DNA of 54,833 bases from a bacterium (GTDB lineage: Bacteria; Sysuimicrobiota; Sysuimicrobiia; Sysuimicrobiales; Segetimicrobiaceae), in assembly GCA_035295165.1 (NCBI GenBank), contig DATGJN010000006.1:1-54833 (forward strand). The letters run 5' to 3'. The position numbers and the translations under genes were made by a program. The notes beneath the pieces were generated by a model. It did not search any database, was not told the DNA's origin, and saw only the letters and a program-made list of their open reading frames with translations. Shown here piece by piece: positions 1-54,833 of the stretch (within the stretch, counting starts at the first letter, position 1; every line of letters starts with the position of its first letter).

Positions 1-61
1 GTGGCTCCGCGTCCTCTGGCGCTGTTGGCAATCCTCGACCCCCTACCAACTCAGCCACCAT
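1..61 (-). CDS. Possible start of an unidentified gene cut by the window edge
   Basis: An ATG at 61 opens a reading frame of 20 codons that runs off the left edge. It lies downstream of, and in the same direction as, the EACC1-like gene, in the same frame as that gene's stop at 133-135. In EACC1 loci the next gene usually encodes the effector or its adaptor, so a gene is expected here. The visible peptide is too short to classify and the ATG has no clear ribosome binding site. It may be chance. Confidence 0.22.
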   Translation of the reverse strand, partial: MVAELVGGRGLPTAPEDAEP

Positions 62-132
62 ACGACCGCACAAGGCCTCACCATCCCCGCGCCCAAACCG
101 GCTTGATGACTGGGGGCTTGACACAGGGTGTC

Positions 133-516
133 TCATGCCTCGCCCCCCAGGACGTCTTGGATTTGCCCGACCGTCTGCTGCAGACGCTCCGGGTGGAGAC
201 TCTCGAGGCTGAGGGTGGCGGCCTTCCCGCCACCGCCCTGCGCCCTGATCAAGAGCGAAGGGAGGCGTTCGAAGTACGGCCGAAGCAGCATGAGCACCGT
301 TTCCCCCACGACCACACCGCCGCCGTGCGCGAGGACCTGGATGAGAATGTTGGTCTGCTCGATCCCGGCGGCCCGGGCACCCGGGCCGGTCGGGGCTTCG
401 GCCAGCGTGGCCCGCACGTCGGTCTCTCTGTTCAATGTTCTGCAGAGATCGCGAGTGAGGTCCTGCAAAGCCTCGGCGGAGAGCGCATCCGCCTGAACGG
501 AAAGGGTCACGCTCAT
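133..516 (-). CDS. EACC1-like (effector-associated constant component 1) small protein
   Basis: A 127-residue protein. The ATG at 516 is chosen because GAGGTG lies five bases upstream on the coding strand; a longer frame up to 540 has no such site. The layout matches the EACC1 family: an N-terminal beta/alpha unit, a Gly/Pro-rich middle (residues ~45-55), a hydrophobic helix around GGGVVVGETVLMLL, a strand with LIRA and GGGGK, then a C-terminal LSLESLHPERLQ stretch. EACC1 proteins are known as a constant small partner of variable effectors (caspase-, trypsin- or CHAT-type) in NTP-dependent conflict and signalling systems. The effector would lie beyond the left edge. The family call rests on remembered pattern rather than an alignment. 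Confidence 0.6.
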   Translation of the reverse strand: MSVTLSVQADALSAEALQDLTRDLCRTLNRETDVRATLAEAPTGPGARAAGIEQTNILIQVLAHGGGVVVGETVLMLLRPYFERLPSLLIRAQGGGGKAATLSLESLHPERLQQTVGQIQDVLGGEA

Positions 517-724
517 CGCCACACCTCGTGCCGTTTCCACAACCCCCGACGCCCGCTCATCGTACCCGGAGACTTACGCGCTGACCCCGACCCCCCCTTC
601 CGTCAGAAGAACCGGGCCAGGCCGTTCATCCGAATCCCTGCCCGGCGTCGCCGCGGCGCCGGTCCGGGCCTCCCCGGACGACCGCCGGCGTCGAGCGCAC
701 CGGGCCGGGACGCCTCCGCGGCGG

Positions 725-1792
725 TCAGTTCTCGCCCAGCCCCCACAAGTCGCCGACAGTAAATCCGTTGGGAAACGGATCGTCTGCGTCGACGACGTAC
801 TGGGCAAATCCCGTGATCCACGCCCGGCCGGACAGGCGCGGGATCACGGCGGCGTACGGCCCGACCGTGGTCTCCGCGATGAGACGGCCCGTGAACGTGG
901 TCCCCAGGATCCCTTCGTGCACGAAATCCTCGTGGAGGGGCAGCGTCCCCTTGGCGTGGAGCGCGGCCATCCTGGCGCACGTCCCGGTCCCGCACGGGGA
1001 TCGGTCTAAGGTTCCCGTCCAGGATGCCTGGCGAGACCAGTCGAGCGTCCCGGTGGAGACGATGACGGTGTTCTTCGCCGTGGCCCCGCGGCGCGTCGGC
1101 GGCGCGGTCAACTCCGCGATCGTGACCCCGGCGATCTTGGGGTTCTCGGGGTGCACCACGGGAAGCTGCTCTTTGGTCGCCGCCTTGACCATTTCGCCGA
1201 TCCGGATGATGTCTCGGCCTTCGTCCGCCGTCAGGCGCAGCCCCACTTGGGACGCGTCGGCGATGACATAGAACATGCCGCCGTACGCCACATCGACCGT
1301 CACCGTGCCGAGTCCGCGCACCTCCACCTTGGTGTCGAGATGGACCGCAAACGCGGGCACGTTTTGAAACGTGACCTGGGTCACCTTGCCCTGGGCGACG
1401 GCCGCCTGAACCGCGATCAACCCCGCGGGGGTGTCGAGCGTCAGGTTCGTCACCGGCTCGACCGCCGGCACCATGCCGGTCTCGAGCAGGGCCGTCACGA
1501 CGCAGATTGTATTGCTCCCGGACATCGGCGGATACTCGGTTTGCTCCATGATGACAAAGCCGGCGTCGGCCCCGGGCTGCGTCGCCGGTAAGATCAGGTT
1601 GCAGTTGGCGGCCGGATACCCTCGGGGTTCGCGCAGCATGCGCTTTCGAAGGTGGTCCGCATGGGTCTCCAGGTAGACTTTCTTCTCGAACATGGTGCGG
1701 CCGGGCACGTCGAGCACACCGCCCACGATGACGCGGCCGGGTTCTCCGCACGCGTGCAGATCCACCGCATGGATCATCGACGAAAACCGCAC
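725..1792 (-). CDS. Proline racemase/4-hydroxyproline epimerase family enzyme (Ser/Cys type)
   Basis: A 355-residue member of the PLP-independent proline racemase family, which moves a proton at C2 of (hydroxy)proline or dehydrates 3-hydroxyproline. The C-terminal half-site DRSPCGTGT with its Cys is intact. The N-terminal half-site reads MSGSNTIC, so Ser replaces the first catalytic Cys. Ser/Cys pairs have been reported in some hydroxyproline epimerase-type members; Cys/Thr marks trans-3-hydroxyproline dehydratase. The GTG at 1792 is preferred: a GGGGGTGG-type site precedes it and the family N-terminus (xRFSxxIHxVDxHxxGEP) is complete from there. ATG 1777 is the alternative. The P5C dehydrogenase at 4.9-6.5 kb suggests a role in proline or hydroxyproline use. 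Confidence 0.88.
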   Translation of the reverse strand: MRFSSMIHAVDLHACGEPGRVIVGGVLDVPGRTMFEKKVYLETHADHLRKRMLREPRGYPAANCNLILPATQPGADAGFVIMEQTEYPPMSGSNTICVVTALLETGMVPAVEPVTNLTLDTPAGLIAVQAAVAQGKVTQVTFQNVPAFAVHLDTKVEVRGLGTVTVDVAYGGMFYVIADASQVGLRLTADEGRDIIRIGEMVKAATKEQLPVVHPENPKIAGVTIAELTAPPTRRGATAKNTVIVSTGTLDWSRQASWTGTLDRSPCGTGTCARMAALHAKGTLPLHEDFVHEGILGTTFTGRLIAETTVGPYAAVIPRLSGRAWITGFAQYVVDADDPFPNGFTVGDLWGLGEN

Positions 1793-1896
1793 CGTCCACC
1801 CCCGGGATGACGACGTCTCGCTGCCACGCCCGTCCGGGGGCGGGGCTGCCCTCGCATGGTGCGGCAGGGTCTCCTGCGCGAACTCACTCCTGCAAC

Positions 1897-2925
1897 TCAG
1901 GCCCCCGGCCCCCGCTCCATCGAGTGGGGCTGCCACCGGGCGAGGCCGGTCTGCGCCAGCACCGACGGGTTCACGCAGCTCATCGGCCACCGACCGCTTA
2001 AGACGAGGGCGATCTCCTGCCCCACCCGGCGCCAGCGGGCCGGGTCCATTCGCGCCGACGCCGACGCCACGTGTGGCGTGAGGATAACGTTGTCCATGCG
2101 CAGCAACGGGTTCCCGGCGGCCGGAGGCTCCTGCTCCAGCACGTCCAGCCCCGCGGCCGCGATCCACCCCTCGTCGAGCGCCCTGATGAGCGCCCCCTCG
2201 GCCACGGTCTGGCCGCGGCCCGTGTTGATGAACAGCGCCGTCCGCTTCATCGACCGGAAATGCTCATCGGTCAACAGACGGTGGGCATCCGCCGTCGCCG
2301 GAGCGTGCATGGAAACGATGTCGGAGCGCTGCAGGAGCTCGGACAATCCCACCGGCTCCACGCCCTGCTGGGTCATGACCAACTCCTCCACGTAGGGATC
2401 ATGGGCTAGCATGTGCACTCCGAACCCCTTGGCCCGGATCGCGACGGCCCGCGCGACGTGCCCAAAGCCGATGAACCCGAGCGTCTGGCCCATCAACCTT
2501 GGAAACTGGGACAAGAGCGGTCGCCCCTCTCGCCATCGCCCTTCTCGCACGAACCGGTCCATGACGACCACCCTGCGGAACGTGGCCAGGATCAGCATCA
2601 TGGCGTGGTCTGCGACTTCTTCGATGAACGTGTCGGGGACGTTGGTCACCGGGATCCCGCGCGACGTGGCGGCCGCGACGTCGACGGAGTCGACGCCGAC
2701 GCTGCCGAGCGCGATCACCCGACACTTCCCGAGCCCGGCGATGATGCTCCTGGTGATGGGCCGCCCCCCGCCGATCAGCGCGTCGGCGTCGCGCGCGACG
2801 CCCAGGAACGCCTCGTCGTCAGGGCCTGGGATTTCCACCAACTCCGCCCCGAGCGCGCCGAGCGCGTCCTCGACACCCGCCCCGAGCGCCGCCCGCACCG
2901 TCGTCACGACCTTGACCCGTGGCAC
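1897..2925 (-). CDS. D-isomer-specific 2-hydroxyacid dehydrogenase
   Basis: 342 residues; NAD-dependent reduction of 2-oxoacids or oxidation of D-2-hydroxyacids in the cytoplasm. The nucleotide-binding motif is GFGHVARAVA (~residues 153-162), with an acidic NAD-ribose contact in AHDPY. The catalytic triad is visible as Arg in NTGRG, Glu in LEQEP and His in LTPHVAS. The GTG start has AGGAGG six bases upstream. It lies 104 bp upstream of the proline racemase-type gene on the same strand and may be co-transcribed with it. The family includes phosphoglycerate, glyoxylate, hydroxypyruvate and lactate dehydrogenases; the exact substrate cannot be told. There is no C-terminal ACT domain, so it is not a typical SerA. 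Confidence 0.9.
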   Translation of the reverse strand: MPRVKVVTTVRAALGAGVEDALGALGAELVEIPGPDDEAFLGVARDADALIGGGRPITRSIIAGLGKCRVIALGSVGVDSVDVAAATSRGIPVTNVPDTFIEEVADHAMMLILATFRRVVVMDRFVREGRWREGRPLLSQFPRLMGQTLGFIGFGHVARAVAIRAKGFGVHMLAHDPYVEELVMTQQGVEPVGLSELLQRSDIVSMHAPATADAHRLLTDEHFRSMKRTALFINTGRGQTVAEGALIRALDEGWIAAAGLDVLEQEPPAAGNPLLRMDNVILTPHVASASARMDPARWRRVGQEIALVLSGRWPMSCVNPSVLAQTGLARWQPHSMERGPGA

Positions 2926-3065
2926 GCCCGCCTCCTGGTGGTCGACATGGTCCTGGTCTGTTAACTACTCTTCGGAGGCGCACTCCCCTTTGTCCGGTCG
3001 CGCACGAGGACCCGTCGGCGCTGCCACCTAAGTCATTGTCGACGCGAATCGGGGGTGCATCTACC

Positions 3066-4859
3066 GTGCTGATGTACGACGTGACCAGCGAGCGCAACAT
3101 GATGATGCGGCTCCACGACGGGACGAAACTCGCCTCTGATGTCTATCGTCCGTCCAGCGGCGGCCCGTGGCCCGTGCTGCTCGAACGCACGCCGTACGAC
3201 AAGCTCGGCCCCGCCGGGGTCATGGCCGCGAAGTTCTTCGCCAGCCACGGCTACGCGGTCGTCATCCAGGACGTGCGGGGGCGCTTCGCGTCGGAGGGCG
3301 AGTGGTACCCGTTCGGCAACGAGGGCCCCGACGGGGTCGAGGCCGTCGCATGGGTGCGCGCGCAGCCGTGGTGCGACGGGCGGGTCGCGACGATCGGTCT
3401 GTCCTATTCGTCCTGCACGCAAACCGGCCTCGCCGCCATGAACCCGCCCGGGCTCGCCGCGCAGTTCGTCAGCCACGGGTTCCACAACTACCACACCGCC
3501 TCGATGCGGCAGGGCGGCGCGCTTGAGGTCCGCTTCTTCATCTACGCGTTCATGATGGCGACGACGTCGAACGAGGTCGCCGCCGACCCCGTGAAGCGCG
3601 CGGCGATGCGGCAGGCGTGGGCGGACATCCGGTCGTGGCTCGGGCGGCACCCGCTGAAGCCCGGCCTGAGCCCCCTTCGCCATGTTCCGTCCTACGAGCG
3701 GTGGCTGATGGATATCTGGCAGCACGGCGAGTACGACGACTACTGGCGCAGCCGGCCGGCGTACTCGATCGACGACCTGTACGATCGGCACGCGGACGTG
3801 CCGATCTATCTGCTGGGCAGTTGGTACGATTCGTACGCGCGGTCGACCGTCACGAACTACGTCGAGCTCGGCCGCCGCAAGAAGGGGCCCGTACGCCTCG
3901 TGATGGGCCCGTGGATCCACGGCGGCGGCAACATCGACCTCTCGTACTCCGGCGACGCCGAGTTCGGGCCGGACGCCCCGCTCGGCTACAACTACTTTCG
4001 CCTGCGGTGGTTCGACGCGGTGCTGAAAGGGCAGCATCACGGCGTGCTGGACAGCCCGCCGGTCCAGATCTTCGTCATGGGCGGCGGTTCGGGGCGCAAG
4101 ATCGCGGGAACCAACAAGCTCGACGTCGGGGGGAGCTGGCGGTTCGAGCGGGAGTGGCCGCTCGCGCGCACCGAGTACACGCCGTTCTACCTGCAGCCCG
4201 GCGGGGGGGTGTCGCCAACGCCGCCGCCGGCCGGCGCCGCGCCGTCGCGCTACGTCTTCGACCCGAAGGATCCGGTGCCCACGATCGGCGGCAACATTTC
4301 GGTCGGCTACGACCTCATGCCCGGAGGCGGGTTCGACCAGCGAGGCGGCCCGCACGTGTTCGGGGCGAAGGACTCCCTCCCCCTCTCCGCGCGGCAGGAC
4401 GTGCTGGTGTTCTCGACGCCGGTGCTGGATCGGGACGTCGAGGTCACGGGCACGGTCGTCGTCAAACTCTGGGCCGCGTCCACCGCGCCCGACACCGATT
4501 TCACGGCGAAGCTGATCGACGTGTACCCGCCGAACGCCGACTACCCGGACGGGTACGAGCTGAACATCGGCGACTCGATCATCCGCGCGCGGTACCGCCA
4601 CTCGTGGGAAACGCCGGAGTTGATGGAGCCGGGCAAGGTCTACGAGTTCACGATCACGCTGTATCCCACGAGCCTGGTGTTCCAACGGGGACACCAGATC
4701 CGCGTGCACATCTCGTCGTCGAACTTTCCCCGGTTCGATGTCAACCCGAACACGGGCGGCCCGCTGGGTCGGGAGTTCGTGGCGCAGACCGCCGTTCAGA
4801 CGATCTTCCACGACGCGGAGCGTCCGTCCCACGTCGTGTTGCCCGTGATCCCGCTGTAG
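3066..4859 (+). CDS. CocE/NonD family hydrolase (X-Pro dipeptidyl-peptidase S15 type)
   Basis: About 597 residues. An N-terminal alpha/beta-hydrolase domain carries the nucleophile Ser in GLSYSS (~residue 119), Asp in GSWYDSY and His in GPWIHGG, arranged as in cocaine esterase and S15 X-Pro peptidases. A C-terminal jelly-roll domain (~residues 440-597) contains VTGTVVVKLWAASTAPDTDFT. Usual CocE members are 570-670 aa. No signal peptide is evident, so it is probably cytoplasmic. GTG 3066 is chosen because GGGGGTG lies about ten bases upstream; ATG 3072 is in frame. It is transcribed away from the dehydrogenase gene. Members hydrolyse esters, beta-lactam-like amides or X-Pro peptides; the substrate is unknown. 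Confidence 0.88.
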   Translation: MLMYDVTSERNMMMRLHDGTKLASDVYRPSSGGPWPVLLERTPYDKLGPAGVMAAKFFASHGYAVVIQDVRGRFASEGEWYPFGNEGPDGVEAVAWVRAQPWCDGRVATIGLSYSSCTQTGLAAMNPPGLAAQFVSHGFHNYHTASMRQGGALEVRFFIYAFMMATTSNEVAADPVKRAAMRQAWADIRSWLGRHPLKPGLSPLRHVPSYERWLMDIWQHGEYDDYWRSRPAYSIDDLYDRHADVPIYLLGSWYDSYARSTVTNYVELGRRKKGPVRLVMGPWIHGGGNIDLSYSGDAEFGPDAPLGYNYFRLRWFDAVLKGQHHGVLDSPPVQIFVMGGGSGRKIAGTNKLDVGGSWRFEREWPLARTEYTPFYLQPGGGVSPTPPPAGAAPSRYVFDPKDPVPTIGGNISVGYDLMPGGGFDQRGGPHVFGAKDSLPLSARQDVLVFSTPVLDRDVEVTGTVVVKLWAASTAPDTDFTAKLIDVYPPNADYPDGYELNIGDSIIRARYRHSWETPELMEPGKVYEFTITLYPTSLVFQRGHQIRVHISSSNFPRFDVNPNTGGPLGREFVAQTAVQTIFHDAERPSHVVLPVIPL

Positions 4860-4868
4860 GATTCCGGC

Positions 4869-4901
4869 GGCGGGCCCGGCCGCGAACGCGGCGGGCCCGC
4901 C
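4869..4901. terminator. Bidirectional GC hairpin between convergent genes
   Basis: A 10-bp arm (4869-4878) pairs with 4892-4901, and an inner 5-bp CCGCG/CGCGG stem closes on an AA loop, with one bulged G. It lies between the stops of the CocE-type gene (4859) and the P5C dehydrogenase gene (4909). There is no T-run on either side, so it is a hairpin-only terminator or an RNA 3'-end stabiliser. Confidence 0.6.
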
Positions 4902-4908
4902 CCTGTGT

Positions 4909-6462
4909 CTACCGGTACTTGTAGGCCACCACCTTGGGCTGGAGGAAGTTCAGCAGGTAGTCCGGTCCGCCCGCTTTGCTGTCCGTCCCGGACATGTTGA
5001 ACCCGCCGAACGGGTGCGTCCCCACCATCGCCCCGGTGCACTTCCGGTTCAGATACAGGTTGCCGCACAGGAACTCGCGCCGCGCCTTGGCAAGCTTCTC
5101 CGGATTGCGCGAGTACACGGAACCGGTGAGTCCGAACGCCGTCCCGTTGGCGATCCTGAGCGCGTCGTCGAAGGTCTTCGCCGGGATCGCGGCGACCACG
5201 GGGCCGAAGATCTCCTCCTGCGCGATCCGCGCGTCCGGGGCGATGTCGAGGAACACGGTCGGCGCCAGGTAGTGACCGCCCTCCCGTGCGCGCCCCCCGC
5301 CGACGGCGAGACGCCCTTCGCGCTTGCCGACCTCGACGTATTCGAGGATCTTTTGCGCGGCCGGCGCGTTGATGACGGGGCCCGCCGGGAAGTTCTCCGG
5401 TCCCGGCCCCACCTCGAGGCGCCGCACCCGCTCGACCAGCATCTCCGTGAGCGGCTTGTACGCCTTCGGCGTCACGACCACGCGGGAGCCGGCGGAACAC
5501 TTCTGTCCCTGATAGCCGTACCCCGAGGCCACCACGCCCGCGATCGCCTCGTCGAGATCCGCCTCGTCGTCGACGATGATCGCGTTCTTGCCGCCCATCT
5601 CAGCGATGATGCGCTTGAGCCAGATCTGGCTCGGCGGCGTTTTGGCCGCGAGCTCGAACAGGTGGGTGCCGACCTCCCGGGACCCCGTGAACGCGATCAT
5701 GCGCACCTTGGGGTGGGTCGCGAGCCCTTCGCCCACCACCCCGCCCGGGCCCGGGATCAGGTTCAGCACCCCCGGCGGCAGCCCGGCCTCGGTCAGGGCG
5801 TCTAGGATCTGGTAGGCGACCGCGGCCGAATCGCTCGCGGGCTTCATCACCACGGTGTTGCCGGACACGATCGCGCCGACGGCCATCCCGGTGGGAATCG
5901 CCAGCGGGAAATTCCACGGCGAGATCACCGCGACGACCCCGATCGGGATGTACGTGTACTCGCTCATCTCGCCTTCGATCGGCGGCAGCGGCCGGCCCTG
6001 GGCGTACCGCAGGATCTCGCGCGCGTTGTACTCGACGAAGTCGATCGCCTCCGCGACGTCCCCGTCGGCCTCGGCCCAGTTCTTGCCGACCTCGTAGCAC
6101 ATCCACGCCGCCGCGCGCATGCGGCGGCGTCGAAGAATATGCGCCGCGCGCATGAGCAGCGCCGACTTCTCCTCGGCCGGCACCCACCGCCACGACTCGT
6201 AGGCGCGGGCCGCCGCCTGCACCGCGGCCTCCACATCCTCGGCGCCGGCCTGGTGGAGCACCGCCACCGCCTGCTCGGACTGCGACGGGTTCATCGACTG
6301 AAACGTCTTTGCACTGCGCACGGGCTTGCCGTCGATCCACAGCGGAAACTCGCGCCCGAGCTCGGCGCCGACCGATCGGACCGCCTCCAGCATCTCCCGC
6401 CGCGCCGCGTCGGTCGAGAAGTCACGGAACGGCTCGTTGCGAAACTGCTCCGGCAACATCAT
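4909..6462 (-). CDS. pruA: L-glutamate gamma-semialdehyde (1-pyrroline-5-carboxylate) dehydrogenase
   Basis: 517 residues, the normal length for the single-domain RocA/PruA type. It oxidises glutamate semialdehyde to glutamate with NAD, the last step of proline and arginine breakdown. Aldehyde dehydrogenase landmarks are present: SPWNFPLAIP, the catalytic Glu in EMGGKN, the nucleophile Cys in GQKCSAGSR (~residue 320), and EEIFGPV. The N-terminal segment NEPFRDF and RSAKTFQSMNP are typical of the P5CDH clade. GAAGGAG precedes the ATG by about ten bases. No proline dehydrogenase gene is in the window. It follows an aminotransferase and a Liv importer on the same strand, consistent with amino-acid catabolism. 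Confidence 0.92.
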   Translation of the reverse strand: MMLPEQFRNEPFRDFSTDAARREMLEAVRSVGAELGREFPLWIDGKPVRSAKTFQSMNPSQSEQAVAVLHQAGAEDVEAAVQAAARAYESWRWVPAEEKSALLMRAAHILRRRRMRAAAWMCYEVGKNWAEADGDVAEAIDFVEYNAREILRYAQGRPLPPIEGEMSEYTYIPIGVVAVISPWNFPLAIPTGMAVGAIVSGNTVVMKPASDSAAVAYQILDALTEAGLPPGVLNLIPGPGGVVGEGLATHPKVRMIAFTGSREVGTHLFELAAKTPPSQIWLKRIIAEMGGKNAIIVDDEADLDEAIAGVVASGYGYQGQKCSAGSRVVVTPKAYKPLTEMLVERVRRLEVGPGPENFPAGPVINAPAAQKILEYVEVGKREGRLAVGGGRAREGGHYLAPTVFLDIAPDARIAQEEIFGPVVAAIPAKTFDDALRIANGTAFGLTGSVYSRNPEKLAKARREFLCGNLYLNRKCTGAMVGTHPFGGFNMSGTDSKAGGPDYLLNFLQPKVVAYKYR

Positions 6463-6525
6463 GAGCTCATCACTCCTTCGTGCGCCCCGATCACGCGGGG
6501 CGCGGCATGGGTCGGGGCGTGCTCC

Positions 6526-7770
6526 TCAGCGAGAACCGTCCCGCCGGACGGCGCGGGCGGACGCCGCAGCCGAGCGGGGCGCCGTCCCGAACGGGGCGGC
6601 GAGCGCCTGCGCGATCCGGTTCAGCCCCTCCTCGATCCGCGCCATCGACGTCGCATAGGACAACCGGAGGTAGCCCGGCGCTTCGAACGCCTCCCCCGGC
6701 ACGACGGCCACGTGCGCCTGATCGAGAAGATGCTCCGCGAGCGCGAGCGACGTGGCGGGGCGGCCCCCCCGCCCGAGCACGCCGCGGAAGTCCGGAAACG
6801 CGTAAAACGCACCTTTCGGGGTCCCACACTCGACACCGGGAATCTCGTTGAGCCGCGCGACGATGTACTTCCGGCGGCGGTCGTATTCTGCGACCATCGC
6901 GGAGAGATCGATCCGAGCGGTCAGGGCGTGGAGCGCGGCCTTCTGCGCGATGGAGTTCGGGTTCCCCGCCAGGTGCGCCTGGATGTCCGTGATCGCCGAC
7001 GCGATCGGCTTGGGCGCCGCCGCGTACCCGATGCGCCACCCGGTCATCGCATACGTTTTCGACATCGAGTTGAGGAGCACGATCTTGTCGCGCGCCTCGG
7101 GCCACGTCCCGGGCACGCAGGTGTGACGGGCTCCGTCGTAGACCATGCTCTCGTAAATCTCGTCGCTCAGCAGGTAGAACCCGTCGTGCTGCTTGGCCAG
7201 CGCGACCAGGCCGTCCAGCGTCTCGCGCGTGTACACGGCACCGGTCGGGTTGTGGGGCGAGTCGACGATGATCGCCCGGGTGCGCGGCCCGATCATCCGC
7301 GCGATCTGCTCGGGCCGCGGCTGCCAGTCGTCGCCCGCGTTCGTGGGCACCGCGATCGGCACCGCGCCCGCAAGCCGCACCTGCTCCGTGTACGAGACCC
7401 ACGCGGGCACCGGGACCAAGACCTCGTCTCCCGGGTCGCAGAGCGTACGCAGCGCGAAGTAGAGCGCCGGCTTGCCTCCCGCGGTGATGACGACCTCCTC
7501 GGGGTCGTACGCGGCACCGTAGTCCTCTCGCAGGCGCGTTGCGACGGCCTCGCGCAGCTCCGGAATGCCCGCGGGGCCGGTGTACTTCGTGAAGCCCTCG
7601 CGGATCGCCGTGATCGCGGCCTCTTTGACCGGCTCCGGGGTGTCAAAATCCGGCTCGCCCGCGGCGAAGCTGAGGACGTCGACCCCCTTCCGTCTGAGCT
7701 GGCGCGCGCGGTCGTCCATCCCAATCGTCATCGACGGGGTGATCTCACGTGCGGCCTTAGACAGGTGCAT
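6526..7770 (-). CDS. Class I/II pyridoxal-phosphate aminotransferase (AspC/AAT-like)
   Basis: 414 residues. Fold-type I signatures: FAAGEPDFDTP near the N-terminus, the PHNPTG motif, SDEIYE with the pyridine-nitrogen Asp, and the PLP lysine in NSMSKTYAMTGWRIGY (~residue 237). The ATG at 7770 is chosen because GGAGGG lies eight bases upstream and the family N-terminus (SxxAxxIxPS) begins there. Members move amino groups among Asp, aromatic and other amino acids; the subgroup is the thermophile/actinobacterial aspartate aminotransferase type. The last ~25 residues are an Ala/Arg-rich tail beyond the usual end. Gene order suggests it processes amino acids brought in by the adjacent Liv importer. 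Confidence 0.9.
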   Translation of the reverse strand: MHLSKAAREITPSMTIGMDDRARQLRRKGVDVLSFAAGEPDFDTPEPVKEAAITAIREGFTKYTGPAGIPELREAVATRLREDYGAAYDPEEVVITAGGKPALYFALRTLCDPGDEVLVPVPAWVSYTEQVRLAGAVPIAVPTNAGDDWQPRPEQIARMIGPRTRAIIVDSPHNPTGAVYTRETLDGLVALAKQHDGFYLLSDEIYESMVYDGARHTCVPGTWPEARDKIVLLNSMSKTYAMTGWRIGYAAAPKPIASAITDIQAHLAGNPNSIAQKAALHALTARIDLSAMVAEYDRRRKYIVARLNEIPGVECGTPKGAFYAFPDFRGVLGRGGRPATSLALAEHLLDQAHVAVVPGEAFEAPGYLRLSYATSMARIEEGLNRIAQALAAPFGTAPRSAAASARAVRRDGSR

Positions 7771-7906
7771 CACCAGTCCCTCCGGGATCGTCTCGTTGGG
7801 CGGCCCGTCCGTGACGCGGCGCCGCCCGGTTGTTGGGGTATTCGCCGCTGACGGGACCGCTCCCCGTCGAACGTCCCGCGCGGTGGACGGCGCGCCGACA
7901 CGAGGG

Positions 7907-8860
7907 TCAGCCACTGGACGCCGGGCGAGCGGTGGTCGCCCGGGCCCACAGCAGGCGGCCGAGCCCCACGAGCCCAGGCGGATAGAGCCGCATCACCGCC
8001 ACGACCAAGAGCGCAAAGACCACCATGCGCAGCTGGCCGTAGGCACGGAGCGCCTCGGAGGCAACTTCCACGACGACGGCCCCCAGCACCGGCCCGGCCA
8101 GCGTGCGTTGGCCTCCGAGAATCACCATGATGATGATCAGCGCCATCTCGTCGAACTGCATCGCGACGGGACTCAGCAACCCGATGTAGTGGCCGTAGAG
8201 CGCGCCGGCGAGCCCGGCGATGCCGCTGCTCACGCCAAAGGCGAAGCGCTTCCACCGCACGGTGTTGACGCCGGCGGCGCGGGCGACGCCCTCGTCGTCT
8301 CGGATCGCCCGCAGCCGGTACCCGATCCGCGAGCGAAGCAACAGCGCGAGCGCCGCCACCGTCGCTGCGGCGCACGCCAGGAACGCCTCGTAGTAGGGCA
8401 CCGGCGATGAGGTCGCGAGCAGCCTGGGCACCGCCAGGCCGAGATCCCCCCGGGTGACGCCGTACTCCATCGAGACGACGATTCGCGCCGACTCCGCGAA
8501 CGCCCAGGTCGCGAGCGCCAGATAGAGCATGCGCATGCGCAGCGTGACCGTACCGAGACCGTAGCCCGCCGCGCACGCGAGCGCGCCTCCGCAGGCGACG
8601 CCGACGGGGATCGGCGCGCCCGTCCGGATCACGAGCAACGCCGACGCATACGCGCCGATCGCGGCAAACGTGTGATGTGCCAGCGAGAACAGCCCGGTGT
8701 AGCCGGCGATGAGGTTCCAGCTGGACGCCAGGATCACGTAGTAGCACGCGACGGTGAGCACGTGAATCTGGTAGCTGCCGAACGCGAGCGGCAACAACGC
8801 CGCCACGAGCAGCCCGCCGGCGAGCGCGGCCGGACCCCCGCGGCCGGCCGGGTCGTCCAC
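7907..8860 (-). CDS. livM: Branched-chain amino-acid-type ABC permease LivM
   Basis: About 317 residues, eight or more hydrophobic segments. SSWNLIAGYTGLFSLAHHTFAAIGAYASA and IRDDEGVARAAGVN are LivM landmarks, the latter being the cytoplasmic loop that contacts the ATPases. GTG 8860 is preferred: GGGAGG sits about ten bases upstream and the start falls five bases after the livH stop. An upstream GTG at 8893 would overlap livH. It forms the translocation pore with LivH. The substrate class of such systems ranges from Leu/Ile/Val to urea, amides and aromatic acids. Confidence 0.9.
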   Translation of the reverse strand: MDDPAGRGGPAALAGGLLVAALLPLAFGSYQIHVLTVACYYVILASSWNLIAGYTGLFSLAHHTFAAIGAYASALLVIRTGAPIPVGVACGGALACAAGYGLGTVTLRMRMLYLALATWAFAESARIVVSMEYGVTRGDLGLAVPRLLATSSPVPYYEAFLACAAATVAALALLLRSRIGYRLRAIRDDEGVARAAGVNTVRWKRFAFGVSSGIAGLAGALYGHYIGLLSPVAMQFDEMALIIIMVILGGQRTLAGPVLGAVVVEVASEALRAYGQLRMVVFALLVVAVMRLYPPGLVGLGRLLWARATTARPASSG

Positions 8861-8865
8861 CGGCG

Positions 8866-9756
8866 CTACGCCTCCCTGGCGCGCTCGCCCCACAGGCCCG
8901 TCGGACGGAACGCCAGAATCAGCAGCAACAGCCCGAATCCGTACACGTCCCGAAACGACGGAGCGATCAGCACCGAGCCCAGGCTCTCCACCAGTCCGAG
9001 CAACAGGCCGCCGACGACGCTGCCCGGCAGCGAGCCGAGGCCGCCGATCACGATGATCTCAAACCCCTTCACCGTGCTGAGCGCGCCGCTCTGCGGATAG
9101 ACGAGAAACACCGGCGCGAGCAGCGCCCCCGCCGCTCCCGCCAACGCCACGCCGATCCCGAACGCGAGCATGTCGATCCGCGGCAGGCTGATGCCCGCAC
9201 ACAGCGCCCCGATCCGATTCTGCGCCACGCTCCGGAGCGCCAGGCCGAACCACGTCCGCCGCACCACCCAGTCGAACAGCGCCAGGAGCACCACCGCCCC
9301 GAGGAACGCGACGAACCGGCTCCCGTTGATCGGCAGCGGGCCGAGTTGGACCGGGGGCGCATAGTCGCGCGGGGAGAACTGGTACGGCCCGAACACCACC
9401 ACGGCCAGATTCCGGAACAGCACCGTCAGGCTGATCGTCATGATCGTCGCGTACTCGTCCAACCGCTCGAGCCGGCCCGCAAACATCGGCTGGAGGAGCG
9501 CCCATTCAACGATCATGCCGAGCACGCCAACGCCAAGGATCGCGAGCGGCAGCGCGAGGTACCAGCGTGCCGGCCCGAGCCAATCGGCGAGCAAGAGATA
9601 CTGCGCGTACCCGCCGATCATGTAGAACTCGCCCATCGCCCAGTTGATCATCTTCATGACGCTGTAGATGAACGTGATCCCGACCGCCATCAGGCAGTAG
9701 ATCGCGCCGATGACCAAGCCGGCGAGCACGTATTGGGCGAGCAGGGTCGCATCCAT
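8866..9756 (-). CDS. livH: Branched-chain amino-acid-type ABC permease LivH
   Basis: 296 residues. It begins with the characteristic GLVIGAIYCLMAVGITFIYSVMKMINWAMGEFYMIGGY and ends in PTGLWGERA, both LivH hallmarks. ARNRIGALCAGI-type sequence (here AQNRIGALCAGIS) is the ATPase-coupling loop. About eight membrane helices. It lies 43 bp downstream of the binding-protein gene and five bases upstream of livM, so the order is livG-livF-binding protein-livH-livM on one transcript. Confidence 0.92.
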   Translation of the reverse strand: MDATLLAQYVLAGLVIGAIYCLMAVGITFIYSVMKMINWAMGEFYMIGGYAQYLLLADWLGPARWYLALPLAILGVGVLGMIVEWALLQPMFAGRLERLDEYATIMTISLTVLFRNLAVVVFGPYQFSPRDYAPPVQLGPLPINGSRFVAFLGAVVLLALFDWVVRRTWFGLALRSVAQNRIGALCAGISLPRIDMLAFGIGVALAGAAGALLAPVFLVYPQSGALSTVKGFEIIVIGGLGSLPGSVVGGLLLGLVESLGSVLIAPSFRDVYGFGLLLLILAFRPTGLWGERAREA

Positions 9757-9799
9757 CGCGCGCGTCCGTGGGGGCGGGTCCCGGTCCCTCCTTCGCAGC

Positions 9800-11044
9800 T
9801 TAGCGGGCCGCCTCGAACGTGCCCGTCTTCAACGCCGGCGGATAGAGGATCGGCGCCTGATCGTAGGTTTCGTCCTGTTTCGTGTACTGGAGGATCACGA
9901 GCGGCGGCGACCACTGGTGCCAGTACACGCCGGCTGCGCGGGGAAACGTCGCCCCGTTGCCGATCCACGTGTCGAATCGCCCCCGCTCGAGTTGCGCGAT
10001 GATGCGCCGGGGGTCGCGGCTGCAGGCCTGGTTCATCGCCTCGGCGAGGATCACCGCGTCGCCGAACGAGTTCAGGTTGCTGTACACCGCGGTGGAGTGG
10101 AAGCGCTTTGCGTACTCGACGGCCGCCCACGTGCCGAGCGGGCTCAGCGCCATCCGGGGATGGAAGTACGAGATGAAGGCGAGCGACGTCCCCGTCGGGC
10201 CGAGGTTCTTCCAGTACTCCTCCGGGCGCACCGGGAAGTCGTAGGAGGCCAGCATCGGCGTCTGCGGGAACAGCCCGATGTCGTGCGCCTGCTTGATGAT
10301 CAGATACGCCGGCGTCCCGACGCCGACGTTGAGCACGATGTCCGGCTTCTCCGCCTTGAACTTCAACAGCTGCGGCGTCAGGTCGGCCGAGGTGCGGTCG
10401 AAGATCACGGCGTCGAGCGTGATGTTGAGTTTCTTCTGGGCGATCAAGGTCTTTGTGGCCTCGGCGAGGCCGATCCCGTAGTCCGTGTTCTCCGCCAGCA
10501 TCGCGACCTTATGCCAGCCCTGCGCCTGAATGAACCCGATCCAGGCGGCGGCACGATCCGGATCGACGGGGTGCGTACGGAAGACGGCCTGGAAGTGCTT
10601 GCCGGTAATGTCCGCCGCGGACGCCTGGGTGGAGATGTACGGCACGCCCGTCTCGTCCGCGAGCGGCGCGGTGGCGAGCATCGCGGAGCTGTGGAAGGCG
10701 CCAAACACGCCGACCGCGTGCTCCTCCGTCACCAGACGCCGGAAGCCGGCGACGGACTTCTCGGGCGTCCCGCTGTCGTCCTCGACGGCGACCGTCACCG
10801 GCGTCGCGGGAAGCGCACAGGACGTCTTCGGCCCGAACACCCCGCCCATCACCGTATTGATGTACTGTTCGCCGAGCTGTGCCCCCTGAACGATCAGCTG
10901 TCCGGCCGCCGGATCGCCGGGCGGCGACAGCGGCGTGAGCACGCCGAGCACGAGCGGACCCGACGTCGCACCCCAGCCGATCCCGGCGCCGGCCCCGCCG
11001 GCGAGCACGATCGCGATCACCGCGGCGACGATACCTCGCTGCAT
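9800..11044 (-). CDS. Liv-type periplasmic amino-acid-binding protein
   Basis: 414 residues with an N-terminal hydrophobic signal (residues ~5-25, ending GAGAGIGWG); there is no lipobox Cys, so it is either released or kept by the uncleaved anchor. The mature part starts LVLGVLTPLSPPGD and has the type-I periplasmic fold of the Peripla_BP_6 group (VTVAVEDDSGTPEKSVAG, VGVFGAFHSSAMLA, PYISTQASAADI). GGAGGTGA precedes the ATG by about six bases, the best ribosome site of the cluster, as expected for a binding protein made in excess. The ligand is not deducible. Confidence 0.92.
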   Translation of the reverse strand: MQRGIVAAVIAIVLAGGAGAGIGWGATSGPLVLGVLTPLSPPGDPAAGQLIVQGAQLGEQYINTVMGGVFGPKTSCALPATPVTVAVEDDSGTPEKSVAGFRRLVTEEHAVGVFGAFHSSAMLATAPLADETGVPYISTQASAADITGKHFQAVFRTHPVDPDRAAAWIGFIQAQGWHKVAMLAENTDYGIGLAEATKTLIAQKKLNITLDAVIFDRTSADLTPQLLKFKAEKPDIVLNVGVGTPAYLIIKQAHDIGLFPQTPMLASYDFPVRPEEYWKNLGPTGTSLAFISYFHPRMALSPLGTWAAVEYAKRFHSTAVYSNLNSFGDAVILAEAMNQACSRDPRRIIAQLERGRFDTWIGNGATFPRAAGVYWHQWSPPLVILQYTKQDETYDQAPILYPPALKTGTFEAAR

Positions 11045-11067
11045 CCTCGTTCACCTCCAATCGCGTG

Positions 11068-11796
11068 TCATGCGAGCTCGGATCCGATCAACGCCTCCTG
11101 GACGATCCCGCGAAGGTCCGCCGCGAACGCCTCCCGCGGCCCTGCGCGCTGTACCCGCCCCATCGTGACCAAGTACACGTCGTCCGCCAAGGCTACGGCC
11201 TCGGTGATGTTCTGGTCCACGAGCAGCATCGTGATCCCGAGCGCCCGGCTTCGGTGCAGCAGCCCGTAAACGTCCTCGGCGATGCGCGGCGCCAGCCCCA
11301 CGGTCGGTTCGTCCACGAGCAGCAGCGACGGCATGGCGACCAGCTCCTTCGCGATCGACAGCATGCGAAGCTGGCCGCCGCTGAGCACGGCGGCGCGGGC
11401 CCGGCGGAGTCCCGCGAGGGCGGGGAACAGGTCGTAGACCCGCGCGATCCCCTCGCGGAGGCGGGTGCGATCGTGCCGAATCGTCCATCCGCCGACGCGC
11501 AGCGTCTCGTCCACCGTCATCTGTGGAAACGTGCTCGTGCCCTGCGGCACGTAGCCGATGCCCAGCCGCTTGCGCTCGTCCGGTTGCAGCCGCTGGATCT
11601 CGCGCGCCCCGACGAGCACGCGGCCGCTCCGCGGCTGCAGCAGACCGAACACGACGCGGAGCAACGTCGATTTGCCCGCGCCGTTTGGGCCGATCACCGC
11701 CGTGATGCGTCCCGCCCCCGCGCGCAGCGTAAGACCGTCGAGAATGTCGATGCCCTCGTGGTATCCGGCGACGACCTGATCGACCCACAGCATCAC
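11068..11796 (-). CDS. livF: Liv-type ABC transporter ATPase (LivF)
   Basis: 242 residues. Walker A GPNGAGKST, Q-loop in GYVPQGTSTFPQMTV, signature LSGGQLRML, Walker B LLLVDEPTVGLAP and the H/Q switch region MLLVDQN. The short form, lacking the C-terminal extension, and the PQ...FPxMTVDETL spacing match LivF. It starts GTG-ATG at 11796; either codon could initiate. It lies 42 bp after livG and 23 bp before the binding-protein gene. It pairs with LivG to energise LivHM. Confidence 0.92.
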   Translation of the reverse strand: MMLWVDQVVAGYHEGIDILDGLTLRAGAGRITAVIGPNGAGKSTLLRVVFGLLQPRSGRVLVGAREIQRLQPDERKRLGIGYVPQGTSTFPQMTVDETLRVGGWTIRHDRTRLREGIARVYDLFPALAGLRRARAAVLSGGQLRMLSIAKELVAMPSLLLVDEPTVGLAPRIAEDVYGLLHRSRALGITMLLVDQNITEAVALADDVYLVTMGRVQRAGPREAFAADLRGIVQEALIGSELA

Positions 11797-11838
11797 GCGG
11801 CCACCCCCACCCAGAGGAACGGGGTCGCACGCACGCGG

Positions 11839-12624
11839 CTACGCGCGAGGGACCGCGGCAAGCTCGACCCCGGTCCGGCCCAGGTACGCTTCCACGACGC
11901 GGGGATCGCGCGCCACCTCGGCCAGCGCGCCGTCGGCGATCCACGATCCGTTGTGCATCACGGAGACCCGGCGGGCCAGCCGTCCGAGCACCGCCATCTC
12001 GTGGCTGACGATGAGAAACGCGACCCCCTGGGTCCGGTTGACCTCGAGGATCGTGTCGATCATCCGCTCCTTGATCGCGGGGTGGACGCCGGCAAACGGC
12101 TCGTCCAGCAGGCAGCACACCAACGGCTCGGCGGCGAGGCAGCGGGCGAGTTGGAGCAGCATCGCCTGGCCGCCGGACAGCACCCGTGCCTCCATGTGCG
12201 CCAGCGTCTCGAGCCGCACCACGCGGAGCAGTGCGCCGGCGCGGTCCCGCGCCGCGGACCACGAGGCCCGGCCGTGGTCCGCGCACGCGGGCAGGAGTAC
12301 GTTCTCAAGCACCGTCATGTGGCGGCAGACCCGCGGGAGTTGAAACGTCCGGGCGAGCCCGAGCGCGGCGACCCGGTCGGGCGGCCACCCGGCGATGGAC
12401 CGGCCCCCGAGCACGATCTCGCCTCCGTCCGGCGCCACCTGCCCGCCGATGAGGTTGAGCAGGGTCGTCTTGCCGGAGCCGTTGGGTCCGATCAACCCCC
12501 GGATCTCGCCGCGCGTCACGGTGGTCGAGACGTCCCACACCGCGGCGACGCCGCCGAACGTCTTGCGCAGGCGGTCCACGACCAGCAGCGGCTCAGTCAC
12601 GCTGGAGTGTTCGCCGCTCCACAT
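11839..12624 (-). CDS. livG: Liv-type ABC transporter ATPase (LivG)
   Basis: 261 residues. Walker A GPNGSGKTT, signature LSGGQAMLL (slightly off the LSGGQ-QRxL norm), Walker B CCLLDEPFAG and switch His in LIVSHEM; the late part AEVARDPRVVEAYLG is the LivG C-terminal hallmark. The ATG at 12624 has GGGGGA upstream but overlaps the CtaG-like gene by 32 bases. GTG 12600, overlapping by eight bases, is also possible. Translation is probably coupled to the upstream gene either way. Confidence 0.9.
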   Translation of the reverse strand: MWSGEHSSVTEPLLVVDRLRKTFGGVAAVWDVSTTVTRGEIRGLIGPNGSGKTTLLNLIGGQVAPDGGEIVLGGRSIAGWPPDRVAALGLARTFQLPRVCRHMTVLENVLLPACADHGRASWSAARDRAGALLRVVRLETLAHMEARVLSGGQAMLLQLARCLAAEPLVCCLLDEPFAGVHPAIKERMIDTILEVNRTQGVAFLIVSHEMAVLGRLARRVSVMHNGSWIADGALAEVARDPRVVEAYLGRTGVELAAVPRA

Positions 12625-13351
12625 CCACGGTCCCCCGCCCCTTGTCGCGCCACAAGATGACGTTAATGAGGATCAGCATGGGCACCGCGTACATCATCTG
12701 CCCCATCACCCACATCAGGGCGCCGCCGAGCTTCAGGTCGTCAAGCGGCGACAGGCCCCACAGGCGCCCGACATCGGTATACGGCGTATAGAACGGGCGG
12801 CCGGCGAACGCGAGCGCGAATCCGAGCACGAAGTTGACCACGTCCGCACCCAAGAGCAGCGCGAGGCGAAGCCCGTACGACGCCCGGACGAGCGCCGGGG
12901 CGGGAGACACGATGACGCCCCAGAAGATGAGGCCCGCCGTGACGAACGTCGCGTGCTCCATCGCGTGGATCCAGGGGGAGCGAAGCGCCGCATCGTACGC
13001 CGCCGGCAGGTGCCACGCGAGCAGCACGCCGTTGTACACCACGAACGCCGGCACGGGCGCCCACAGGGCGCGCAGCACCCGCCGCAGGGCGGGCCGCTGA
13101 AACACCCACCCGAGCAACGTCGGGGGCACCGCGAGGGCGAGCAACGGCGGCGCGACGAGCAGCAGCAGCATGTGCTGCAGCATGTGGAGCGTGAACAGGT
13201 ACGCGGCACCGCGGTCGAGCGGAGACACGAGCGCCAGGGTGAGGGCAAGGTACCCGACCGAGAAGTACCAGATCTGACGGCGCCGCGGCGGAAATCGCGC
13301 CGCGATCCACACATACGCGAGCGCGCCAGCCACGAGCGCGCCCAGCACCAT
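12593..13351 (-). CDS. ctaG: CtaG/Caa3-type cytochrome c oxidase assembly membrane protein
   Basis: 252 residues, about seven membrane helices. SPLDRGAAYLFTLHMLQHMLLLLVAPPLL and FYTPYTDVGRLWGLSPLDDLKLGGALMWV fall within the Caa3_CtaG family and hold conserved His residues that may bind copper. The real N-terminus may be longer: the frame stays open upstream and encodes TDWNADP, which resembles the family start, but no usual start codon is present before the pyrB stop region. No terminal-oxidase genes are nearby; the gene instead sits between pyrB and livG on the same strand. Confidence 0.85.
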   Translation of the reverse strand: MVLGALVAGALAYVWIAARFPPRRRQIWYFSVGYLALTLALVSPLDRGAAYLFTLHMLQHMLLLLVAPPLLALAVPPTLLGWVFQRPALRRVLRALWAPVPAFVVYNGVLLAWHLPAAYDAALRSPWIHAMEHATFVTAGLIFWGVIVSPAPALVRASYGLRLALLLGADVVNFVLGFALAFAGRPFYTPYTDVGRLWGLSPLDDLKLGGALMWVMGQMMYAVPMLILINVILWRDKGRGTVDVERRTLQRD

Positions 13352-13403
13352 CGGGTCGGCGTTCCAATCGGTCCAGCGGAGTGTGACGATGGACGCGCCT
13401 GGC

Positions 13404-14420
13404 CTACCGGCCGATCCAGTTTCTACCCCGATCCACCGCGCAGGTCAGCTTCAGCAGCGCCATGCGGATGTACATGCCCGCCTCGGTTTGATCGAAGATG
13501 ATCACGCGGGGGTCCGCGTCCACGGACGTCGGCAGCTCGGAGTGAACCCCTTCGACCCGGGGGAGCGGGTGCATCACGATCGCGTTCGCGGGAAGCTCGC
13601 CGAGGATCTCCGGCGTCACGACAAACGCGTCGCGCACACGCTCGTACGTGCGTTGATCGTCTCCGAACCGCTCCTTTTGGATGCGCGTCACGTACAGTAC
13701 GTCCGCGCCGCGGATGCCGTCCGCGAGATCGTCGGTCTGCATCACGGGCACCTTGTGGCGGCGCAGGTAGGCGAGCAGATCGTCCTTCATCTGCACCGCG
13801 GGCGGCGCGACCATGCGCACCGCGACGCCCCGGTACTTCGCCAGCAGGTAGCACAACGACCGCGCGGTCCGGCCGTTCATCAAGTCTCCCGCGACCGCGA
13901 CCGTGACCCCGTCCAGCGTCCCGCGATGGCGCCAGATCGTGTAGGCGTCCAGCAGCGCCTGCGTCGGGTGCTGGCCCGGCCCGTCGCCGGCGTTGAACAC
14001 GGGGATCGGCCGCCGCGTCCGCCCGTCGAGGGCGACCGAGGCCGCACGCTCCGCGGCGCCTTCCTGATAGTGGCGGATCACGATCGCGGCGGGGCGGTAC
14101 CGGCAGACGACGCGGATCGTGTCTTCGATCGATTCACCCTTCGCGGCCGATGAAAACTCCCGTGCCGCCTCCGACGAGAGCACGCGCCCCCCGAGGTGGT
14201 AGGTGGCAAACTCGAACGACAGCCGCGTGCGCGTGCTGGGCTCGTAGAACAGGGTCAGGACGATCTTGCCCTTGAGGAGGTTGCTGCCCCCCGCGTCGAT
14301 GATCTCCTCGGCGAGTCGAGCTTCCCGAAACACGCGGTCCAACGCCTGAGGATCGAACTGCTGAGCGCGCAGGACGTGGGGCCATCCGGCCCAGAGGTGG
14401 AGCGTGGCTGGCGCCGCCAT
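13404..14420 (-). CDS. pyrB: Aspartate carbamoyltransferase catalytic subunit
   Basis: 338 residues. Carbamoyl-phosphate site STRTRLSFE, HPTQALLDAYT, aspartate-side GDLMNGRTARSL, and HPLPRVEGV are all present, giving the PyrB class rather than ornithine carbamoyltransferase. It forms N-carbamoyl-aspartate, the first committed step of pyrimidine synthesis, in the cytoplasm. The ATG at 14420 is the first codon from which the family N-terminus aligns; no strong ribosome site precedes it, so initiation may be weak or leaderless. No pyrI, pyrC or carAB gene is nearby. It is the head of a minus-strand run that continues into the liv genes. Confidence 0.92.
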   Translation of the reverse strand: MAAPATLHLWAGWPHVLRAQQFDPQALDRVFREARLAEEIIDAGGSNLLKGKIVLTLFYEPSTRTRLSFEFATYHLGGRVLSSEAAREFSSAAKGESIEDTIRVVCRYRPAAIVIRHYQEGAAERAASVALDGRTRRPIPVFNAGDGPGQHPTQALLDAYTIWRHRGTLDGVTVAVAGDLMNGRTARSLCYLLAKYRGVAVRMVAPPAVQMKDDLLAYLRRHKVPVMQTDDLADGIRGADVLYVTRIQKERFGDDQRTYERVRDAFVVTPEILGELPANAIVMHPLPRVEGVHSELPTSVDADPRVIIFDQTEAGMYIRMALLKLTCAVDRGRNWIGR

Positions 14421-14535
14421 ACCATGACGACTGTTCGCGCCGGGGTCCCGCCGGCCCTCCCGCCGGGACCCAGGGGCGCGCCCCATCGAAGGAGAATTGC
14501 TCCCGCGATAACCGGACACGAAGGAGGCGTGACGT

Positions 14536-14928
14536 ATGGTCCCGCCTGCAGGGACCCCCGCGTACCAGGATCTCCTGATCGCCCATTTGATCGCCTGGAG
14601 CCGGCACGATATCGAAGCGATCATGGGCATGATGACCCACGACTGCATCTTCGAGACCTCGGGCGGCCCGGATCCGTGGGGCCGCCGGTACGAGGGGCAG
14701 GCGGCCGTGCGGGAGGCGATCGAGGAGATCTTCGAGATGCTGTCCGACGTCCGCTACACCAACGCGCGGCACACGGCGTGCGGCGACCGGGGGGTGTCGG
14801 AGTGGACGATGATCGCCACTCGACCGGACGGCAGCCGCATCGAAGCCCGAGGGTGCGACTTGTTCGAGTTCCGGGACGGGAAGATCCACCGCAAGGACTC
14901 CTACCGCAAGCGCCGCGTCGCGCGGTAG
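14536..14928 (+). CDS. SnoaL/NTF2-like fold protein
   Basis: 130 residues. The cone-shaped alpha+beta fold is suggested by HLIAWSRHDIEAIMGMMTHDCIFET, AAVREAIEEIFEM, and the closing RGCDLFEFRDGKIHRKDSYRK. SnoaL-like proteins are small cyclases, isomerases or ligand binders, and many have no known substrate. AAGGAGG lies eight bases before the ATG. It is transcribed divergently from pyrB across 115 bp. No neighbour indicates a polyketide pathway. Confidence 0.85.
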   Translation: MVPPAGTPAYQDLLIAHLIAWSRHDIEAIMGMMTHDCIFETSGGPDPWGRRYEGQAAVREAIEEIFEMLSDVRYTNARHTACGDRGVSEWTMIATRPDGSRIEARGCDLFEFRDGKIHRKDSYRKRRVAR

Positions 14929-15007
14929 CGCCGGCGATCGCGCGAGCCGATCGGCCCGACGGGGACCTCCCCGCGCGGGTGCGCCCGTCACTCCGCGAGC
15001 CTGCCGT

Positions 15008-15033
15008 CGCCGCCGGCCCACTTGCGGGCGGCG
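15008..15033. terminator. GC hairpin in convergent gap (SnoaL-like / ilvD)
   Basis: A 7-bp perfect stem CGCCGCC/GGCGGCG with a 12-nt loop in the 142-bp gap between the ends of the SnoaL-like gene and ilvD. There is no T-run. The stop of the + gene is 80 bp away, so this is a weaker candidate than the hairpin at 4869. The rest of the gap holds nothing recognisable. Confidence 0.35.
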
Positions 15034-15070
15034 CGACACGGCGTCGAACGTCCCCGCGCGGTCGCCGCGG

Positions 15071-16753
15071 CTACCCGCAAACCGCCCCCTGAGCAGACGA
15101 CGACACGAGCTTCGCGTACTTGGCCAGCGCGCCGGTGCGGTAGCGCGGTTCAGGGGCCGTCCACGCGCGCAGGCGCGCCTTGACGTCGTCAGGCGGCACG
15201 TCCAGATCGAGCCGCCGGTTCGGCACATCGATGCTGACGATATCGCCGTCCCGCACGATCGCGATCGGACCTCCGTGCGCGGCCTCGGGCGCCACGTGCC
15301 CGATCACCAACCCGTGCGAACCGCCGGAGAAGCGACCGTCGGTGACGAGCGCCACGTCCTCACCGAACCCTGCGCCGTACAACGCGCCGGTGACGGAGAG
15401 CATCTCGCGCATGCCGGGGCCCCCTTTCGGGCCTTCGTTCCGGATGATCACGACGTCGCCGCGCGACAGGCGGTGGTGGACCACCGCGTCCATCGCGTCT
15501 TCCTCCCGCTCGAACACGCGCGCCGGACCGCGGAGGACCTGACGCTTGACGCCGGCCGTCTTGATGACGGCACCCTCCGGCGCGAGCGTCCCGGACAACA
15601 CGGCGAGCGTACCGCTCGGTTCCATCGGGCTGCCGATCGGGTGCACGATCTGCTGATTCGCCGGGCGCCGCACGTCGCGCAGGTTTTCGGCCATCGTCTT
15701 GCCGGTGACGGTCAGCACGTCGCCGTGCAGGTACCCGCCCTCGAGCAGTTCGTGCAGCACGACCGGGACGCCGCCGATCCGGTCGAGGTCCACCATCAGG
15801 TATCGGCCGCCGGGGTGCATGTCCGCGATGCGGGGGGTCTTGCGGCTGATCCGATCGAAGTCCGCCAGCGCGAGCTCCACCCCCGCCTCTCGAGCAATCG
15901 CCAGCAGGTGCAGCACCCCGTTCGTCGAGCCCCCCATCGCGACCAGCGTCGTGATCGCGTTCTCAAACGCCCGGCGCGTGAGGATGTCGCGCGGACGGAT
16001 GCCGTCGCGCAGCAGCCGCACCGCAGCGTGACCGACCTGCCGGCATACCTCGGCGCGGCGCGGGTCGAGCGCCGGCACCGAGGCGCTGCCCGGCAGACAC
16101 ATGCCGAGCGCTTCGATGCACGACGCCATCGTGTTTGCCGTGTACAACCCGCCGCACGATCCGGCGCCCGGGCACGCCACGCACTCCAGGTGGTACAGTT
16201 GCTCGTCGGTCATCTTCCCCTCGGCGTGAGCGCCCACCGCCTCGAAGACGTCCACGATCGTGACGTCACGGCCCTCGAACTGGCCGGGCATGATCGTGCC
16301 GCCGTACAGGAACACGCCTGGCACGTTGAGGCGGGCTAGCGCGAGCACCATCCCGGGCAGGCTCTTGTCGCACCCCGCGATCGCGACAAGACCGTCGAAC
16401 GCCTCCGCGATCACCATCAGCTCCACGGAGTCGGCGATGATCTCGCGGCTCACGAGCGACGCCTTCATCCCCTCGTGCCCCATGGAGATCGCGTCACTCA
16501 CCGCGATCGTCCCAAACTCGATCGGCGTCCCGCCGGCCGCCCGCACGCCTTCCTTCACCAGCCGCGCGTCGACATTCAGGTGCAGGTTGCACGGCGTCAC
16601 CTCGTTCCACGAGGACGCCACCCCAAACTGCGGCCGCGCGAGATCGTCGTCCTTCAGGCCGGTGGCCCGCAGCATCGCCCGGTGCGGGGCGCGCTCGGGT
16701 CCTTCCGTCACCGCCGACGAGCGGCGCTTCATGTCGGTCGTCGTTCTGGCCAT
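15071..16753 (-). CDS. ilvD: Dihydroxy-acid dehydratase
   Basis: 560 residues, typical length. It dehydrates 2,3-dihydroxy-isovalerate and -methylvalerate to the 2-oxoacid precursors of Val/Leu and Ile. Cluster-binding cysteines lie in [10 protein letters not shown] and in the [19 protein letters not shown] region; GRFSGGSHG is the family signature near the C-terminus. ATG 16753 is chosen because AGGAGG is about ten bases upstream. It stands 108 bp after the ATP-grasp-like gene. No other ilv genes are in the window. Confidence 0.94.
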
Positions 16754-16861
16754 CTGCGCTGGGCCTCCTGTCGGAAGTTTCCGCACACACAGTATCGGCA
16801 GGCGCGCGGGGCGGTCATCCCGCCCTTTCTCCGACGCGTGGGGTGGGCCCTGCCGCGAACG

Positions 16862-17989
16862 CTAGCGGGGGCGCCGGGACGACGACGCCGGGACCGTCCC
16901 GTTCGTCGATCCCTGACCGGCTTGCCCGAGGACGACAAACTCGCGGGCCAGGCGCGCGCGCACCGCCTGCCCGGTCGCGAGGTCCCAGCAGTTCACGATC
17001 GCCAGCCGGAATCCTCCCGGCGGCATCGCGTGCTGTTCGGGCGGCTTGCGCGGATCGAAGGTGATCTGGATGCTCGACACGCCGGCGACCGCCCGCAGCG
17101 CGCGGACGACCTCGGGGGAGATCCAGTAGCGCCGGCCGTGGGCACCGAACAACACGATGCTGTACCCGCGCCGGGGGCGGGTGTCGAACCGCCACCGCCG
17201 GTGTGCGTACAGGTCCACGACGCTTTCGAGCCACCCGGGTCCGTTGAGATCGACCCACTGCTCGGACATCCGGAGGTGGCATTCGATGATGGCCCCACCG
17301 ATCGACTCGAAGTTCACGATCCCGGTGAACCCGCGCAGATGGCGCCGGATCCACCGCCCGCAATACGCTTCGAGCTTGGGGAGCCGGCGGGCGAGCACGG
17401 ACCAATAGTCGAAGGTCCCGCCCGGCAGGCGCTTCCCCTCGGTGTGGCTCCACCACCGCGGCGTCCCGCGCACGAGCGCGACGTCCGTGCTGATGTGTCG
17501 CCCCCTGAACAGCGTCATCCACAGATGCCCGGGCGTGAAGCGCGCGTCGAGTTCGGCGCCGGAGCGGATCACGACGCTGCCGGCGCCCATGCCGTGCAGG
17601 TTCATGATCGGCTTGCTGAACACGGGGAACCGCGCGGGCGCAACGCCGTGCGGGGCGTGCACGATCCCCTGACTCTCGCAGATGAAGAGCTTGTCGTGCA
17701 CGTGCCGATACCGAGGAAACAGTCGCCAGGCGGCGGGGTCGTCGATCGGGATCTCGACCGAGGCCGGGCATGCGACGCCTTCGAAGTACTGCCACCGCCA
17801 CGGGTCGACCCCGGGAAACGCGGTTCGGTCCGGAGGTGGGGGCTCGTCCTGCAGGTTGTACAGCTCGAGCAGCGCCTCCCGGGGATCGCCGGCGCCGTTC
17901 TCACGGGTCCGTGCCGGCACAGCGACGGACCGCCCCGCGGCGCGGAGCTCTCGGGTGCGACCTGATAATGACCCGAGCGCGGTACTCAT
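16862..17989 (-). CDS. Uncharacterised ATP-grasp-like protein
   Basis: 375 residues. The middle contains FSKPIMNLHGMG, GHLWM followed by G-H-STDVAL, and later TGIVNFESIGGAIIECHLRM, which resembles the ATP-grasp core where a conserved E..N..E/H set binds Mg-ATP, though I cannot align it to a known ligase. The N-terminal ~60 residues are low-complexity. Its ATG (17989) overlaps the DapA-like stop in an ATGA, so the two are translationally coupled and probably act in one pathway. A ligation using the DapA-like product is an inference. The function is unknown. Confidence 0.7.
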   Translation of the reverse strand: MSTALGSLSGRTRELRAAGRSVAVPARTRENGAGDPREALLELYNLQDEPPPPDRTAFPGVDPWRWQYFEGVACPASVEIPIDDPAAWRLFPRYRHVHDKLFICESQGIVHAPHGVAPARFPVFSKPIMNLHGMGAGSVVIRSGAELDARFTPGHLWMTLFRGRHISTDVALVRGTPRWWSHTEGKRLPGGTFDYWSVLARRLPKLEAYCGRWIRRHLRGFTGIVNFESIGGAIIECHLRMSEQWVDLNGPGWLESVVDLYAHRRWRFDTRPRRGYSIVLFGAHGRRYWISPEVVRALRAVAGVSSIQITFDPRKPPEQHAMPPGGFRLAIVNCWDLATGQAVRARLAREFVVLGQAGQGSTNGTVPASSSRRPR

Positions 17990-18915
17990 GCCGGTCGGGC
18001 GGCCGCGGGGAGATCCGCCGTACCCGTCCCCACGCCCACCTCGGCCAGAAGCGCGCGCAGTGTCTCGCGCTGGGGCGGCGACAGGGGGGAGACGGGCAGT
18101 CTCGCCGGACCCACCGGCAGGCCGCGAATCTCCATCGCTTCCTTGACGACCACCGGGAAGCTGCCGAGGTCGAATGCGTTCCGCAGCACCGCCAGCCGGG
18201 CCTGGAGCGCGCGCCCCGTTTCCAGATCGCCGCTGCGCACCGCGTCGTAGATTCCGACGGCCAGTTCCGGGGCCGCGCTCGCCGTGGCCGCAACCGCGCC
18301 CGGGAGCGCGTTCACGAGCGCCGAGAAGACCAGCGTGTCGCGGCCGACAAACACGGCGAACCCCGGCGGACACACCGCGGCGTAGGTCAACGCCTGGCTG
18401 AGGTCCCCGGTGCTATCCTTGATCCCGACGAAGTGGGCGAACTCGCGGGCGAGGGCCGCCGCGGTTTCCGGGGCCACGTTGTTGCCGGTGCGAGCGGGGT
18501 TGGTGTACGCGAGCACCGGGATCCGCACCGCGCGGAGCACCGCCCGGTAGTGCGCGGCGATCTCTGCTTGGGTCAGCTTGATGAAGTACGGGGTGACCAG
18601 GGACAGCGCGTCGGCGCCGTTGGCTTGCGCGTCGCGCGACAGCGCGACGGTCTCGGCCGTCGTCACGGCCCCGGTCCCGATCATCACCGGTACCCGGCCC
18701 CGCACCGCGTGGACGTACGCGCGCGTGAGCCTCGACCGCTCCTCGAACGACAGGGCAAACGACTCGCCTTGGCTTCCGATCCCGAAGATCCCATGCACCC
18801 GGCGGGAGAGCAGCCAGTCCACGATCTCCGCCTGCGCGCCGAGATCCAGCTCCCCCTGCGCGGTGAACGCGGTCGGAACCGCGGGATAGATGCCAACAAA
18901 CCGGATACCGCCCAT
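17986..18915 (-). CDS. DapA/NanA family aldolase or lyase (not clearly lysine biosynthesis)
   Basis: 309 residues. A TIM-barrel class-I aldolase with the Schiff-base Lys in VGIKDSTGD (~166) and the catalytic Tyr in LAYTNPARTG (~137). The substrate-carboxylate loop, GTTGE in true DapA, reads GSQGE, so the usual Thr pair is lost and the pyruvate/aspartate-semialdehyde reaction is doubtful. Relatives cleave or form 2-oxo acids such as sialic or sugar acids, or hydroxyprolines. ATG 18915 has GGGAGG six bases upstream. It is the first gene of a coupled pair with the ATP-grasp-like gene. Confidence 0.82.
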   Translation of the reverse strand: MGGIRFVGIYPAVPTAFTAQGELDLGAQAEIVDWLLSRRVHGIFGIGSQGESFALSFEERSRLTRAYVHAVRGRVPVMIGTGAVTTAETVALSRDAQANGADALSLVTPYFIKLTQAEIAAHYRAVLRAVRIPVLAYTNPARTGNNVAPETAAALAREFAHFVGIKDSTGDLSQALTYAAVCPPGFAVFVGRDTLVFSALVNALPGAVAATASAAPELAVGIYDAVRSGDLETGRALQARLAVLRNAFDLGSFPVVVKEAMEIRGLPVGPARLPVSPLSPPQRETLRALLAEVGVGTGTADLPAAARPA

Positions 18916-19065
18916 TGCATGCCTCCCCCCATTGTCCGGGGCGTTCCCTCGATCTTTCATGACACGCCTTCATACGCCGACTCACGCCGGCTCTCCTGTC
19001 GGCGCCCCGCGGACGGGACGGCGGGCGACAGGCCCGCAGGCCGTCCGGGTCGAACCGTGCACCCC

Positions 19066-20184
19066 ATGACGCGCGCCGCGCCCCGCTCGGAGACCGCGAG
19101 GCGGGCTGGTGGCCCGGCCCCCGCGGCGACGGCCGTTGCCGTCGCCGCGTTCCTGACGATGCTGCTGCCGGCCGGTGTGCCGGCCGAACCGACCGCGGCG
19201 CCCGCGATCACGTTCATCCACATGGCCGGTCCGACGACCGGCTGGGCCCGCACCAACACCCGGTTGCTCCGCACCGACGACGGCGGCGTCCACTGGACGG
19301 ACGTGACACCGCCGGGCCGCGCCTCGATCGCCGACGCCGCGCACGCGTTTCTCGGCGGATCCGCCGCGTGGATCGCCGTCGCGCCCGGTGCGGCGGCCAC
19401 GGTCGACGTCTTCCGCACGACAAACGGCGGCCGGACGTGGCGCCGGGCGGTCGCGACCGCCCAGAACGTGGGACAGATGGTGTTCGCCGACGCGCGTCGC
19501 GGGTGGATGACGGTCGATCTCGATAACGCGATGAGCTCGGAGGCGCTGCGCCTGCTACACACCGAGGACGGCGGCGTCACCTGGACCGAGGTCGCCCGTA
19601 CCGACCTCCCCGTCGATCCGGTGCGCAGCGGGCTTCCGATCAGCGGCGACAAGTCAGGGTTCGCGTTCCTCGACGCGACCACCGGATGGATCACGGGGTA
19701 CGTCCCGAGGGACAACTACACGTATCTGTACACGACGACGAACGGCGGGCGCACGTGGCGGTTCGAGACCCTGCCGCTGCCGACCGGCATGGGGACGGTC
19801 CAAGTCGGGCTCAACCCGCCAGCGGTCTTCGCCCCGAGCGAGGCCGTGCTGACGGCGCAGCTCAACGGGGCGCGGGTGCCGCTCACGCTCGTGTACGTCA
19901 CGCACGACGCCGGTGCCCACTGGGTCTTCACGGCGCCGGTCCCGGCGAACACGCCGGTGTCATCGTTCCTCACCGCGCGCGTCGGGTGGATGTCGAGCGG
20001 TACGACGCTGTACGCCACTCGGGACGCAGGGCACCATTGGACCATCGAGCCGCCGAGCGGCGTTTTTCGCGACGTCGCGGAACTGGATTTCGTCTCGGAG
20101 ACCGCCGGATGGGCGGTCATCCGCAGCGCGCCGTTTCTGTTGAAGACGTCCGATGGCGGACGCACGTGGGCGCCCGTACGGTGA
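19066..20184 (+). CDS. Secreted Ycf48/BNR-type beta-propeller repeat protein
   Basis: 372 residues. A signal peptide (residues ~18-45: AVAVAAFLTMLLPAGVPAEP) is followed by about six repeats of the form GWxx...TxDGGxxW. Examples are TDDGGVHW, TTNGGRTW, TEDGGVTW, TTNGGRTW, THDAGAHW, TRDAGHHW and TSDGGRTW. This is the Ycf48/YCF48-like propeller, also close to sortilin/BNR repeats. In phototrophs Ycf48 assists photosystem II assembly; in heterotrophs the role is unknown and the protein is extracytoplasmic. No ribosome site is evident. It is divergent from the DapA-like gene, with convergent beta-lactamase-fold gene downstream. Confidence 0.85.
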   Translation: MTRAAPRSETARRAGGPAPAATAVAVAAFLTMLLPAGVPAEPTAAPAITFIHMAGPTTGWARTNTRLLRTDDGGVHWTDVTPPGRASIADAAHAFLGGSAAWIAVAPGAAATVDVFRTTNGGRTWRRAVATAQNVGQMVFADARRGWMTVDLDNAMSSEALRLLHTEDGGVTWTEVARTDLPVDPVRSGLPISGDKSGFAFLDATTGWITGYVPRDNYTYLYTTTNGGRTWRFETLPLPTGMGTVQVGLNPPAVFAPSEAVLTAQLNGARVPLTLVYVTHDAGAHWVFTAPVPANTPVSSFLTARVGWMSSGTTLYATRDAGHHWTIEPPSGVFRDVAELDFVSETAGWAVIRSAPFLLKTSDGGRTWAPVR

Positions 20185-20217
20185 TGCGGCTACACGCGGC
20201 CCCCTGTCGCGGCGCCG

Positions 20218-21126
20218 TCACGCAGTGTACGCGTCGTACACGGCCCGACCCACTTGGCCGATCGCCATCCGCCCCTTCAGATCGTCGCTGAGGTCACGGG
20301 TGAACACGGTCACGACGCATGTACTCTTCGGCGCGTAGAGGATCGCCGCGTCGTTGCTGACCCGGGAGACGGAACCAGTCTTGTGGGCGATCTCGACGCT
20401 TGCGGGAAGCAAGAGCGGGAGCCGGTCCCGAACCTGCTGGCGACGCATGATGTCGAGCATTCCCCGACACACGGTCTCAGACAGCGGCCCGTTCCCGCCC
20501 CCGCCGCCGTTCAGCGTCGGCGCGACCACCGCCTCCAACAGGCGGCCCATCTCGCGCGGCGTCGTCATGTTCGTGCCGGGGTCGCGGTAGACCCGGCAGT
20601 CTGGGTCGATTTCGCGGCGCCGGAGCCGGTCCAGCGCGGTCCGCCGCGTCTCAGGGGTGTCCGGCGCCCCGTCCATCCCGACCAGGTTGTAGAGCAACTG
20701 CCGGCAGCTCATCGCCACGGCCGTTCGCTCCAAGCCGCACGCGCGCAGCCTGGCGTTCACGGCGTCTTTCGTCACGAGCCCGAGGAGGATATCGGTCGCG
20801 GTGTTGTCGCTGACGATGATCATCAGCGTCGCGAGGTCGCGAAGCGTGAGCGACGTGCCCGCCGACAACTCCTTGAGCACGCCGGAGCCGGGCGACTTCA
20901 GGTCGTCGGCCAGGGTGATGCGGTCGTCGAGCGAACGCCGGCCGGCGTCGACCTGCGAGAGCAGCTCCGCGAGAATCGGGATCTTGAACACGCTCGCCAT
21001 CTGGAACGGCTGGTCCGCGTTGATCGCGATCGTCTCGCCGGTCGCGAACGCGTGGACGTAGACGCCCATCGTCCCGTCGAGACGAGACACGATCCCCCGC
21101 AGTCGTCGTCGAAGCTGGTCGGCCAT
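20218..21126 (-). CDS. Class A beta-lactamase-fold serine hydrolase
   Basis: 302 residues. The three active-site motifs are intact: SVFK (45-48), SDN (106-108) and KTG (249-251). A clear E-xx-LN omega-loop motif is not seen in the stretch YRDPGTNMTTPREM, so deacylation may differ from true class A enzymes. No signal peptide is present and the N-terminus starts with a charged helix (MADQLRRRLR), so the protein is predicted cytoplasmic, which is odd for a lactamase. GGGAGGG lies six bases before the ATG. It could be an esterase or peptidase of the Beta-lactamase2 family rather than a resistance enzyme. Confidence 0.85.
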   Translation of the reverse strand: MADQLRRRLRGIVSRLDGTMGVYVHAFATGETIAINADQPFQMASVFKIPILAELLSQVDAGRRSLDDRITLADDLKSPGSGVLKELSAGTSLTLRDLATLMIIVSDNTATDILLGLVTKDAVNARLRACGLERTAVAMSCRQLLYNLVGMDGAPDTPETRRTALDRLRRREIDPDCRVYRDPGTNMTTPREMGRLLEAVVAPTLNGGGGGNGPLSETVCRGMLDIMRRQQVRDRLPLLLPASVEIAHKTGSVSRVSNDAAILYAPKSTCVVTVFTRDLSDDLKGRMAIGQVGRAVYDAYTA

Positions 21127-21402
21127 CGAAATCCCTCCCAGGGGGGCGTGAGGGCCTGAACCCGCGGTCGTCGTCCGGCCGGGGCGGACCCTTCGCTCTC
21201 GTTCCTTCTGGAGGCTCTCCGTCGAGACCTACCGCGCGAGACATGTCCGTTCACACCGCCCACAAAGGAGAGGACGGTTATAGAACGAAGTCATGCGTAA
21301 CCCCCGCCCGTCGGACCGCGAGGCCGGCTCCGGGAGAGCGGGGACGCGGGGACGCCGCTGCCGTCGAGCACGGCGGGCGGCTCCAGGAAGCGGTGAGATT
21401 CC
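21127..21402. other. Divergent intergenic region, 276 bp
   Basis: It separates the beta-lactamase-fold gene (minus) and the ParB-like gene (plus). A lone AT-rich patch, GGTTATAGAAC near 21277-21287, could supply a -10 (TATAGA) for the plus gene, but I see no matching -35. Nothing else is recognisable; frames here are short and Arg/Pro-rich. Confidence 0.3.
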
Positions 21403-22311
21403 ATGGCGCAGTGGACGGTATTTCCGAACAGCGTTCCGCCCGCGAAGACCACCGCCCTGGCCGAACAGATCGAACACGACGGCGGACATGTGCTCGCGGT
21501 CTACCGCGAGCCGCTCGGGGAGCACTGGCAGATCTTCTGTCTGCTTCCGATGGAGAAGGTCGAGCCGACGCCCTATCAGCGGGACCTCTCGCCCACCCAC
21601 GTGAAGCGCCTCACCGGGGTGGTGAAAAAGCTCGACCGATTCGTCGACCCCGTCGTGATCATGTCGCCGGAGCCCGGGCGGTACTGGACGCCGAACGGGA
21701 ACCACAGGCGCGAGGTCATGCGAAAGCTCAAAGCCGAGATGATCGCGGCGATCGTCGTGCCTGAGCCCGAGGTCGCCTTTCAGATCCTCGCGCTGAACAC
21801 CGAGAAAGCGCACAACCTCAAGGAAAAGTCGCTCGAGGTCATCCGCATGTACCGGGGTCTTGCCGCCGCCGAGCCCGCCCGGGGCGAGGAGGACTACGTC
21901 TTCCAGTTCGAGGCGCCGCACTTCATTACGCTCGGGCTGCTGTACGAGACCAACAAGCGGTTCGCCGGGGGGGCGTTCGCACCGATCCTCCGGCGCGTGG
22001 ACAAGTTCCTCGCCGGGACCTTCCGTAAGACGCTGCCCGAGCGAGAGGAGCGCGCCGCGTTGGTGCGCGAGGCCGACGAGACGCTCGGCGGCGTCGTCGA
22101 GAAGATCAAGCGACGTGGCATCCGCCATCCATACGTCAAGAACTACGTGCTGGCCCGGACGACGCCGCTCACGCGGCAGCGCAAGACGCTGCCCAGCTTT
22201 GACCAGACGTTCAAGAAGCTCCGCGCGAATCTCGAGGCGTTCGATATCGGGAAAGTGCGGTACGAGGACATCCAGCGCTCGGCGATCATGGCGGCGCCGG
22301 CCGCGGAGTAA
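21403..22311 (+). CDS. ParB/Srx-like N-terminal domain protein, stand-alone
   Basis: 302 residues. The segment PYQRDLSPTHVKRLTGVVKKLDRFVDPVVIM followed by YWTPNGNHRREVMRKLKAEMI matches the ParB N-terminal (CTPase/nuclease-like) fold: recognition loop, then a GNHR-type nucleotide-binding box in place of GERR. The C-terminal half is helical and lysine-rich, with no centromere-binding HTH that I can name. No parA lies nearby. Such orphan ParB-like proteins occur as CTP-dependent switches, DNA nucleases or phage/plasmid factors. The start ATG follows GGAAGCGGTGAG, a moderate ribosome site. Confidence 0.75.
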   Translation: MAQWTVFPNSVPPAKTTALAEQIEHDGGHVLAVYREPLGEHWQIFCLLPMEKVEPTPYQRDLSPTHVKRLTGVVKKLDRFVDPVVIMSPEPGRYWTPNGNHRREVMRKLKAEMIAAIVVPEPEVAFQILALNTEKAHNLKEKSLEVIRMYRGLAAAEPARGEEDYVFQFEAPHFITLGLLYETNKRFAGGAFAPILRRVDKFLAGTFRKTLPEREERAALVREADETLGGVVEKIKRRGIRHPYVKNYVLARTTPLTRQRKTLPSFDQTFKKLRANLEAFDIGKVRYEDIQRSAIMAAPAAE

Positions 22312-22323
22312 CCGCGCCCGCGA

Positions 22324-23196
22324 TCATCCCGTGCCTTCCTCCACGCGCGCGACCGGCGGACTCGCCCGGTCCCTGCGGCCGGGGGCGCCTGCGGAACGCC
22401 GCAGGAAGACTGCATCGACGACGACGAGGCCCGCCGCGACCGCCAGGATCAGGAGCGTGGAGAGCGCCGCCATCGTCGGATCCTGAAACGTTTCCATATA
22501 GAGGAACATCTGCACCGGCAGGGTGGTCACGCCGGGCCGCACGAGAAACAGCGTGGTCTCCAGTTGGTCGAACGAGATGATGAACGCGAACGCCCCAGCG
22601 GCGAGCAGCGGGAGCCGGACCTGCGGGAACACGACGCGCCAGGCCACCTGGGGGATCCGCGCCCCCAGGTCCATCGCCGCCTCCTCGAGCGCGGGATCGA
22701 GATCCAGGAACGCCGCGCCCATCACGATCACGACAAAGGGCAGGGCGACGACGAGGTGCGTCAGCACGATGCTGGTGACCGTCCCGTTCAACCCGAGCCT
22801 GAGAAAAAAGATGAACATGGCGAGGCCGAACACGATCTGGGGAATCACGATCGGCGCCGTGAGGAACGCCCGCCATCCGTCGGTCCACCGGAGCCGGTGC
22901 CGCGTCAGCACCAGGGCCGCCGGGGCTCCGATCAACAGCGCGAGCGCGGCCGTGACCGCCGCGATCTCGAGGCTGACGCGGATCGCGCTTCCGAACTGCG
23001 CGAGATGGAAGAGATGCACGTACCACTGGACGGTCAGCGACGGCGGCGGGAACAGATTGTAGGCGGTGGAGTTCAGGGAGTTGATCACGACGATCACGAG
23101 CGGCGCGAGCACGTACGCGACGGCCGCCCCGAGGTAGACTCGCAGCGCCACGCGCACCCAGTCGATGCGGCGGGCGTTACCGAGGCTGGAGACCAC
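22324..23196 (-). CDS. ABC permease, PotC type
   Basis: 290 residues, six membrane helices. The EAA loop is EEAAMDLGARIPQVAWRVVFP (~residues 178-198), the site that meets the ATPase. NSLNSTAYNLFPPPSLTVQWY is the usual first periplasmic loop of PotC-like permeases. It overlaps the upstream permease gene by 20 bases. The tail past residue 265 is Arg/Pro-rich. With its partner it forms the channel of a polyamine/iron/thiamine-class importer. Confidence 0.9.
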   Translation of the reverse strand: MVSSLGNARRIDWVRVALRVYLGAAVAYVLAPLVIVVINSLNSTAYNLFPPPSLTVQWYVHLFHLAQFGSAIRVSLEIAAVTAALALLIGAPAALVLTRHRLRWTDGWRAFLTAPIVIPQIVFGLAMFIFFLRLGLNGTVTSIVLTHLVVALPFVVIVMGAAFLDLDPALEEAAMDLGARIPQVAWRVVFPQVRLPLLAAGAFAFIISFDQLETTLFLVRPGVTTLPVQMFLYMETFQDPTMAALSTLLILAVAAGLVVVDAVFLRRSAGAPGRRDRASPPVARVEEGTG

Positions 23197-24058
23197 GGGC
23201 GCGCCCGCTCCGTCGCGTGATCTGTAGCAAGGCGAGGGTGGCGAGCACGGTCATCAGCATGAGCACGATCGAGGCCACGGTCGCGATCGGCCAGTTCACG
23301 TTGATCGTCGTCTGGTAGATGAGCGTAGAGAGCACCAGCACGCGGCCGCCGCCGAGGAGCTGCGGGGTGACATACGCGCTCAGCGCCAGCGGAAACACGA
23401 GCTGCGCGCCGGCCGCGAGTCCGTGCAGCGTGAGCGGCCAGGTGACGGCGCGGAACACCTGCCACCGCGGCGCCCCGAGATCGGCCGCGGCCTCCTTGAG
23501 CGACACATCCACGCGGTCGAGCGCCGCGAGCAGCGGGAACACCATAAACGGCAGCAGGACATGCACTGTCGCGATCACCACGCCGGTGAGGTTGTTGATG
23601 AGCGCGATCGGCTGATGGGTGAGCCCGGCCCGCTGCAACAGGTAGTTCGCCGCGCCCTGGCGGCCGAGCAAGACCAGCCACCCGTACGCCCGCACGACCA
23701 CGCTGACGACGAGCGGCGACATCACCGCGAACGACGCCCACCGCCTGGCCCGCGGGCTCCGCACGCTCCAGATCGCGTACGCGAGCGGATATCCAACCGC
23801 CATGCACACGAGCGTGACCACCGCGGCGAGTTTCAGCGTCGTCCAGACGTTGAGCCAGTAGTAGGCCTCGCCGGCAAACGCGCGGTACGCGTCGAAGCTG
23901 AACCCGCGAATCAGCCGGCCCTCGTGCAGCGTGTCGAAACTGAACCGGAGAAAATGCAGCAGCGGATAGACGAACAGCACGGCGACGACGAGCACCGACG
24001 GCGCCAGCGGGAGCCACCGCACCCAGCGACGCCGGCGTTGTGGGGCCGGTGGCGTCAC
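23177..24058 (-). CDS. ABC permease, PotB type
   Basis: 293 residues, six membrane helices. The EAA loop reads KEAAADLGAPRWQVFRAVTWPL. LGRQGAANYLLQRAGL and NNLTGVVIATVHVLLPFMVFPL are PotB landmarks. It follows the binding-protein gene by 40 bp and overlaps the PotC-type gene by 20 bp. First of the two permeases of the 22.3-27.0 kb importer. Confidence 0.9.
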   Translation of the reverse strand: MTPPAPQRRRRWVRWLPLAPSVLVVAVLFVYPLLHFLRFSFDTLHEGRLIRGFSFDAYRAFAGEAYYWLNVWTTLKLAAVVTLVCMAVGYPLAYAIWSVRSPRARRWASFAVMSPLVVSVVVRAYGWLVLLGRQGAANYLLQRAGLTHQPIALINNLTGVVIATVHVLLPFMVFPLLAALDRVDVSLKEAAADLGAPRWQVFRAVTWPLTLHGLAAGAQLVFPLALSAYVTPQLLGGGRVLVLSTLIYQTTINVNWPIATVASIVLMLMTVLATLALLQITRRSGRARGLQPR

Positions 24059-24098
24059 GTCCAGGCCGGCACGCTCGCCGGCATCGCCCAGCGTCGGG

Positions 24099-25190
24099 CT
24101 AGTGGACCTTGGCTTTGATCATGGTGTCCCACAGCTGGTTCCACCCGTCGGTGTTCTTGGCCAGGCTCATCCAGTCCAGGTTGATGACCTTCTTGAGCGC
24201 GCCGGGCGGGTACGCGGCGGCGACGTTCGCGGGCAGCGGCAGCCGCCTGTTCGTCGGCACGTACAGCGTCGCCGCGGAGTACTTCGTCAGGGTGTCCGGC
24301 GCGATCAGCTCGTTGATGAGGTCGTCGAGCACGGCAAGCTGCGCGGGCGTCTCACCGCGAGTCACTTCGATGAACAGCGGCCACGCGACGGCACCTTCCT
24401 TGGGGATCGCGGTGCCGATCGGCGCGCCCTGCTTGGCCCACAAGGTGGCGATCTGAAGGTCGAAAAACGCGAGCGTGCCGTCGCCGCCGACGAGCGCGTT
24501 CTCCAACTCTTGGTTGGAATGAATGAACGTCGCGATCTGGTCGGTGTGCTGCGACCACATCTGGAACCCCGGCATGATGTTCGTGCCGGACCCGCCGTTG
24601 AAGAGGGCCGCCAGCATCACGGGCTCGAGCACGTAGTCCCACAACACAACCTTGTGCTGGAACGCCGGATTCCCCCACATGTCCGCGTACGACGTCGGCG
24701 GCCGCTTCACCAGTTGTTTGTTGTAGATCAGGCCGAACGGGCCGTAAGCGAACTCCACACCCGTGTCTTGCGGTTGGCGGAACTGCGCGTCGATCGTCTT
24801 GAGGTTGGGGATCTTGGACGCGTCGAGCGGCTGCCACATGTCGTTGACGAGGCCCTTGGTGGTCGTGTCCGCGTTGTAGTACCCGATGTCGATGAACGGC
24901 TTGTCGGGCGCCGTCTTGAACGCGGCGAGTTGCTGCGGGAACGTCTTCGCGTTGCTGGACTCCACGAAATCCACTTTGACGTTCGGATGCGCCTGCATGT
25001 ACGCGCGGACCACGGCCTCGGGCACGTCCATGTGCCCGGCCGCCGCGAACACGAACATCGTCAGGTGCACCGGCGCGTCGGCCGCCGCGGCGCCTCGGTC
25101 GCTCCACGCCGCCAGACTCGCCGCCACCAACAACGCGCACGCCGCCACGGACGCCCGCACCAGCGCACGCACATGCCGTCCCATCATCAT
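24099..25190 (-). CDS. Extracellular solute-binding protein, PotD/iron-type
   Basis: 363 residues. Signal peptide at residues ~8-37 (VRASVAACALLVAASLAAW...AAAADAP), no lipobox. The mature protein has the type-II periplasmic fold (HLTMFVFAAAGHMDVPEAVVRAYMQAHPNVKVDF, then YGPFGLIYNKQLVKRPPTSYADMW). These features place it among the PotD/spermidine-like binding proteins, which also bind iron, opines or small organic acids. Three ATG codons in a row start the gene, and GAGGCGAGGGGG precedes them. First gene of the operon; the matching ATPase is encoded divergently at 25856. Confidence 0.9.
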   Translation of the reverse strand: MMMGRHVRALVRASVAACALLVAASLAAWSDRGAAAADAPVHLTMFVFAAAGHMDVPEAVVRAYMQAHPNVKVDFVESSNAKTFPQQLAAFKTAPDKPFIDIGYYNADTTTKGLVNDMWQPLDASKIPNLKTIDAQFRQPQDTGVEFAYGPFGLIYNKQLVKRPPTSYADMWGNPAFQHKVVLWDYVLEPVMLAALFNGGSGTNIMPGFQMWSQHTDQIATFIHSNQELENALVGGDGTLAFFDLQIATLWAKQGAPIGTAIPKEGAVAWPLFIEVTRGETPAQLAVLDDLINELIAPDTLTKYSAATLYVPTNRRLPLPANVAAAYPPGALKKVINLDWMSLAKNTDGWNQLWDTMIKAKVH

Positions 25191-25631
25191 CCCCCTCGCC
25201 TCAGCACTGTGGTGGCATCGGCTTCGGGGGCCGCGGAACGATCTCCTCCGGTTGACACGTCCACATCGCGCAGGATCGTGCCTCGGCGGAGCGCACTCGC
25301 GCCGACCGGTCGAGTTGTGCCAAACTGGAGCGCGCGCCGCATCCTACATCTTCGACATACGGGTCAGCTGGACACCGATGATGTGCGCGGCCGCTTTGGC
25401 TTGCGCCATGGTCCCCATGGTGATCGCATCGCCGGCCATGTGCGCGAGCCACCACCTCCCCGCCCGAAGTTGTCCTCACGCCCTCCCTATCTGCCGAGGT
25501 CCGTAAAGATTTGATAACGGTCGCCACCCCCCAACCCGGGCACGCCGGCCGCACCTCCGGGAATGAACGGCATGCACGCGGCGGTTCGATCGTGTAGAGA
25601 GGCATGGCTGACCCGAAATGGGGGGTTCGGC

Positions 25632-25811
25632 GTGTTCAAGCGGCCGTTGACGTGGAAGCGGTTGAAGGATCGCGGTATGTGCGCGACGTGACCGACATCC
25701 TTGCTGCTCGGGGTAGCAGCGTTGATCGTCTACAACACAGGCTACGTGATCTGGCAAGCGCCGCGACTCGTCTGCGCCGTCTGGCGCCGCGGCGGTGACA
25801 TCGACGCGTAA
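25632..25811 (+). pseudogene. Small membrane protein frame interrupted by an in-frame TGA
   Basis: From GTG 25632 the frame encodes 19 mostly basic residues (VFKRPLTWKRLKDRG then MCAT), meets TGA at 25689-25691, and then stays open for 39 codons to TAA at 25811. The second part begins PTSLLLGVAALIVYNTG and continues YVIWQAPRLVCAVWRR, a plausible single membrane helix with a basic flank. Together it looks like one ~59-residue inner-membrane protein with a stop in the middle. GGGGGG lies about seven bases before the GTG. It may be a decayed gene, a sequencing error, or chance. Confidence 0.3.
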
Positions 25812-25840
25812 GGCACGAGGATGAAACCGGGCCGGGCTGG

Positions 25841-25846
25841 TAGAAT
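25841..25846 (+). promoter_or_regulatory. -10 element giving a near-leaderless message
   Basis: TAGAAT, five of six matches to TATAAT, ends ten bases before the GTG of the ATPase gene at 25856. Transcription starting six to seven bases downstream would begin about three bases before the start codon. No -35 match is visible and no ribosome site precedes the GTG, both in line with leaderless initiation. Confidence 0.45.
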
Positions 25847-25855
25847 GCACCGTGC

Positions 25856-26989
25856 GTGACCGAACACGACGAACGTGACCGCCGGCCTCGCGCGGGCGCG
25901 GCTCATGCTCCCGGCGACGCGGACATCGAACTGTACGACGTGCACAAGGCGTTCGGCGCCGTGGCCGCGGTGCGCGGGATCTCGCTCGCCGTGCGCCGGG
26001 GTGAGTTCTTCTCGCTGCTCGGGCCGAGCGGCTGCGGCAAGAGCACGACCCTGCGTATCTTAGCCGGCTTCGAGGAGCCGGATCAGGGACGGGTCATCAT
26101 CGCCGGCCGTGACATGGTCGGGGTCCCCGCGTTCCGACGGCCGACGAACCTGGTGTTTCAGCGCTTGGCGCTGTTCCCGCACATGTCCGTGTTCGAGAAC
26201 GTGGCGTTCGGCCTCCGGATGAAAGGCACCCCCCGCGCCGAGATCGCGCGCCGGGTGCGCGATGCACTGATGCTGGTGCAACTCGATCCGATGACCGACC
26301 GGAAGCCACACCAACTGAGCGGCGGGCAGCAGCAGCGCGTCGCGCTGGTCCGCGCCCTGGTGAACGACCCCCGCGTCCTCCTGCTCGACGAACCGCTAGG
26401 CGCCTTGGACCTCAAGCTGCGGGTGCAGATGCAGCAGGAGCTGAAACGGATTCAGGTGCACGTAGGCACCACGTTCGTCTACGTCACCCACGACCAATCC
26501 GAGGCCCTGACGATGTCCGACCGGATCGCGATCATGCACGAGGGTCGGGTGCTACAGGTGGACTCCCCGCGCGATCTCTACAACCATCCGAGGACCCAGT
26601 TCGTCGCCCTGTTCGTCGGGGACACCAACCTCTTGCACGGACGCGTGCGCGACACCGCCCGTGGCGGCGTCACCGTGGATGTCGGGCCGATCTTGGTGCA
26701 CGCGCAGCCGACCGAAGAGATCGCTGCGGGCGCGGTGCACCTGTCGGTCCGGCACGAGCGCGTGCGCATCGCTCCGTCCCTGCCGCCGGACCTCCCGAAC
26801 CGATTCCCCGGCCGGGTGCGCGAGGTGGTCTTCAGCGGCGCCTCGGTGCGGTACACGGTTGCGGTCAGCGGCGGCGCGCTGGACCTGTTCGCACTGCAGG
26901 CGTACGATGGCGGACCGGTCCCGTTCGGCGCGGGGGACGACGTGGTCGTCGGGTGGGAGGTCGAGGCGGCGACGCTGCTCCGCGCCTAG
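25856..26989 (+). CDS. ABC importer ATPase, PotA/CUT1 type with TOBE domain
   Basis: 377 residues. Walker A GPSGCGKST, signature LSGGQQQRVAL, Walker B VLLLDEPLGALD and switch His in YVTHDQ. The C-terminal third (~250-377) is a TOBE regulatory/substrate domain. Divergent from its presumed partners, the PotD/B/C-type genes at 22.3-25.2 kb. Because a decayed sugar-phosphate (ugp) locus lies immediately downstream, this ATPase could instead have served that system or both. Translation probably begins on a leaderless transcript at GTG 25856. Its stop shares CTAG with the stop of the convergent 85-aa gene. Confidence 0.9.
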   Translation: MTEHDERDRRPRAGAAHAPGDADIELYDVHKAFGAVAAVRGISLAVRRGEFFSLLGPSGCGKSTTLRILAGFEEPDQGRVIIAGRDMVGVPAFRRPTNLVFQRLALFPHMSVFENVAFGLRMKGTPRAEIARRVRDALMLVQLDPMTDRKPHQLSGGQQQRVALVRALVNDPRVLLLDEPLGALDLKLRVQMQQELKRIQVHVGTTFVYVTHDQSEALTMSDRIAIMHEGRVLQVDSPRDLYNHPRTQFVALFVGDTNLLHGRVRDTARGGVTVDVGPILVHAQPTEEIAAGAVHLSVRHERVRIAPSLPPDLPNRFPGRVREVVFSGASVRYTVAVSGGALDLFALQAYDGGPVPFGAGDDVVVGWEVEAATLLRA

Positions 26990-27243
26990 CGGCGGAACCT
27001 CCCGAACGGGTCCGGACGGGATCGCTGGCGACGGCAGGTCCGCAGATAGGCGGCGACCTCGCCCTGCAGATCGCCGAGGGCCTGGTGCGGATCGAATGTG
27101 GGCGGCGTCTCCGCCTGCTCGCGCACCTGAACGAGCCCGTTCCAGATCACCGCGTCCGCAGGGTTTATCGGCTGGCCGTGCAGGTACTGCAACTGGTCGA
27201 TGCCGACGCGCGCGATGGGGTTCCGGTTCAGGCACGCAGCCAT
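26986..27243 (-). CDS. Small hypothetical protein, 85 aa
   Basis: Not recognised. It begins six bases downstream of the phosphodiesterase gene and AGGAGG sits about 12 bases before its ATG, so translation is plausible. The sequence has a mixed, protein-like composition (NRNPIARVGIDQLQYLHGQPINPADAV) and a basic C-terminus. No membrane segment or known motif is seen. It overlaps the end of the convergent ATPase gene by four bases. Confidence 0.5.
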   Translation of the reverse strand: MAACLNRNPIARVGIDQLQYLHGQPINPADAVIWNGLVQVREQAETPPTFDPHQALGDLQGEVAAYLRTCRRQRSRPDPFGRFRR

Positions 27244-27249
27244 CCCATG

Positions 27250-27987
27250 TCACGCCTCCTGTCCTGTGTCTTCGATGACACGTTCCCACACCGGACGATT
27301 GCTGCCCGGCCAATCGGGGCGATCCACCGTGGCTCCGTCCGCGCCGCACGCGATGACGCGCCGCGCGATGAGCCCGTCGGAGATCCCCCACGCGCGCACC
27401 CGCACTCCGTATCGATGCGCCAGGCGCACGTCCGCCCTCGTCAACGTCGAGGCCCGGGGGCAGATCTGCACGCCGTCGATGGCGCGGACCGCCGCCACCG
27501 CATCCGGCGTGATCCGCTCGACGAGCCAGCCCACCGCCACCCACGACGCGCGGCGGCGCACCGTCTCAAGCACGGGATACTGAAACGAGGTGAACACGAC
27601 CCCGGCCCACAGGCCGGCACGCTGCACCTCGTCCAACGCAGGGTCCACGGCGTGCGGCACCTTCAACTCCAACTCGAGCGACGTGCGGCCCATGTACCGC
27701 CGGAGGAACGACCGGAGGTCGGGGATCCGGAGGCCGCCAAACCGGGGGTGGAACCAACGGCCGGCGTCGAGCCCCTGCAGGTCCCGAAAGTTCAGGGACG
27801 CGACCTCGCCGCGTCCGTCCGTGTTGCGGTCCACCGTCGGATCGTGGCACAGCACCACGACGCCGTCGCGGGTCAGGCGCAGGTCGGTCTCGATTCCATC
27901 CGCATCCATTTCGATCGCGAGGTCGAACGCGGCGTCGGTATTCTCCGGCGCGTAGCCCGAAGCTCCGCGATGCGCGAGCGTCTTCAC
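27250..27987 (-). CDS. ugpQ: Glycerophosphodiester phosphodiesterase (UgpQ-like)
   Basis: 245 residues, the compact cytoplasmic UgpQ form without a signal peptide. HRGASGYAPENT with the catalytic His and Arg, then DGIETDLRLTRDGVVVLCHDPTVDR with the metal-binding Glu/Asp pair and second His, and LELELKVP with the third metal Glu. It cleaves glycerophosphodiesters to glycerol-3-phosphate and an alcohol. It lies 27 bp downstream of a broken ugp-type permease gene, the classical neighbour of UgpQ. Confidence 0.9.
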   Translation of the reverse strand: MKTLAHRGASGYAPENTDAAFDLAIEMDADGIETDLRLTRDGVVVLCHDPTVDRNTDGRGEVASLNFRDLQGLDAGRWFHPRFGGLRIPDLRSFLRRYMGRTSLELELKVPHAVDPALDEVQRAGLWAGVVFTSFQYPVLETVRRRASWVAVGWLVERITPDAVAAVRAIDGVQICPRASTLTRADVRLAHRYGVRVRAWGISDGLIARRVIACGADGATVDRPDWPGSNRPVWERVIEDTGQEA

Positions 27988-28014
27988 CAGGTGCGACCCT
28001 CCTCGGGGCCCGCG

Positions 28015-28687
28015 TCAGCCCTTGAGGCCGAACGCGGTCAACCCCTGCACAAATTGGCGCGCGGCCACGAGGAACAACACCACGATCGGCGCGACGATGA
28101 GCACCGACGCCGCCATCAGCTCGGACCAGCGGGTGCCGAGATCCGCATCCATGTGGTAGCGAAGCGCCACCTGCACCGCTCGCATCTCGTTGCGATCGGT
28201 CACGATCAACGGCCACAGGTAGCTGTTCCAGCTGGCGACGAACGTCCGCAGCCCGAGCGAACCCACCGCGGCGGTCGACGTCACGACCGGCGTGAAGAAC
28301 GCCGCCCGGAACCGCGCGCCCCCGGGGCGCGCGCGGTTCAGCAACACGGCGATCGTAAGGCCCAGGAGCGCCGACGCCGGCACCGTGCCGGCCGTGAACG
28401 CGAGCGTCTTGGCCAGCGCACGGCGCATATCTGCGGCCGCGAACAGCCCGATAGTGGTCGGAGCCGATGAACACGGGCGCAGGGCGGATGATGCCACACG
28501 CGTGGAGGCTCAGGTCGCAGCGGTAGACGATCGGTGCCACAACGAACACGCCGGCGATCGCGACCGCGGGAGCCACGTACGGGTACGGTGCCAGTCGCTC
28601 GACGCGCACGCGCAACGATGCGGGCGCGCGTGTCCCCGCGCCGGTCTCGGGCCCCGCCCGCGACACGCTCGCCACCGTTTCGGACAT
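28015..28687 (-). pseudogene. Frameshifted chimera of UgpA-type and UgpE-type permeases
   Basis: Starting at ATG 28687, the first frame encodes a UgpA/MalF-type N-terminus: LAPYPYVAPAVAIAGVFVVAPIVY, then IIRPAPVFIGSDHYR. Around 28445-28450 a single-base shift moves to the frame that encodes MRRALAKTLAFTAGTVP and RFRAAFFTPVVTSTAAVGSL, still UgpA-like. It then passes abruptly (near 28255) into RTFVASWNSYLWPLIV, the conserved end of UgpE/MalG-type permeases, and finishes QFVQGLTAFGLKG. So two neighbouring permease genes appear to have been joined by an internal deletion and then frameshifted. The product cannot form a normal permease. Confidence 0.78.
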
Positions 28688-28858
28688 CAACGCTGAACGT
28701 CCATCAGGGGATCTAGGGGCAGGGTAGCAGAGGCAAATTAACGCGCGCGGAACGTCTGGTTAAGAGACATCACAACTTCTGGGGCGGCGGATGTCTGCGT
28801 CCACTCGTCGGGAGCGGCGCTCTACCGGGTCGCACCAGGACTTGCGCGCGACGACCCG

Positions 28859-28864
28859 TAAAAT
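28859..28864 (+). promoter_or_regulatory. Likely -10 element of the 63-aa gene
   Basis: TAAAAT (five of six matches) lies 33 bp before the ATG at 28898, leaving room for a short leader with the GGAGGA ribosome site. No good -35 is seen at 16-18 bp. The rest of the 210-bp divergent gap (28688-28897) shows no gene. Confidence 0.4.
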
Positions 28865-28897
28865 TCAGGGGGGACACCCGCAATCGGAGGATCATTC

Positions 28898-29089
28898 ATG
28901 CCGGAGTTCGCGAAGGTGACGATCGAGGTCGGTGGCGGCGTTGGCACCATCGTGGCCGAGCCGAAGCAGTTCAAGACCGGGTCGCGCGGTTTCTACGGCC
29001 AGGGCAAGGTGCAGGCGACTGACGGGCGCCGGTTCCAGGTCAGCATCAACATCGTCGAGATCGGGAGCAAAGGCAAGGCGGAATCGTAG
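28898..29089 (+). CDS. Conserved-looking 63-aa basic protein
   Basis: Starts at ATG 28898 with CGGAGGA seven bases upstream. The sequence is beta-rich (KVTIEVGGGVGTIVAE ... GRRFQVSINIVEIGSK), ends with a Lys/Gly-rich tail and has no membrane segment. It looks like a compact OB- or SH3-like barrel, and I recall similar short hypothetical proteins in other bacteria, but no function is assignable. Upstream of the M24-like gene by 36 bp and in the same direction, so possibly co-transcribed. Confidence 0.75.
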   Translation: MPEFAKVTIEVGGGVGTIVAEPKQFKTGSRGFYGQGKVQATDGRRFQVSINIVEIGSKGKAES

Positions 29090-29125
29090 CGACGCGCCGG
29101 TGTGGGGCGAAGGGAGCGAAGCGAC

Positions 29126-30244
29126 GTGCGGGTCGAGATGCTGCAACGCAGGTTGTCGGAACGCGGCGAGGCCGCCGCGCTGATCTCCTCTCCGGAGAAC
29201 CTCCGGTACTTCACGGGATTCTACACCTGGAACGCCCTCGTGCCGTTTGCGCTCGGTCTCATCCCGGCCCGCGGAAGCGCGGTCCTGCTTGTCCCCCGCG
29301 CGGACGAAGCGCTCGCCCGTGCCGTCGCACGATGCGCACTGGAGCCCTACGATCCCGGGACGGGCGGGTTCCGGACCACCGCGGAGCTGTGCCGGACCGT
29401 GCTCGATCGCGGCGGCGGCGCGGACGGAGCGGTGGCGATCGAATCCGGCACCGTGCCGCTCGACCGAGCCCGCGTGCTTGAGGAGGTGCTCGCGCCGCGC
29501 CGGCTCACGGACGCGACGGCGACCCTCTCCGCCATTCGCCTGGTCAAAGACCCGGAGGAGCAGCAGACACTCCGTCACGCCGCCGCGCTGGTTGCAGCGG
29601 CCATGCGGCAGACGGTCGCGCACCTCCACCCTGGGATCTCGGAGATCGAGATTAAGGCGGCGATCGATCTCGCCGTCCACACCGACGGCGCGCGCCGGTG
29701 GCCCGACGCAATCGTGCAGTCGCAGACGAACGTCGTCTCGGGCGGAAAACTCAACCGGCTGCACGACGCGGCCACCGGCCAGACGGTCGGACCCGGCGAG
29801 ATGCTGTTCGTCCTGGGCGATGCGTCCGTCAACGGATACCGGGCGAACGTCGCGCGAACGCTCTTTGTGCCAGGCCGGGCGCCCTCCGACGACGCCCGCC
29901 GCGCGCTGGACGCGGCCGCGGCGGCGCAGCGGGCCGCGATTTCTCGGTTGATTCCCGGTGCGCTCCTTCGGGAAGCGGTCCAGGCCGCGGACGACGCGGT
30001 GGCCGCGTGCGGGTTGGCCGGCCGGAGAACCTACCCCCTCATCCGAGGGTTGGGACTCGGAATCGCCGAGCGGCCCCGCGCCGCAGACGCCGCAGACCTG
30101 GACCTGCGGCTCGCGCCCGGCATGTGCATGTGCGTGCAGCTCTACGTCCGGCAGCCGGCCTATATCGTCGGCAGGTCGGACAGTGTGCTCGTCACGGACG
30201 ATGGGCCCGATGTGATCAGCGAGCCTCGGGGCGAGGGTGGGTGA
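29126..30244 (+). CDS. M24 (pita-bread) peptidase homologue lacking metal ligands
   Basis: 372 residues from GTG 29126 (GGGAG 11 bases upstream); an upstream in-frame GTG at 29102 has no such site. A creatinase-type N-terminal domain precedes the pita-bread domain. The five M24 metal ligands are mostly gone: GDASVNGY keeps the first Asp, but the second position reads RANVART (Asp to Asn), the His site reads GLGLGIAE, and both late Glu positions read VQLYV and GRSDS. It is therefore not a normal aminopeptidase; a metal-free, creatinase-like hydrolase or a binding protein is more likely. Its stop overlaps the next gene. Confidence 0.8.
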   Translation: MRVEMLQRRLSERGEAAALISSPENLRYFTGFYTWNALVPFALGLIPARGSAVLLVPRADEALARAVARCALEPYDPGTGGFRTTAELCRTVLDRGGGADGAVAIESGTVPLDRARVLEEVLAPRRLTDATATLSAIRLVKDPEEQQTLRHAAALVAAAMRQTVAHLHPGISEIEIKAAIDLAVHTDGARRWPDAIVQSQTNVVSGGKLNRLHDAATGQTVGPGEMLFVLGDASVNGYRANVARTLFVPGRAPSDDARRALDAAAAAQRAAISRLIPGALLREAVQAADDAVAACGLAGRRTYPLIRGLGLGIAERPRAADAADLDLRLAPGMCMCVQLYVRQPAYIVGRSDSVLVTDDGPDVISEPRGEGG

Positions 30245-31385
30245 GACCGTGACCGGCGACGTCCTCGTGATCGGAGGCGGCGTGCTCGGCCAGGCTGCCG
30301 CGTATCATCTCGTGCGTGAGGGGGCGCGCGTCACGCTGATCGACCGGGCGGACATCGGCCAGGCCACCGCGGCGGGCGCTGGCATCCTCTCGGCCGGAAC
30401 GACCGCGCGCTACGCGGGCCCTTTCCACGACCTGTCCGTCAAGGCGTTCAACTACTACCCGACATTGATGGAGCACCTGGCGTCCGATGACGGCGGGGAG
30501 ACGGGCTACGCGCGGTGCGCTCTGCTCGTCGTGGCGAGCGCGGCCGCCGAGCGCCAGGAGTTCGACAAGGCGCGGGCCGCCATCTTCACCACACAGGCGA
30601 GCAGCGGCTGGCCGTCATCAGAAGATCTCCACGAGATCGCGCCGGACGAAGCCCGCCAGCTGTTCCCCCCGCTCGGCGAGGTGCACGGCGCCATTCTGCA
30701 TCGGACGGCAGGACGCGTGGACGGGCGGCTCCTGGCCCAGGCCCTGCGGCGGGCCGGCGAGCGTCGGGGCCTGCGCGTCCGACACGGCAGCGTCACCCGG
30801 TTGCTCATCGAGCGCCAGCGACTCGCCGGCGCGATCGTCGACGGGGAGACGCTGGCCGCCTCGAGCGTCGTGATCGCCGGAGGCGCGTGGTCCCCGGCGT
30901 TCGCTGCGCAGCTCGGCATTGAGCTGCCCGTCGCGCCCCAACGTGGACAGATCATCCATCTGCGCCTACGCGGCCGGCCCACGCACGACTGGCCCATCAT
31001 CAGCGGATTTCGCGGCCATTACATCGTGGCGTGGCCGGCAGGCCGGATCGTCGTCGGCGCCACCCGCGAGACGGGCGCAGGGTTCGAGCCGACGCTCACC
31101 GCGGGCGGCGTACGCGAGGTCCTCTCCGAGGCGCTCCGCGTCGCACCGGGGCTCGCCCCGGCGGAGATCGTGGAGATGCGCGTCGGACTCCGGCCGCTGG
31201 CGGCCGACGGCATGCCCGTGCTGGGGCCGGTGCCCTCCGTTCAGGGCGTCTACCTGACCACCGGTCACGGCCCGAGCGGGTTGCAACTCGGGCCGTTCAG
31301 CGGCAAGCTCGTCGCCGACGCGGTGTTGGGGCGCGCGCCGGAGGTGGATCTCGGACCGTTCGGGGTGTCCCGCTTCCGGGCGTAG
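30237..31385 (+). CDS. DAO-family FAD-dependent amine/amino-acid oxidase
   Basis: 382 residues (GTG 30237; GTG 30249 also possible). Dinucleotide motif VLVIGGGVLGQAAAYHL, then GxxxxxAGAGILSAG. VVIAGGAWSP, PQRGQIIHLRL and GLRPLAADGMPVLGPVP with the closing TTGHGPSGLQLGP are typical of the glycine/sarcosine/D-amino-acid oxidase group. It oxidises a secondary or primary amine, giving an imine and hydrogen peroxide, or reduces a quinone. It overlaps the M24-like gene by eight bases, so the two are coupled; a creatinase-sarcosine-oxidase-like sequence of steps is an attractive but unproven reading. Confidence 0.88.
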   Translation: MGETVTGDVLVIGGGVLGQAAAYHLVREGARVTLIDRADIGQATAAGAGILSAGTTARYAGPFHDLSVKAFNYYPTLMEHLASDDGGETGYARCALLVVASAAAERQEFDKARAAIFTTQASSGWPSSEDLHEIAPDEARQLFPPLGEVHGAILHRTAGRVDGRLLAQALRRAGERRGLRVRHGSVTRLLIERQRLAGAIVDGETLAASSVVIAGGAWSPAFAAQLGIELPVAPQRGQIIHLRLRGRPTHDWPIISGFRGHYIVAWPAGRIVVGATRETGAGFEPTLTAGGVREVLSEALRVAPGLAPAEIVEMRVGLRPLAADGMPVLGPVPSVQGVYLTTGHGPSGLQLGPFSGKLVADAVLGRAPEVDLGPFGVSRFRA

Positions 31386-31421
31386 CTGCGCGGCCGCGGC
31401 GCGCGACAGCGCGTAGGCTCC

Positions 31422-32084
31422 CTAGCGCCCCGACGAACGCGGCCTCTCGGCGTTCGCAGTCACGCCATCGCGATCGCCCCACGCGATCACCGACAGGGAT
31501 CCCCCGATCGTCGACTCCGCAAAGTGCAGCACCGCGGCTCTCGACCTGAACGGCAATCGCTTCGCGACCGCCAACTTCGCGATCCCGTGCACGAGCGACC
31601 AGGCCGCAAGCGCCCGTTGCAGCGTATCTCCCGGAGGCAGCGGCCCATCCCGTTGGCACGCCTCGATGAACCGCACCAGCGTGCCGAAGGCTTCGTTGGC
31701 GGCCTCCGTGCACTCCGGATAGTCCGCCTTGGAAACCGGTGTGTCGAACATGACGGTAAAGTGCTCGGGCCGTCGCAGGGCGAACGCCACATAGGCCAGC
31801 CCGGAACGTCGCAGGCGATCCAGCGCCGTGGGCTGTGACGCGGCCGCGTCCAGCATCGCCTGCGTCAGTTCCCGAAATCCCTCCGCCGCCACGGCCGCAA
31901 CAAGCTCTTCCTTGTCGCGGAAATGCCGGTACGGCGCGTTGTGGGACACGCCCGCGCGCCGAGCCACTTCGCGCAACGTGAAACCGCGCGGCCCGACCTC
32001 GGCGACGATGTCGGTCGCCGCTCTGAGGAGGGCCTGTCGCAGGTCTCCGTGGTGGTACGGTCGTCGGCTTCGCATGTTCTCCAT
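31422..32084 (-). CDS. TetR family repressor
   Basis: About 220 residues. N-terminal HTH: YHHGDLRQALLRAATDIVAEVG, then FTLREVARRAGVSHNAPYRHFRDKEEL. The ligand domain belongs to the TetR_C_33-like (WHG) type, with a long variable C-terminus. ATG 32084 is annotated; ATG 32075 is in frame, has GGAG four bases upstream and gives the more usual MRSRRPYHHGD start. Divergent from the desaturase-like gene across 100 bp containing two matching dyads, its presumed operators. The -10 (TATAAG) lies only four bases from ATG 32084, so the message is leaderless or nearly so. Confidence 0.9.
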   Translation of the reverse strand: MENMRSRRPYHHGDLRQALLRAATDIVAEVGPRGFTLREVARRAGVSHNAPYRHFRDKEELVAAVAAEGFRELTQAMLDAAASQPTALDRLRRSGLAYVAFALRRPEHFTVMFDTPVSKADYPECTEAANEAFGTLVRFIEACQRDGPLPPGDTLQRALAAWSLVHGIAKLAVAKRLPFRSRAAVLHFAESTIGGSLSVIAWGDRDGVTANAERPRSSGR

Positions 32085-32088
32085 CTCT

Positions 32089-32117
32089 CTTATAGCACAA
32101 AATGTTGACAAGAGCAA
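32089..32117 (-). promoter_or_regulatory. Promoter of the TetR gene
   Basis: On the minus strand TTGCTC (32117-32112) and TATAAG (32094-32089) are 17 bp apart. The -10 matches five of six positions, the -35 only three. It overlaps the first dyad (32102-32120), so the repressor would also shut off its own gene. Confidence 0.5.
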
Positions 32118-32120
32118 CAT
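32102..32120. promoter_or_regulatory. TetR operator O1
   Basis: A perfect 6-bp inverted repeat ATGTTG-N7-CAACAT. It covers the -35 of the plus promoter and the -35/spacer of the minus promoter. The second dyad at 32136-32154 has the same arm length, spacing and pattern. Confidence 0.7.
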
Positions 32121-32133
32121 CGTGGGGTATGAT
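32105..32133 (+). promoter_or_regulatory. Sigma-70-type promoter of the desaturase-like gene
   Basis: TTGACA (32105-32110) and TATGAT (32128-32133) with exactly 17 bp between: the best promoter in the window, six of six and five of six matches. Transcription should start near 32140, 45 bp before ATG 32185. The strong consensus plus two overlapping dyads suggests a gene held off by TetR and fully on when released. Confidence 0.8.
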
Positions 32134-32135
32134 GT

Positions 32136-32154
32136 ATGTGGGCAGTGTCCACAT
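32136..32154. promoter_or_regulatory. TetR operator O2
   Basis: Inverted repeat ATGTGG-N7-CCACAT, the same design as O1 (shared pattern ATGTKG-N7-CMACAT). Its centre is 34 bp from that of O1, a little over three DNA turns, and it covers the predicted transcription start of the plus gene. Confidence 0.65.
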
Positions 32155-32184
32155 TCACCGGTTCGGCGGAACGGGGTGAGCGCC

Positions 32185-33786
32185 ATGACGCATGTCGGCG
32201 ATTCCTACAAACAGCACCCTGTTGACGACGCCTACGACGTCATCGTCATCGGGTCCGGGATGGGCGGCCTAACCGCCGCCGCCCTGCTCGCCAAACACGC
32301 GGACAAGAAGGTGCTCGTGCTGGAGCGCCACTACGTCGCCGGCGGGTTCACCCAGGTGTTTCGCCGGCCGGGGTACGAGTGGGATGTCGGCGTGCACTAC
32401 GTCGGCCAGGTCACCGACCCTCGGTCCGCGGTCCGGGCCGCGTTCGATCACGTCACCGAGGGGCGTCTGCGCTGGCACCCGATGCCGGACGTCTACGACC
32501 GCATCCAGATCGGCGACCGCCGCTATGACTTCCCGAGCGGCCTGGAGCGCTTCCGCGACCGCATGAAGGGGTACTTTCCGACCGAGGCCGCGGCGATCGA
32601 CCGCTACATCGAGGCCGTATGCGCCGCGGCCCAGGCCAGCGGCCCGTACTTTGCCGAGAAGGCGCTGCCGGGGCCGATCGCCAGCCTGATCGGCGCGCCG
32701 ATGCGCTCGCGGTTCCTGCGCTACGCGGACCAGACCACGGCCGAGGTGCTGGGCCGCCTCACCCGAAACCCCGAGCTCATCGCCGTGCTGGCAGGTCAAT
32801 GGGGCGACTACGGGCTTCCGCCCGGCCAGAGCAGCTTCGGGATGCACGCGATCGTTGCCCACCACTACTTCGAAGGCGCGGCGTATCCAATCGGCGGCGC
32901 ATCCGCGATCGCCGCGGCGATCGCCCCCGTCATCGAGCGCGCCGGCGGCCGCATCGCGGTCGGCGCCGAGGTGCACGAAATTCTGGTACACCGGAACGGC
33001 GCGGCCGGCGTCCGGATGGCCGACGGCCGTGAACTGCGCAGCGCGATCGTGATCAGCGACGCCGGCGCCTACAACACCTACGCCAGGCTGTTGCCCGCGG
33101 ACGCGAGCGCCGGCCTCAACGCGCTCGAGGACCTCAACCGTCTCTCCCCCTCGGGGGCCCACGTCTGTCTGTACGTGGGCCTAAGACGCGACGAGGGCGA
33201 GCCGGAGTTCGACGCGACCAACCTGTGGATCTACCGCGACCGCGACCACGACGCCGCGTTCGCGCGGTTCTCGGCCGACCCGAACGGGGCGTGGCCGTCG
33301 CTGTTCATCTCATTTCCCTCGGCCAAAGATCCGACGTTCGCCCGGCGCTATCCGGGACGCTCCACGATCGAGGTCGTGACGGGAGCGCCCTATGGCTGGT
33401 TTGAGCGCTGGGCCGACACTCGATGGAAGCGGCGCGGGGCGGACTACGACGAGGTCAAGCAGACACTGGCGGCGCGGCTCCTCGGCGAACTCGAGCGCCA
33501 CGTGCCGGCGACGCGGGGGCGGATCGACTACAGCGAACTGTCCACGCCGCTCTCGACCCGGCATTTTGTCAACCATCAGCGCGGAGAGATTTACGGCCCC
33601 GCCGCGGTGCCGGCCCGGTTTCGCGCCCGCGTCCTCGGCGCGCGCACACCCATCCGGAACCTCTATCTTACGGGGCAGGACGCGTGCTCGTCCGGCGTGA
33701 CCGGCGCGCTGTTCGGCGGGATCATCGCGGCGTCGGCAGTCGTCGGCCGAAACCTGGTGTCCGTCGCGTCGCGACCGGCGGCCTGA
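32185..33786 (+). CDS. Phytoene desaturase/carotenoid isomerase/retinol saturase-type FAD oxidoreductase
   Basis: 533 residues. N-terminal FAD motif DVIVIGSGMGGLTAAALLA followed by VLVLERHYVAGGFTQVFRRPGYEWDVGVHYVG, which is the CrtI/CrtISO/RetSat pattern. The C-terminal flavin motif GQDACSSGVTGALFGGI closes the fold. ATG 32185 has GGGGTGAG six bases upstream. No other carotenoid genes are present, and regulation by a TetR next door suggests an inducible lipid or xenobiotic saturase/desaturase rather than a pigment pathway. Members reduce, desaturate or isomerise double bonds of polyenes. Confidence 0.85.
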   Translation: MTHVGDSYKQHPVDDAYDVIVIGSGMGGLTAAALLAKHADKKVLVLERHYVAGGFTQVFRRPGYEWDVGVHYVGQVTDPRSAVRAAFDHVTEGRLRWHPMPDVYDRIQIGDRRYDFPSGLERFRDRMKGYFPTEAAAIDRYIEAVCAAAQASGPYFAEKALPGPIASLIGAPMRSRFLRYADQTTAEVLGRLTRNPELIAVLAGQWGDYGLPPGQSSFGMHAIVAHHYFEGAAYPIGGASAIAAAIAPVIERAGGRIAVGAEVHEILVHRNGAAGVRMADGRELRSAIVISDAGAYNTYARLLPADASAGLNALEDLNRLSPSGAHVCLYVGLRRDEGEPEFDATNLWIYRDRDHDAAFARFSADPNGAWPSLFISFPSAKDPTFARRYPGRSTIEVVTGAPYGWFERWADTRWKRRGADYDEVKQTLAARLLGELERHVPATRGRIDYSELSTPLSTRHFVNHQRGEIYGPAAVPARFRARVLGARTPIRNLYLTGQDACSSGVTGALFGGIIAASAVVGRNLVSVASRPAA

Positions 33787-33787
33787 A

Positions 33788-33810
33788 CCGCGCGCCACGC
33801 CGGCGCGCGG
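33788..33810. terminator. Perfect 9-bp GC hairpin after the desaturase-like gene
   Basis: CCGCGCGCC, a 5-nt loop ACGCC, then GGCGCGCGG, starting two bases after the stop. It sits in the 73-bp gap before the convergent hyuA stop (33860). No T-run follows, as at 4869-4901. Confidence 0.6.
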
Positions 33811-33859
33811 GGGCGACCCGGAGTCCCGCCGCGCAGATCTCGCGCCGCCCGCCGGCCGG

Positions 33860-35950
33860 TTACCGATCCGGGTCGGGTCGCGCCTCGCGCGTGATCACGA
33901 TGCTGCCGCCCGCGTGCACGCGGGCGGTCTGCCCGGGGTACACCACCGTGGTCGTGTCCGGCTGGTCCAGGATCGCCGGGCCGGCCACGACGCCCCCGAC
34001 CGGCAACGCGAAACGATCATAAACCGGCGCCTCGGCATAGCCGCGTTCGGCGAAGTACATCCTGCGCGTGCCCGACGGTGGGGTGGACACGCGCGCGGCC
34101 TCCACCGCGGCGACCGCCGGCGCCGGAAGCGTGTACACGTGTACCCCCCGCACGCCGACGAACTCGACTTCGCTTTGCTCGCTGTGGTGTCCGTAGTAGC
34201 GGTCGTGGACCTCGTGAAAGCGCCGCCGCAGCTCCGCGAGCGCGTCGTCCGTCACCGGACCATCCAGGAGGGACACGCTCAACTCGTACGACTGGCCGAC
34301 GTACCGCATCTCCGCGTACCGCTGAATCGAGACGCCGCCGGGCGGCACGCCTTCGACGCGCATCGCCGCCCCGCAGTGCTCATCCATGTCCGCGAACAGT
34401 GCCGCCAGCTCCGCGGCGGACGCCCGGGCAAACGGTTTCGGGTACGGACGGGCCTGCTCGTGACGAATGTCGGCCATCAGCAGACCGTACGCCGAGGCGA
34501 CGCCGGGCCGCGAGGGCACGACGACCGCCTTGGCGCCGAGCAGGTCCGCCAGCCGCCCCGCGTGGATCGGCCCCGCCCCGCCCATCGCGACGAGCGCGAT
34601 GCCGCGCAGATCGTACCCGCGCCGCACCGACACCAGCCGGACCGCCTCGGCCATCTGGGTGTTGACGATGTCGTGGATGCCCGACGCCGCCTGAGGGACG
34701 TCCATGCCGAGCGGTCCTGCGATCCGCCGAGCGATCGCCTCGTGCGCGCGGTCGGGGTAGAGCTCGAACCCGCCGCCGGCATAGGTGTCGGGATTGAGGT
34801 ACCCGAGTACGAGGCTCGCGTCGGTCACCGTCGGCTCGGTGCCCCCTTTCCCATAGCACGCAGGTCCCGGCACCGCGCCTGCGCTCTCGGGTCCTACCTT
34901 GAGCCCGCCGGCCGCGTCGAGAAACGCGATGCTCCCGCCGCCCGCCCCGATCGTGTGCACGTCCACCATCGGCACGCGGAGCGGGTACTTGTCGATGCGT
35001 CCCTCCGAACTGGTCTCGATGCGGCCGTCCCGCACCATCGCCACGTCGAAACTCGTCCCGCCCATGTCGAGCGTCACGAGGTCGCCGAATCCCGCGGCCC
35101 GGCCCGCCGCTGCGCCGGCGACCACGCCGGCCGCGGGACCGGAGAGCATCGTCCCAACCGGGCGCGCGACCGCGAGCCGCGCCGCGGAAATTCCGCCGTG
35201 GGACTGCATGATCTGAAAGGGACAGTGGAAGCCGTGCCGGCCGAGCTGCTCCCCGAGGTCGGTCAGGTACGACGCGACCGCGGGGCGCAGGTAGGCGTCG
35301 AACGCGGTCACGACCAGCCGCTCGTACTCCCGGAACTTCGGGTCGACCGCCGAGGATAGCGAGACGGGCAGATCCGGGAAGTGCTCCCGGAGGAGCGCGG
35401 CCGTGCGTTGCTCGTGGCCGGGGTGGAGAAACGAGAACAGGTAGCACACCGCGATCGACTCGACGCCGTGCCCGTCCCGCAGCCGCCGCACCGCCTCGAG
35501 CACCGCGCCCTCGTCGAGGGGTTCGACGACGTTCCCGCGCGCGTCCACGCGCTCGGGGATCCCCACGATGCGGCGCCGCGCGGCCAGGAACAGCGGTTCC
35601 TCGGGATCCGCGTTGAGATTGTACATTTCTGTGCGTTTCATCCGGCCGATCGCGAGGACGTCTTCGAACCCGCGCGTCGTCAGGATCCCGAGCGTTGCCC
35701 CCTTGTGCTCGAGCACCGCGTTCGTGCCGATCGTCGTCCCGTGCACCACCCGCTCGACGTCGGCGGGCGCGCACCCCGCCTCAGCGACGATGCTGCGCAG
35801 GCCCTCCAAGAACGCGCCCGCCGGCCGCTTCGGCTGCGACGGGACCTTCAACGCAAACAACGCCTGCCGCTCGCGATCGACGGCGACGACGTCGGTAAAG
35901 GTGCCGCCGACGTCAATCCCGACGATCAGACGAGCCGTCCGGTCAGTCAC
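33860..35950 (-). CDS. hyuA: Hydantoinase/oxoprolinase subunit A
   Basis: 696 residues. ATP-binding core of the acetate/sugar-kinase fold: GIDVGGTFTDVVAVD at the N-terminus, HGTTIGTNAVLEHKGA, LSGPAAGVVAGAA, LDMGGTSFDVAMV and GAGGGSIAFLD. These are the landmarks of N-methylhydantoinase/5-oxoprolinase/acetone carboxylase subunit A. With subunit B it opens or cleaves a cyclic amide using ATP. GTG 35950 has GGAGGG six bases upstream. It follows hyuB by 55 bp as last gene of a transporter-hydantoinase operon. Substrate (hydantoin, N-methylhydantoin, oxoproline or other lactam) not deducible. Confidence 0.93.
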   Translation of the reverse strand: MTDRTARLIVGIDVGGTFTDVVAVDRERQALFALKVPSQPKRPAGAFLEGLRSIVAEAGCAPADVERVVHGTTIGTNAVLEHKGATLGILTTRGFEDVLAIGRMKRTEMYNLNADPEEPLFLAARRRIVGIPERVDARGNVVEPLDEGAVLEAVRRLRDGHGVESIAVCYLFSFLHPGHEQRTAALLREHFPDLPVSLSSAVDPKFREYERLVVTAFDAYLRPAVASYLTDLGEQLGRHGFHCPFQIMQSHGGISAARLAVARPVGTMLSGPAAGVVAGAAAGRAAGFGDLVTLDMGGTSFDVAMVRDGRIETSSEGRIDKYPLRVPMVDVHTIGAGGGSIAFLDAAGGLKVGPESAGAVPGPACYGKGGTEPTVTDASLVLGYLNPDTYAGGGFELYPDRAHEAIARRIAGPLGMDVPQAASGIHDIVNTQMAEAVRLVSVRRGYDLRGIALVAMGGAGPIHAGRLADLLGAKAVVVPSRPGVASAYGLLMADIRHEQARPYPKPFARASAAELAALFADMDEHCGAAMRVEGVPPGGVSIQRYAEMRYVGQSYELSVSLLDGPVTDDALAELRRRFHEVHDRYYGHHSEQSEVEFVGVRGVHVYTLPAPAVAAVEAARVSTPPSGTRRMYFAERGYAEAPVYDRFALPVGGVVAGPAILDQPDTTTVVYPGQTARVHAGGSIVITREARPDPDR

Positions 35951-36005
35951 CACGATCCCTCCACCCCGCCCGCGCGCTCGCGGGCATGTTGTACCGGCGT
36001 TGAGG

Positions 36006-37799
36006 TCATGCCTCGGAACGTCCGGCGCTTCTGGACTCGGCCCGCAGGGCATCGGTCGCCTCGCGGTCGACGCGCGTACCGGTCGCGTCCAGGGCGACGC
36101 CGTAGTCCCGACGCGCCGCCTCAACCGACACACGTCCATCCAGCACATCCTCGAGGACCCGGTCGGGGTCGCGGGCCAGCGGATCCCCGAACCCGCCGCC
36201 GCCCGTCGTGTAGAACCGCAGCACGTCTCCCTCGTCGAGGTGGGTCAGGATCTTGGACGGCAGGTCCTCCGTGCGGCCGTCGCGGCGGACGACCTCCGTC
36301 CGGCACACCGGCGCCGGGTACCCGCCCCGCAGCCCCCACGGCTGGAAATTGTGCCGGTCCCGTCGGTGCGAAAGCGTGACCGGCCCGCCGACCCACCGGC
36401 ACACCGCGACGTATCCGAGCCCGCCGCGGTATGTGCCCGGCCCTCCGGAGTCCGTCCACAATTGCAGCCGCTCGAACTGGAGCGGCGACTCCATCTCGCA
36501 TGCCTCGAGCGGATAGCTCGTGCAGTTGTTGATGTCGGTCTCCACCACGTCGATGCCGTCCTTCCCCGGGCGTGCGCCCCCGCCCCCGGAGAACGGCACC
36601 CCGATGAACCCGACGAACAGCGTGTTCGTGTCCTTGCGGCGGCCGCCGACGAGCATCAGCGAGATCTGGCCGTGCGAGGCCGCGGGGATCTGATCGGGCA
36701 GCGCCTGCGCGAGCGCGCCGAACAACACGTCGACGATGCGCTTGATCGTGTAGGACCGCAGCCCGACCGGCGCCGGCGGGAGCGGGTTGACGAGCGTCCC
36801 CTCGGGAGCCTCGATCTCGACGCACCGGTAGCACCCTTGGTTGTTGGGCACGTGGGAGCCGGCCAGCGCGCGCACCACGTAGTAGACGGCCGACATCGTC
36901 GAGGCGGGCACCGAGTTGATCGGGCCCTTCGCCTGCGCATCGGTGCCGGTGAAGTCCACGTGGAACCGGGATCCGCGAATCGAGACCGTGGCGCGAATGC
37001 GCAGCGGCCGGTCGCGCTCCACCCCGTCGTGGTCGAGGAAATCTTCGAAGACGTAGTCGCCGTCGGGGATCGCATCGATCGCGATGCGCGTGAGGCGTTC
37101 CGCGTAGTCTTGAAGCTCGTCGAACGCGCGCAGGAGCGTGGAGGCAGGGTACTCCTCGAACAGCGCCTCGAGACGCCGCCTCCCGATGTTCCCGGCTGCG
37201 AGTTGGGCGCGGAGGTCCCCGAGCAGCGTATCCGGCACGCGGGTGTTGAGCCGGAGGATCTCCCAGACGTCCCGGTTGGGCTGCCCCTCCACGTAGAGGC
37301 GCACCGGCGGGATCCGGAGGCCCTCCGCGAAGATCTCCGTGACGTTCGGCGGGGTGCTGCCAGGGGCGAACCCGCCGACGTCCTGATGGTGCGCCATCGT
37401 CACGCTTAACGCGACCACCCGGCCGTCCCAAAACACGGGCGCCACCACGGTGATGTCGGGCAGGTGCGTGCCGCCGTCGTACGGGTCGTTGAACGCGTAA
37501 ACGTCGCCCGGGCGCATCTCCCCCGCCGGGAACGCTCGCAAGATGCGCCGGACGGCCGGAATCATCATGCCCAGATGGCCGGGAAGGGCCGCGGCTTGCG
37601 CGAGCGTGTTCCCGTCGCGGTCGAACAGCGCCGAGGAGGCGTCCATCGCCTCCTTCACGATGCTCGAGAACGCGCTTCGACAGAGGCTCGTCTCCATCTC
37701 GTCCGCGATCGACTGGAGGCGCTGGTTCACGACCTCGAGCGTCACCGGGTCGACCGCCCGGTCTCCGGCGCGCACCGGGTCCACGCGCGTTGCATCCAT
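36006..37799 (-). CDS. hyuB: Hydantoinase/oxoprolinase subunit B
   Basis: 597 residues. DPVTLEVVNQRLQSIADEMETSLCRSAFSSIVKE near the N-terminus, HLPDITVVAPVF, DFTGTDAQAKGPINS and, near the end, FYTTGGGGFGDPLARDP are HyuB/OplB signatures. AAGGAGGG stands seven bases before the ATG. It partners HyuA. Here B precedes A, reversed from the common A-B order. Confidence 0.93.
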   Translation of the reverse strand: MDATRVDPVRAGDRAVDPVTLEVVNQRLQSIADEMETSLCRSAFSSIVKEAMDASSALFDRDGNTLAQAAALPGHLGMMIPAVRRILRAFPAGEMRPGDVYAFNDPYDGGTHLPDITVVAPVFWDGRVVALSVTMAHHQDVGGFAPGSTPPNVTEIFAEGLRIPPVRLYVEGQPNRDVWEILRLNTRVPDTLLGDLRAQLAAGNIGRRRLEALFEEYPASTLLRAFDELQDYAERLTRIAIDAIPDGDYVFEDFLDHDGVERDRPLRIRATVSIRGSRFHVDFTGTDAQAKGPINSVPASTMSAVYYVVRALAGSHVPNNQGCYRCVEIEAPEGTLVNPLPPAPVGLRSYTIKRIVDVLFGALAQALPDQIPAASHGQISLMLVGGRRKDTNTLFVGFIGVPFSGGGGARPGKDGIDVVETDINNCTSYPLEACEMESPLQFERLQLWTDSGGPGTYRGGLGYVAVCRWVGGPVTLSHRRDRHNFQPWGLRGGYPAPVCRTEVVRRDGRTEDLPSKILTHLDEGDVLRFYTTGGGGFGDPLARDPDRVLEDVLDGRVSVEAARRDYGVALDATGTRVDREATDALRAESRSAGRSEA

Positions 37800-37894
37800 C
37801 CTCTGTCCCTCCTTGGTCCGCCGGCCGTGCCCATCGGTGGCTCGATCGCGGCGCCGCCTGTTCCCGCCCAGACCCGCGGCGCGGGCCGACGTGC

Positions 37895-38782
37895 TTACAG
37901 CGTCAACTTCGTGTCCAGCGCGTCGCGGAGCCCATCCGCGAACAGGTTGAACCCCAGCACCGTGCACGCGATCGCCAAGCCCGCGAAGGTGGCGATGTGC
38001 GGGGCTTCGAGCAGATAGTCGCGGCCCGTGCTGATCATCAGCCCCCACGAGGAGGTCGGCGGTTGCACGCCGAGCCCCAGAAACGACAGCGCCGCCTCCA
38101 GCAGGATCGCGCTCGCCATGTACAGCGCCGCGTAGACGATCAGGACGGAGACGCAGTTCGGCAGAACGTGCCGGAGGATGATCCGCATCGTGCGCGCGCC
38201 GATCGCGCGCGACGCTTCGACGTACTCCTGACCGGCAACCGTGAGCACCAGGCCCCGGATCACGCGCGCGAACCCGGGCGTCGCCCACAGCCCGACGGCG
38301 AGAATGGTGCTGCGCAGGTTGGCGCCGAGCACGCTGACCACGAGAATCGCCAGCAGCAGATAGGGAAACGCGAGAAGGACATCGAGCGCCCGCATCGTCA
38401 GCTCGTCCGCGATGCCGCCTCGGTAGGCCGCGAGGGTACCGAGCAGGGTCCCGAGGACCAGCCCGATGAGCACGGACGCGAACCCGACCACGAGCTCGAC
38501 GCGGCTGCCGAAGATCAGCCGGCTCAGGACGTCCCGTCCGAACTCGTCGGTCCCGAGCCAGTGGCGCGCGGTCGGTCCCATGAGTTTGTCCGCGAGGACC
38601 TGGTGCGCGGGGTCGTACGGCGAGAGGTACGGCGCGCACACTGCGACCGCCACCAGGACACCGATGATCGCGCCGCCGCCGAGCGCGAGGTGGTTCCGAC
38701 GGAATCGCCGCCACATCGCCGCCGCCGGAGAGCGGTACGACGCCGCGCCGCGGGTGCGTCCGACCACGGGAAGGGTCGCCAT
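37895..38782 (-). CDS. dppC: Peptide-type ABC permease DppC
   Basis: 295 residues, six membrane helices with a long first loop. LSPYDP, HWLGTDEFGRDVLSRLIFGSR and the EAA loop EASRAIGARTMRIILRHVLPN are DppC/OppC hallmarks. ATG 38782 is used; GTG 38794 is four codons upstream. It follows dppB by 58 bp and precedes hyuB by 95 bp. Confidence 0.92.
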   Translation of the reverse strand: MATLPVVGRTRGAASYRSPAAAMWRRFRRNHLALGGGAIIGVLVAVAVCAPYLSPYDPAHQVLADKLMGPTARHWLGTDEFGRDVLSRLIFGSRVELVVGFASVLIGLVLGTLLGTLAAYRGGIADELTMRALDVLLAFPYLLLAILVVSVLGANLRSTILAVGLWATPGFARVIRGLVLTVAGQEYVEASRAIGARTMRIILRHVLPNCVSVLIVYAALYMASAILLEAALSFLGLGVQPPTSSWGLMISTGRDYLLEAPHIATFAGLAIACTVLGFNLFADGLRDALDTKLTL

Positions 38783-38840
38783 CGGTCCGCTCACGCGGCC
38801 AGGCGGCGCCGACACGGGGACGCCCAGCGCGTCGGCGCGC

Positions 38841-39761
38841 TCATCGGTACGCGATGCGGGGATCGAGGTACGCGTACGTGACGTCCACCGCCAGGTTCGT
38901 GACGACGAACGTCGCGGCGAGCACCAACACCCCGCCCTCCAGCAGAATGTAGTCACGCGATGAGATCGCCTGCACCAGGAGCCGCCCGACGCCCGGCCAC
39001 GAAAACACCGTCTCCGTGAGGATCGCGCCGCCGAGCACCTGCCCGAACTGGAGCCCCAGCACCGTCACCACGGGGATCAATGCGTTCCTGAGCGCGTGGT
39101 GGAACAAGACCGCGGCCCCGCGGGCGCCTTTCGCGTAGGCGGTGCGAACGTAGTCCTCGTGAAGGACGCCCAGCATCGCCGACCGGGTCACGCGCGCGAT
39201 CGTGGCCACGCTCGGGATCGCCAGCGTGACCGCGGGAAGAACGAGATGCGTCCACGCCCCCCGGCCGCCGCTCGGCAGCCACCGCAACCACAGGCTGAAG
39301 ATGAGAATGAACACGATCCCGGTCCAGAATACGGGCATCGACAGGCCCAGCAGCGACAACACGCGGCTGGCGCCGTCGAACAACGACCGGTGCCAGTGCG
39401 CCGAGAGAATCCCGATCAATCCCCCGAACACGACGGTGAGCAGGAGCGCGGCGGCCCCCAACTCGAGCGTCGCGGCCCAGGCCTGCGCGATCTCCTCCGA
39501 CACCGGCCGGTCGTCCACGATCGACCGGCCGAGGTTGCCGTGCGCGAGGCGCTCCAGATACTCCACGTAGCGGACCAGCAGCGGCCGGTCGAGCTCGAGT
39601 TGGGCCCGCAGCCGCGTGACCATATCCTGCGTCGCGCCCTGGCCGAGCATCATCGCCGCGGGGTCGCCGGGAATGACGTCCATCGTCCCCATGATCAGGA
39701 AGACGACGCCAAACAGGATCGGCACCGCCGCCAGCAGCCGCCGCACGAGAAACCGCGTCAC
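38841..39761 (-). CDS. dppB: Peptide-type ABC permease DppB
   Basis: 306 residues, six membrane helices. The start MTRFLVRRLLAAVPILFGVVFLIM and DVIPGDPAAMM, with the late TETVFSWPGVGRLLVQAI, identify the DppB/OppB family. The coupling loop is VRTAYAKGARGAAVLFHHALRNALIP. It lies 60 bp after the binding-protein gene. Forms a heterodimer with DppC; no DppD or DppF ATPase gene is in the window. Confidence 0.93.
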   Translation of the reverse strand: MTRFLVRRLLAAVPILFGVVFLIMGTMDVIPGDPAAMMLGQGATQDMVTRLRAQLELDRPLLVRYVEYLERLAHGNLGRSIVDDRPVSEEIAQAWAATLELGAAALLLTVVFGGLIGILSAHWHRSLFDGASRVLSLLGLSMPVFWTGIVFILIFSLWLRWLPSGGRGAWTHLVLPAVTLAIPSVATIARVTRSAMLGVLHEDYVRTAYAKGARGAAVLFHHALRNALIPVVTVLGLQFGQVLGGAILTETVFSWPGVGRLLVQAISSRDYILLEGGVLVLAATFVVTNLAVDVTYAYLDPRIAYR

Positions 39762-39821
39762 GCCGCCGACCTCCCTCGCCGAACGGCGCGCCCCGGTGGT
39801 GCCTCCACGTGACCCCGCCCG

Positions 39822-41435
39822 CTACTTTTGGATCCAGACGGGCGCGACCCTGAGATCGTACTCGACGGGATGGGGCACGAACCCTTTGACGTTCGACCGC
39901 ATCACCGCGATGTTGTCCATGTTGTAGAACGGCACAAATGGGATGTCGCGCGCCAACATGCCCTGCGCCTGCGCGTACAGCTGCTTCCGCTCCGTCGGAT
40001 TGAGGTTCACCCGCGCCGCGTTCGCCACTTTGTCAAACGCGGGGTTGATGTAGCGGAACGTGTTCCACCCCGCTGGCGGGATCTGGTCGGACCGGAACAC
40101 CGTCACCACCGTGAAATCCGCGTCTCCGGTCAGGTTGCCCCATGCGGAGAACAGGACGTGGACGTTCAACGTCGGGGTTCTGAGCGCGTTGATCACGACC
40201 GGATACTCCGGAAGCTGCAGGTCCACCCGGATGCCGATCTCGCGCATCTGGGCCTGGAACGCCTGCGCGATCTCGGCGTCCTTCGGGTACCGCCCGCGGG
40301 AGCTGATCATCGACAGCGCCAGCGGAGCGCCGTTTCGCTCCATCATGCCGCCGGCGCCCTGCGTGTACCCCGCGGACGTCAGCATCGCCCGCGCCGCCTT
40401 CGGATCGTACGGATACCGCGTGTCAAGGTGCATGGGGGCGTAGCCGAAGACCGTCGGCGCCATGACGCTGTCGGCGAGCGTGCCGGCGGACTGCACCAGG
40501 TTCGCCTGAATCGATTTCCGGTCGGTTCCCATGAACATCGCGCGTCGCACCCGCACGTCGTCCATCGGCGGCTGGGTCAGCGTGAGCGAGAGGAACACCG
40601 TCCGGGTCCCGGTCACGCCGGCAACCGTAAAGTTGGGATCGTGGCGCAGCGCGGGGAGCTGGTCCACCAGCGGGTTGAGCACCATGTCGGCCTCCCCGGT
40701 GCGCAGGGCGATCATGCGCGCCGAGTCGTCGGGGATCACCTTGAATACGATCCGGTCCAGCGACGGTTTGTCCCCCCAGTAGTCGTCGTTGCGCGACAGG
40801 GTGATGTGGTCTCGGGGCTGCCACTCCTCGAACTTGAACGGGCCGGTGCCGACGGGGTGGCGTCCGAAGTCGTCCCCGTACTTGCGCACCGCGGCGGGGC
40901 TGACCATCCCGCCGTGCACCATGCTCATGTTCAGCAGCAGCGGCGAAAACGGCTCCGTCGCGACCACGTCGACCGTGTAGTCGTCAACGACCTGCAACGC
41001 CTTGACCGGCCCGGCGAAGCTGGCCCAGATCCCCGGAGCCTTGGGGTTGAAGGTGCGGTCGAAGTTGAACTTGATCGCCGCCGCGTCGCAGGCGGTCCCG
41101 TCGTGAAACTTCACGCCCTTCCGGAGAGAGAACCGGATCGACGTCGGCGAGAGCACGCGCCAGCTGGAGGCGAGGCCGGGCCCCACCGTCATGTTCGTCC
41201 CGAGGGTGACCAGGGGCTCGTAGATCAACCCGTACACCCACGACGCCGGCGCGCTGCTATCCTTGAAGAGGTCGAGCGACGTCGCATCCACCGGGCGCGC
41301 GATCGTGAGCGTGCCGCCCCGGGTCGGCGCGGCCGAGGCAAGCTCCGGGAGCGCAACCGAGCCGAGCGCTGCGCCTGCCAACGAGGCCATCGATCGGTGA
41401 ACGAGCTGACGTCGAGTCATCCGGGTGCCTGACAT
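39822..41435 (-). CDS. dppA: Peptide/opine-type ABC binding protein (family 5)
   Basis: 537 residues. An export signal with twin arginines (MTRRQLVHRSMASLAGAALG, ending ALPELASAAP) suggests Tat secretion. The mature protein shows SBP_bac_5 landmarks: GGTLTIARPVDATSLD, FSLRKGVKFHDGTACDAAAIKFNFDR and GTGPFKFEEW. AAGGGGGG stands six bases before ATG 41435. It is the first gene of the dppABC-hyuBA operon, so its ligand is probably the hydantoinase substrate or a peptide carrying it. Confidence 0.92.
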   Translation of the reverse strand: MSGTRMTRRQLVHRSMASLAGAALGSVALPELASAAPTRGGTLTIARPVDATSLDLFKDSSAPASWVYGLIYEPLVTLGTNMTVGPGLASSWRVLSPTSIRFSLRKGVKFHDGTACDAAAIKFNFDRTFNPKAPGIWASFAGPVKALQVVDDYTVDVVATEPFSPLLLNMSMVHGGMVSPAAVRKYGDDFGRHPVGTGPFKFEEWQPRDHITLSRNDDYWGDKPSLDRIVFKVIPDDSARMIALRTGEADMVLNPLVDQLPALRHDPNFTVAGVTGTRTVFLSLTLTQPPMDDVRVRRAMFMGTDRKSIQANLVQSAGTLADSVMAPTVFGYAPMHLDTRYPYDPKAARAMLTSAGYTQGAGGMMERNGAPLALSMISSRGRYPKDAEIAQAFQAQMREIGIRVDLQLPEYPVVINALRTPTLNVHVLFSAWGNLTGDADFTVVTVFRSDQIPPAGWNTFRYINPAFDKVANAARVNLNPTERKQLYAQAQGMLARDIPFVPFYNMDNIAVMRSNVKGFVPHPVEYDLRVAPVWIQK

Positions 41436-41584
41436 CTGAACCCCCCTTATCATGGTGGGTCGCTGCGCCGAGCGCCTGCGCCGGAGCCTCTTGCCCCTGG
41501 CACGCACACGTTATCGGCGCGACCGCGGTGTCACGGGATTGTAAACGTGTGCATACGATGCGTCGCAGCGGAGTTCCTGGTGCA
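41436..41584. other. Intergenic region upstream of the dpp-hyu operon
   Basis: 149 bp between the DUF1116 gene end and the dppA start, both on the minus strand. It contains the LacI-type box at 41540-41553 and presumably the promoter of the dpp-hyu operon. No other gene is supported. Confidence 0.4.
41540..41553. promoter_or_regulatory. Near-match LacI-family operator before dppA-hyu operon
   Basis: TGTAAACGTGTGCA matches the general LacI-family pattern TGNAANCGNTTNCA at all but one fixed position (G for T). Read on the minus strand it is TGCACACGTTTACA. It lies 105 bp before the dppA start codon. The perfect copy is at 54517-54530. Confidence 0.5.
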
Positions 41585-42880
41585 TCATGGTCCGTCGACG
41601 GACGCCTCCGCCCGGTTGCCGAGCAGCGCCTGCGCCTCCCGGAAACACGCGAGCGGCGCCGTGGCGATGCCCGCGCCGATCTGTCCGATTCCGGGTCTGC
41701 GGCCCGCGACCCCGGTGTTGAGAATCGGCGCGATCCCGGTCGCCACCACTCGCGCCACGTCGATGCCGCACGGGGTACCGCGAAAATCGAGCCCCGGCAC
41801 GGTGAACAGCGGGTGCTCCACCTCCGTGATCGCGTACATCCGCGACGCGTGGGCGATCATCTCGGACGCCTTCCCGCCGATGAACCCGGCGATCGCGGGC
41901 GCGGCCGCCATCGCGAACGCGCCGATGCCAACGACCTCGGACACGTACGAATCGCCCATCAACGGTACGCCGTCCGCCTCAGTAAACCCCTCGAACCATC
42001 GCCCGACAGGCGGATCCGGCGGCGCCGTCACCCATGCGCGCCCAAGGCCGGCCACCCGCAGCCCGAACCGGACCCCGTTTCCGGCCATCGCGGTGACGAA
42101 CCCGCTCCCCGGGATCGACGGCACGGCGTCCGTCAGCGCCTTGCTGTGGGCGATGGACAGGTTGAGGAAGAAGTGATCGTTCCCCCCGATGAACTCGAAA
42201 CAGTCGGCGGCGACGCCGCCGGCGACCGCTCGCGCGAGGTGCGGTGCGACCACCTTGAGGAAGAGCGCCGTCGCCGCCTTGTTCCGGTTGTGGCACTCGT
42301 CGCCGCGGTGCAACGCCTCGACGATCAGCTGGCGAAGGTCGATCGGTCCGCTCCGCCGAAGCGCGCCGCGCAGCGCGGGGGCCAGCACATCGCGAATCCA
42401 CGCGAGCCTGGTCAAGACGTCGACGTCGTTCGCCCCGAACCGGAGCACCCGACCGAGCCCCTCGTTGATGGTGGCGAACGCCAGGTTGCCGTACGTCTCG
42501 TTGCGCACCACGAACACGGGCATCGTGGAGACGACGATGCCGGCCATCGGCCCCACCACGCCGTGGTCGTGGGCGGACGCGAAGCGTACGCCGCCCCCCG
42601 CCGCTAGACGCCCCGCGTCCTCGATCGTCCGGCACAGGCCCGCATGCACGAGCGCGCCCTGCACCGCGGCGCGCATCGGCGGGACCATTTCGTCCCATGC
42701 CAGCGGCGGGCCGGCGTGCAGCACGAGGTCGGCGCGCATCCCCGGCACCACCTCGATCGCCGGACGCACATCCACGAGAAACGGGTGTCCGGCCAGCAGG
42801 CGCTCTACGGCCTCTCGGTTCGGCTGCCGAGGGGCGGCGGCCGCCCCGCCGGCCGCTACGCCATCTGCGCGGCCGCTCAC
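41585..42880 (-). CDS. DUF1116 protein (AllG/YlbE/YahG-like)
   Basis: 431 residues. Family landmarks: LAWDEMVPPMRAAVQGAL, GGVRFASAHDHGVVGPMAGI, CHNRNKAATALFL, GNDHFFLNLSIAHSK and GTPCGIDVARVV. YlbE (AllG) is known as one of the subunits of oxamate carbamoyltransferase, alongside FdrA (AllF) and YlbF (AllH), in allantoin breakdown. Neither partner is in this window, so the role here is open. GTG 42880 overlaps the SDR stop in a GTGA, giving tight coupling. It is the last gene of the eight-gene operon. Confidence 0.85.
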   Translation of the reverse strand: MSGRADGVAAGGAAAAPRQPNREAVERLLAGHPFLVDVRPAIEVVPGMRADLVLHAGPPLAWDEMVPPMRAAVQGALVHAGLCRTIEDAGRLAAGGGVRFASAHDHGVVGPMAGIVVSTMPVFVVRNETYGNLAFATINEGLGRVLRFGANDVDVLTRLAWIRDVLAPALRGALRRSGPIDLRQLIVEALHRGDECHNRNKAATALFLKVVAPHLARAVAGGVAADCFEFIGGNDHFFLNLSIAHSKALTDAVPSIPGSGFVTAMAGNGVRFGLRVAGLGRAWVTAPPDPPVGRWFEGFTEADGVPLMGDSYVSEVVGIGAFAMAAAPAIAGFIGGKASEMIAHASRMYAITEVEHPLFTVPGLDFRGTPCGIDVARVVATGIAPILNTGVAGRRPGIGQIGAGIATAPLACFREAQALLGNRAEASVDGP

Positions 42881-43611
42881 GGCATCAACGCTCCGCCGTT
42901 GATGAACAGGGTTTGCCCCGTCATGTACTCCGTCGCGGAGGATGCGAGCAGCACGACGACCTTGGCGATGTCGTCGGGCTGACCGACCCGCCCCAGGGGG
43001 ATGTGGGCGCCCACCTGCACCAGTTCGTCGCGGGTGCGCCGCGGGGCAATGAGCGGGGTGTCCACGATCCCGGGCGCGACGCCGTTGACGTTGATCCGAT
43101 GAGGCGCGAGCTCCAGCGCGAGGGTCTTGGTCAGGGCGATCACGCCGGCCTTCGACGCCGCGTAGTGCCCCACTTCGACCGATGGGGTGTGCCCCAGGCC
43201 GGAGGCGATGTTCACGATCTTTCCAAAGCGGCGCGCGACCATGCCCGGCGCAACGGCCTTGCAGCACAGGAACGTTCCCTTCAGGTTGACGTCCATCATC
43301 CGGTCCCACTCGCGCTCGTCGAGCTCGAGCAGCGGTTTCCAGGTCAGCACGCCGGCCCCGTTGACCAGCGCGTCGATCCGCCCAAACGCGTCGAGGACCT
43401 TCGCGGTCATGCGCGCGACATCGTCCGCGCGACCCACGTCACAGGTGACCGAGATCGTCCGCCCGCCCTCCGCCGGCACGCCCGCGGGCGCGGCGCGATC
43501 CACCAGCGCCACGCGGCTCCCCTCCGCCAGGAACCGGCGCGCGATCTGGCCGCCGATTCCGCCCGTCGCCCCCGTCACCACCACCACGCGATCGCGCAAT
43601 CCGAGATCCAT
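42877..43611 (-). CDS. SDR family NAD(P)-dependent oxidoreductase
   Basis: 244 residues, classical SDR. TGATGGIGG cofactor loop, NGAG, catalytic Ser in NIASGLGHTPS and Tyr/Lys in HYAASKAG. Asp in LVDRAAP after the second strand favours NAD. The late segment ATEYMTGQTLFINGGALMP is usual for FabG-like enzymes. It probably oxidises or reduces an alcohol/carbonyl in the pathway of the operon. It overlaps DUF1116 by four bases and starts four bases after the fusion transporter gene. Confidence 0.9.
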   Translation of the reverse strand: MDLGLRDRVVVVTGATGGIGGQIARRFLAEGSRVALVDRAAPAGVPAEGGRTISVTCDVGRADDVARMTAKVLDAFGRIDALVNGAGVLTWKPLLELDEREWDRMMDVNLKGTFLCCKAVAPGMVARRFGKIVNIASGLGHTPSVEVGHYAASKAGVIALTKTLALELAPHRINVNGVAPGIVDTPLIAPRRTRDELVQVGAHIPLGRVGQPDDIAKVVVLLASSATEYMTGQTLFINGGALMP

Positions 43612-43615
43612 CCCG

Positions 43616-45550
43616 TCACCTCTCCGCCGAGTCCACCGGCAGCACCTGAACGTCCTGCGGTTCCCACGCGACGCGCACGGAGGCGCCGACGTCGATGCGC
43701 GGCGCCCCGCGCCGGTTGGCCACCCGCGCGATCAGCACCTCGTCGGGGTTCAGGCGCACGACGTACTTGGTCGCGTCCCCGAGGTAGATCGCGTCCTCGA
43801 CCACGGCCGGCACCGTCCCCGGCCCCGCCGCGCCGGCCGCGGCCAGCCCCACCGCTTCCGGTCGGATCGAAACCCGGAGGGCCGTACCCGGGCGCGCCCC
43901 GTTTGCGACGATCGTGAAAGTGCTCCCGCCGGCGGTCTCGACCGTCGCGGACGCCCCTATCTGCGCCAGGACGCGGCAGTCGAGCAGATTCGACTCGCCG
44001 ATGAAGCTGCCCACGAACGCGGACGCCGGGCGCTCATACAGCTCCGCCGGTGTGCCGACCTGCTCGATGCGCCCGTGGTTCACGACCGCGATCCGGTCGG
44101 ACATCGTCATCGCTTCCGACTGGTCATGGGTGACAAAGACCACGGTAATACCGAGCCGCTCGTGAAGGCGCCGGAGTTCGATCTGCATGCTCTCGCGCAG
44201 CCGTTTGTCGAGCGCCGCAAGCGGCTCGTCCATGAGCAGCAAGCGCGGGTGGAACACGAGCGCCCGCGCGAGTGCGACGCGCTGCTGCTGCCCGCCGCTC
44301 AACTGGCGGGGATGCCGTGCCCCGTAGCCTTCCAGACGCACCATCGCGAGCGCGGCCTCGACACGGCTGGCGATCTCGCCCGCCGGCATCCGGCGGATCC
44401 TGAGGGGGAATGCGATGTTGTCGAACACCGTCATGTGCGGGAACAGCGCATAGTTCTGGAACACCATGCCGATGTCGCGCTTGTCGGGCGAGAGCCGAGT
44501 GATGGGCCGATCGCCAAGCACGACCTCTCCGCTCGTCGGCCGCTCGAACCCGGCGACCATGTTCAGGATCGTGGTTTTCCCGGATCCGCTGGGGCCGAGC
44601 AGCGTCATGAACTCGCCCGCCTCGACCTCGAGCGATACCCCTGCGACGGCGGTCACGGAACCGAACAGCTTCGTCACCTCGCACAGCCGGAGCGCGGCGC
44701 CCCGGAACTCCGCCGACGACCAGGCGCCGGGAGCGGCCCCGCCCCCCGCACCCGCCCCCGCCGGCCGGGGGCGGGGGTGACCGCGACGGCTGCGGAAGAA
44801 CTCCAGCGCCCCCAGCGCCAGCACGACGACGACCATCTGGATCGACGCGACCGCCGTCACCGTGGGGTTGATCTCGTCTTGGGAGACCGCGTCCCACATC
44901 ATCTTCGGCAGCGTCACCACGTCGCGGCCGCTCAGAAAGATCGCGATGACGACCTCATCCAGGGACGTGATCAGCGCGAACAGCGCCCCGGCGATGATCC
45001 CCGCCCGGATCAGGTGCACGGTCACCCGCCAAAACGTCTGCCACCCGGTGGCGCCCAAACTGCGGGCGGCCCGCTCCATCTGGGGGTCGAACGCCCGCAT
45101 CACCGCGACCACGTTGATGACCACGTAGGGCACGCCGAGCACGGCGTGCGACAGCGCCAGCGCGGTGATCGTGCCAACGAGATGCGCCCGCGCGTAGACG
45201 AAGTAGAACGAGATCGCCAGGATCATCACCGGCACGACCATCGGCGCGAGCGTGACCGCGTACAGGAGATCCTTCCCGGGGAATCGCGCTCTGGCGAGCG
45301 CCATCCCCGCCGGCGTGCCGAGCGCACACGCCAGCGTGGTCGCCAGGAACGCCACGCGGACGCTCGTCCACGCCGATCCCATCCAGTCACGGTTGGACAG
45401 GAAGTCCGCGTACCACCGGAGCGACAGCCCGTGGGGCGGGAGCGTGAGCCACGACGTGTTGCTGAACGACATCGGCACGAGCGCCGCCATCGGCGCCACG
45501 ATGAACGCCAAGGTCAGGCCGCACACGACCGTCACGCCCGCGCGCCACAT
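43616..45550 (-). CDS. Fused ABC permease (PotC type) and ATPase (PotA type)
   Basis: 644 residues in one frame. Residues 1-253 are a six-helix permease with the EAA loop ERAARSLGATGWQTFWRVTV (159-178). Residues ~254-284 are an Arg/Pro/Ala/Gly-rich linker. Residues ~285-644 are a complete PotA-like ATPase: Walker A GPSGSGKT (319-326), signature LSGGQ (417-421), Walker B LLLMDEP (437-443), and a C-terminal TOBE domain. Importers normally keep these on separate chains. The linker DNA holds G-rich runs including six Cs at 44742-44747, where an assembly indel could also join two genes; no in-frame start codon is evident for a separate ATPase. Confidence 0.88.
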   Translation of the reverse strand: MWRAGVTVVCGLTLAFIVAPMAALVPMSFSNTSWLTLPPHGLSLRWYADFLSNRDWMGSAWTSVRVAFLATTLACALGTPAGMALARARFPGKDLLYAVTLAPMVVPVMILAISFYFVYARAHLVGTITALALSHAVLGVPYVVINVVAVMRAFDPQMERAARSLGATGWQTFWRVTVHLIRAGIIAGALFALITSLDEVVIAIFLSGRDVVTLPKMMWDAVSQDEINPTVTAVASIQMVVVVLALGALEFFRSRRGHPRPRPAGAGAGGGAAPGAWSSAEFRGAALRLCEVTKLFGSVTAVAGVSLEVEAGEFMTLLGPSGSGKTTILNMVAGFERPTSGEVVLGDRPITRLSPDKRDIGMVFQNYALFPHMTVFDNIAFPLRIRRMPAGEIASRVEAALAMVRLEGYGARHPRQLSGGQQQRVALARALVFHPRLLLMDEPLAALDKRLRESMQIELRRLHERLGITVVFVTHDQSEAMTMSDRIAVVNHGRIEQVGTPAELYERPASAFVGSFIGESNLLDCRVLAQIGASATVETAGGSTFTIVANGARPGTALRVSIRPEAVGLAAAGAAGPGTVPAVVEDAIYLGDATKYVVRLNPDEVLIARVANRRGAPRIDVGASVRVAWEPQDVQVLPVDSAER

Positions 45551-45553
45551 GGC

Positions 45554-46393
45554 CTACGTTCCCCCGCCGAAGAGACGGTCCAGGTTCATCGCGCGGCTGT
45601 ACAGGGCGATGACCAGCACGGTGGCGACAAGCAGCACGAGCGACAGCGCGGCGGCCAGCCCCCAATCGAGCGCCTGATTGATGTAGGCTTCGATGAGCAT
45701 CGACACGGTCGTCACCTTGCCGCCCCCAAGCAGCGCGGGGGTGATGAAGAATCCGAGCCCCACGACGAACAGCATCAGGCAGCCGGCGGCGACCCCGGGG
45801 AGGCTGAGCGGGAAGAACACGCGCCGGAACGCCTGCCACTCCGTCGCCCCGAGGTTGCTCGCCGCCCGCAGCAGGGAGGTGTCGATGCCGCGCATGACCC
45901 CGTACAGGGACAGGATCATGAACGGCAACAGCACGTGCACCATACCGATGTACACGCCGATCTGATTGTAGATCAGCGACACCGGCGCCCGGACCAGGTG
46001 GAGCCCCAGCAGGACCTGGTTGACGACCCCGTCCCGCTGCAGGAGGATCATCCACGTAAAACTCCTCGCCAGGATGCTGATCCAAAACGGGGTGACGACC
46101 AGGATCAACAACAGATTCGCCACGCGCGGCGGCGCCATCGTCAGCGTGTACGCGACCGGATACCCGAGCGCGAGGCACAGCAGCGTCACCACCACGCTGA
46201 TCTGGAGCGTCTCCCACATGACGCGCCGGTACAGCGGGGTGGTCAACAGCTCGCGGTAGTGCGCGAGCCCGCCTCCCTCGGGCGAGATGCTGAACGACAG
46301 CATCTGCCCCACGGGGTACAGGAAGAACACGAGCAGAAACGCAAGCAACGGCAGCGTCGGTAGCAGACCGCGGAGGACCGGCGACCGCATCAT
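45554..46393 (-). CDS. ABC permease, PotB type
   Basis: 279 residues, six membrane helices. LQRDGVVNQVLLGL and YNQIGVYIGMVHVLLPFMILSLYGVM are PotB landmarks, with the EAA loop LRAASNLGATEWQAFRRVFFPL. ATG-ATG at 46393/46390; GGGGGAA sits close upstream. It lies three bases before the fusion gene and 38 bp after the binding-protein gene. Partner of the fused permease. Confidence 0.9.
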   Translation of the reverse strand: MMRSPVLRGLLPTLPLLAFLLVFFLYPVGQMLSFSISPEGGGLAHYRELLTTPLYRRVMWETLQISVVVTLLCLALGYPVAYTLTMAPPRVANLLLILVVTPFWISILARSFTWMILLQRDGVVNQVLLGLHLVRAPVSLIYNQIGVYIGMVHVLLPFMILSLYGVMRGIDTSLLRAASNLGATEWQAFRRVFFPLSLPGVAAGCLMLFVVGLGFFITPALLGGGKVTTVSMLIEAYINQALDWGLAAALSLVLLVATVLVIALYSRAMNLDRLFGGGT

Positions 46394-46431
46394 GCGTTCC
46401 CCCGCCCTCCACGGCCCGGCATGACAGACCC

Positions 46432-47562
46432 CTACCCGTTGACGAACGCCAACCAGCGCTTCGTCATCGCGTCCCCGTTGTCCGCCCACCACGTGGCATT
46501 GACCTGGATCTCCTTGCCGACGTTGGCGGGGTTCGTCGGGAGCATCGCCGCGGTCGCCGGCGGCATCAGGCCGTACGCCTTCGCGTTCGGGACCCCGTAC
46601 GGGAACACGTCTACGAACTTGGCCTCGTTTGCGGGCCGCGCATAGTACGCCATCAGCTTCATGGCGTTCACCTTGTTCTTGGCGCCCTTCGGCGTGATCC
46701 AGTACGACTGCATCCACGCGGCCTGGTTCCACGTGAACGCGGCGGGGCTGCTGCTCCGCTGGAGCTCGAGCACGCGGCCGCTCGTCGCCTCGATGAGGTC
46801 GACGTCTCCACCCCGCATGAGCGTCGTGATCTGATTCGTGTCCTTGTACCACACGTTGATCTCCGCTTTGCGCGGCTGCAGGAACTTATAGGCTCGGTCC
46901 ACGTCCAGTGGGTACAGCTTGTCCCGCGGCACGCCGTCCGCCAGCAGCGCGAACTCGAGCACCGGAATCGGCTGATTGTACATCGCCCGGTGCCCGGGGA
47001 AGCGGCTGTCGTTGAAGAAGTCCGCCCACGTCGCGGGGGCCTTCCCGGCGGGGAACTTGGTCGTGTTCCAGGCCAGCACGTACGCATACGCCACGGACCC
47101 GATCCCCCACTCGCTGGATGTCCCAGCGATCAGATCCGCCTTGTTAATGATCGAGTAGTCGGCGCGCTCGAGCATGCCCTTCCGGCCGAGCTCGATCATC
47201 ATCTCCCCTTCGGAATCCACGAGATCCCACTCCACGTTGCCGGTCTGCACCATCGCTTGGATCTTGGCCACGTCCGGCACGCCGACGATGCGGACCTTGA
47301 TGCCGGTCTCCTGCTCGAACGGGTCGAAGAACGCGGTCTTCTGGGCGTTGGCGTACGATCCGCCCCACGTGCAGACGACGACCTCGCCGGTGCCCTTGAT
47401 CGGCACCGCCTGCCCCGCGCCGGCCAGCAGGTCCACCACGGCGCCCGACACCGCCGCCGCCGACATCCCCATCGTCAGGGCCCGGCGCACGAACTCGCGC
47501 CGCGTCATCCCGCCAAGGTAGTACTGTTCCACGAGCCTGTCCACGCGCTTCATCTCGCCCAT
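46432..47562 (-). CDS. PotD-type binding protein with Tat signal
   Basis: 376 residues. The N-terminus contains MTRREFVRRALTMGMSAAAV, a twin-arginine signal followed by a hydrophobic stretch to AGAGQAVP. The mature part begins GEVVVCTWGGSYANAQKTAFFDPFEQETGIKVRIV and includes WDLVDSEGEMM, the PotD/opine-binding pattern. GGAGG lies about eight bases before ATG 47562. Its operon with a Mo-hydroxylase and ThDP enzyme suggests that the ligand is their substrate rather than a polyamine. Confidence 0.92.
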   Translation of the reverse strand: MGEMKRVDRLVEQYYLGGMTRREFVRRALTMGMSAAAVSGAVVDLLAGAGQAVPIKGTGEVVVCTWGGSYANAQKTAFFDPFEQETGIKVRIVGVPDVAKIQAMVQTGNVEWDLVDSEGEMMIELGRKGMLERADYSIINKADLIAGTSSEWGIGSVAYAYVLAWNTTKFPAGKAPATWADFFNDSRFPGHRAMYNQPIPVLEFALLADGVPRDKLYPLDVDRAYKFLQPRKAEINVWYKDTNQITTLMRGGDVDLIEATSGRVLELQRSSSPAAFTWNQAAWMQSYWITPKGAKNKVNAMKLMAYYARPANEAKFVDVFPYGVPNAKAYGLMPPATAAMLPTNPANVGKEIQVNATWWADNGDAMTKRWLAFVNG

Positions 47563-47579
47563 GACTCCTCCCCCTGTGC

Positions 47580-49316
47580 TCAGTTTCGACCGACTGCGGT
47601 CTGGGCCTTCGGACGATGGGCCCCCATCTCGCTCGGATCGATGATGACGTTCAGCAGGATCGGACGGCCGGCGCCGAGCGCGCGCTCCAGAGCGGGCCGG
47701 ATCTCCGCCGGCCGGGCGACCTCGACGGCCTCGACCCCCATGCTCTGCGCCAGCCCGACGAGATCGACCGCAGGATCGCCGATGTCGGTGCCGACGTACG
47801 TGCCGGTCTTCGCGGCATGCCGCGTGTGGTCGTGCAGCGCCGACTTGATCGCCATGTACGTGCCGTTGTTGAACACCACGAAGACGACGGGGATCCGATA
47901 GCGGGCCGCCGACCACAACCCCTGGGCCCCGTAGACGACCACGCCGTCGCCGACACAGCTCACGACGGTGCGCGAGGGGTCCCCGAGCTTCCAGCCGATC
48001 GCTGCCCCGATCCCCCACCCCATGTAGGTGCTGGAGTTCATGGCAAACGTGCCCGGCCGCCGGAACTCGTATCCGCGCAGGATGTAGTTGCCCATCGTGA
48101 CGGCTTGGTTCACGATGAGGGCGTTGTCGTCGCACACCTGCGACAGCTCCGCCACGAGACGCCACGGCTTGATCGGCACGGCGTCGCGCGCCTGCCCCAG
48201 TTCCGCGTCGCGCGCCTGCCGCAGGGCCATCGCGGCGCGGGCGACCACCCCGCGGCGCGACGCGATCCCGCGGGCGTGACCGGTGGTCATGCGCGCGCGC
48301 ACCGCCTCCAGCAGCGCCCGGAGCGCGCTCAGGCTGTCCGCAACGATCGGCACCGCCGTTGGATACACGCGGGCCACCTCCCACGGGTCCTCGTGGATGT
48401 GCACGACGTCGGCGCCTCGCGGCACCATCGGGACCCGGGGATAGTCCGGCTCGATGAACATGCGGCTGCCGACCCCGATCACGAGCGAGGCCTCCGCAAC
48501 CATCGGATGTCCCGGCGCGTACAGGCCGAGGTAGCAGGGGTGCGTCGAGGCCACGCTGAGATACGTGCCGAACGGCTCCGCGAACACGGGCAGCGCGAGG
48601 AGTTCCGCCAGTTCCGCGAGCAGGTCGGCGGCGCCGTGCGCGACGACCTGGCCCCCCGCCACGAGCACGGGGTGCTCCGCGCGCAGCAGCAGGTCTGCCG
48701 CCCGGTCGATCTCGCCGGGGTCCGCCGGGATCCGACGGGCCACTTGGAACCCCGCGGGATCGGGCACCTCCACCTCCACGGGCGCGCGCAGGAAATCCTT
48801 GGGAATCGCCATGTACGTCGGCCCGGTCGGCAGTGCCCCCGCGATCTTGAACGCGCGCGCGGTCTCTTCCGCGATCCGCGAGGGATTCGGGACCACAAGG
48901 CTGTGCTTCGTGAACTGGCGGACGGTCCCGATGAGGTCGAGCGCCTCGCCCTGGGCGTCGCGAAACAAGTGGCGCGTGTCGTGGCATCCCGCGGACACGA
49001 CGATCGGGGTCCGATCCTTCGCGGCGGTGAGCAGCGCCCCCATACCGTTCGCCGTGCCGACCATCGCGTGGAGGTTCGCGAACGACGGCCGGCCGGTCGC
49101 GCGGGCGTAGCCATCGGCCATGGCCATCGCCGCCTCTTCATGCAGGCCGAGCACATAGGTGAGGGACGGGGTCTGCCCGATCGCGTCGAGGATGTCGATC
49201 TCGATCGTCCCCGGATTGCCGAACACGTGCCGGACGCCCTCGGCCTCCACGGCCTTGATCAGCGCCTCCGCGCCCGTCATCTGAGCCCTGGCAGGGCCGT
49301 TGTGCTTCGTCGCCAT
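47580..49316 (-). CDS. ThDP-dependent decarboxylase, benzoylformate decarboxylase-like
   Basis: 578 residues with the three-domain layout of the POX/AHAS/BFD family. HVFGNPGTIEIDIL and the cofactor-activating Glu in LGLHEEAAMAMADGYARATG are typical of the BFD/MdlC branch. The C-terminal ThDP/Mg site is CVGDGVVVYGAQGLWSAARYRIPVVFVVFNNGTY. Such enzymes decarboxylate 2-oxoacids to aldehydes or join oxoacids. GAGGTGG precedes the ATG. It lies 81 bp downstream of the Mo-hydroxylase small subunit and 17 bp upstream of the binding-protein gene. Confidence 0.9.
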   Translation of the reverse strand: MATKHNGPARAQMTGAEALIKAVEAEGVRHVFGNPGTIEIDILDAIGQTPSLTYVLGLHEEAAMAMADGYARATGRPSFANLHAMVGTANGMGALLTAAKDRTPIVVSAGCHDTRHLFRDAQGEALDLIGTVRQFTKHSLVVPNPSRIAEETARAFKIAGALPTGPTYMAIPKDFLRAPVEVEVPDPAGFQVARRIPADPGEIDRAADLLLRAEHPVLVAGGQVVAHGAADLLAELAELLALPVFAEPFGTYLSVASTHPCYLGLYAPGHPMVAEASLVIGVGSRMFIEPDYPRVPMVPRGADVVHIHEDPWEVARVYPTAVPIVADSLSALRALLEAVRARMTTGHARGIASRRGVVARAAMALRQARDAELGQARDAVPIKPWRLVAELSQVCDDNALIVNQAVTMGNYILRGYEFRRPGTFAMNSSTYMGWGIGAAIGWKLGDPSRTVVSCVGDGVVVYGAQGLWSAARYRIPVVFVVFNNGTYMAIKSALHDHTRHAAKTGTYVGTDIGDPAVDLVGLAQSMGVEAVEVARPAEIRPALERALGAGRPILLNVIIDPSEMGAHRPKAQTAVGRN

Positions 49317-49397
49317 CGGTGCGCCACCTCATTGGAAGTGCCGTCCCTCGATCACCGGTCGGGCTCGTCTGCGGGGCCGGGCGGCGGGAGGCCGGCG

Positions 49398-49910
49398 TTA
49401 CGCACGGTCCGCGCCCGCCTCCGCCATCGCGCGGGCCGCGACGTGAATGGCCTCCACGATCTTCTTGTAGCCGGTGCAGCGGCAGAGGTTCCCGCTGATG
49501 TATTCGACGATCTGCGCGTCGGACGGGTTCGGGCACTCGGCGAGCAACGCCCGGACCGTCATCACCATCCCCGGCGTGCAGAACCCGCACTGCAGGGCTC
49601 CGCAGTCGACGAACGCCTGCTGGATCGCGTGGAGGCGGCCGCCCTGCGCGAGCCCCTCACACGTCTCGACCGTCCGCCCGTGGGCCTCCAGCGCGAGCAC
49701 GCTGCATGCGCTGACCGGCAGGCCGTCGATCAGCACGGTGCACGCGCCGCACACCTGGACATCGCAGCCGCGCTTGGCGCCGATCAACCCGAGATCGTTC
49801 CGCAGAAAATCGAGCAGGGTGCGGTGGTTCGGGACGTCGACCCGAATCGACGCACGGTTGACCGTGCACGCCAGCGCGTACGTCTCCCCGTGTTCGGCCG
49901 CCCTACTCAC
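49398..49910 (-). CDS. Molybdenum hydroxylase [2Fe-2S] small subunit
   Basis: 170 residues, CoxS/XdhC-type. The plant-ferredoxin-type cluster is bound by Cys in KRGCDVQVCGACTV and SAC; the second cluster by CGFC and NLCRCTGY. It carries electrons from the Mo subunit to FAD. It starts at 49910, eight bases inside the end of the FAD-subunit gene. Confidence 0.94.
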   Translation of the reverse strand: MSRAAEHGETYALACTVNRASIRVDVPNHRTLLDFLRNDLGLIGAKRGCDVQVCGACTVLIDGLPVSACSVLALEAHGRTVETCEGLAQGGRLHAIQQAFVDCGALQCGFCTPGMVMTVRALLAECPNPSDAQIVEYISGNLCRCTGYKKIVEAIHVAARAMAEAGADRA

Positions 49911-50799
49911 GCTCCTGCTCCCTCCCGATCAGACGGGCTCGCGCCTGTTCCGCGGCGCGACGCATCAGCACGCCGGTGAGATGTCGTTTGTACGAGGCCG
50001 ACCCGTAGAGATCATCCACCGGCGCGCAGCGCCCCGCCAGCGCCGCTGCGGCAGCGGCGCACGCCGCGGAGAAACGGCCGCCGCGCAGCGGGGCGCCGCC
50101 GAACGCGCGCTCCGCCTCCGCCACCCGGATCGGGGTCGGCCCGACGCACCCGACGGCAACCCTGGCTTCTACGATCCGGTCGCCGCCGGGGTTTCCGACC
50201 AGCACGACCCCAACACCGGCGGTCGGACGCTCATAGAACGCGACCTTGAGATACGCCGCCCCCGCCTCCGCGGGCAGCGCGGGCACCAGTACCGTCTCCA
50301 GCAACTCGCCCGGCTGCAGGTCGGTAGTGTATCCGTCGACGAGGAACGACGCCAGCGGCATGGTCCGCGACCCCGCGCGGCTGGTCAGGACGACGGTCGC
50401 GTCGTGCAGAAGTAAGACCGTCGCCACGTCCGAGCGCGGTTCCGCAAAACAGAGGTTCCCGCCGATCGTGCCGACCGTTCGCACGCGCACATTGGCCACG
50501 CGGGCCTCGACGTCCGCGAGCAGCGGCACCCGACTCCGGACCTCGGCGTCGCGCTCGACCGCGCGGTGCGTCGCCGTCGCGCCGATCGCCACCCGGTGCG
50601 TCCCGGCGTTGTATGTGATCCGGTCGGCACCGACCCGCTTGATGTTGACGAGATGCCGATACCGGAGCACCCCCTGTTTCATCGCGACGAGCAGCTCGGT
50701 GCCCCCCGCATATACGGCAGCCTCGGACCCGTGGGCGAGCAACACCTCGGAGGCTTCCCCCAACGTCCGGGGCTCGTGGAACCGGAACGGCGCTAGCAC
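49903..50799 (-). CDS. Molybdenum hydroxylase FAD-binding medium subunit
   Basis: 298 residues, CoxM/XdhB type. FAD motifs AGGTELLVAMKQG and TVGTIGGNL, with the C-terminal CO_deh_flav_C domain ending SASYKRHLTGVLMRRAAEQA. GTG 50799 is preceded by GGAGGG and starts exactly where the family FRFHEPRTLGEA N-terminus begins. It heads the eight-gene operon and is divergent from the LacI gene. Confidence 0.93.
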   Translation of the reverse strand: MLAPFRFHEPRTLGEASEVLLAHGSEAAVYAGGTELLVAMKQGVLRYRHLVNIKRVGADRITYNAGTHRVAIGATATHRAVERDAEVRSRVPLLADVEARVANVRVRTVGTIGGNLCFAEPRSDVATVLLLHDATVVLTSRAGSRTMPLASFLVDGYTTDLQPGELLETVLVPALPAEAGAAYLKVAFYERPTAGVGVVLVGNPGGDRIVEARVAVGCVGPTPIRVAEAERAFGGAPLRGGRFSAACAAAAAALAGRCAPVDDLYGSASYKRHLTGVLMRRAAEQARARLIGREQERE

Positions 50800-50828
50800 G
50801 CCTGCCCTCCGCCCGGGCGGGGGTGCTC

Positions 50829-50858
50829 TTGACGGAATTCCCCGCGACCCCGCACAAT
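50829..50858 (+). promoter_or_regulatory. Promoter of the LacI gene, leaderless
   Basis: TTGACG (50829-50834) and CACAAT (50853-50858) are 18 bp apart. The -10 ends six bases before GTG 50865, so transcription should start at or beside the start codon. No ribosome site precedes the GTG. Confidence 0.5.
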
Positions 50859-50862
50859 TGTG
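50853..50862. promoter_or_regulatory. Perfect 10-bp palindrome over the LacI -10
   Basis: CACAATTGTG, a perfect palindrome covering the -10 of the regulator gene and lying 54 bp upstream of the divergent operon start. It is a candidate site for autoregulation, though it lacks the central CG of typical LacI-family operators. Confidence 0.4.
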
Positions 50863-50864
50863 TT

Positions 50865-51944
50865 GTGGCGACCAACGGCCGTCGGGCATCGTCGAACGGG
50901 CGTCTTCCCGCGGACCCGATCACCATTGCAGACGTGGCGCGACGAGCGCGAGTCTCGACGGCGACGGTATCGCGCGTCCTGACCCGATACCCGCACGTTA
51001 GCGACCAGACGCGCCGGCGGGTTGAGGCCGCCTTGCAGTTTCTTCGGTACGAGCCGAACCGCATCGCACGGAGCCTGCGGGCACGGGCGACGCACACGAT
51101 CGGGCTGATCATCAGGGACGCGGCGAACACCAAGTTCGGCCTGATCGCCAAGGCGGCCCAGGAGGTGGCCAACGCCCGCGGCTACTACGTGCTGGTGGGC
51201 AGCTCCGACCGCAGCGCCGACCGCGAGCGCGAATCGATCGACCTGTTGTTGCAGCTCAGGGTTGACGGGCTCGTGCTGTATGTCGCCGACGAGCGCATCA
51301 ACCACCTGGCAAACCGCAAACGCCTGGATATCCCGGTCGTGCTCGTCGAGAGCACGCTGCGCGGCTACGCGTTCGATGAAGTCTGTTCCGACAACGTCGG
51401 CGGCGCCCGCGCCGCGACGGAGCACCTGCTCGGGCTCGGCCACCGACGCATCGCGCTCCTGCACGGTCCGCTCGGCATCCGTCCGCTCCGCGAGCGCCGC
51501 CAGGGCTACCTGGAGGCCTACGCCGCGGCGGGGGTACGCCCAGATCCGGCGCTCATGGTCGAGACCGGCACGCGGGAGGAGGATGCCGCGGAGCACGCCG
51601 CGCGGCTCATGGCCGGGGACGCTCCTCCGACGGCGATCTTCGCCGCGTCCAGCGCGATGACGATCGGCGTGCTGCAGGCGATCCGGGCGCGGCGGGTGCG
51701 GGTGCCCGAGACGCTGTCCGTGATCGGCTTCGACGATACCGACGTCACCGCGCTCGTCGACCCGCCCCTCACCGTCGTGACGCGAGACCTCCACCTCCTC
51801 GGGGCCACGGCCGTGGAGACGCTGATGGAACGCCTGGCCGATGGTCCCCGCAGCCCCGCGAAGCGCATTGTGCTCCCGGCCACGCTGCACGTCCGGGACT
51901 CCTGCGCCCCGCCGGCGGGTCGCCGCGCGACGGAGGCGCACTAG
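50865..51944 (+). CDS. LacI family transcriptional regulator
   Basis: 359 residues. N-terminal HTH and hinge: ITIADVARRARVSTATVSRVLTRYPHVS, then RVEAALQFLRYEPNRIARSLRARATHTIGLI. The remainder is the periplasmic-binding-like effector domain (GLVLYVADERI, SDNVGGARAATEHLLGLGHRRIALL, SVIGFDDTDVTALVDPPLT). GTG 50865 gives 33 residues before the HTH, slightly long; no closer start is obvious. It sits between the two parts of the Mo-hydroxylase locus, so it probably controls both according to the imported substrate. Confidence 0.93.
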   Translation: MATNGRRASSNGRLPADPITIADVARRARVSTATVSRVLTRYPHVSDQTRRRVEAALQFLRYEPNRIARSLRARATHTIGLIIRDAANTKFGLIAKAAQEVANARGYYVLVGSSDRSADRERESIDLLLQLRVDGLVLYVADERINHLANRKRLDIPVVLVESTLRGYAFDEVCSDNVGGARAATEHLLGLGHRRIALLHGPLGIRPLRERRQGYLEAYAAAGVRPDPALMVETGTREEDAAEHAARLMAGDAPPTAIFAASSAMTIGVLQAIRARRVRVPETLSVIGFDDTDVTALVDPPLTVVTRDLHLLGATAVETLMERLADGPRSPAKRIVLPATLHVRDSCAPPAGRRATEAH

Positions 51945-52057
51945 CGCACGGCCTCCGGCGCGAACGGGTCGTGCGCCCCGACGGGCCGCCCACCGAGCCT
52001 GACCCGAAGCCCGGGGAGCCCGACATCGATGTGCGATGACGGCCGACGGCCAGGCAC
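51941..52057 (-). CDS. Possible 38-aa protein downstream of the Mo large subunit
   Basis: GTG 52057 lies four bases after the large-subunit stop, with AGAAGG about eight bases upstream. The frame encodes VPGRRPSSHIDVGLPGL then RVRLGGRPVGAHDPFAPEAVR and ends at TAG 51941, sharing CTAG with the convergent LacI stop. G/C at third positions is high, as in real genes here. Not recognised; may be chance. Confidence 0.33.
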   Translation of the reverse strand: MPGRRPSSHIDVGLPGLRVRLGGRPVGAHDPFAPEAVR

Positions 52058-52061
52058 GCGG

Positions 52062-54470
52062 CTACCCTTCTCCCGCGCGCAGCGCCAGCAGCAGCCGCTC
52101 GGGCGTGATCGGCAGCTCGGTCACGCGCACGCCGACGGCGTCGTAGATCGCGTTGGCGATCGCCGCCGGCATCGGCACCATCCCGATCTCCCCGACACCC
52201 TTCGCCCCGTACGGTCCGACGGGATCGGCCTTCTCGAGGATGACGTGCGTCAGCTCGGGCACGTCGCCGGCGCGCGGAATTCGATAGTCGAACGCGTGGG
52301 GGTTCATCACCTGGCCATCCTGACAGACGATCTCCTCCATCAACGCATAGCCCAGGCCCATGACCACGCCGCCCTCGATCTGTCCTTCGACGATCAGCGG
52401 GTTGATCGCCCGGCCGACGTCCAGGGCGCTGATCACCTCGAGCACGCACACGTGGCCGAGCTCGACATCCACCTCCACCTCGACGATCTGGGTAGCATAG
52501 TCGAACGCCTGGAACGGGCTCCCGCGCCCTTCCGCGTCGAGTTGGACCACCGGCGCACCGAACGTCGCCGTTCCGATCGGCTGCTCGCCGACGGACCGGT
52601 GCGCGAACGCGACGACCTCCTCGAGCGAGCAGGAGCGCTGGGACGCGCCGCGCACGGCGATCCGACCGGCACGGCACTCCAGATCGGCCGGGTGAGCTTC
52701 AAGCATCCTGGCCGCGATCGCAAGCAGTTTGTCCCGAAGCGCGACGGCCGCCGCGCGCGTCGCGTTGCCGGTCACGTACATCGTCCGGCTGGCCGACGCG
52801 CCGCCATCGAACGGCATGGTGTCGGTGTCCTTGAGCGCGACGCCGATCTGGGACATGGGCACGTCGAGCTCTTCGGCCACGATCTGGATCAGTGCCGTCG
52901 TGGCGCCCTGCCCCACCTCAGACGCCCCAGAAACGAGTGTCAGCGAACCGTCCTGATTGGCCTTGATGATCGCGGTGGCGGTGTCGGCACCGGACCAGAT
53001 GCCGCCGCCGATGCCGTGATGGGCGGTGGCGACCCCGATGCCGCGGCGGAACCGGCCCGCGCCCGGCAGGCGCTGGCGGCGGCGCTCTGTCCACGCGCTC
53101 TTCTCGGCAGCCGCTCGCAGCGTCTCCCGCACCGTCACGCTGTAGCGTGTCGGATCCAGCACCTGCCCGGTACAGGTGACCGACCCCGGCCCCCAGGCGT
53201 TGCGAAGGCGCAGCTCGATCGGATCGATCCCGCGGTCGGCCGCAGCCTGATCGAGCAGACTCTCCCGCGCAAGCGCTACCTGCGGCGCCCCGAATCCCCG
53301 AAAGGACCCGCTCAACACGTTGTTGGTGGCGACGCAGCGTACCCGTACCGCGATGTTCGGCACGTCGTACGGCCCCTCGAGGTGCGTCGCACCGTGAATC
53401 GACAGCATCGACGGCATCGAGTTGTACGGCCCGGAATCGGTGAGAATCTCGGCTTCCATGAACGTGATCCGGCCGTCCGCGTCGATGCCGATGGCCAGAT
53501 CGGTGTCGAACGGCAGCTTGCACGTGGAGGCAACGAACTCGTCCTCGCGGCTGAAGACGCCCTTCACAGGGCGTCCGGTCCGCATCGCGAGCAGCGCGCA
53601 GTACGGTTCGATCGTCAGCTCGCCCTTGCCGCCGAAGTCCCCGCCGGCGGGCAGATGCACAATGTGCACCCGGCTCATGGGGAGTCCAAGCACCGCGGTC
53701 AGCTGCGAGAGCGTCCGGAACGGCTTGCCCGTCGAGCTCCAGACGGTGAGCCGGTCGGTCCCATGCTCGTAGCTCGCGACGGCTGCGTGCGGCTCCATCG
53801 AGAAGTGCTCCATGCGCTGCGTCCGGAACCGGCCGCGGACCACATGGTCGGCCGCCGCCCGGCCGCGGTCGACGTCGCCCCGCCGCACCCGGAACTGCGT
53901 GAACACGTTGCCCTGATCGTAGACGACATAGGGCCGCATGAACGGCGCGACCTTGTACTCGGCGCGGCGCTCGTGAATCCGCGGCGCCCCGCCCAAGAGC
54001 GCGTCCTCCGGCGTGTACACCGCCGGCAGCGCCTCGTACGCGACGTCGATCAGCGCAGCCGCGCGCTCCGCCGTCTCCTCGTCCTCGGCCGCGACGGCGG
54101 CGACCACATCCGCGACGCTGCGCACGGTGTCCCCGGCGAACACGGGTCGGTCGCTGATGCTCACGCCGGTGAACACGGGGCCGGGCAGGTCCGACGCCGT
54201 CAGCACGGCCACGACACCGGGCAGGGCCCGGGCCGCCGCCGTGTTCACCCGCGTGATGCGGGCGTGCGCGTGCGTGCTGAACACGAGCCGGCAGTGAAGC
54301 ATGCCGGGGAGGACCACGTCTGTCGTAAACCGCGTCTGCCCCGCGGCGAGCGCCGCGGCGTCCACCCGCGGCATCCGGCTCCCGACGCCGGCGCGGATCA
54401 CGCGATGGCCTCCGACGTCACCGGAGTGGCGGGCGTCACACCATCGCACGTCACGATTTCGCCCCGCCAT
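52062..54470 (-). CDS. Molybdenum hydroxylase large (Mo-pterin-binding) subunit
   Basis: 802 residues from ATG 54470 (GGGGGAG four to five bases upstream). Ald_Xan_dh N-terminal domain with GVGSRMPRVDAAALAAGQ, then Mo-binding domains with LPAGGDFGGKGEL, GSFRGFGAPQ, the WSGADTATAII region and, near the C-terminus, the base Glu in GAKGVGEIG. The loop GSFRGFG differs from the Cys-containing active-site loop of CO dehydrogenase, so it belongs with aldehyde, xanthine or N-heterocycle oxidising enzymes. It completes the M and S subunits encoded beyond the LacI gene. Confidence 0.93.
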   Translation of the reverse strand: MAGRNRDVRWCDARHSGDVGGHRVIRAGVGSRMPRVDAAALAAGQTRFTTDVVLPGMLHCRLVFSTHAHARITRVNTAAARALPGVVAVLTASDLPGPVFTGVSISDRPVFAGDTVRSVADVVAAVAAEDEETAERAAALIDVAYEALPAVYTPEDALLGGAPRIHERRAEYKVAPFMRPYVVYDQGNVFTQFRVRRGDVDRGRAAADHVVRGRFRTQRMEHFSMEPHAAVASYEHGTDRLTVWSSTGKPFRTLSQLTAVLGLPMSRVHIVHLPAGGDFGGKGELTIEPYCALLAMRTGRPVKGVFSREDEFVASTCKLPFDTDLAIGIDADGRITFMEAEILTDSGPYNSMPSMLSIHGATHLEGPYDVPNIAVRVRCVATNNVLSGSFRGFGAPQVALARESLLDQAAADRGIDPIELRLRNAWGPGSVTCTGQVLDPTRYSVTVRETLRAAAEKSAWTERRRQRLPGAGRFRRGIGVATAHHGIGGGIWSGADTATAIIKANQDGSLTLVSGASEVGQGATTALIQIVAEELDVPMSQIGVALKDTDTMPFDGGASASRTMYVTGNATRAAAVALRDKLLAIAARMLEAHPADLECRAGRIAVRGASQRSCSLEEVVAFAHRSVGEQPIGTATFGAPVVQLDAEGRGSPFQAFDYATQIVEVEVDVELGHVCVLEVISALDVGRAINPLIVEGQIEGGVVMGLGYALMEEIVCQDGQVMNPHAFDYRIPRAGDVPELTHVILEKADPVGPYGAKGVGEIGMVPMPAAIANAIYDAVGVRVTELPITPERLLLALRAGEG

Positions 54471-54516
54471 GTCGCTCCCCCGCACGGCTGGGAACGGCGG
54501 CGGATCATTGCGGATC

Positions 54517-54530
54517 TGCAATCGTTTACA
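54517..54530. promoter_or_regulatory. Perfect LacI-family operator before the Mo large-subunit gene
   Basis: TGCAATCGTTTACA fits TGNAANCGNTTNCA at every fixed position, including the central CG where LacI hinge helices insert. It lies 47 bp before the start codon, a usual operator distance. The LacI regulator is encoded 2.6 kb away on the other side of the gene it would control. Confidence 0.65.
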
Positions 54531-54574
54531 ACCACGTGCGCACCTCATCGCGGCTGCTCCGCACAACGTGACGC

Positions 54575-54588
54575 TTGTTGTTCAACAA
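54575..54588. repeat. Inverted repeat TTGTTG-TT-CAACAA
   Basis: Perfect 6-bp arms with a 2-bp centre, 105 bp upstream of the Mo large-subunit start, possibly a second regulator site. It shares CAACA half-sites with the TetR dyad at 32102-32120 but differs in spacing. Confidence 0.35.
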
Positions 54589-54719
54589 TCGCGCATCCGT
54601 TCCCTCCACACCGCCGCTCGCCGCAGGCGCTCCTCGCGCCGTTTCTCCGCGGCGGCACCGCAGCGCACATCGAGCGCATGCGGTGTTCTGCGCGTCGCCG
54701 CCTTGGAGCGCGACGCTGA

Positions 54720-54833
54720 TGTCGTAGTTCAGCAATCCTGTCATGCTAACGGTTCAGCGAAAATGTCACCCCCTGGGCGCTGAGCTCTTTGCGGCGAGCG
54801 ATCTGAGCGTATTGCCTCCAGGGATGATCGGGC
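54720..54833 (-). mobile_element. End of an insertion sequence entering from the right edge
   Basis: On the minus strand two direct copies of TGACA-N3-TYGCTGAAC, 25 bp apart, are followed by TACGACA; this series of short repeats is the sort found at the ends of IS21- or IS481-like elements. A transposase C-terminus lies just inside. The outer boundary is put near 54720 (TGTCG when read inward) by eye; no target duplication can be seen because the other end is outside. Confidence 0.6.
54746..54832 (-). CDS. Transposase, C-terminal 28 residues only
   Basis: The frame enters from the right edge as PDHPWRQYAQIARRKELSAQ, continues GVTFSLNR and stops at TAG 54746. A proline-rich HPWR tail is common at the C-terminus of IS481/IS3-type DDE transposases. 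The direct repeat of the IS end begins within its last codons, as usual for these elements. The rest is outside the window. Confidence 0.6.
   Translation of the reverse strand, partial: PDHPWRQYAQIARRKELSAQGVTFSLNR

Follow-up and report, generated by a model that had tools for sequence, protein, structure and literature searches.

In the window, by which the whole analysed stretch of 54,833 nucleotides is meant, a TetR-family regulator gene and an oxidoreductase gene diverge from a shared spacer of 109 bp that contains two closely similar palindromic dyads. This raises the question of whether the dyads are the operators of the regulator and, if so, how they control the two genes. The two genes very probably constitute a self-contained regulator-enzyme cassette, itself probably acquired horizontally, in which the regulator would exert tetR/tetA-like repression through both sites. 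The features concerned are as follows.

31422–32075, minus strand: TetR-family regulator of the YHHGDLR type (TetR_N + TetR_C_33), with Pfam domains above the gathering cut-off
32089–32117, minus strand: predicted promoter of the TetR gene, with −35 TTGCTC (32117–32112), a 17-bp spacer and −10 TATAAG (32094–32089)
32102–32120, no strand: predicted operator 1, ATGTTGACAAGAGCAACAT, read as ATGTTG-ACAAGAG-CAACAT
32105–32133, plus strand: oxidoreductase promoter TTGACA-17-TATGAT, score 11/12, with TTGACA invariant across three orthologous spacers
32136–32154, no strand: predicted operator 2, ATGTGGGCAGTGTCCACAT, read as ATGTGG-GCAGTGT-CCACAT
32185–33786, plus strand: FAD-dependent oxidoreductase of the CrtI / carotenoid isomerase / retinol saturase superfamily, 533 aa

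The regulator matches PF00440 with 50.1 bits (cut-off 24) and PF13305 with 65.6 bits (cut-off 26.8), and its domains assign it to the TetR_C_33 (YHHGDLR) subfamily. A second trait of this subfamily, derived here, is the presence of paired sites resembling ATGTTGAC-N3-GTCAACAT upstream of the regulator gene, and these are found with 14/16 and 13/16 matching positions. The start codon is most likely the ATG at 32075 (MRSRRPYHHGDLR) and not that at 32084, because the former matches the aligned methionine of the orthologue at locus L033 and because the predicted transcription start (∼32082, minus strand) falls downstream of the latter. The best sequence match in the PDB is entry 3on2 (residues 7–177, E 1.6e-28), which is likewise a TetR protein with a TetR_C_33 domain; it is annotated only as a probable regulator, and we know of no operator or ligand for it.

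The two dyads lie where the sequence-only reading had placed them, with their centres 34 bp apart, and TTGACA-17-TATGAT is indeed the best promoter in the window, being the sole sigma-70-like match of at least 10/12 on either strand of the 54.8 kb. The dyads had been described as flanking this promoter; instead, they overlap it, with the TTGACA element (32105–32110) inside dyad 1 and dyad 2 starting 3 bp past the −10 element. The earlier placement of dyad 1 over the promoter of the TetR gene is plausible, as a predicted minus-strand promoter with TGC preceding its −10 element is located there, and a TTGC-17-TGC-TANNAN-like layout is kept in all three orthologous pairs, including those at L033 and L045. 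Operator 1 thus spans the −35 element of the oxidoreductase promoter together with the predicted −35 element and part of the spacer of the TetR promoter, while operator 2 spans the predicted transcription start of the oxidoreductase gene (∼32140, plus strand). Subject to the prediction of the TetR promoter, this is the layout of tetR/tetA, with regulator and target divergent and operators over both promoters.

In the mechanism that we propose, the TetR protein would bind as a dimer to each of the two 19-bp palindromic operators. Occupation of operator 1 would repress both divergent promoters, resulting in autoregulation of the TetR gene and repression of the oxidoreductase gene, because this operator overlaps the −35 elements of both. 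Binding to operator 2 would block the oxidoreductase gene alone and tighten its repression, and a small lipophilic ligand, probably the substrate or product of the enzyme, would release the repressor.

The two dyads share the design ATGTKG-N7-CMACAT, and the search for further copies that the sequence-only reading had suggested finds no other match in the 4.79-Mb genome, with none for a reversed-pattern control. Both sites do fit this consensus as first described, but the full operator is wider, and the window sites appear from comparison with related loci to be degenerate versions of ATGTTGAC-N3-GTCAACAT, to which operator 1 has two mismatches and operator 2 three. Operator 1 is the best match to this wider sequence in the genome and the only one with at most two mismatches. 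At three mismatches the genome contains 14 matches versus 4 for the control, two of the 14 being the operators; as this is close to the control level, no further regulon sites are claimed.

The sequence-only reading had staked its prediction on conservation of the dyads in related genomes. None of the 42 other genomes in the class to which the window belongs has the cassette, a close orthologue of the TetR protein or the enzyme, and conservation was therefore assessed in other phyla. In a Bryobacterales genome (G043, locus L033) an orthologous divergent pair is present, with a TetR protein and an enzyme that are 58% and 62% identical, respectively, to those of the window. The spacer of this pair contains ATGTTGACAGGCGCAACAT and ATGTGGCTGATGTCAACAT, 31 bp apart, which are the sole two matches to the design in the 8.7-Mb genome. 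In the third pair (genome G215, locus L045; TetR 51%, enzyme 58% identical) the spacer contains ATGTTGACAGCAGCAACTT and ATGTTGTCAGCGTCAACAT, 33 bp apart, one dyad being perfect and the other having a single changed base. Operator 1 is thus kept in L033 and, with one arm base changed, in G215, whereas the counterparts of operator 2 are ATGTGGCTGATGTCAACAT and ATGTTGTCAGCGTCAACAT. When the three spacers are aligned, ATGTTGACA does not vary and conservation is highest in islands formed by the dyad arms; in addition, the recognition-helix stretch VSHNAPYRHF is identical in the three TetR proteins. Enzyme relatives that lack an adjacent TetR gene show no such dyads, both in Myxococcales (L034, enzyme 55% identical) and in the phylum of G043 (L046–L059), from which it follows that the sites belong to the regulator and not to the enzyme. 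A single match to the design in the genome of L034, at the unrelated locus L037, was taken as chance. The prediction that these putative sites are the operators of the TetR protein is hence supported by conservation of the dyads with both the gene pair and the regulator subfamily. The spacing of the centres differs among the orthologues (34, 31 and 33 bp), and cooperative binding on one face of the DNA was rejected, as spacings of 27, 31, 33, 34, 41 and 43 bp among the relatives do not keep the helical phase.

More distant TetR relatives (∼36–50% identical) are associated with fuller ATGTTGAC-N3-GTCAACAT sites, usually in two copies. Of 396 genomes of the G043 phylum, 26 have the exact core TGTTGAC-N3-GTCAACA and none the reversed control; in 20 of the 26, a copy is located immediately upstream of a relative of the window regulator. 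Locus L080 is one ATGTTGACNNNGTCAACAT member. The 200 bp upstream of each regulator were scored against 16 fixed positions, with a threshold of 12/16. The best site reaches this threshold for 27 of 30 relatives in Acidobacteriota (the phylum of G043; two of the orthologous pairs are included), 13 of 30 in Myxococcota (the G044 set) and 8 of 12 on plasmids, compared with 0 of 22 distant TetR controls and less than 1% of shuffles. A second site does so at 25/30, 8/30 and 5/12 of the loci, respectively, and again at 0/22 controls. The acidobacterial genomes are often close relatives, such that their counts overstate independence and the consensus derives partly from non-independent sequences; there is more diversity in the sets from myxobacteria and plasmids. 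For over half of the relatives in Myxococcota, the 200 bp upstream contain no clear site.

Three other explanations of the spacer can be weighed against this background. That the dyads are merely chance palindromes in an AT-rich promoter island is strongly disfavoured and has a negligible probability. A single perfect palindrome with 6-bp arms is unremarkable in such a spacer, since at least one occurs in 24% of its dinucleotide shuffles, but two palindromes that share a 7-bp spacer and have arms agreeing at 5/6 positions or more arise in 0.005% of 20,000 shuffles, and neither the uniqueness of the design to these sites in two whole genomes nor its conservation across phyla would be expected from chance. 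It is distinctly improbable that operator 1 is the sole real operator, with operator 2 being a chance or decayed dyad or a site for another regulator. In line with this possibility, 12 other positions in the genome deviate from the subfamily consensus by the same number of bases as operator 2; well-formed counterparts nevertheless occupy the equivalent place in L033 and G215, and the acidobacterial relatives as a rule have two sites.

The regulator might also be an activator or a dual regulator, which would repress its own gene via operator 1 and activate, or only weakly affect, the oxidoreductase gene. Some TetR-family proteins do activate, and the N-terminal region of the window protein has a weak, sub-cut-off NCBIfam similarity to the activator FasR. 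However, the oxidoreductase promoter is near consensus and needs no activator, while a site at +1, as found for operator 2, is a repressing position, and we consider this role unlikely. Repression of both genes from two operators thus accounts best for the position and conservation of the sites.

A divergent TetR module with paired operators is an already known, ordinary kind of arrangement. The locus resembles tetR/tetA, where two 15-bp tetO sites are 11 bp apart (PMC9736018), in having a regulator and a target that diverge from a spacer with two palindromic operators over both promoters. Unlike tetR/tetA, the predicted operators are 19 bp long, follow ATGTTGAC-N3-GTCAACAT and are separated by 15 bp, the regulator has another C-terminal domain (TetR_C_33), and an oxidoreductase takes the place of the efflux pump as target. 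The TetR-type protein PA3973 of Pseudomonas aeruginosa provides a further parallel, as it represses adjacent oxidoreductase-type genes and its own promoter is overlaid by two palindromes a short distance apart; its 14-bp operator (TGAATCC/GGATTCA) is, however, different in sequence, and more than 300 genomic sites are reported for it (PMC9736018), versus two for the window design. A limited literature search, which is no proof of novelty, found no described operator matching this one or belonging to this large TetR subfamily. For an uncharacterised regulator, the present analysis supplies a directly testable predicted operator.

The TetR gene and the oxidoreductase gene are each single-gene units, and the neighbours on either side are convergent to them. 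In two sister species the cassette is missing and its flanking genes, one for a DAO-family oxidase and the other for hydantoinase A, lie next to each other; the gap between the matched flanking blocks is ∼100–170 bp, compared with a cassette of 2.4 kb in the window. The cassette has the form of a clean insertion, with window positions 31386–33862 corresponding to G026:C94:33353–33454 and G027:C71:9653–9825. Its absence between the same flanking genes suggests that the two-gene cassette was probably acquired by horizontal transfer; gain is the simplest reading of the empty site, loss in the other species being also possible. No mobile-element signature or target duplication is evident at the cassette ends, and the G+C content equals that of the rest of the window. 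As the flanking genes adjoin one another in the sister species even though the cassette is missing there, they reveal little about the ligand. An inducer, once found, would point to the substrate of the enzyme, since the two-gene cassette isolates the enzyme from its surroundings.

The oxidoreductase matches PF13450 and PF01593 above their cut-offs, and phmmer matches it to PDB entries 4rep and 4dgk. Its N-terminal dinucleotide-binding domain and overall similarity place it in the superfamily of CrtI / retinol saturase-like FAD oxidoreductases. The best NCBIfam models, TIGR02730 (141 bits, cut-off 586.9) and TIGR02734 (115.6 bits, cut-off 238.1), align over nearly the full length with scores far below the cut-offs, and identification as CrtISO or CrtI proper was rejected. 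The earlier label of a desaturase/saturase-like enzyme is accordingly appropriate at the superfamily level and no further. A phytoene/squalene synthase (PF00494) was not detected in this genome, which is 97.9% complete; of 14 control genomes, 7 gave a match with this search. A role in carotenoid biosynthesis is therefore unlikely, and was set aside also in view of the low scores against the carotenoid models. Nothing here supports the polyene or fatty-acid ligand suggested previously. It is possible that an isoprenoid, alicyclic or fatty compound is taken up from outside and converted. DesT and FabR are TetR-type regulators of fatty-acid desaturation and share with the window protein the control of a gene described as a desaturase; the targets of DesT are, however, membrane di-iron fatty-acid desaturases, whereas the window enzyme, an FAD protein, belongs to the CrtI superfamily.

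The neighbours of the TetR relatives are varied. In four of the 30 myxobacterial loci (L133, L144, L146 and L157) the divergent gene encodes a homologue of the enzyme (32–36% identical). On a Thauera plasmid the divergent gene encodes an FAD oxidoreductase, and the paired sites are ATGTTTAC-N3-GTAAAC-like; other relatives adjoin different, unrelated genes. The subfamily operator alone therefore does not identify the ligand. The subfamily-wide operator rule is a more interesting product than the single locus: it connects regulators with their targets in genomes that lack annotation, and it suggests biosensor parts that are ready for use. In its broadest form, to which we give even chances, one operator grammar would be common to the whole YHHGDLR/TetR_C_33 subfamily, in at least Acidobacteriota, Myxococcota, Pseudomonadota and Actinomycetota: two 19-bp palindromes with a half-site, ATGTTGACA, that doubles as a consensus −35 element. 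If so, regulator, promoter and operators would form a transferable module paired with many different enzymes, and sequence could directly reveal the operators of a great many TetR proteins that are still uncharacterised.

Several observations were made on individual branches. In L062–L079 and similar acidobacterial loci the operator centres are 27 bp apart, with TTGACA in one operator, TATGTT at the edge of the other and 17 bp between these elements; the promoter thus seems to be made up of the operators themselves. At L096 and L108 (G161:C16:695130 and G228:C1:1505320) the same genomes have extra exact TGTTGAC-N3-GTCAACA sites, which lie upstream of the gene for a probable membrane protein of ∼363 aa and are bordered on the opposite side by an RraA-like reading frame; these are probable extra regulon members of the acidobacterial regulator. 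Several acidobacterial genomes (G161:C43:172580, G204:C3:372664 (L107) and similar) have one more exact copy of the operator at a distance of ∼4 kb from the TetR gene. The reading frame that follows this copy is similar to the gene next to the TetR operators in L062. Branch-specific operator variants occur at L117 (Thauera sp. K11 plasmid pTX1), at L126 and L120–L121 (Streptomyces plasmids) and at L123 (Roseomonas). These variants, ATGTTTAC..GTAAAC, ATCTTGAC..CAAGAT and ATGTGTAC..ACAT, are changed at matching positions in both arms and would be useful to map the specificity of the recognition helix.
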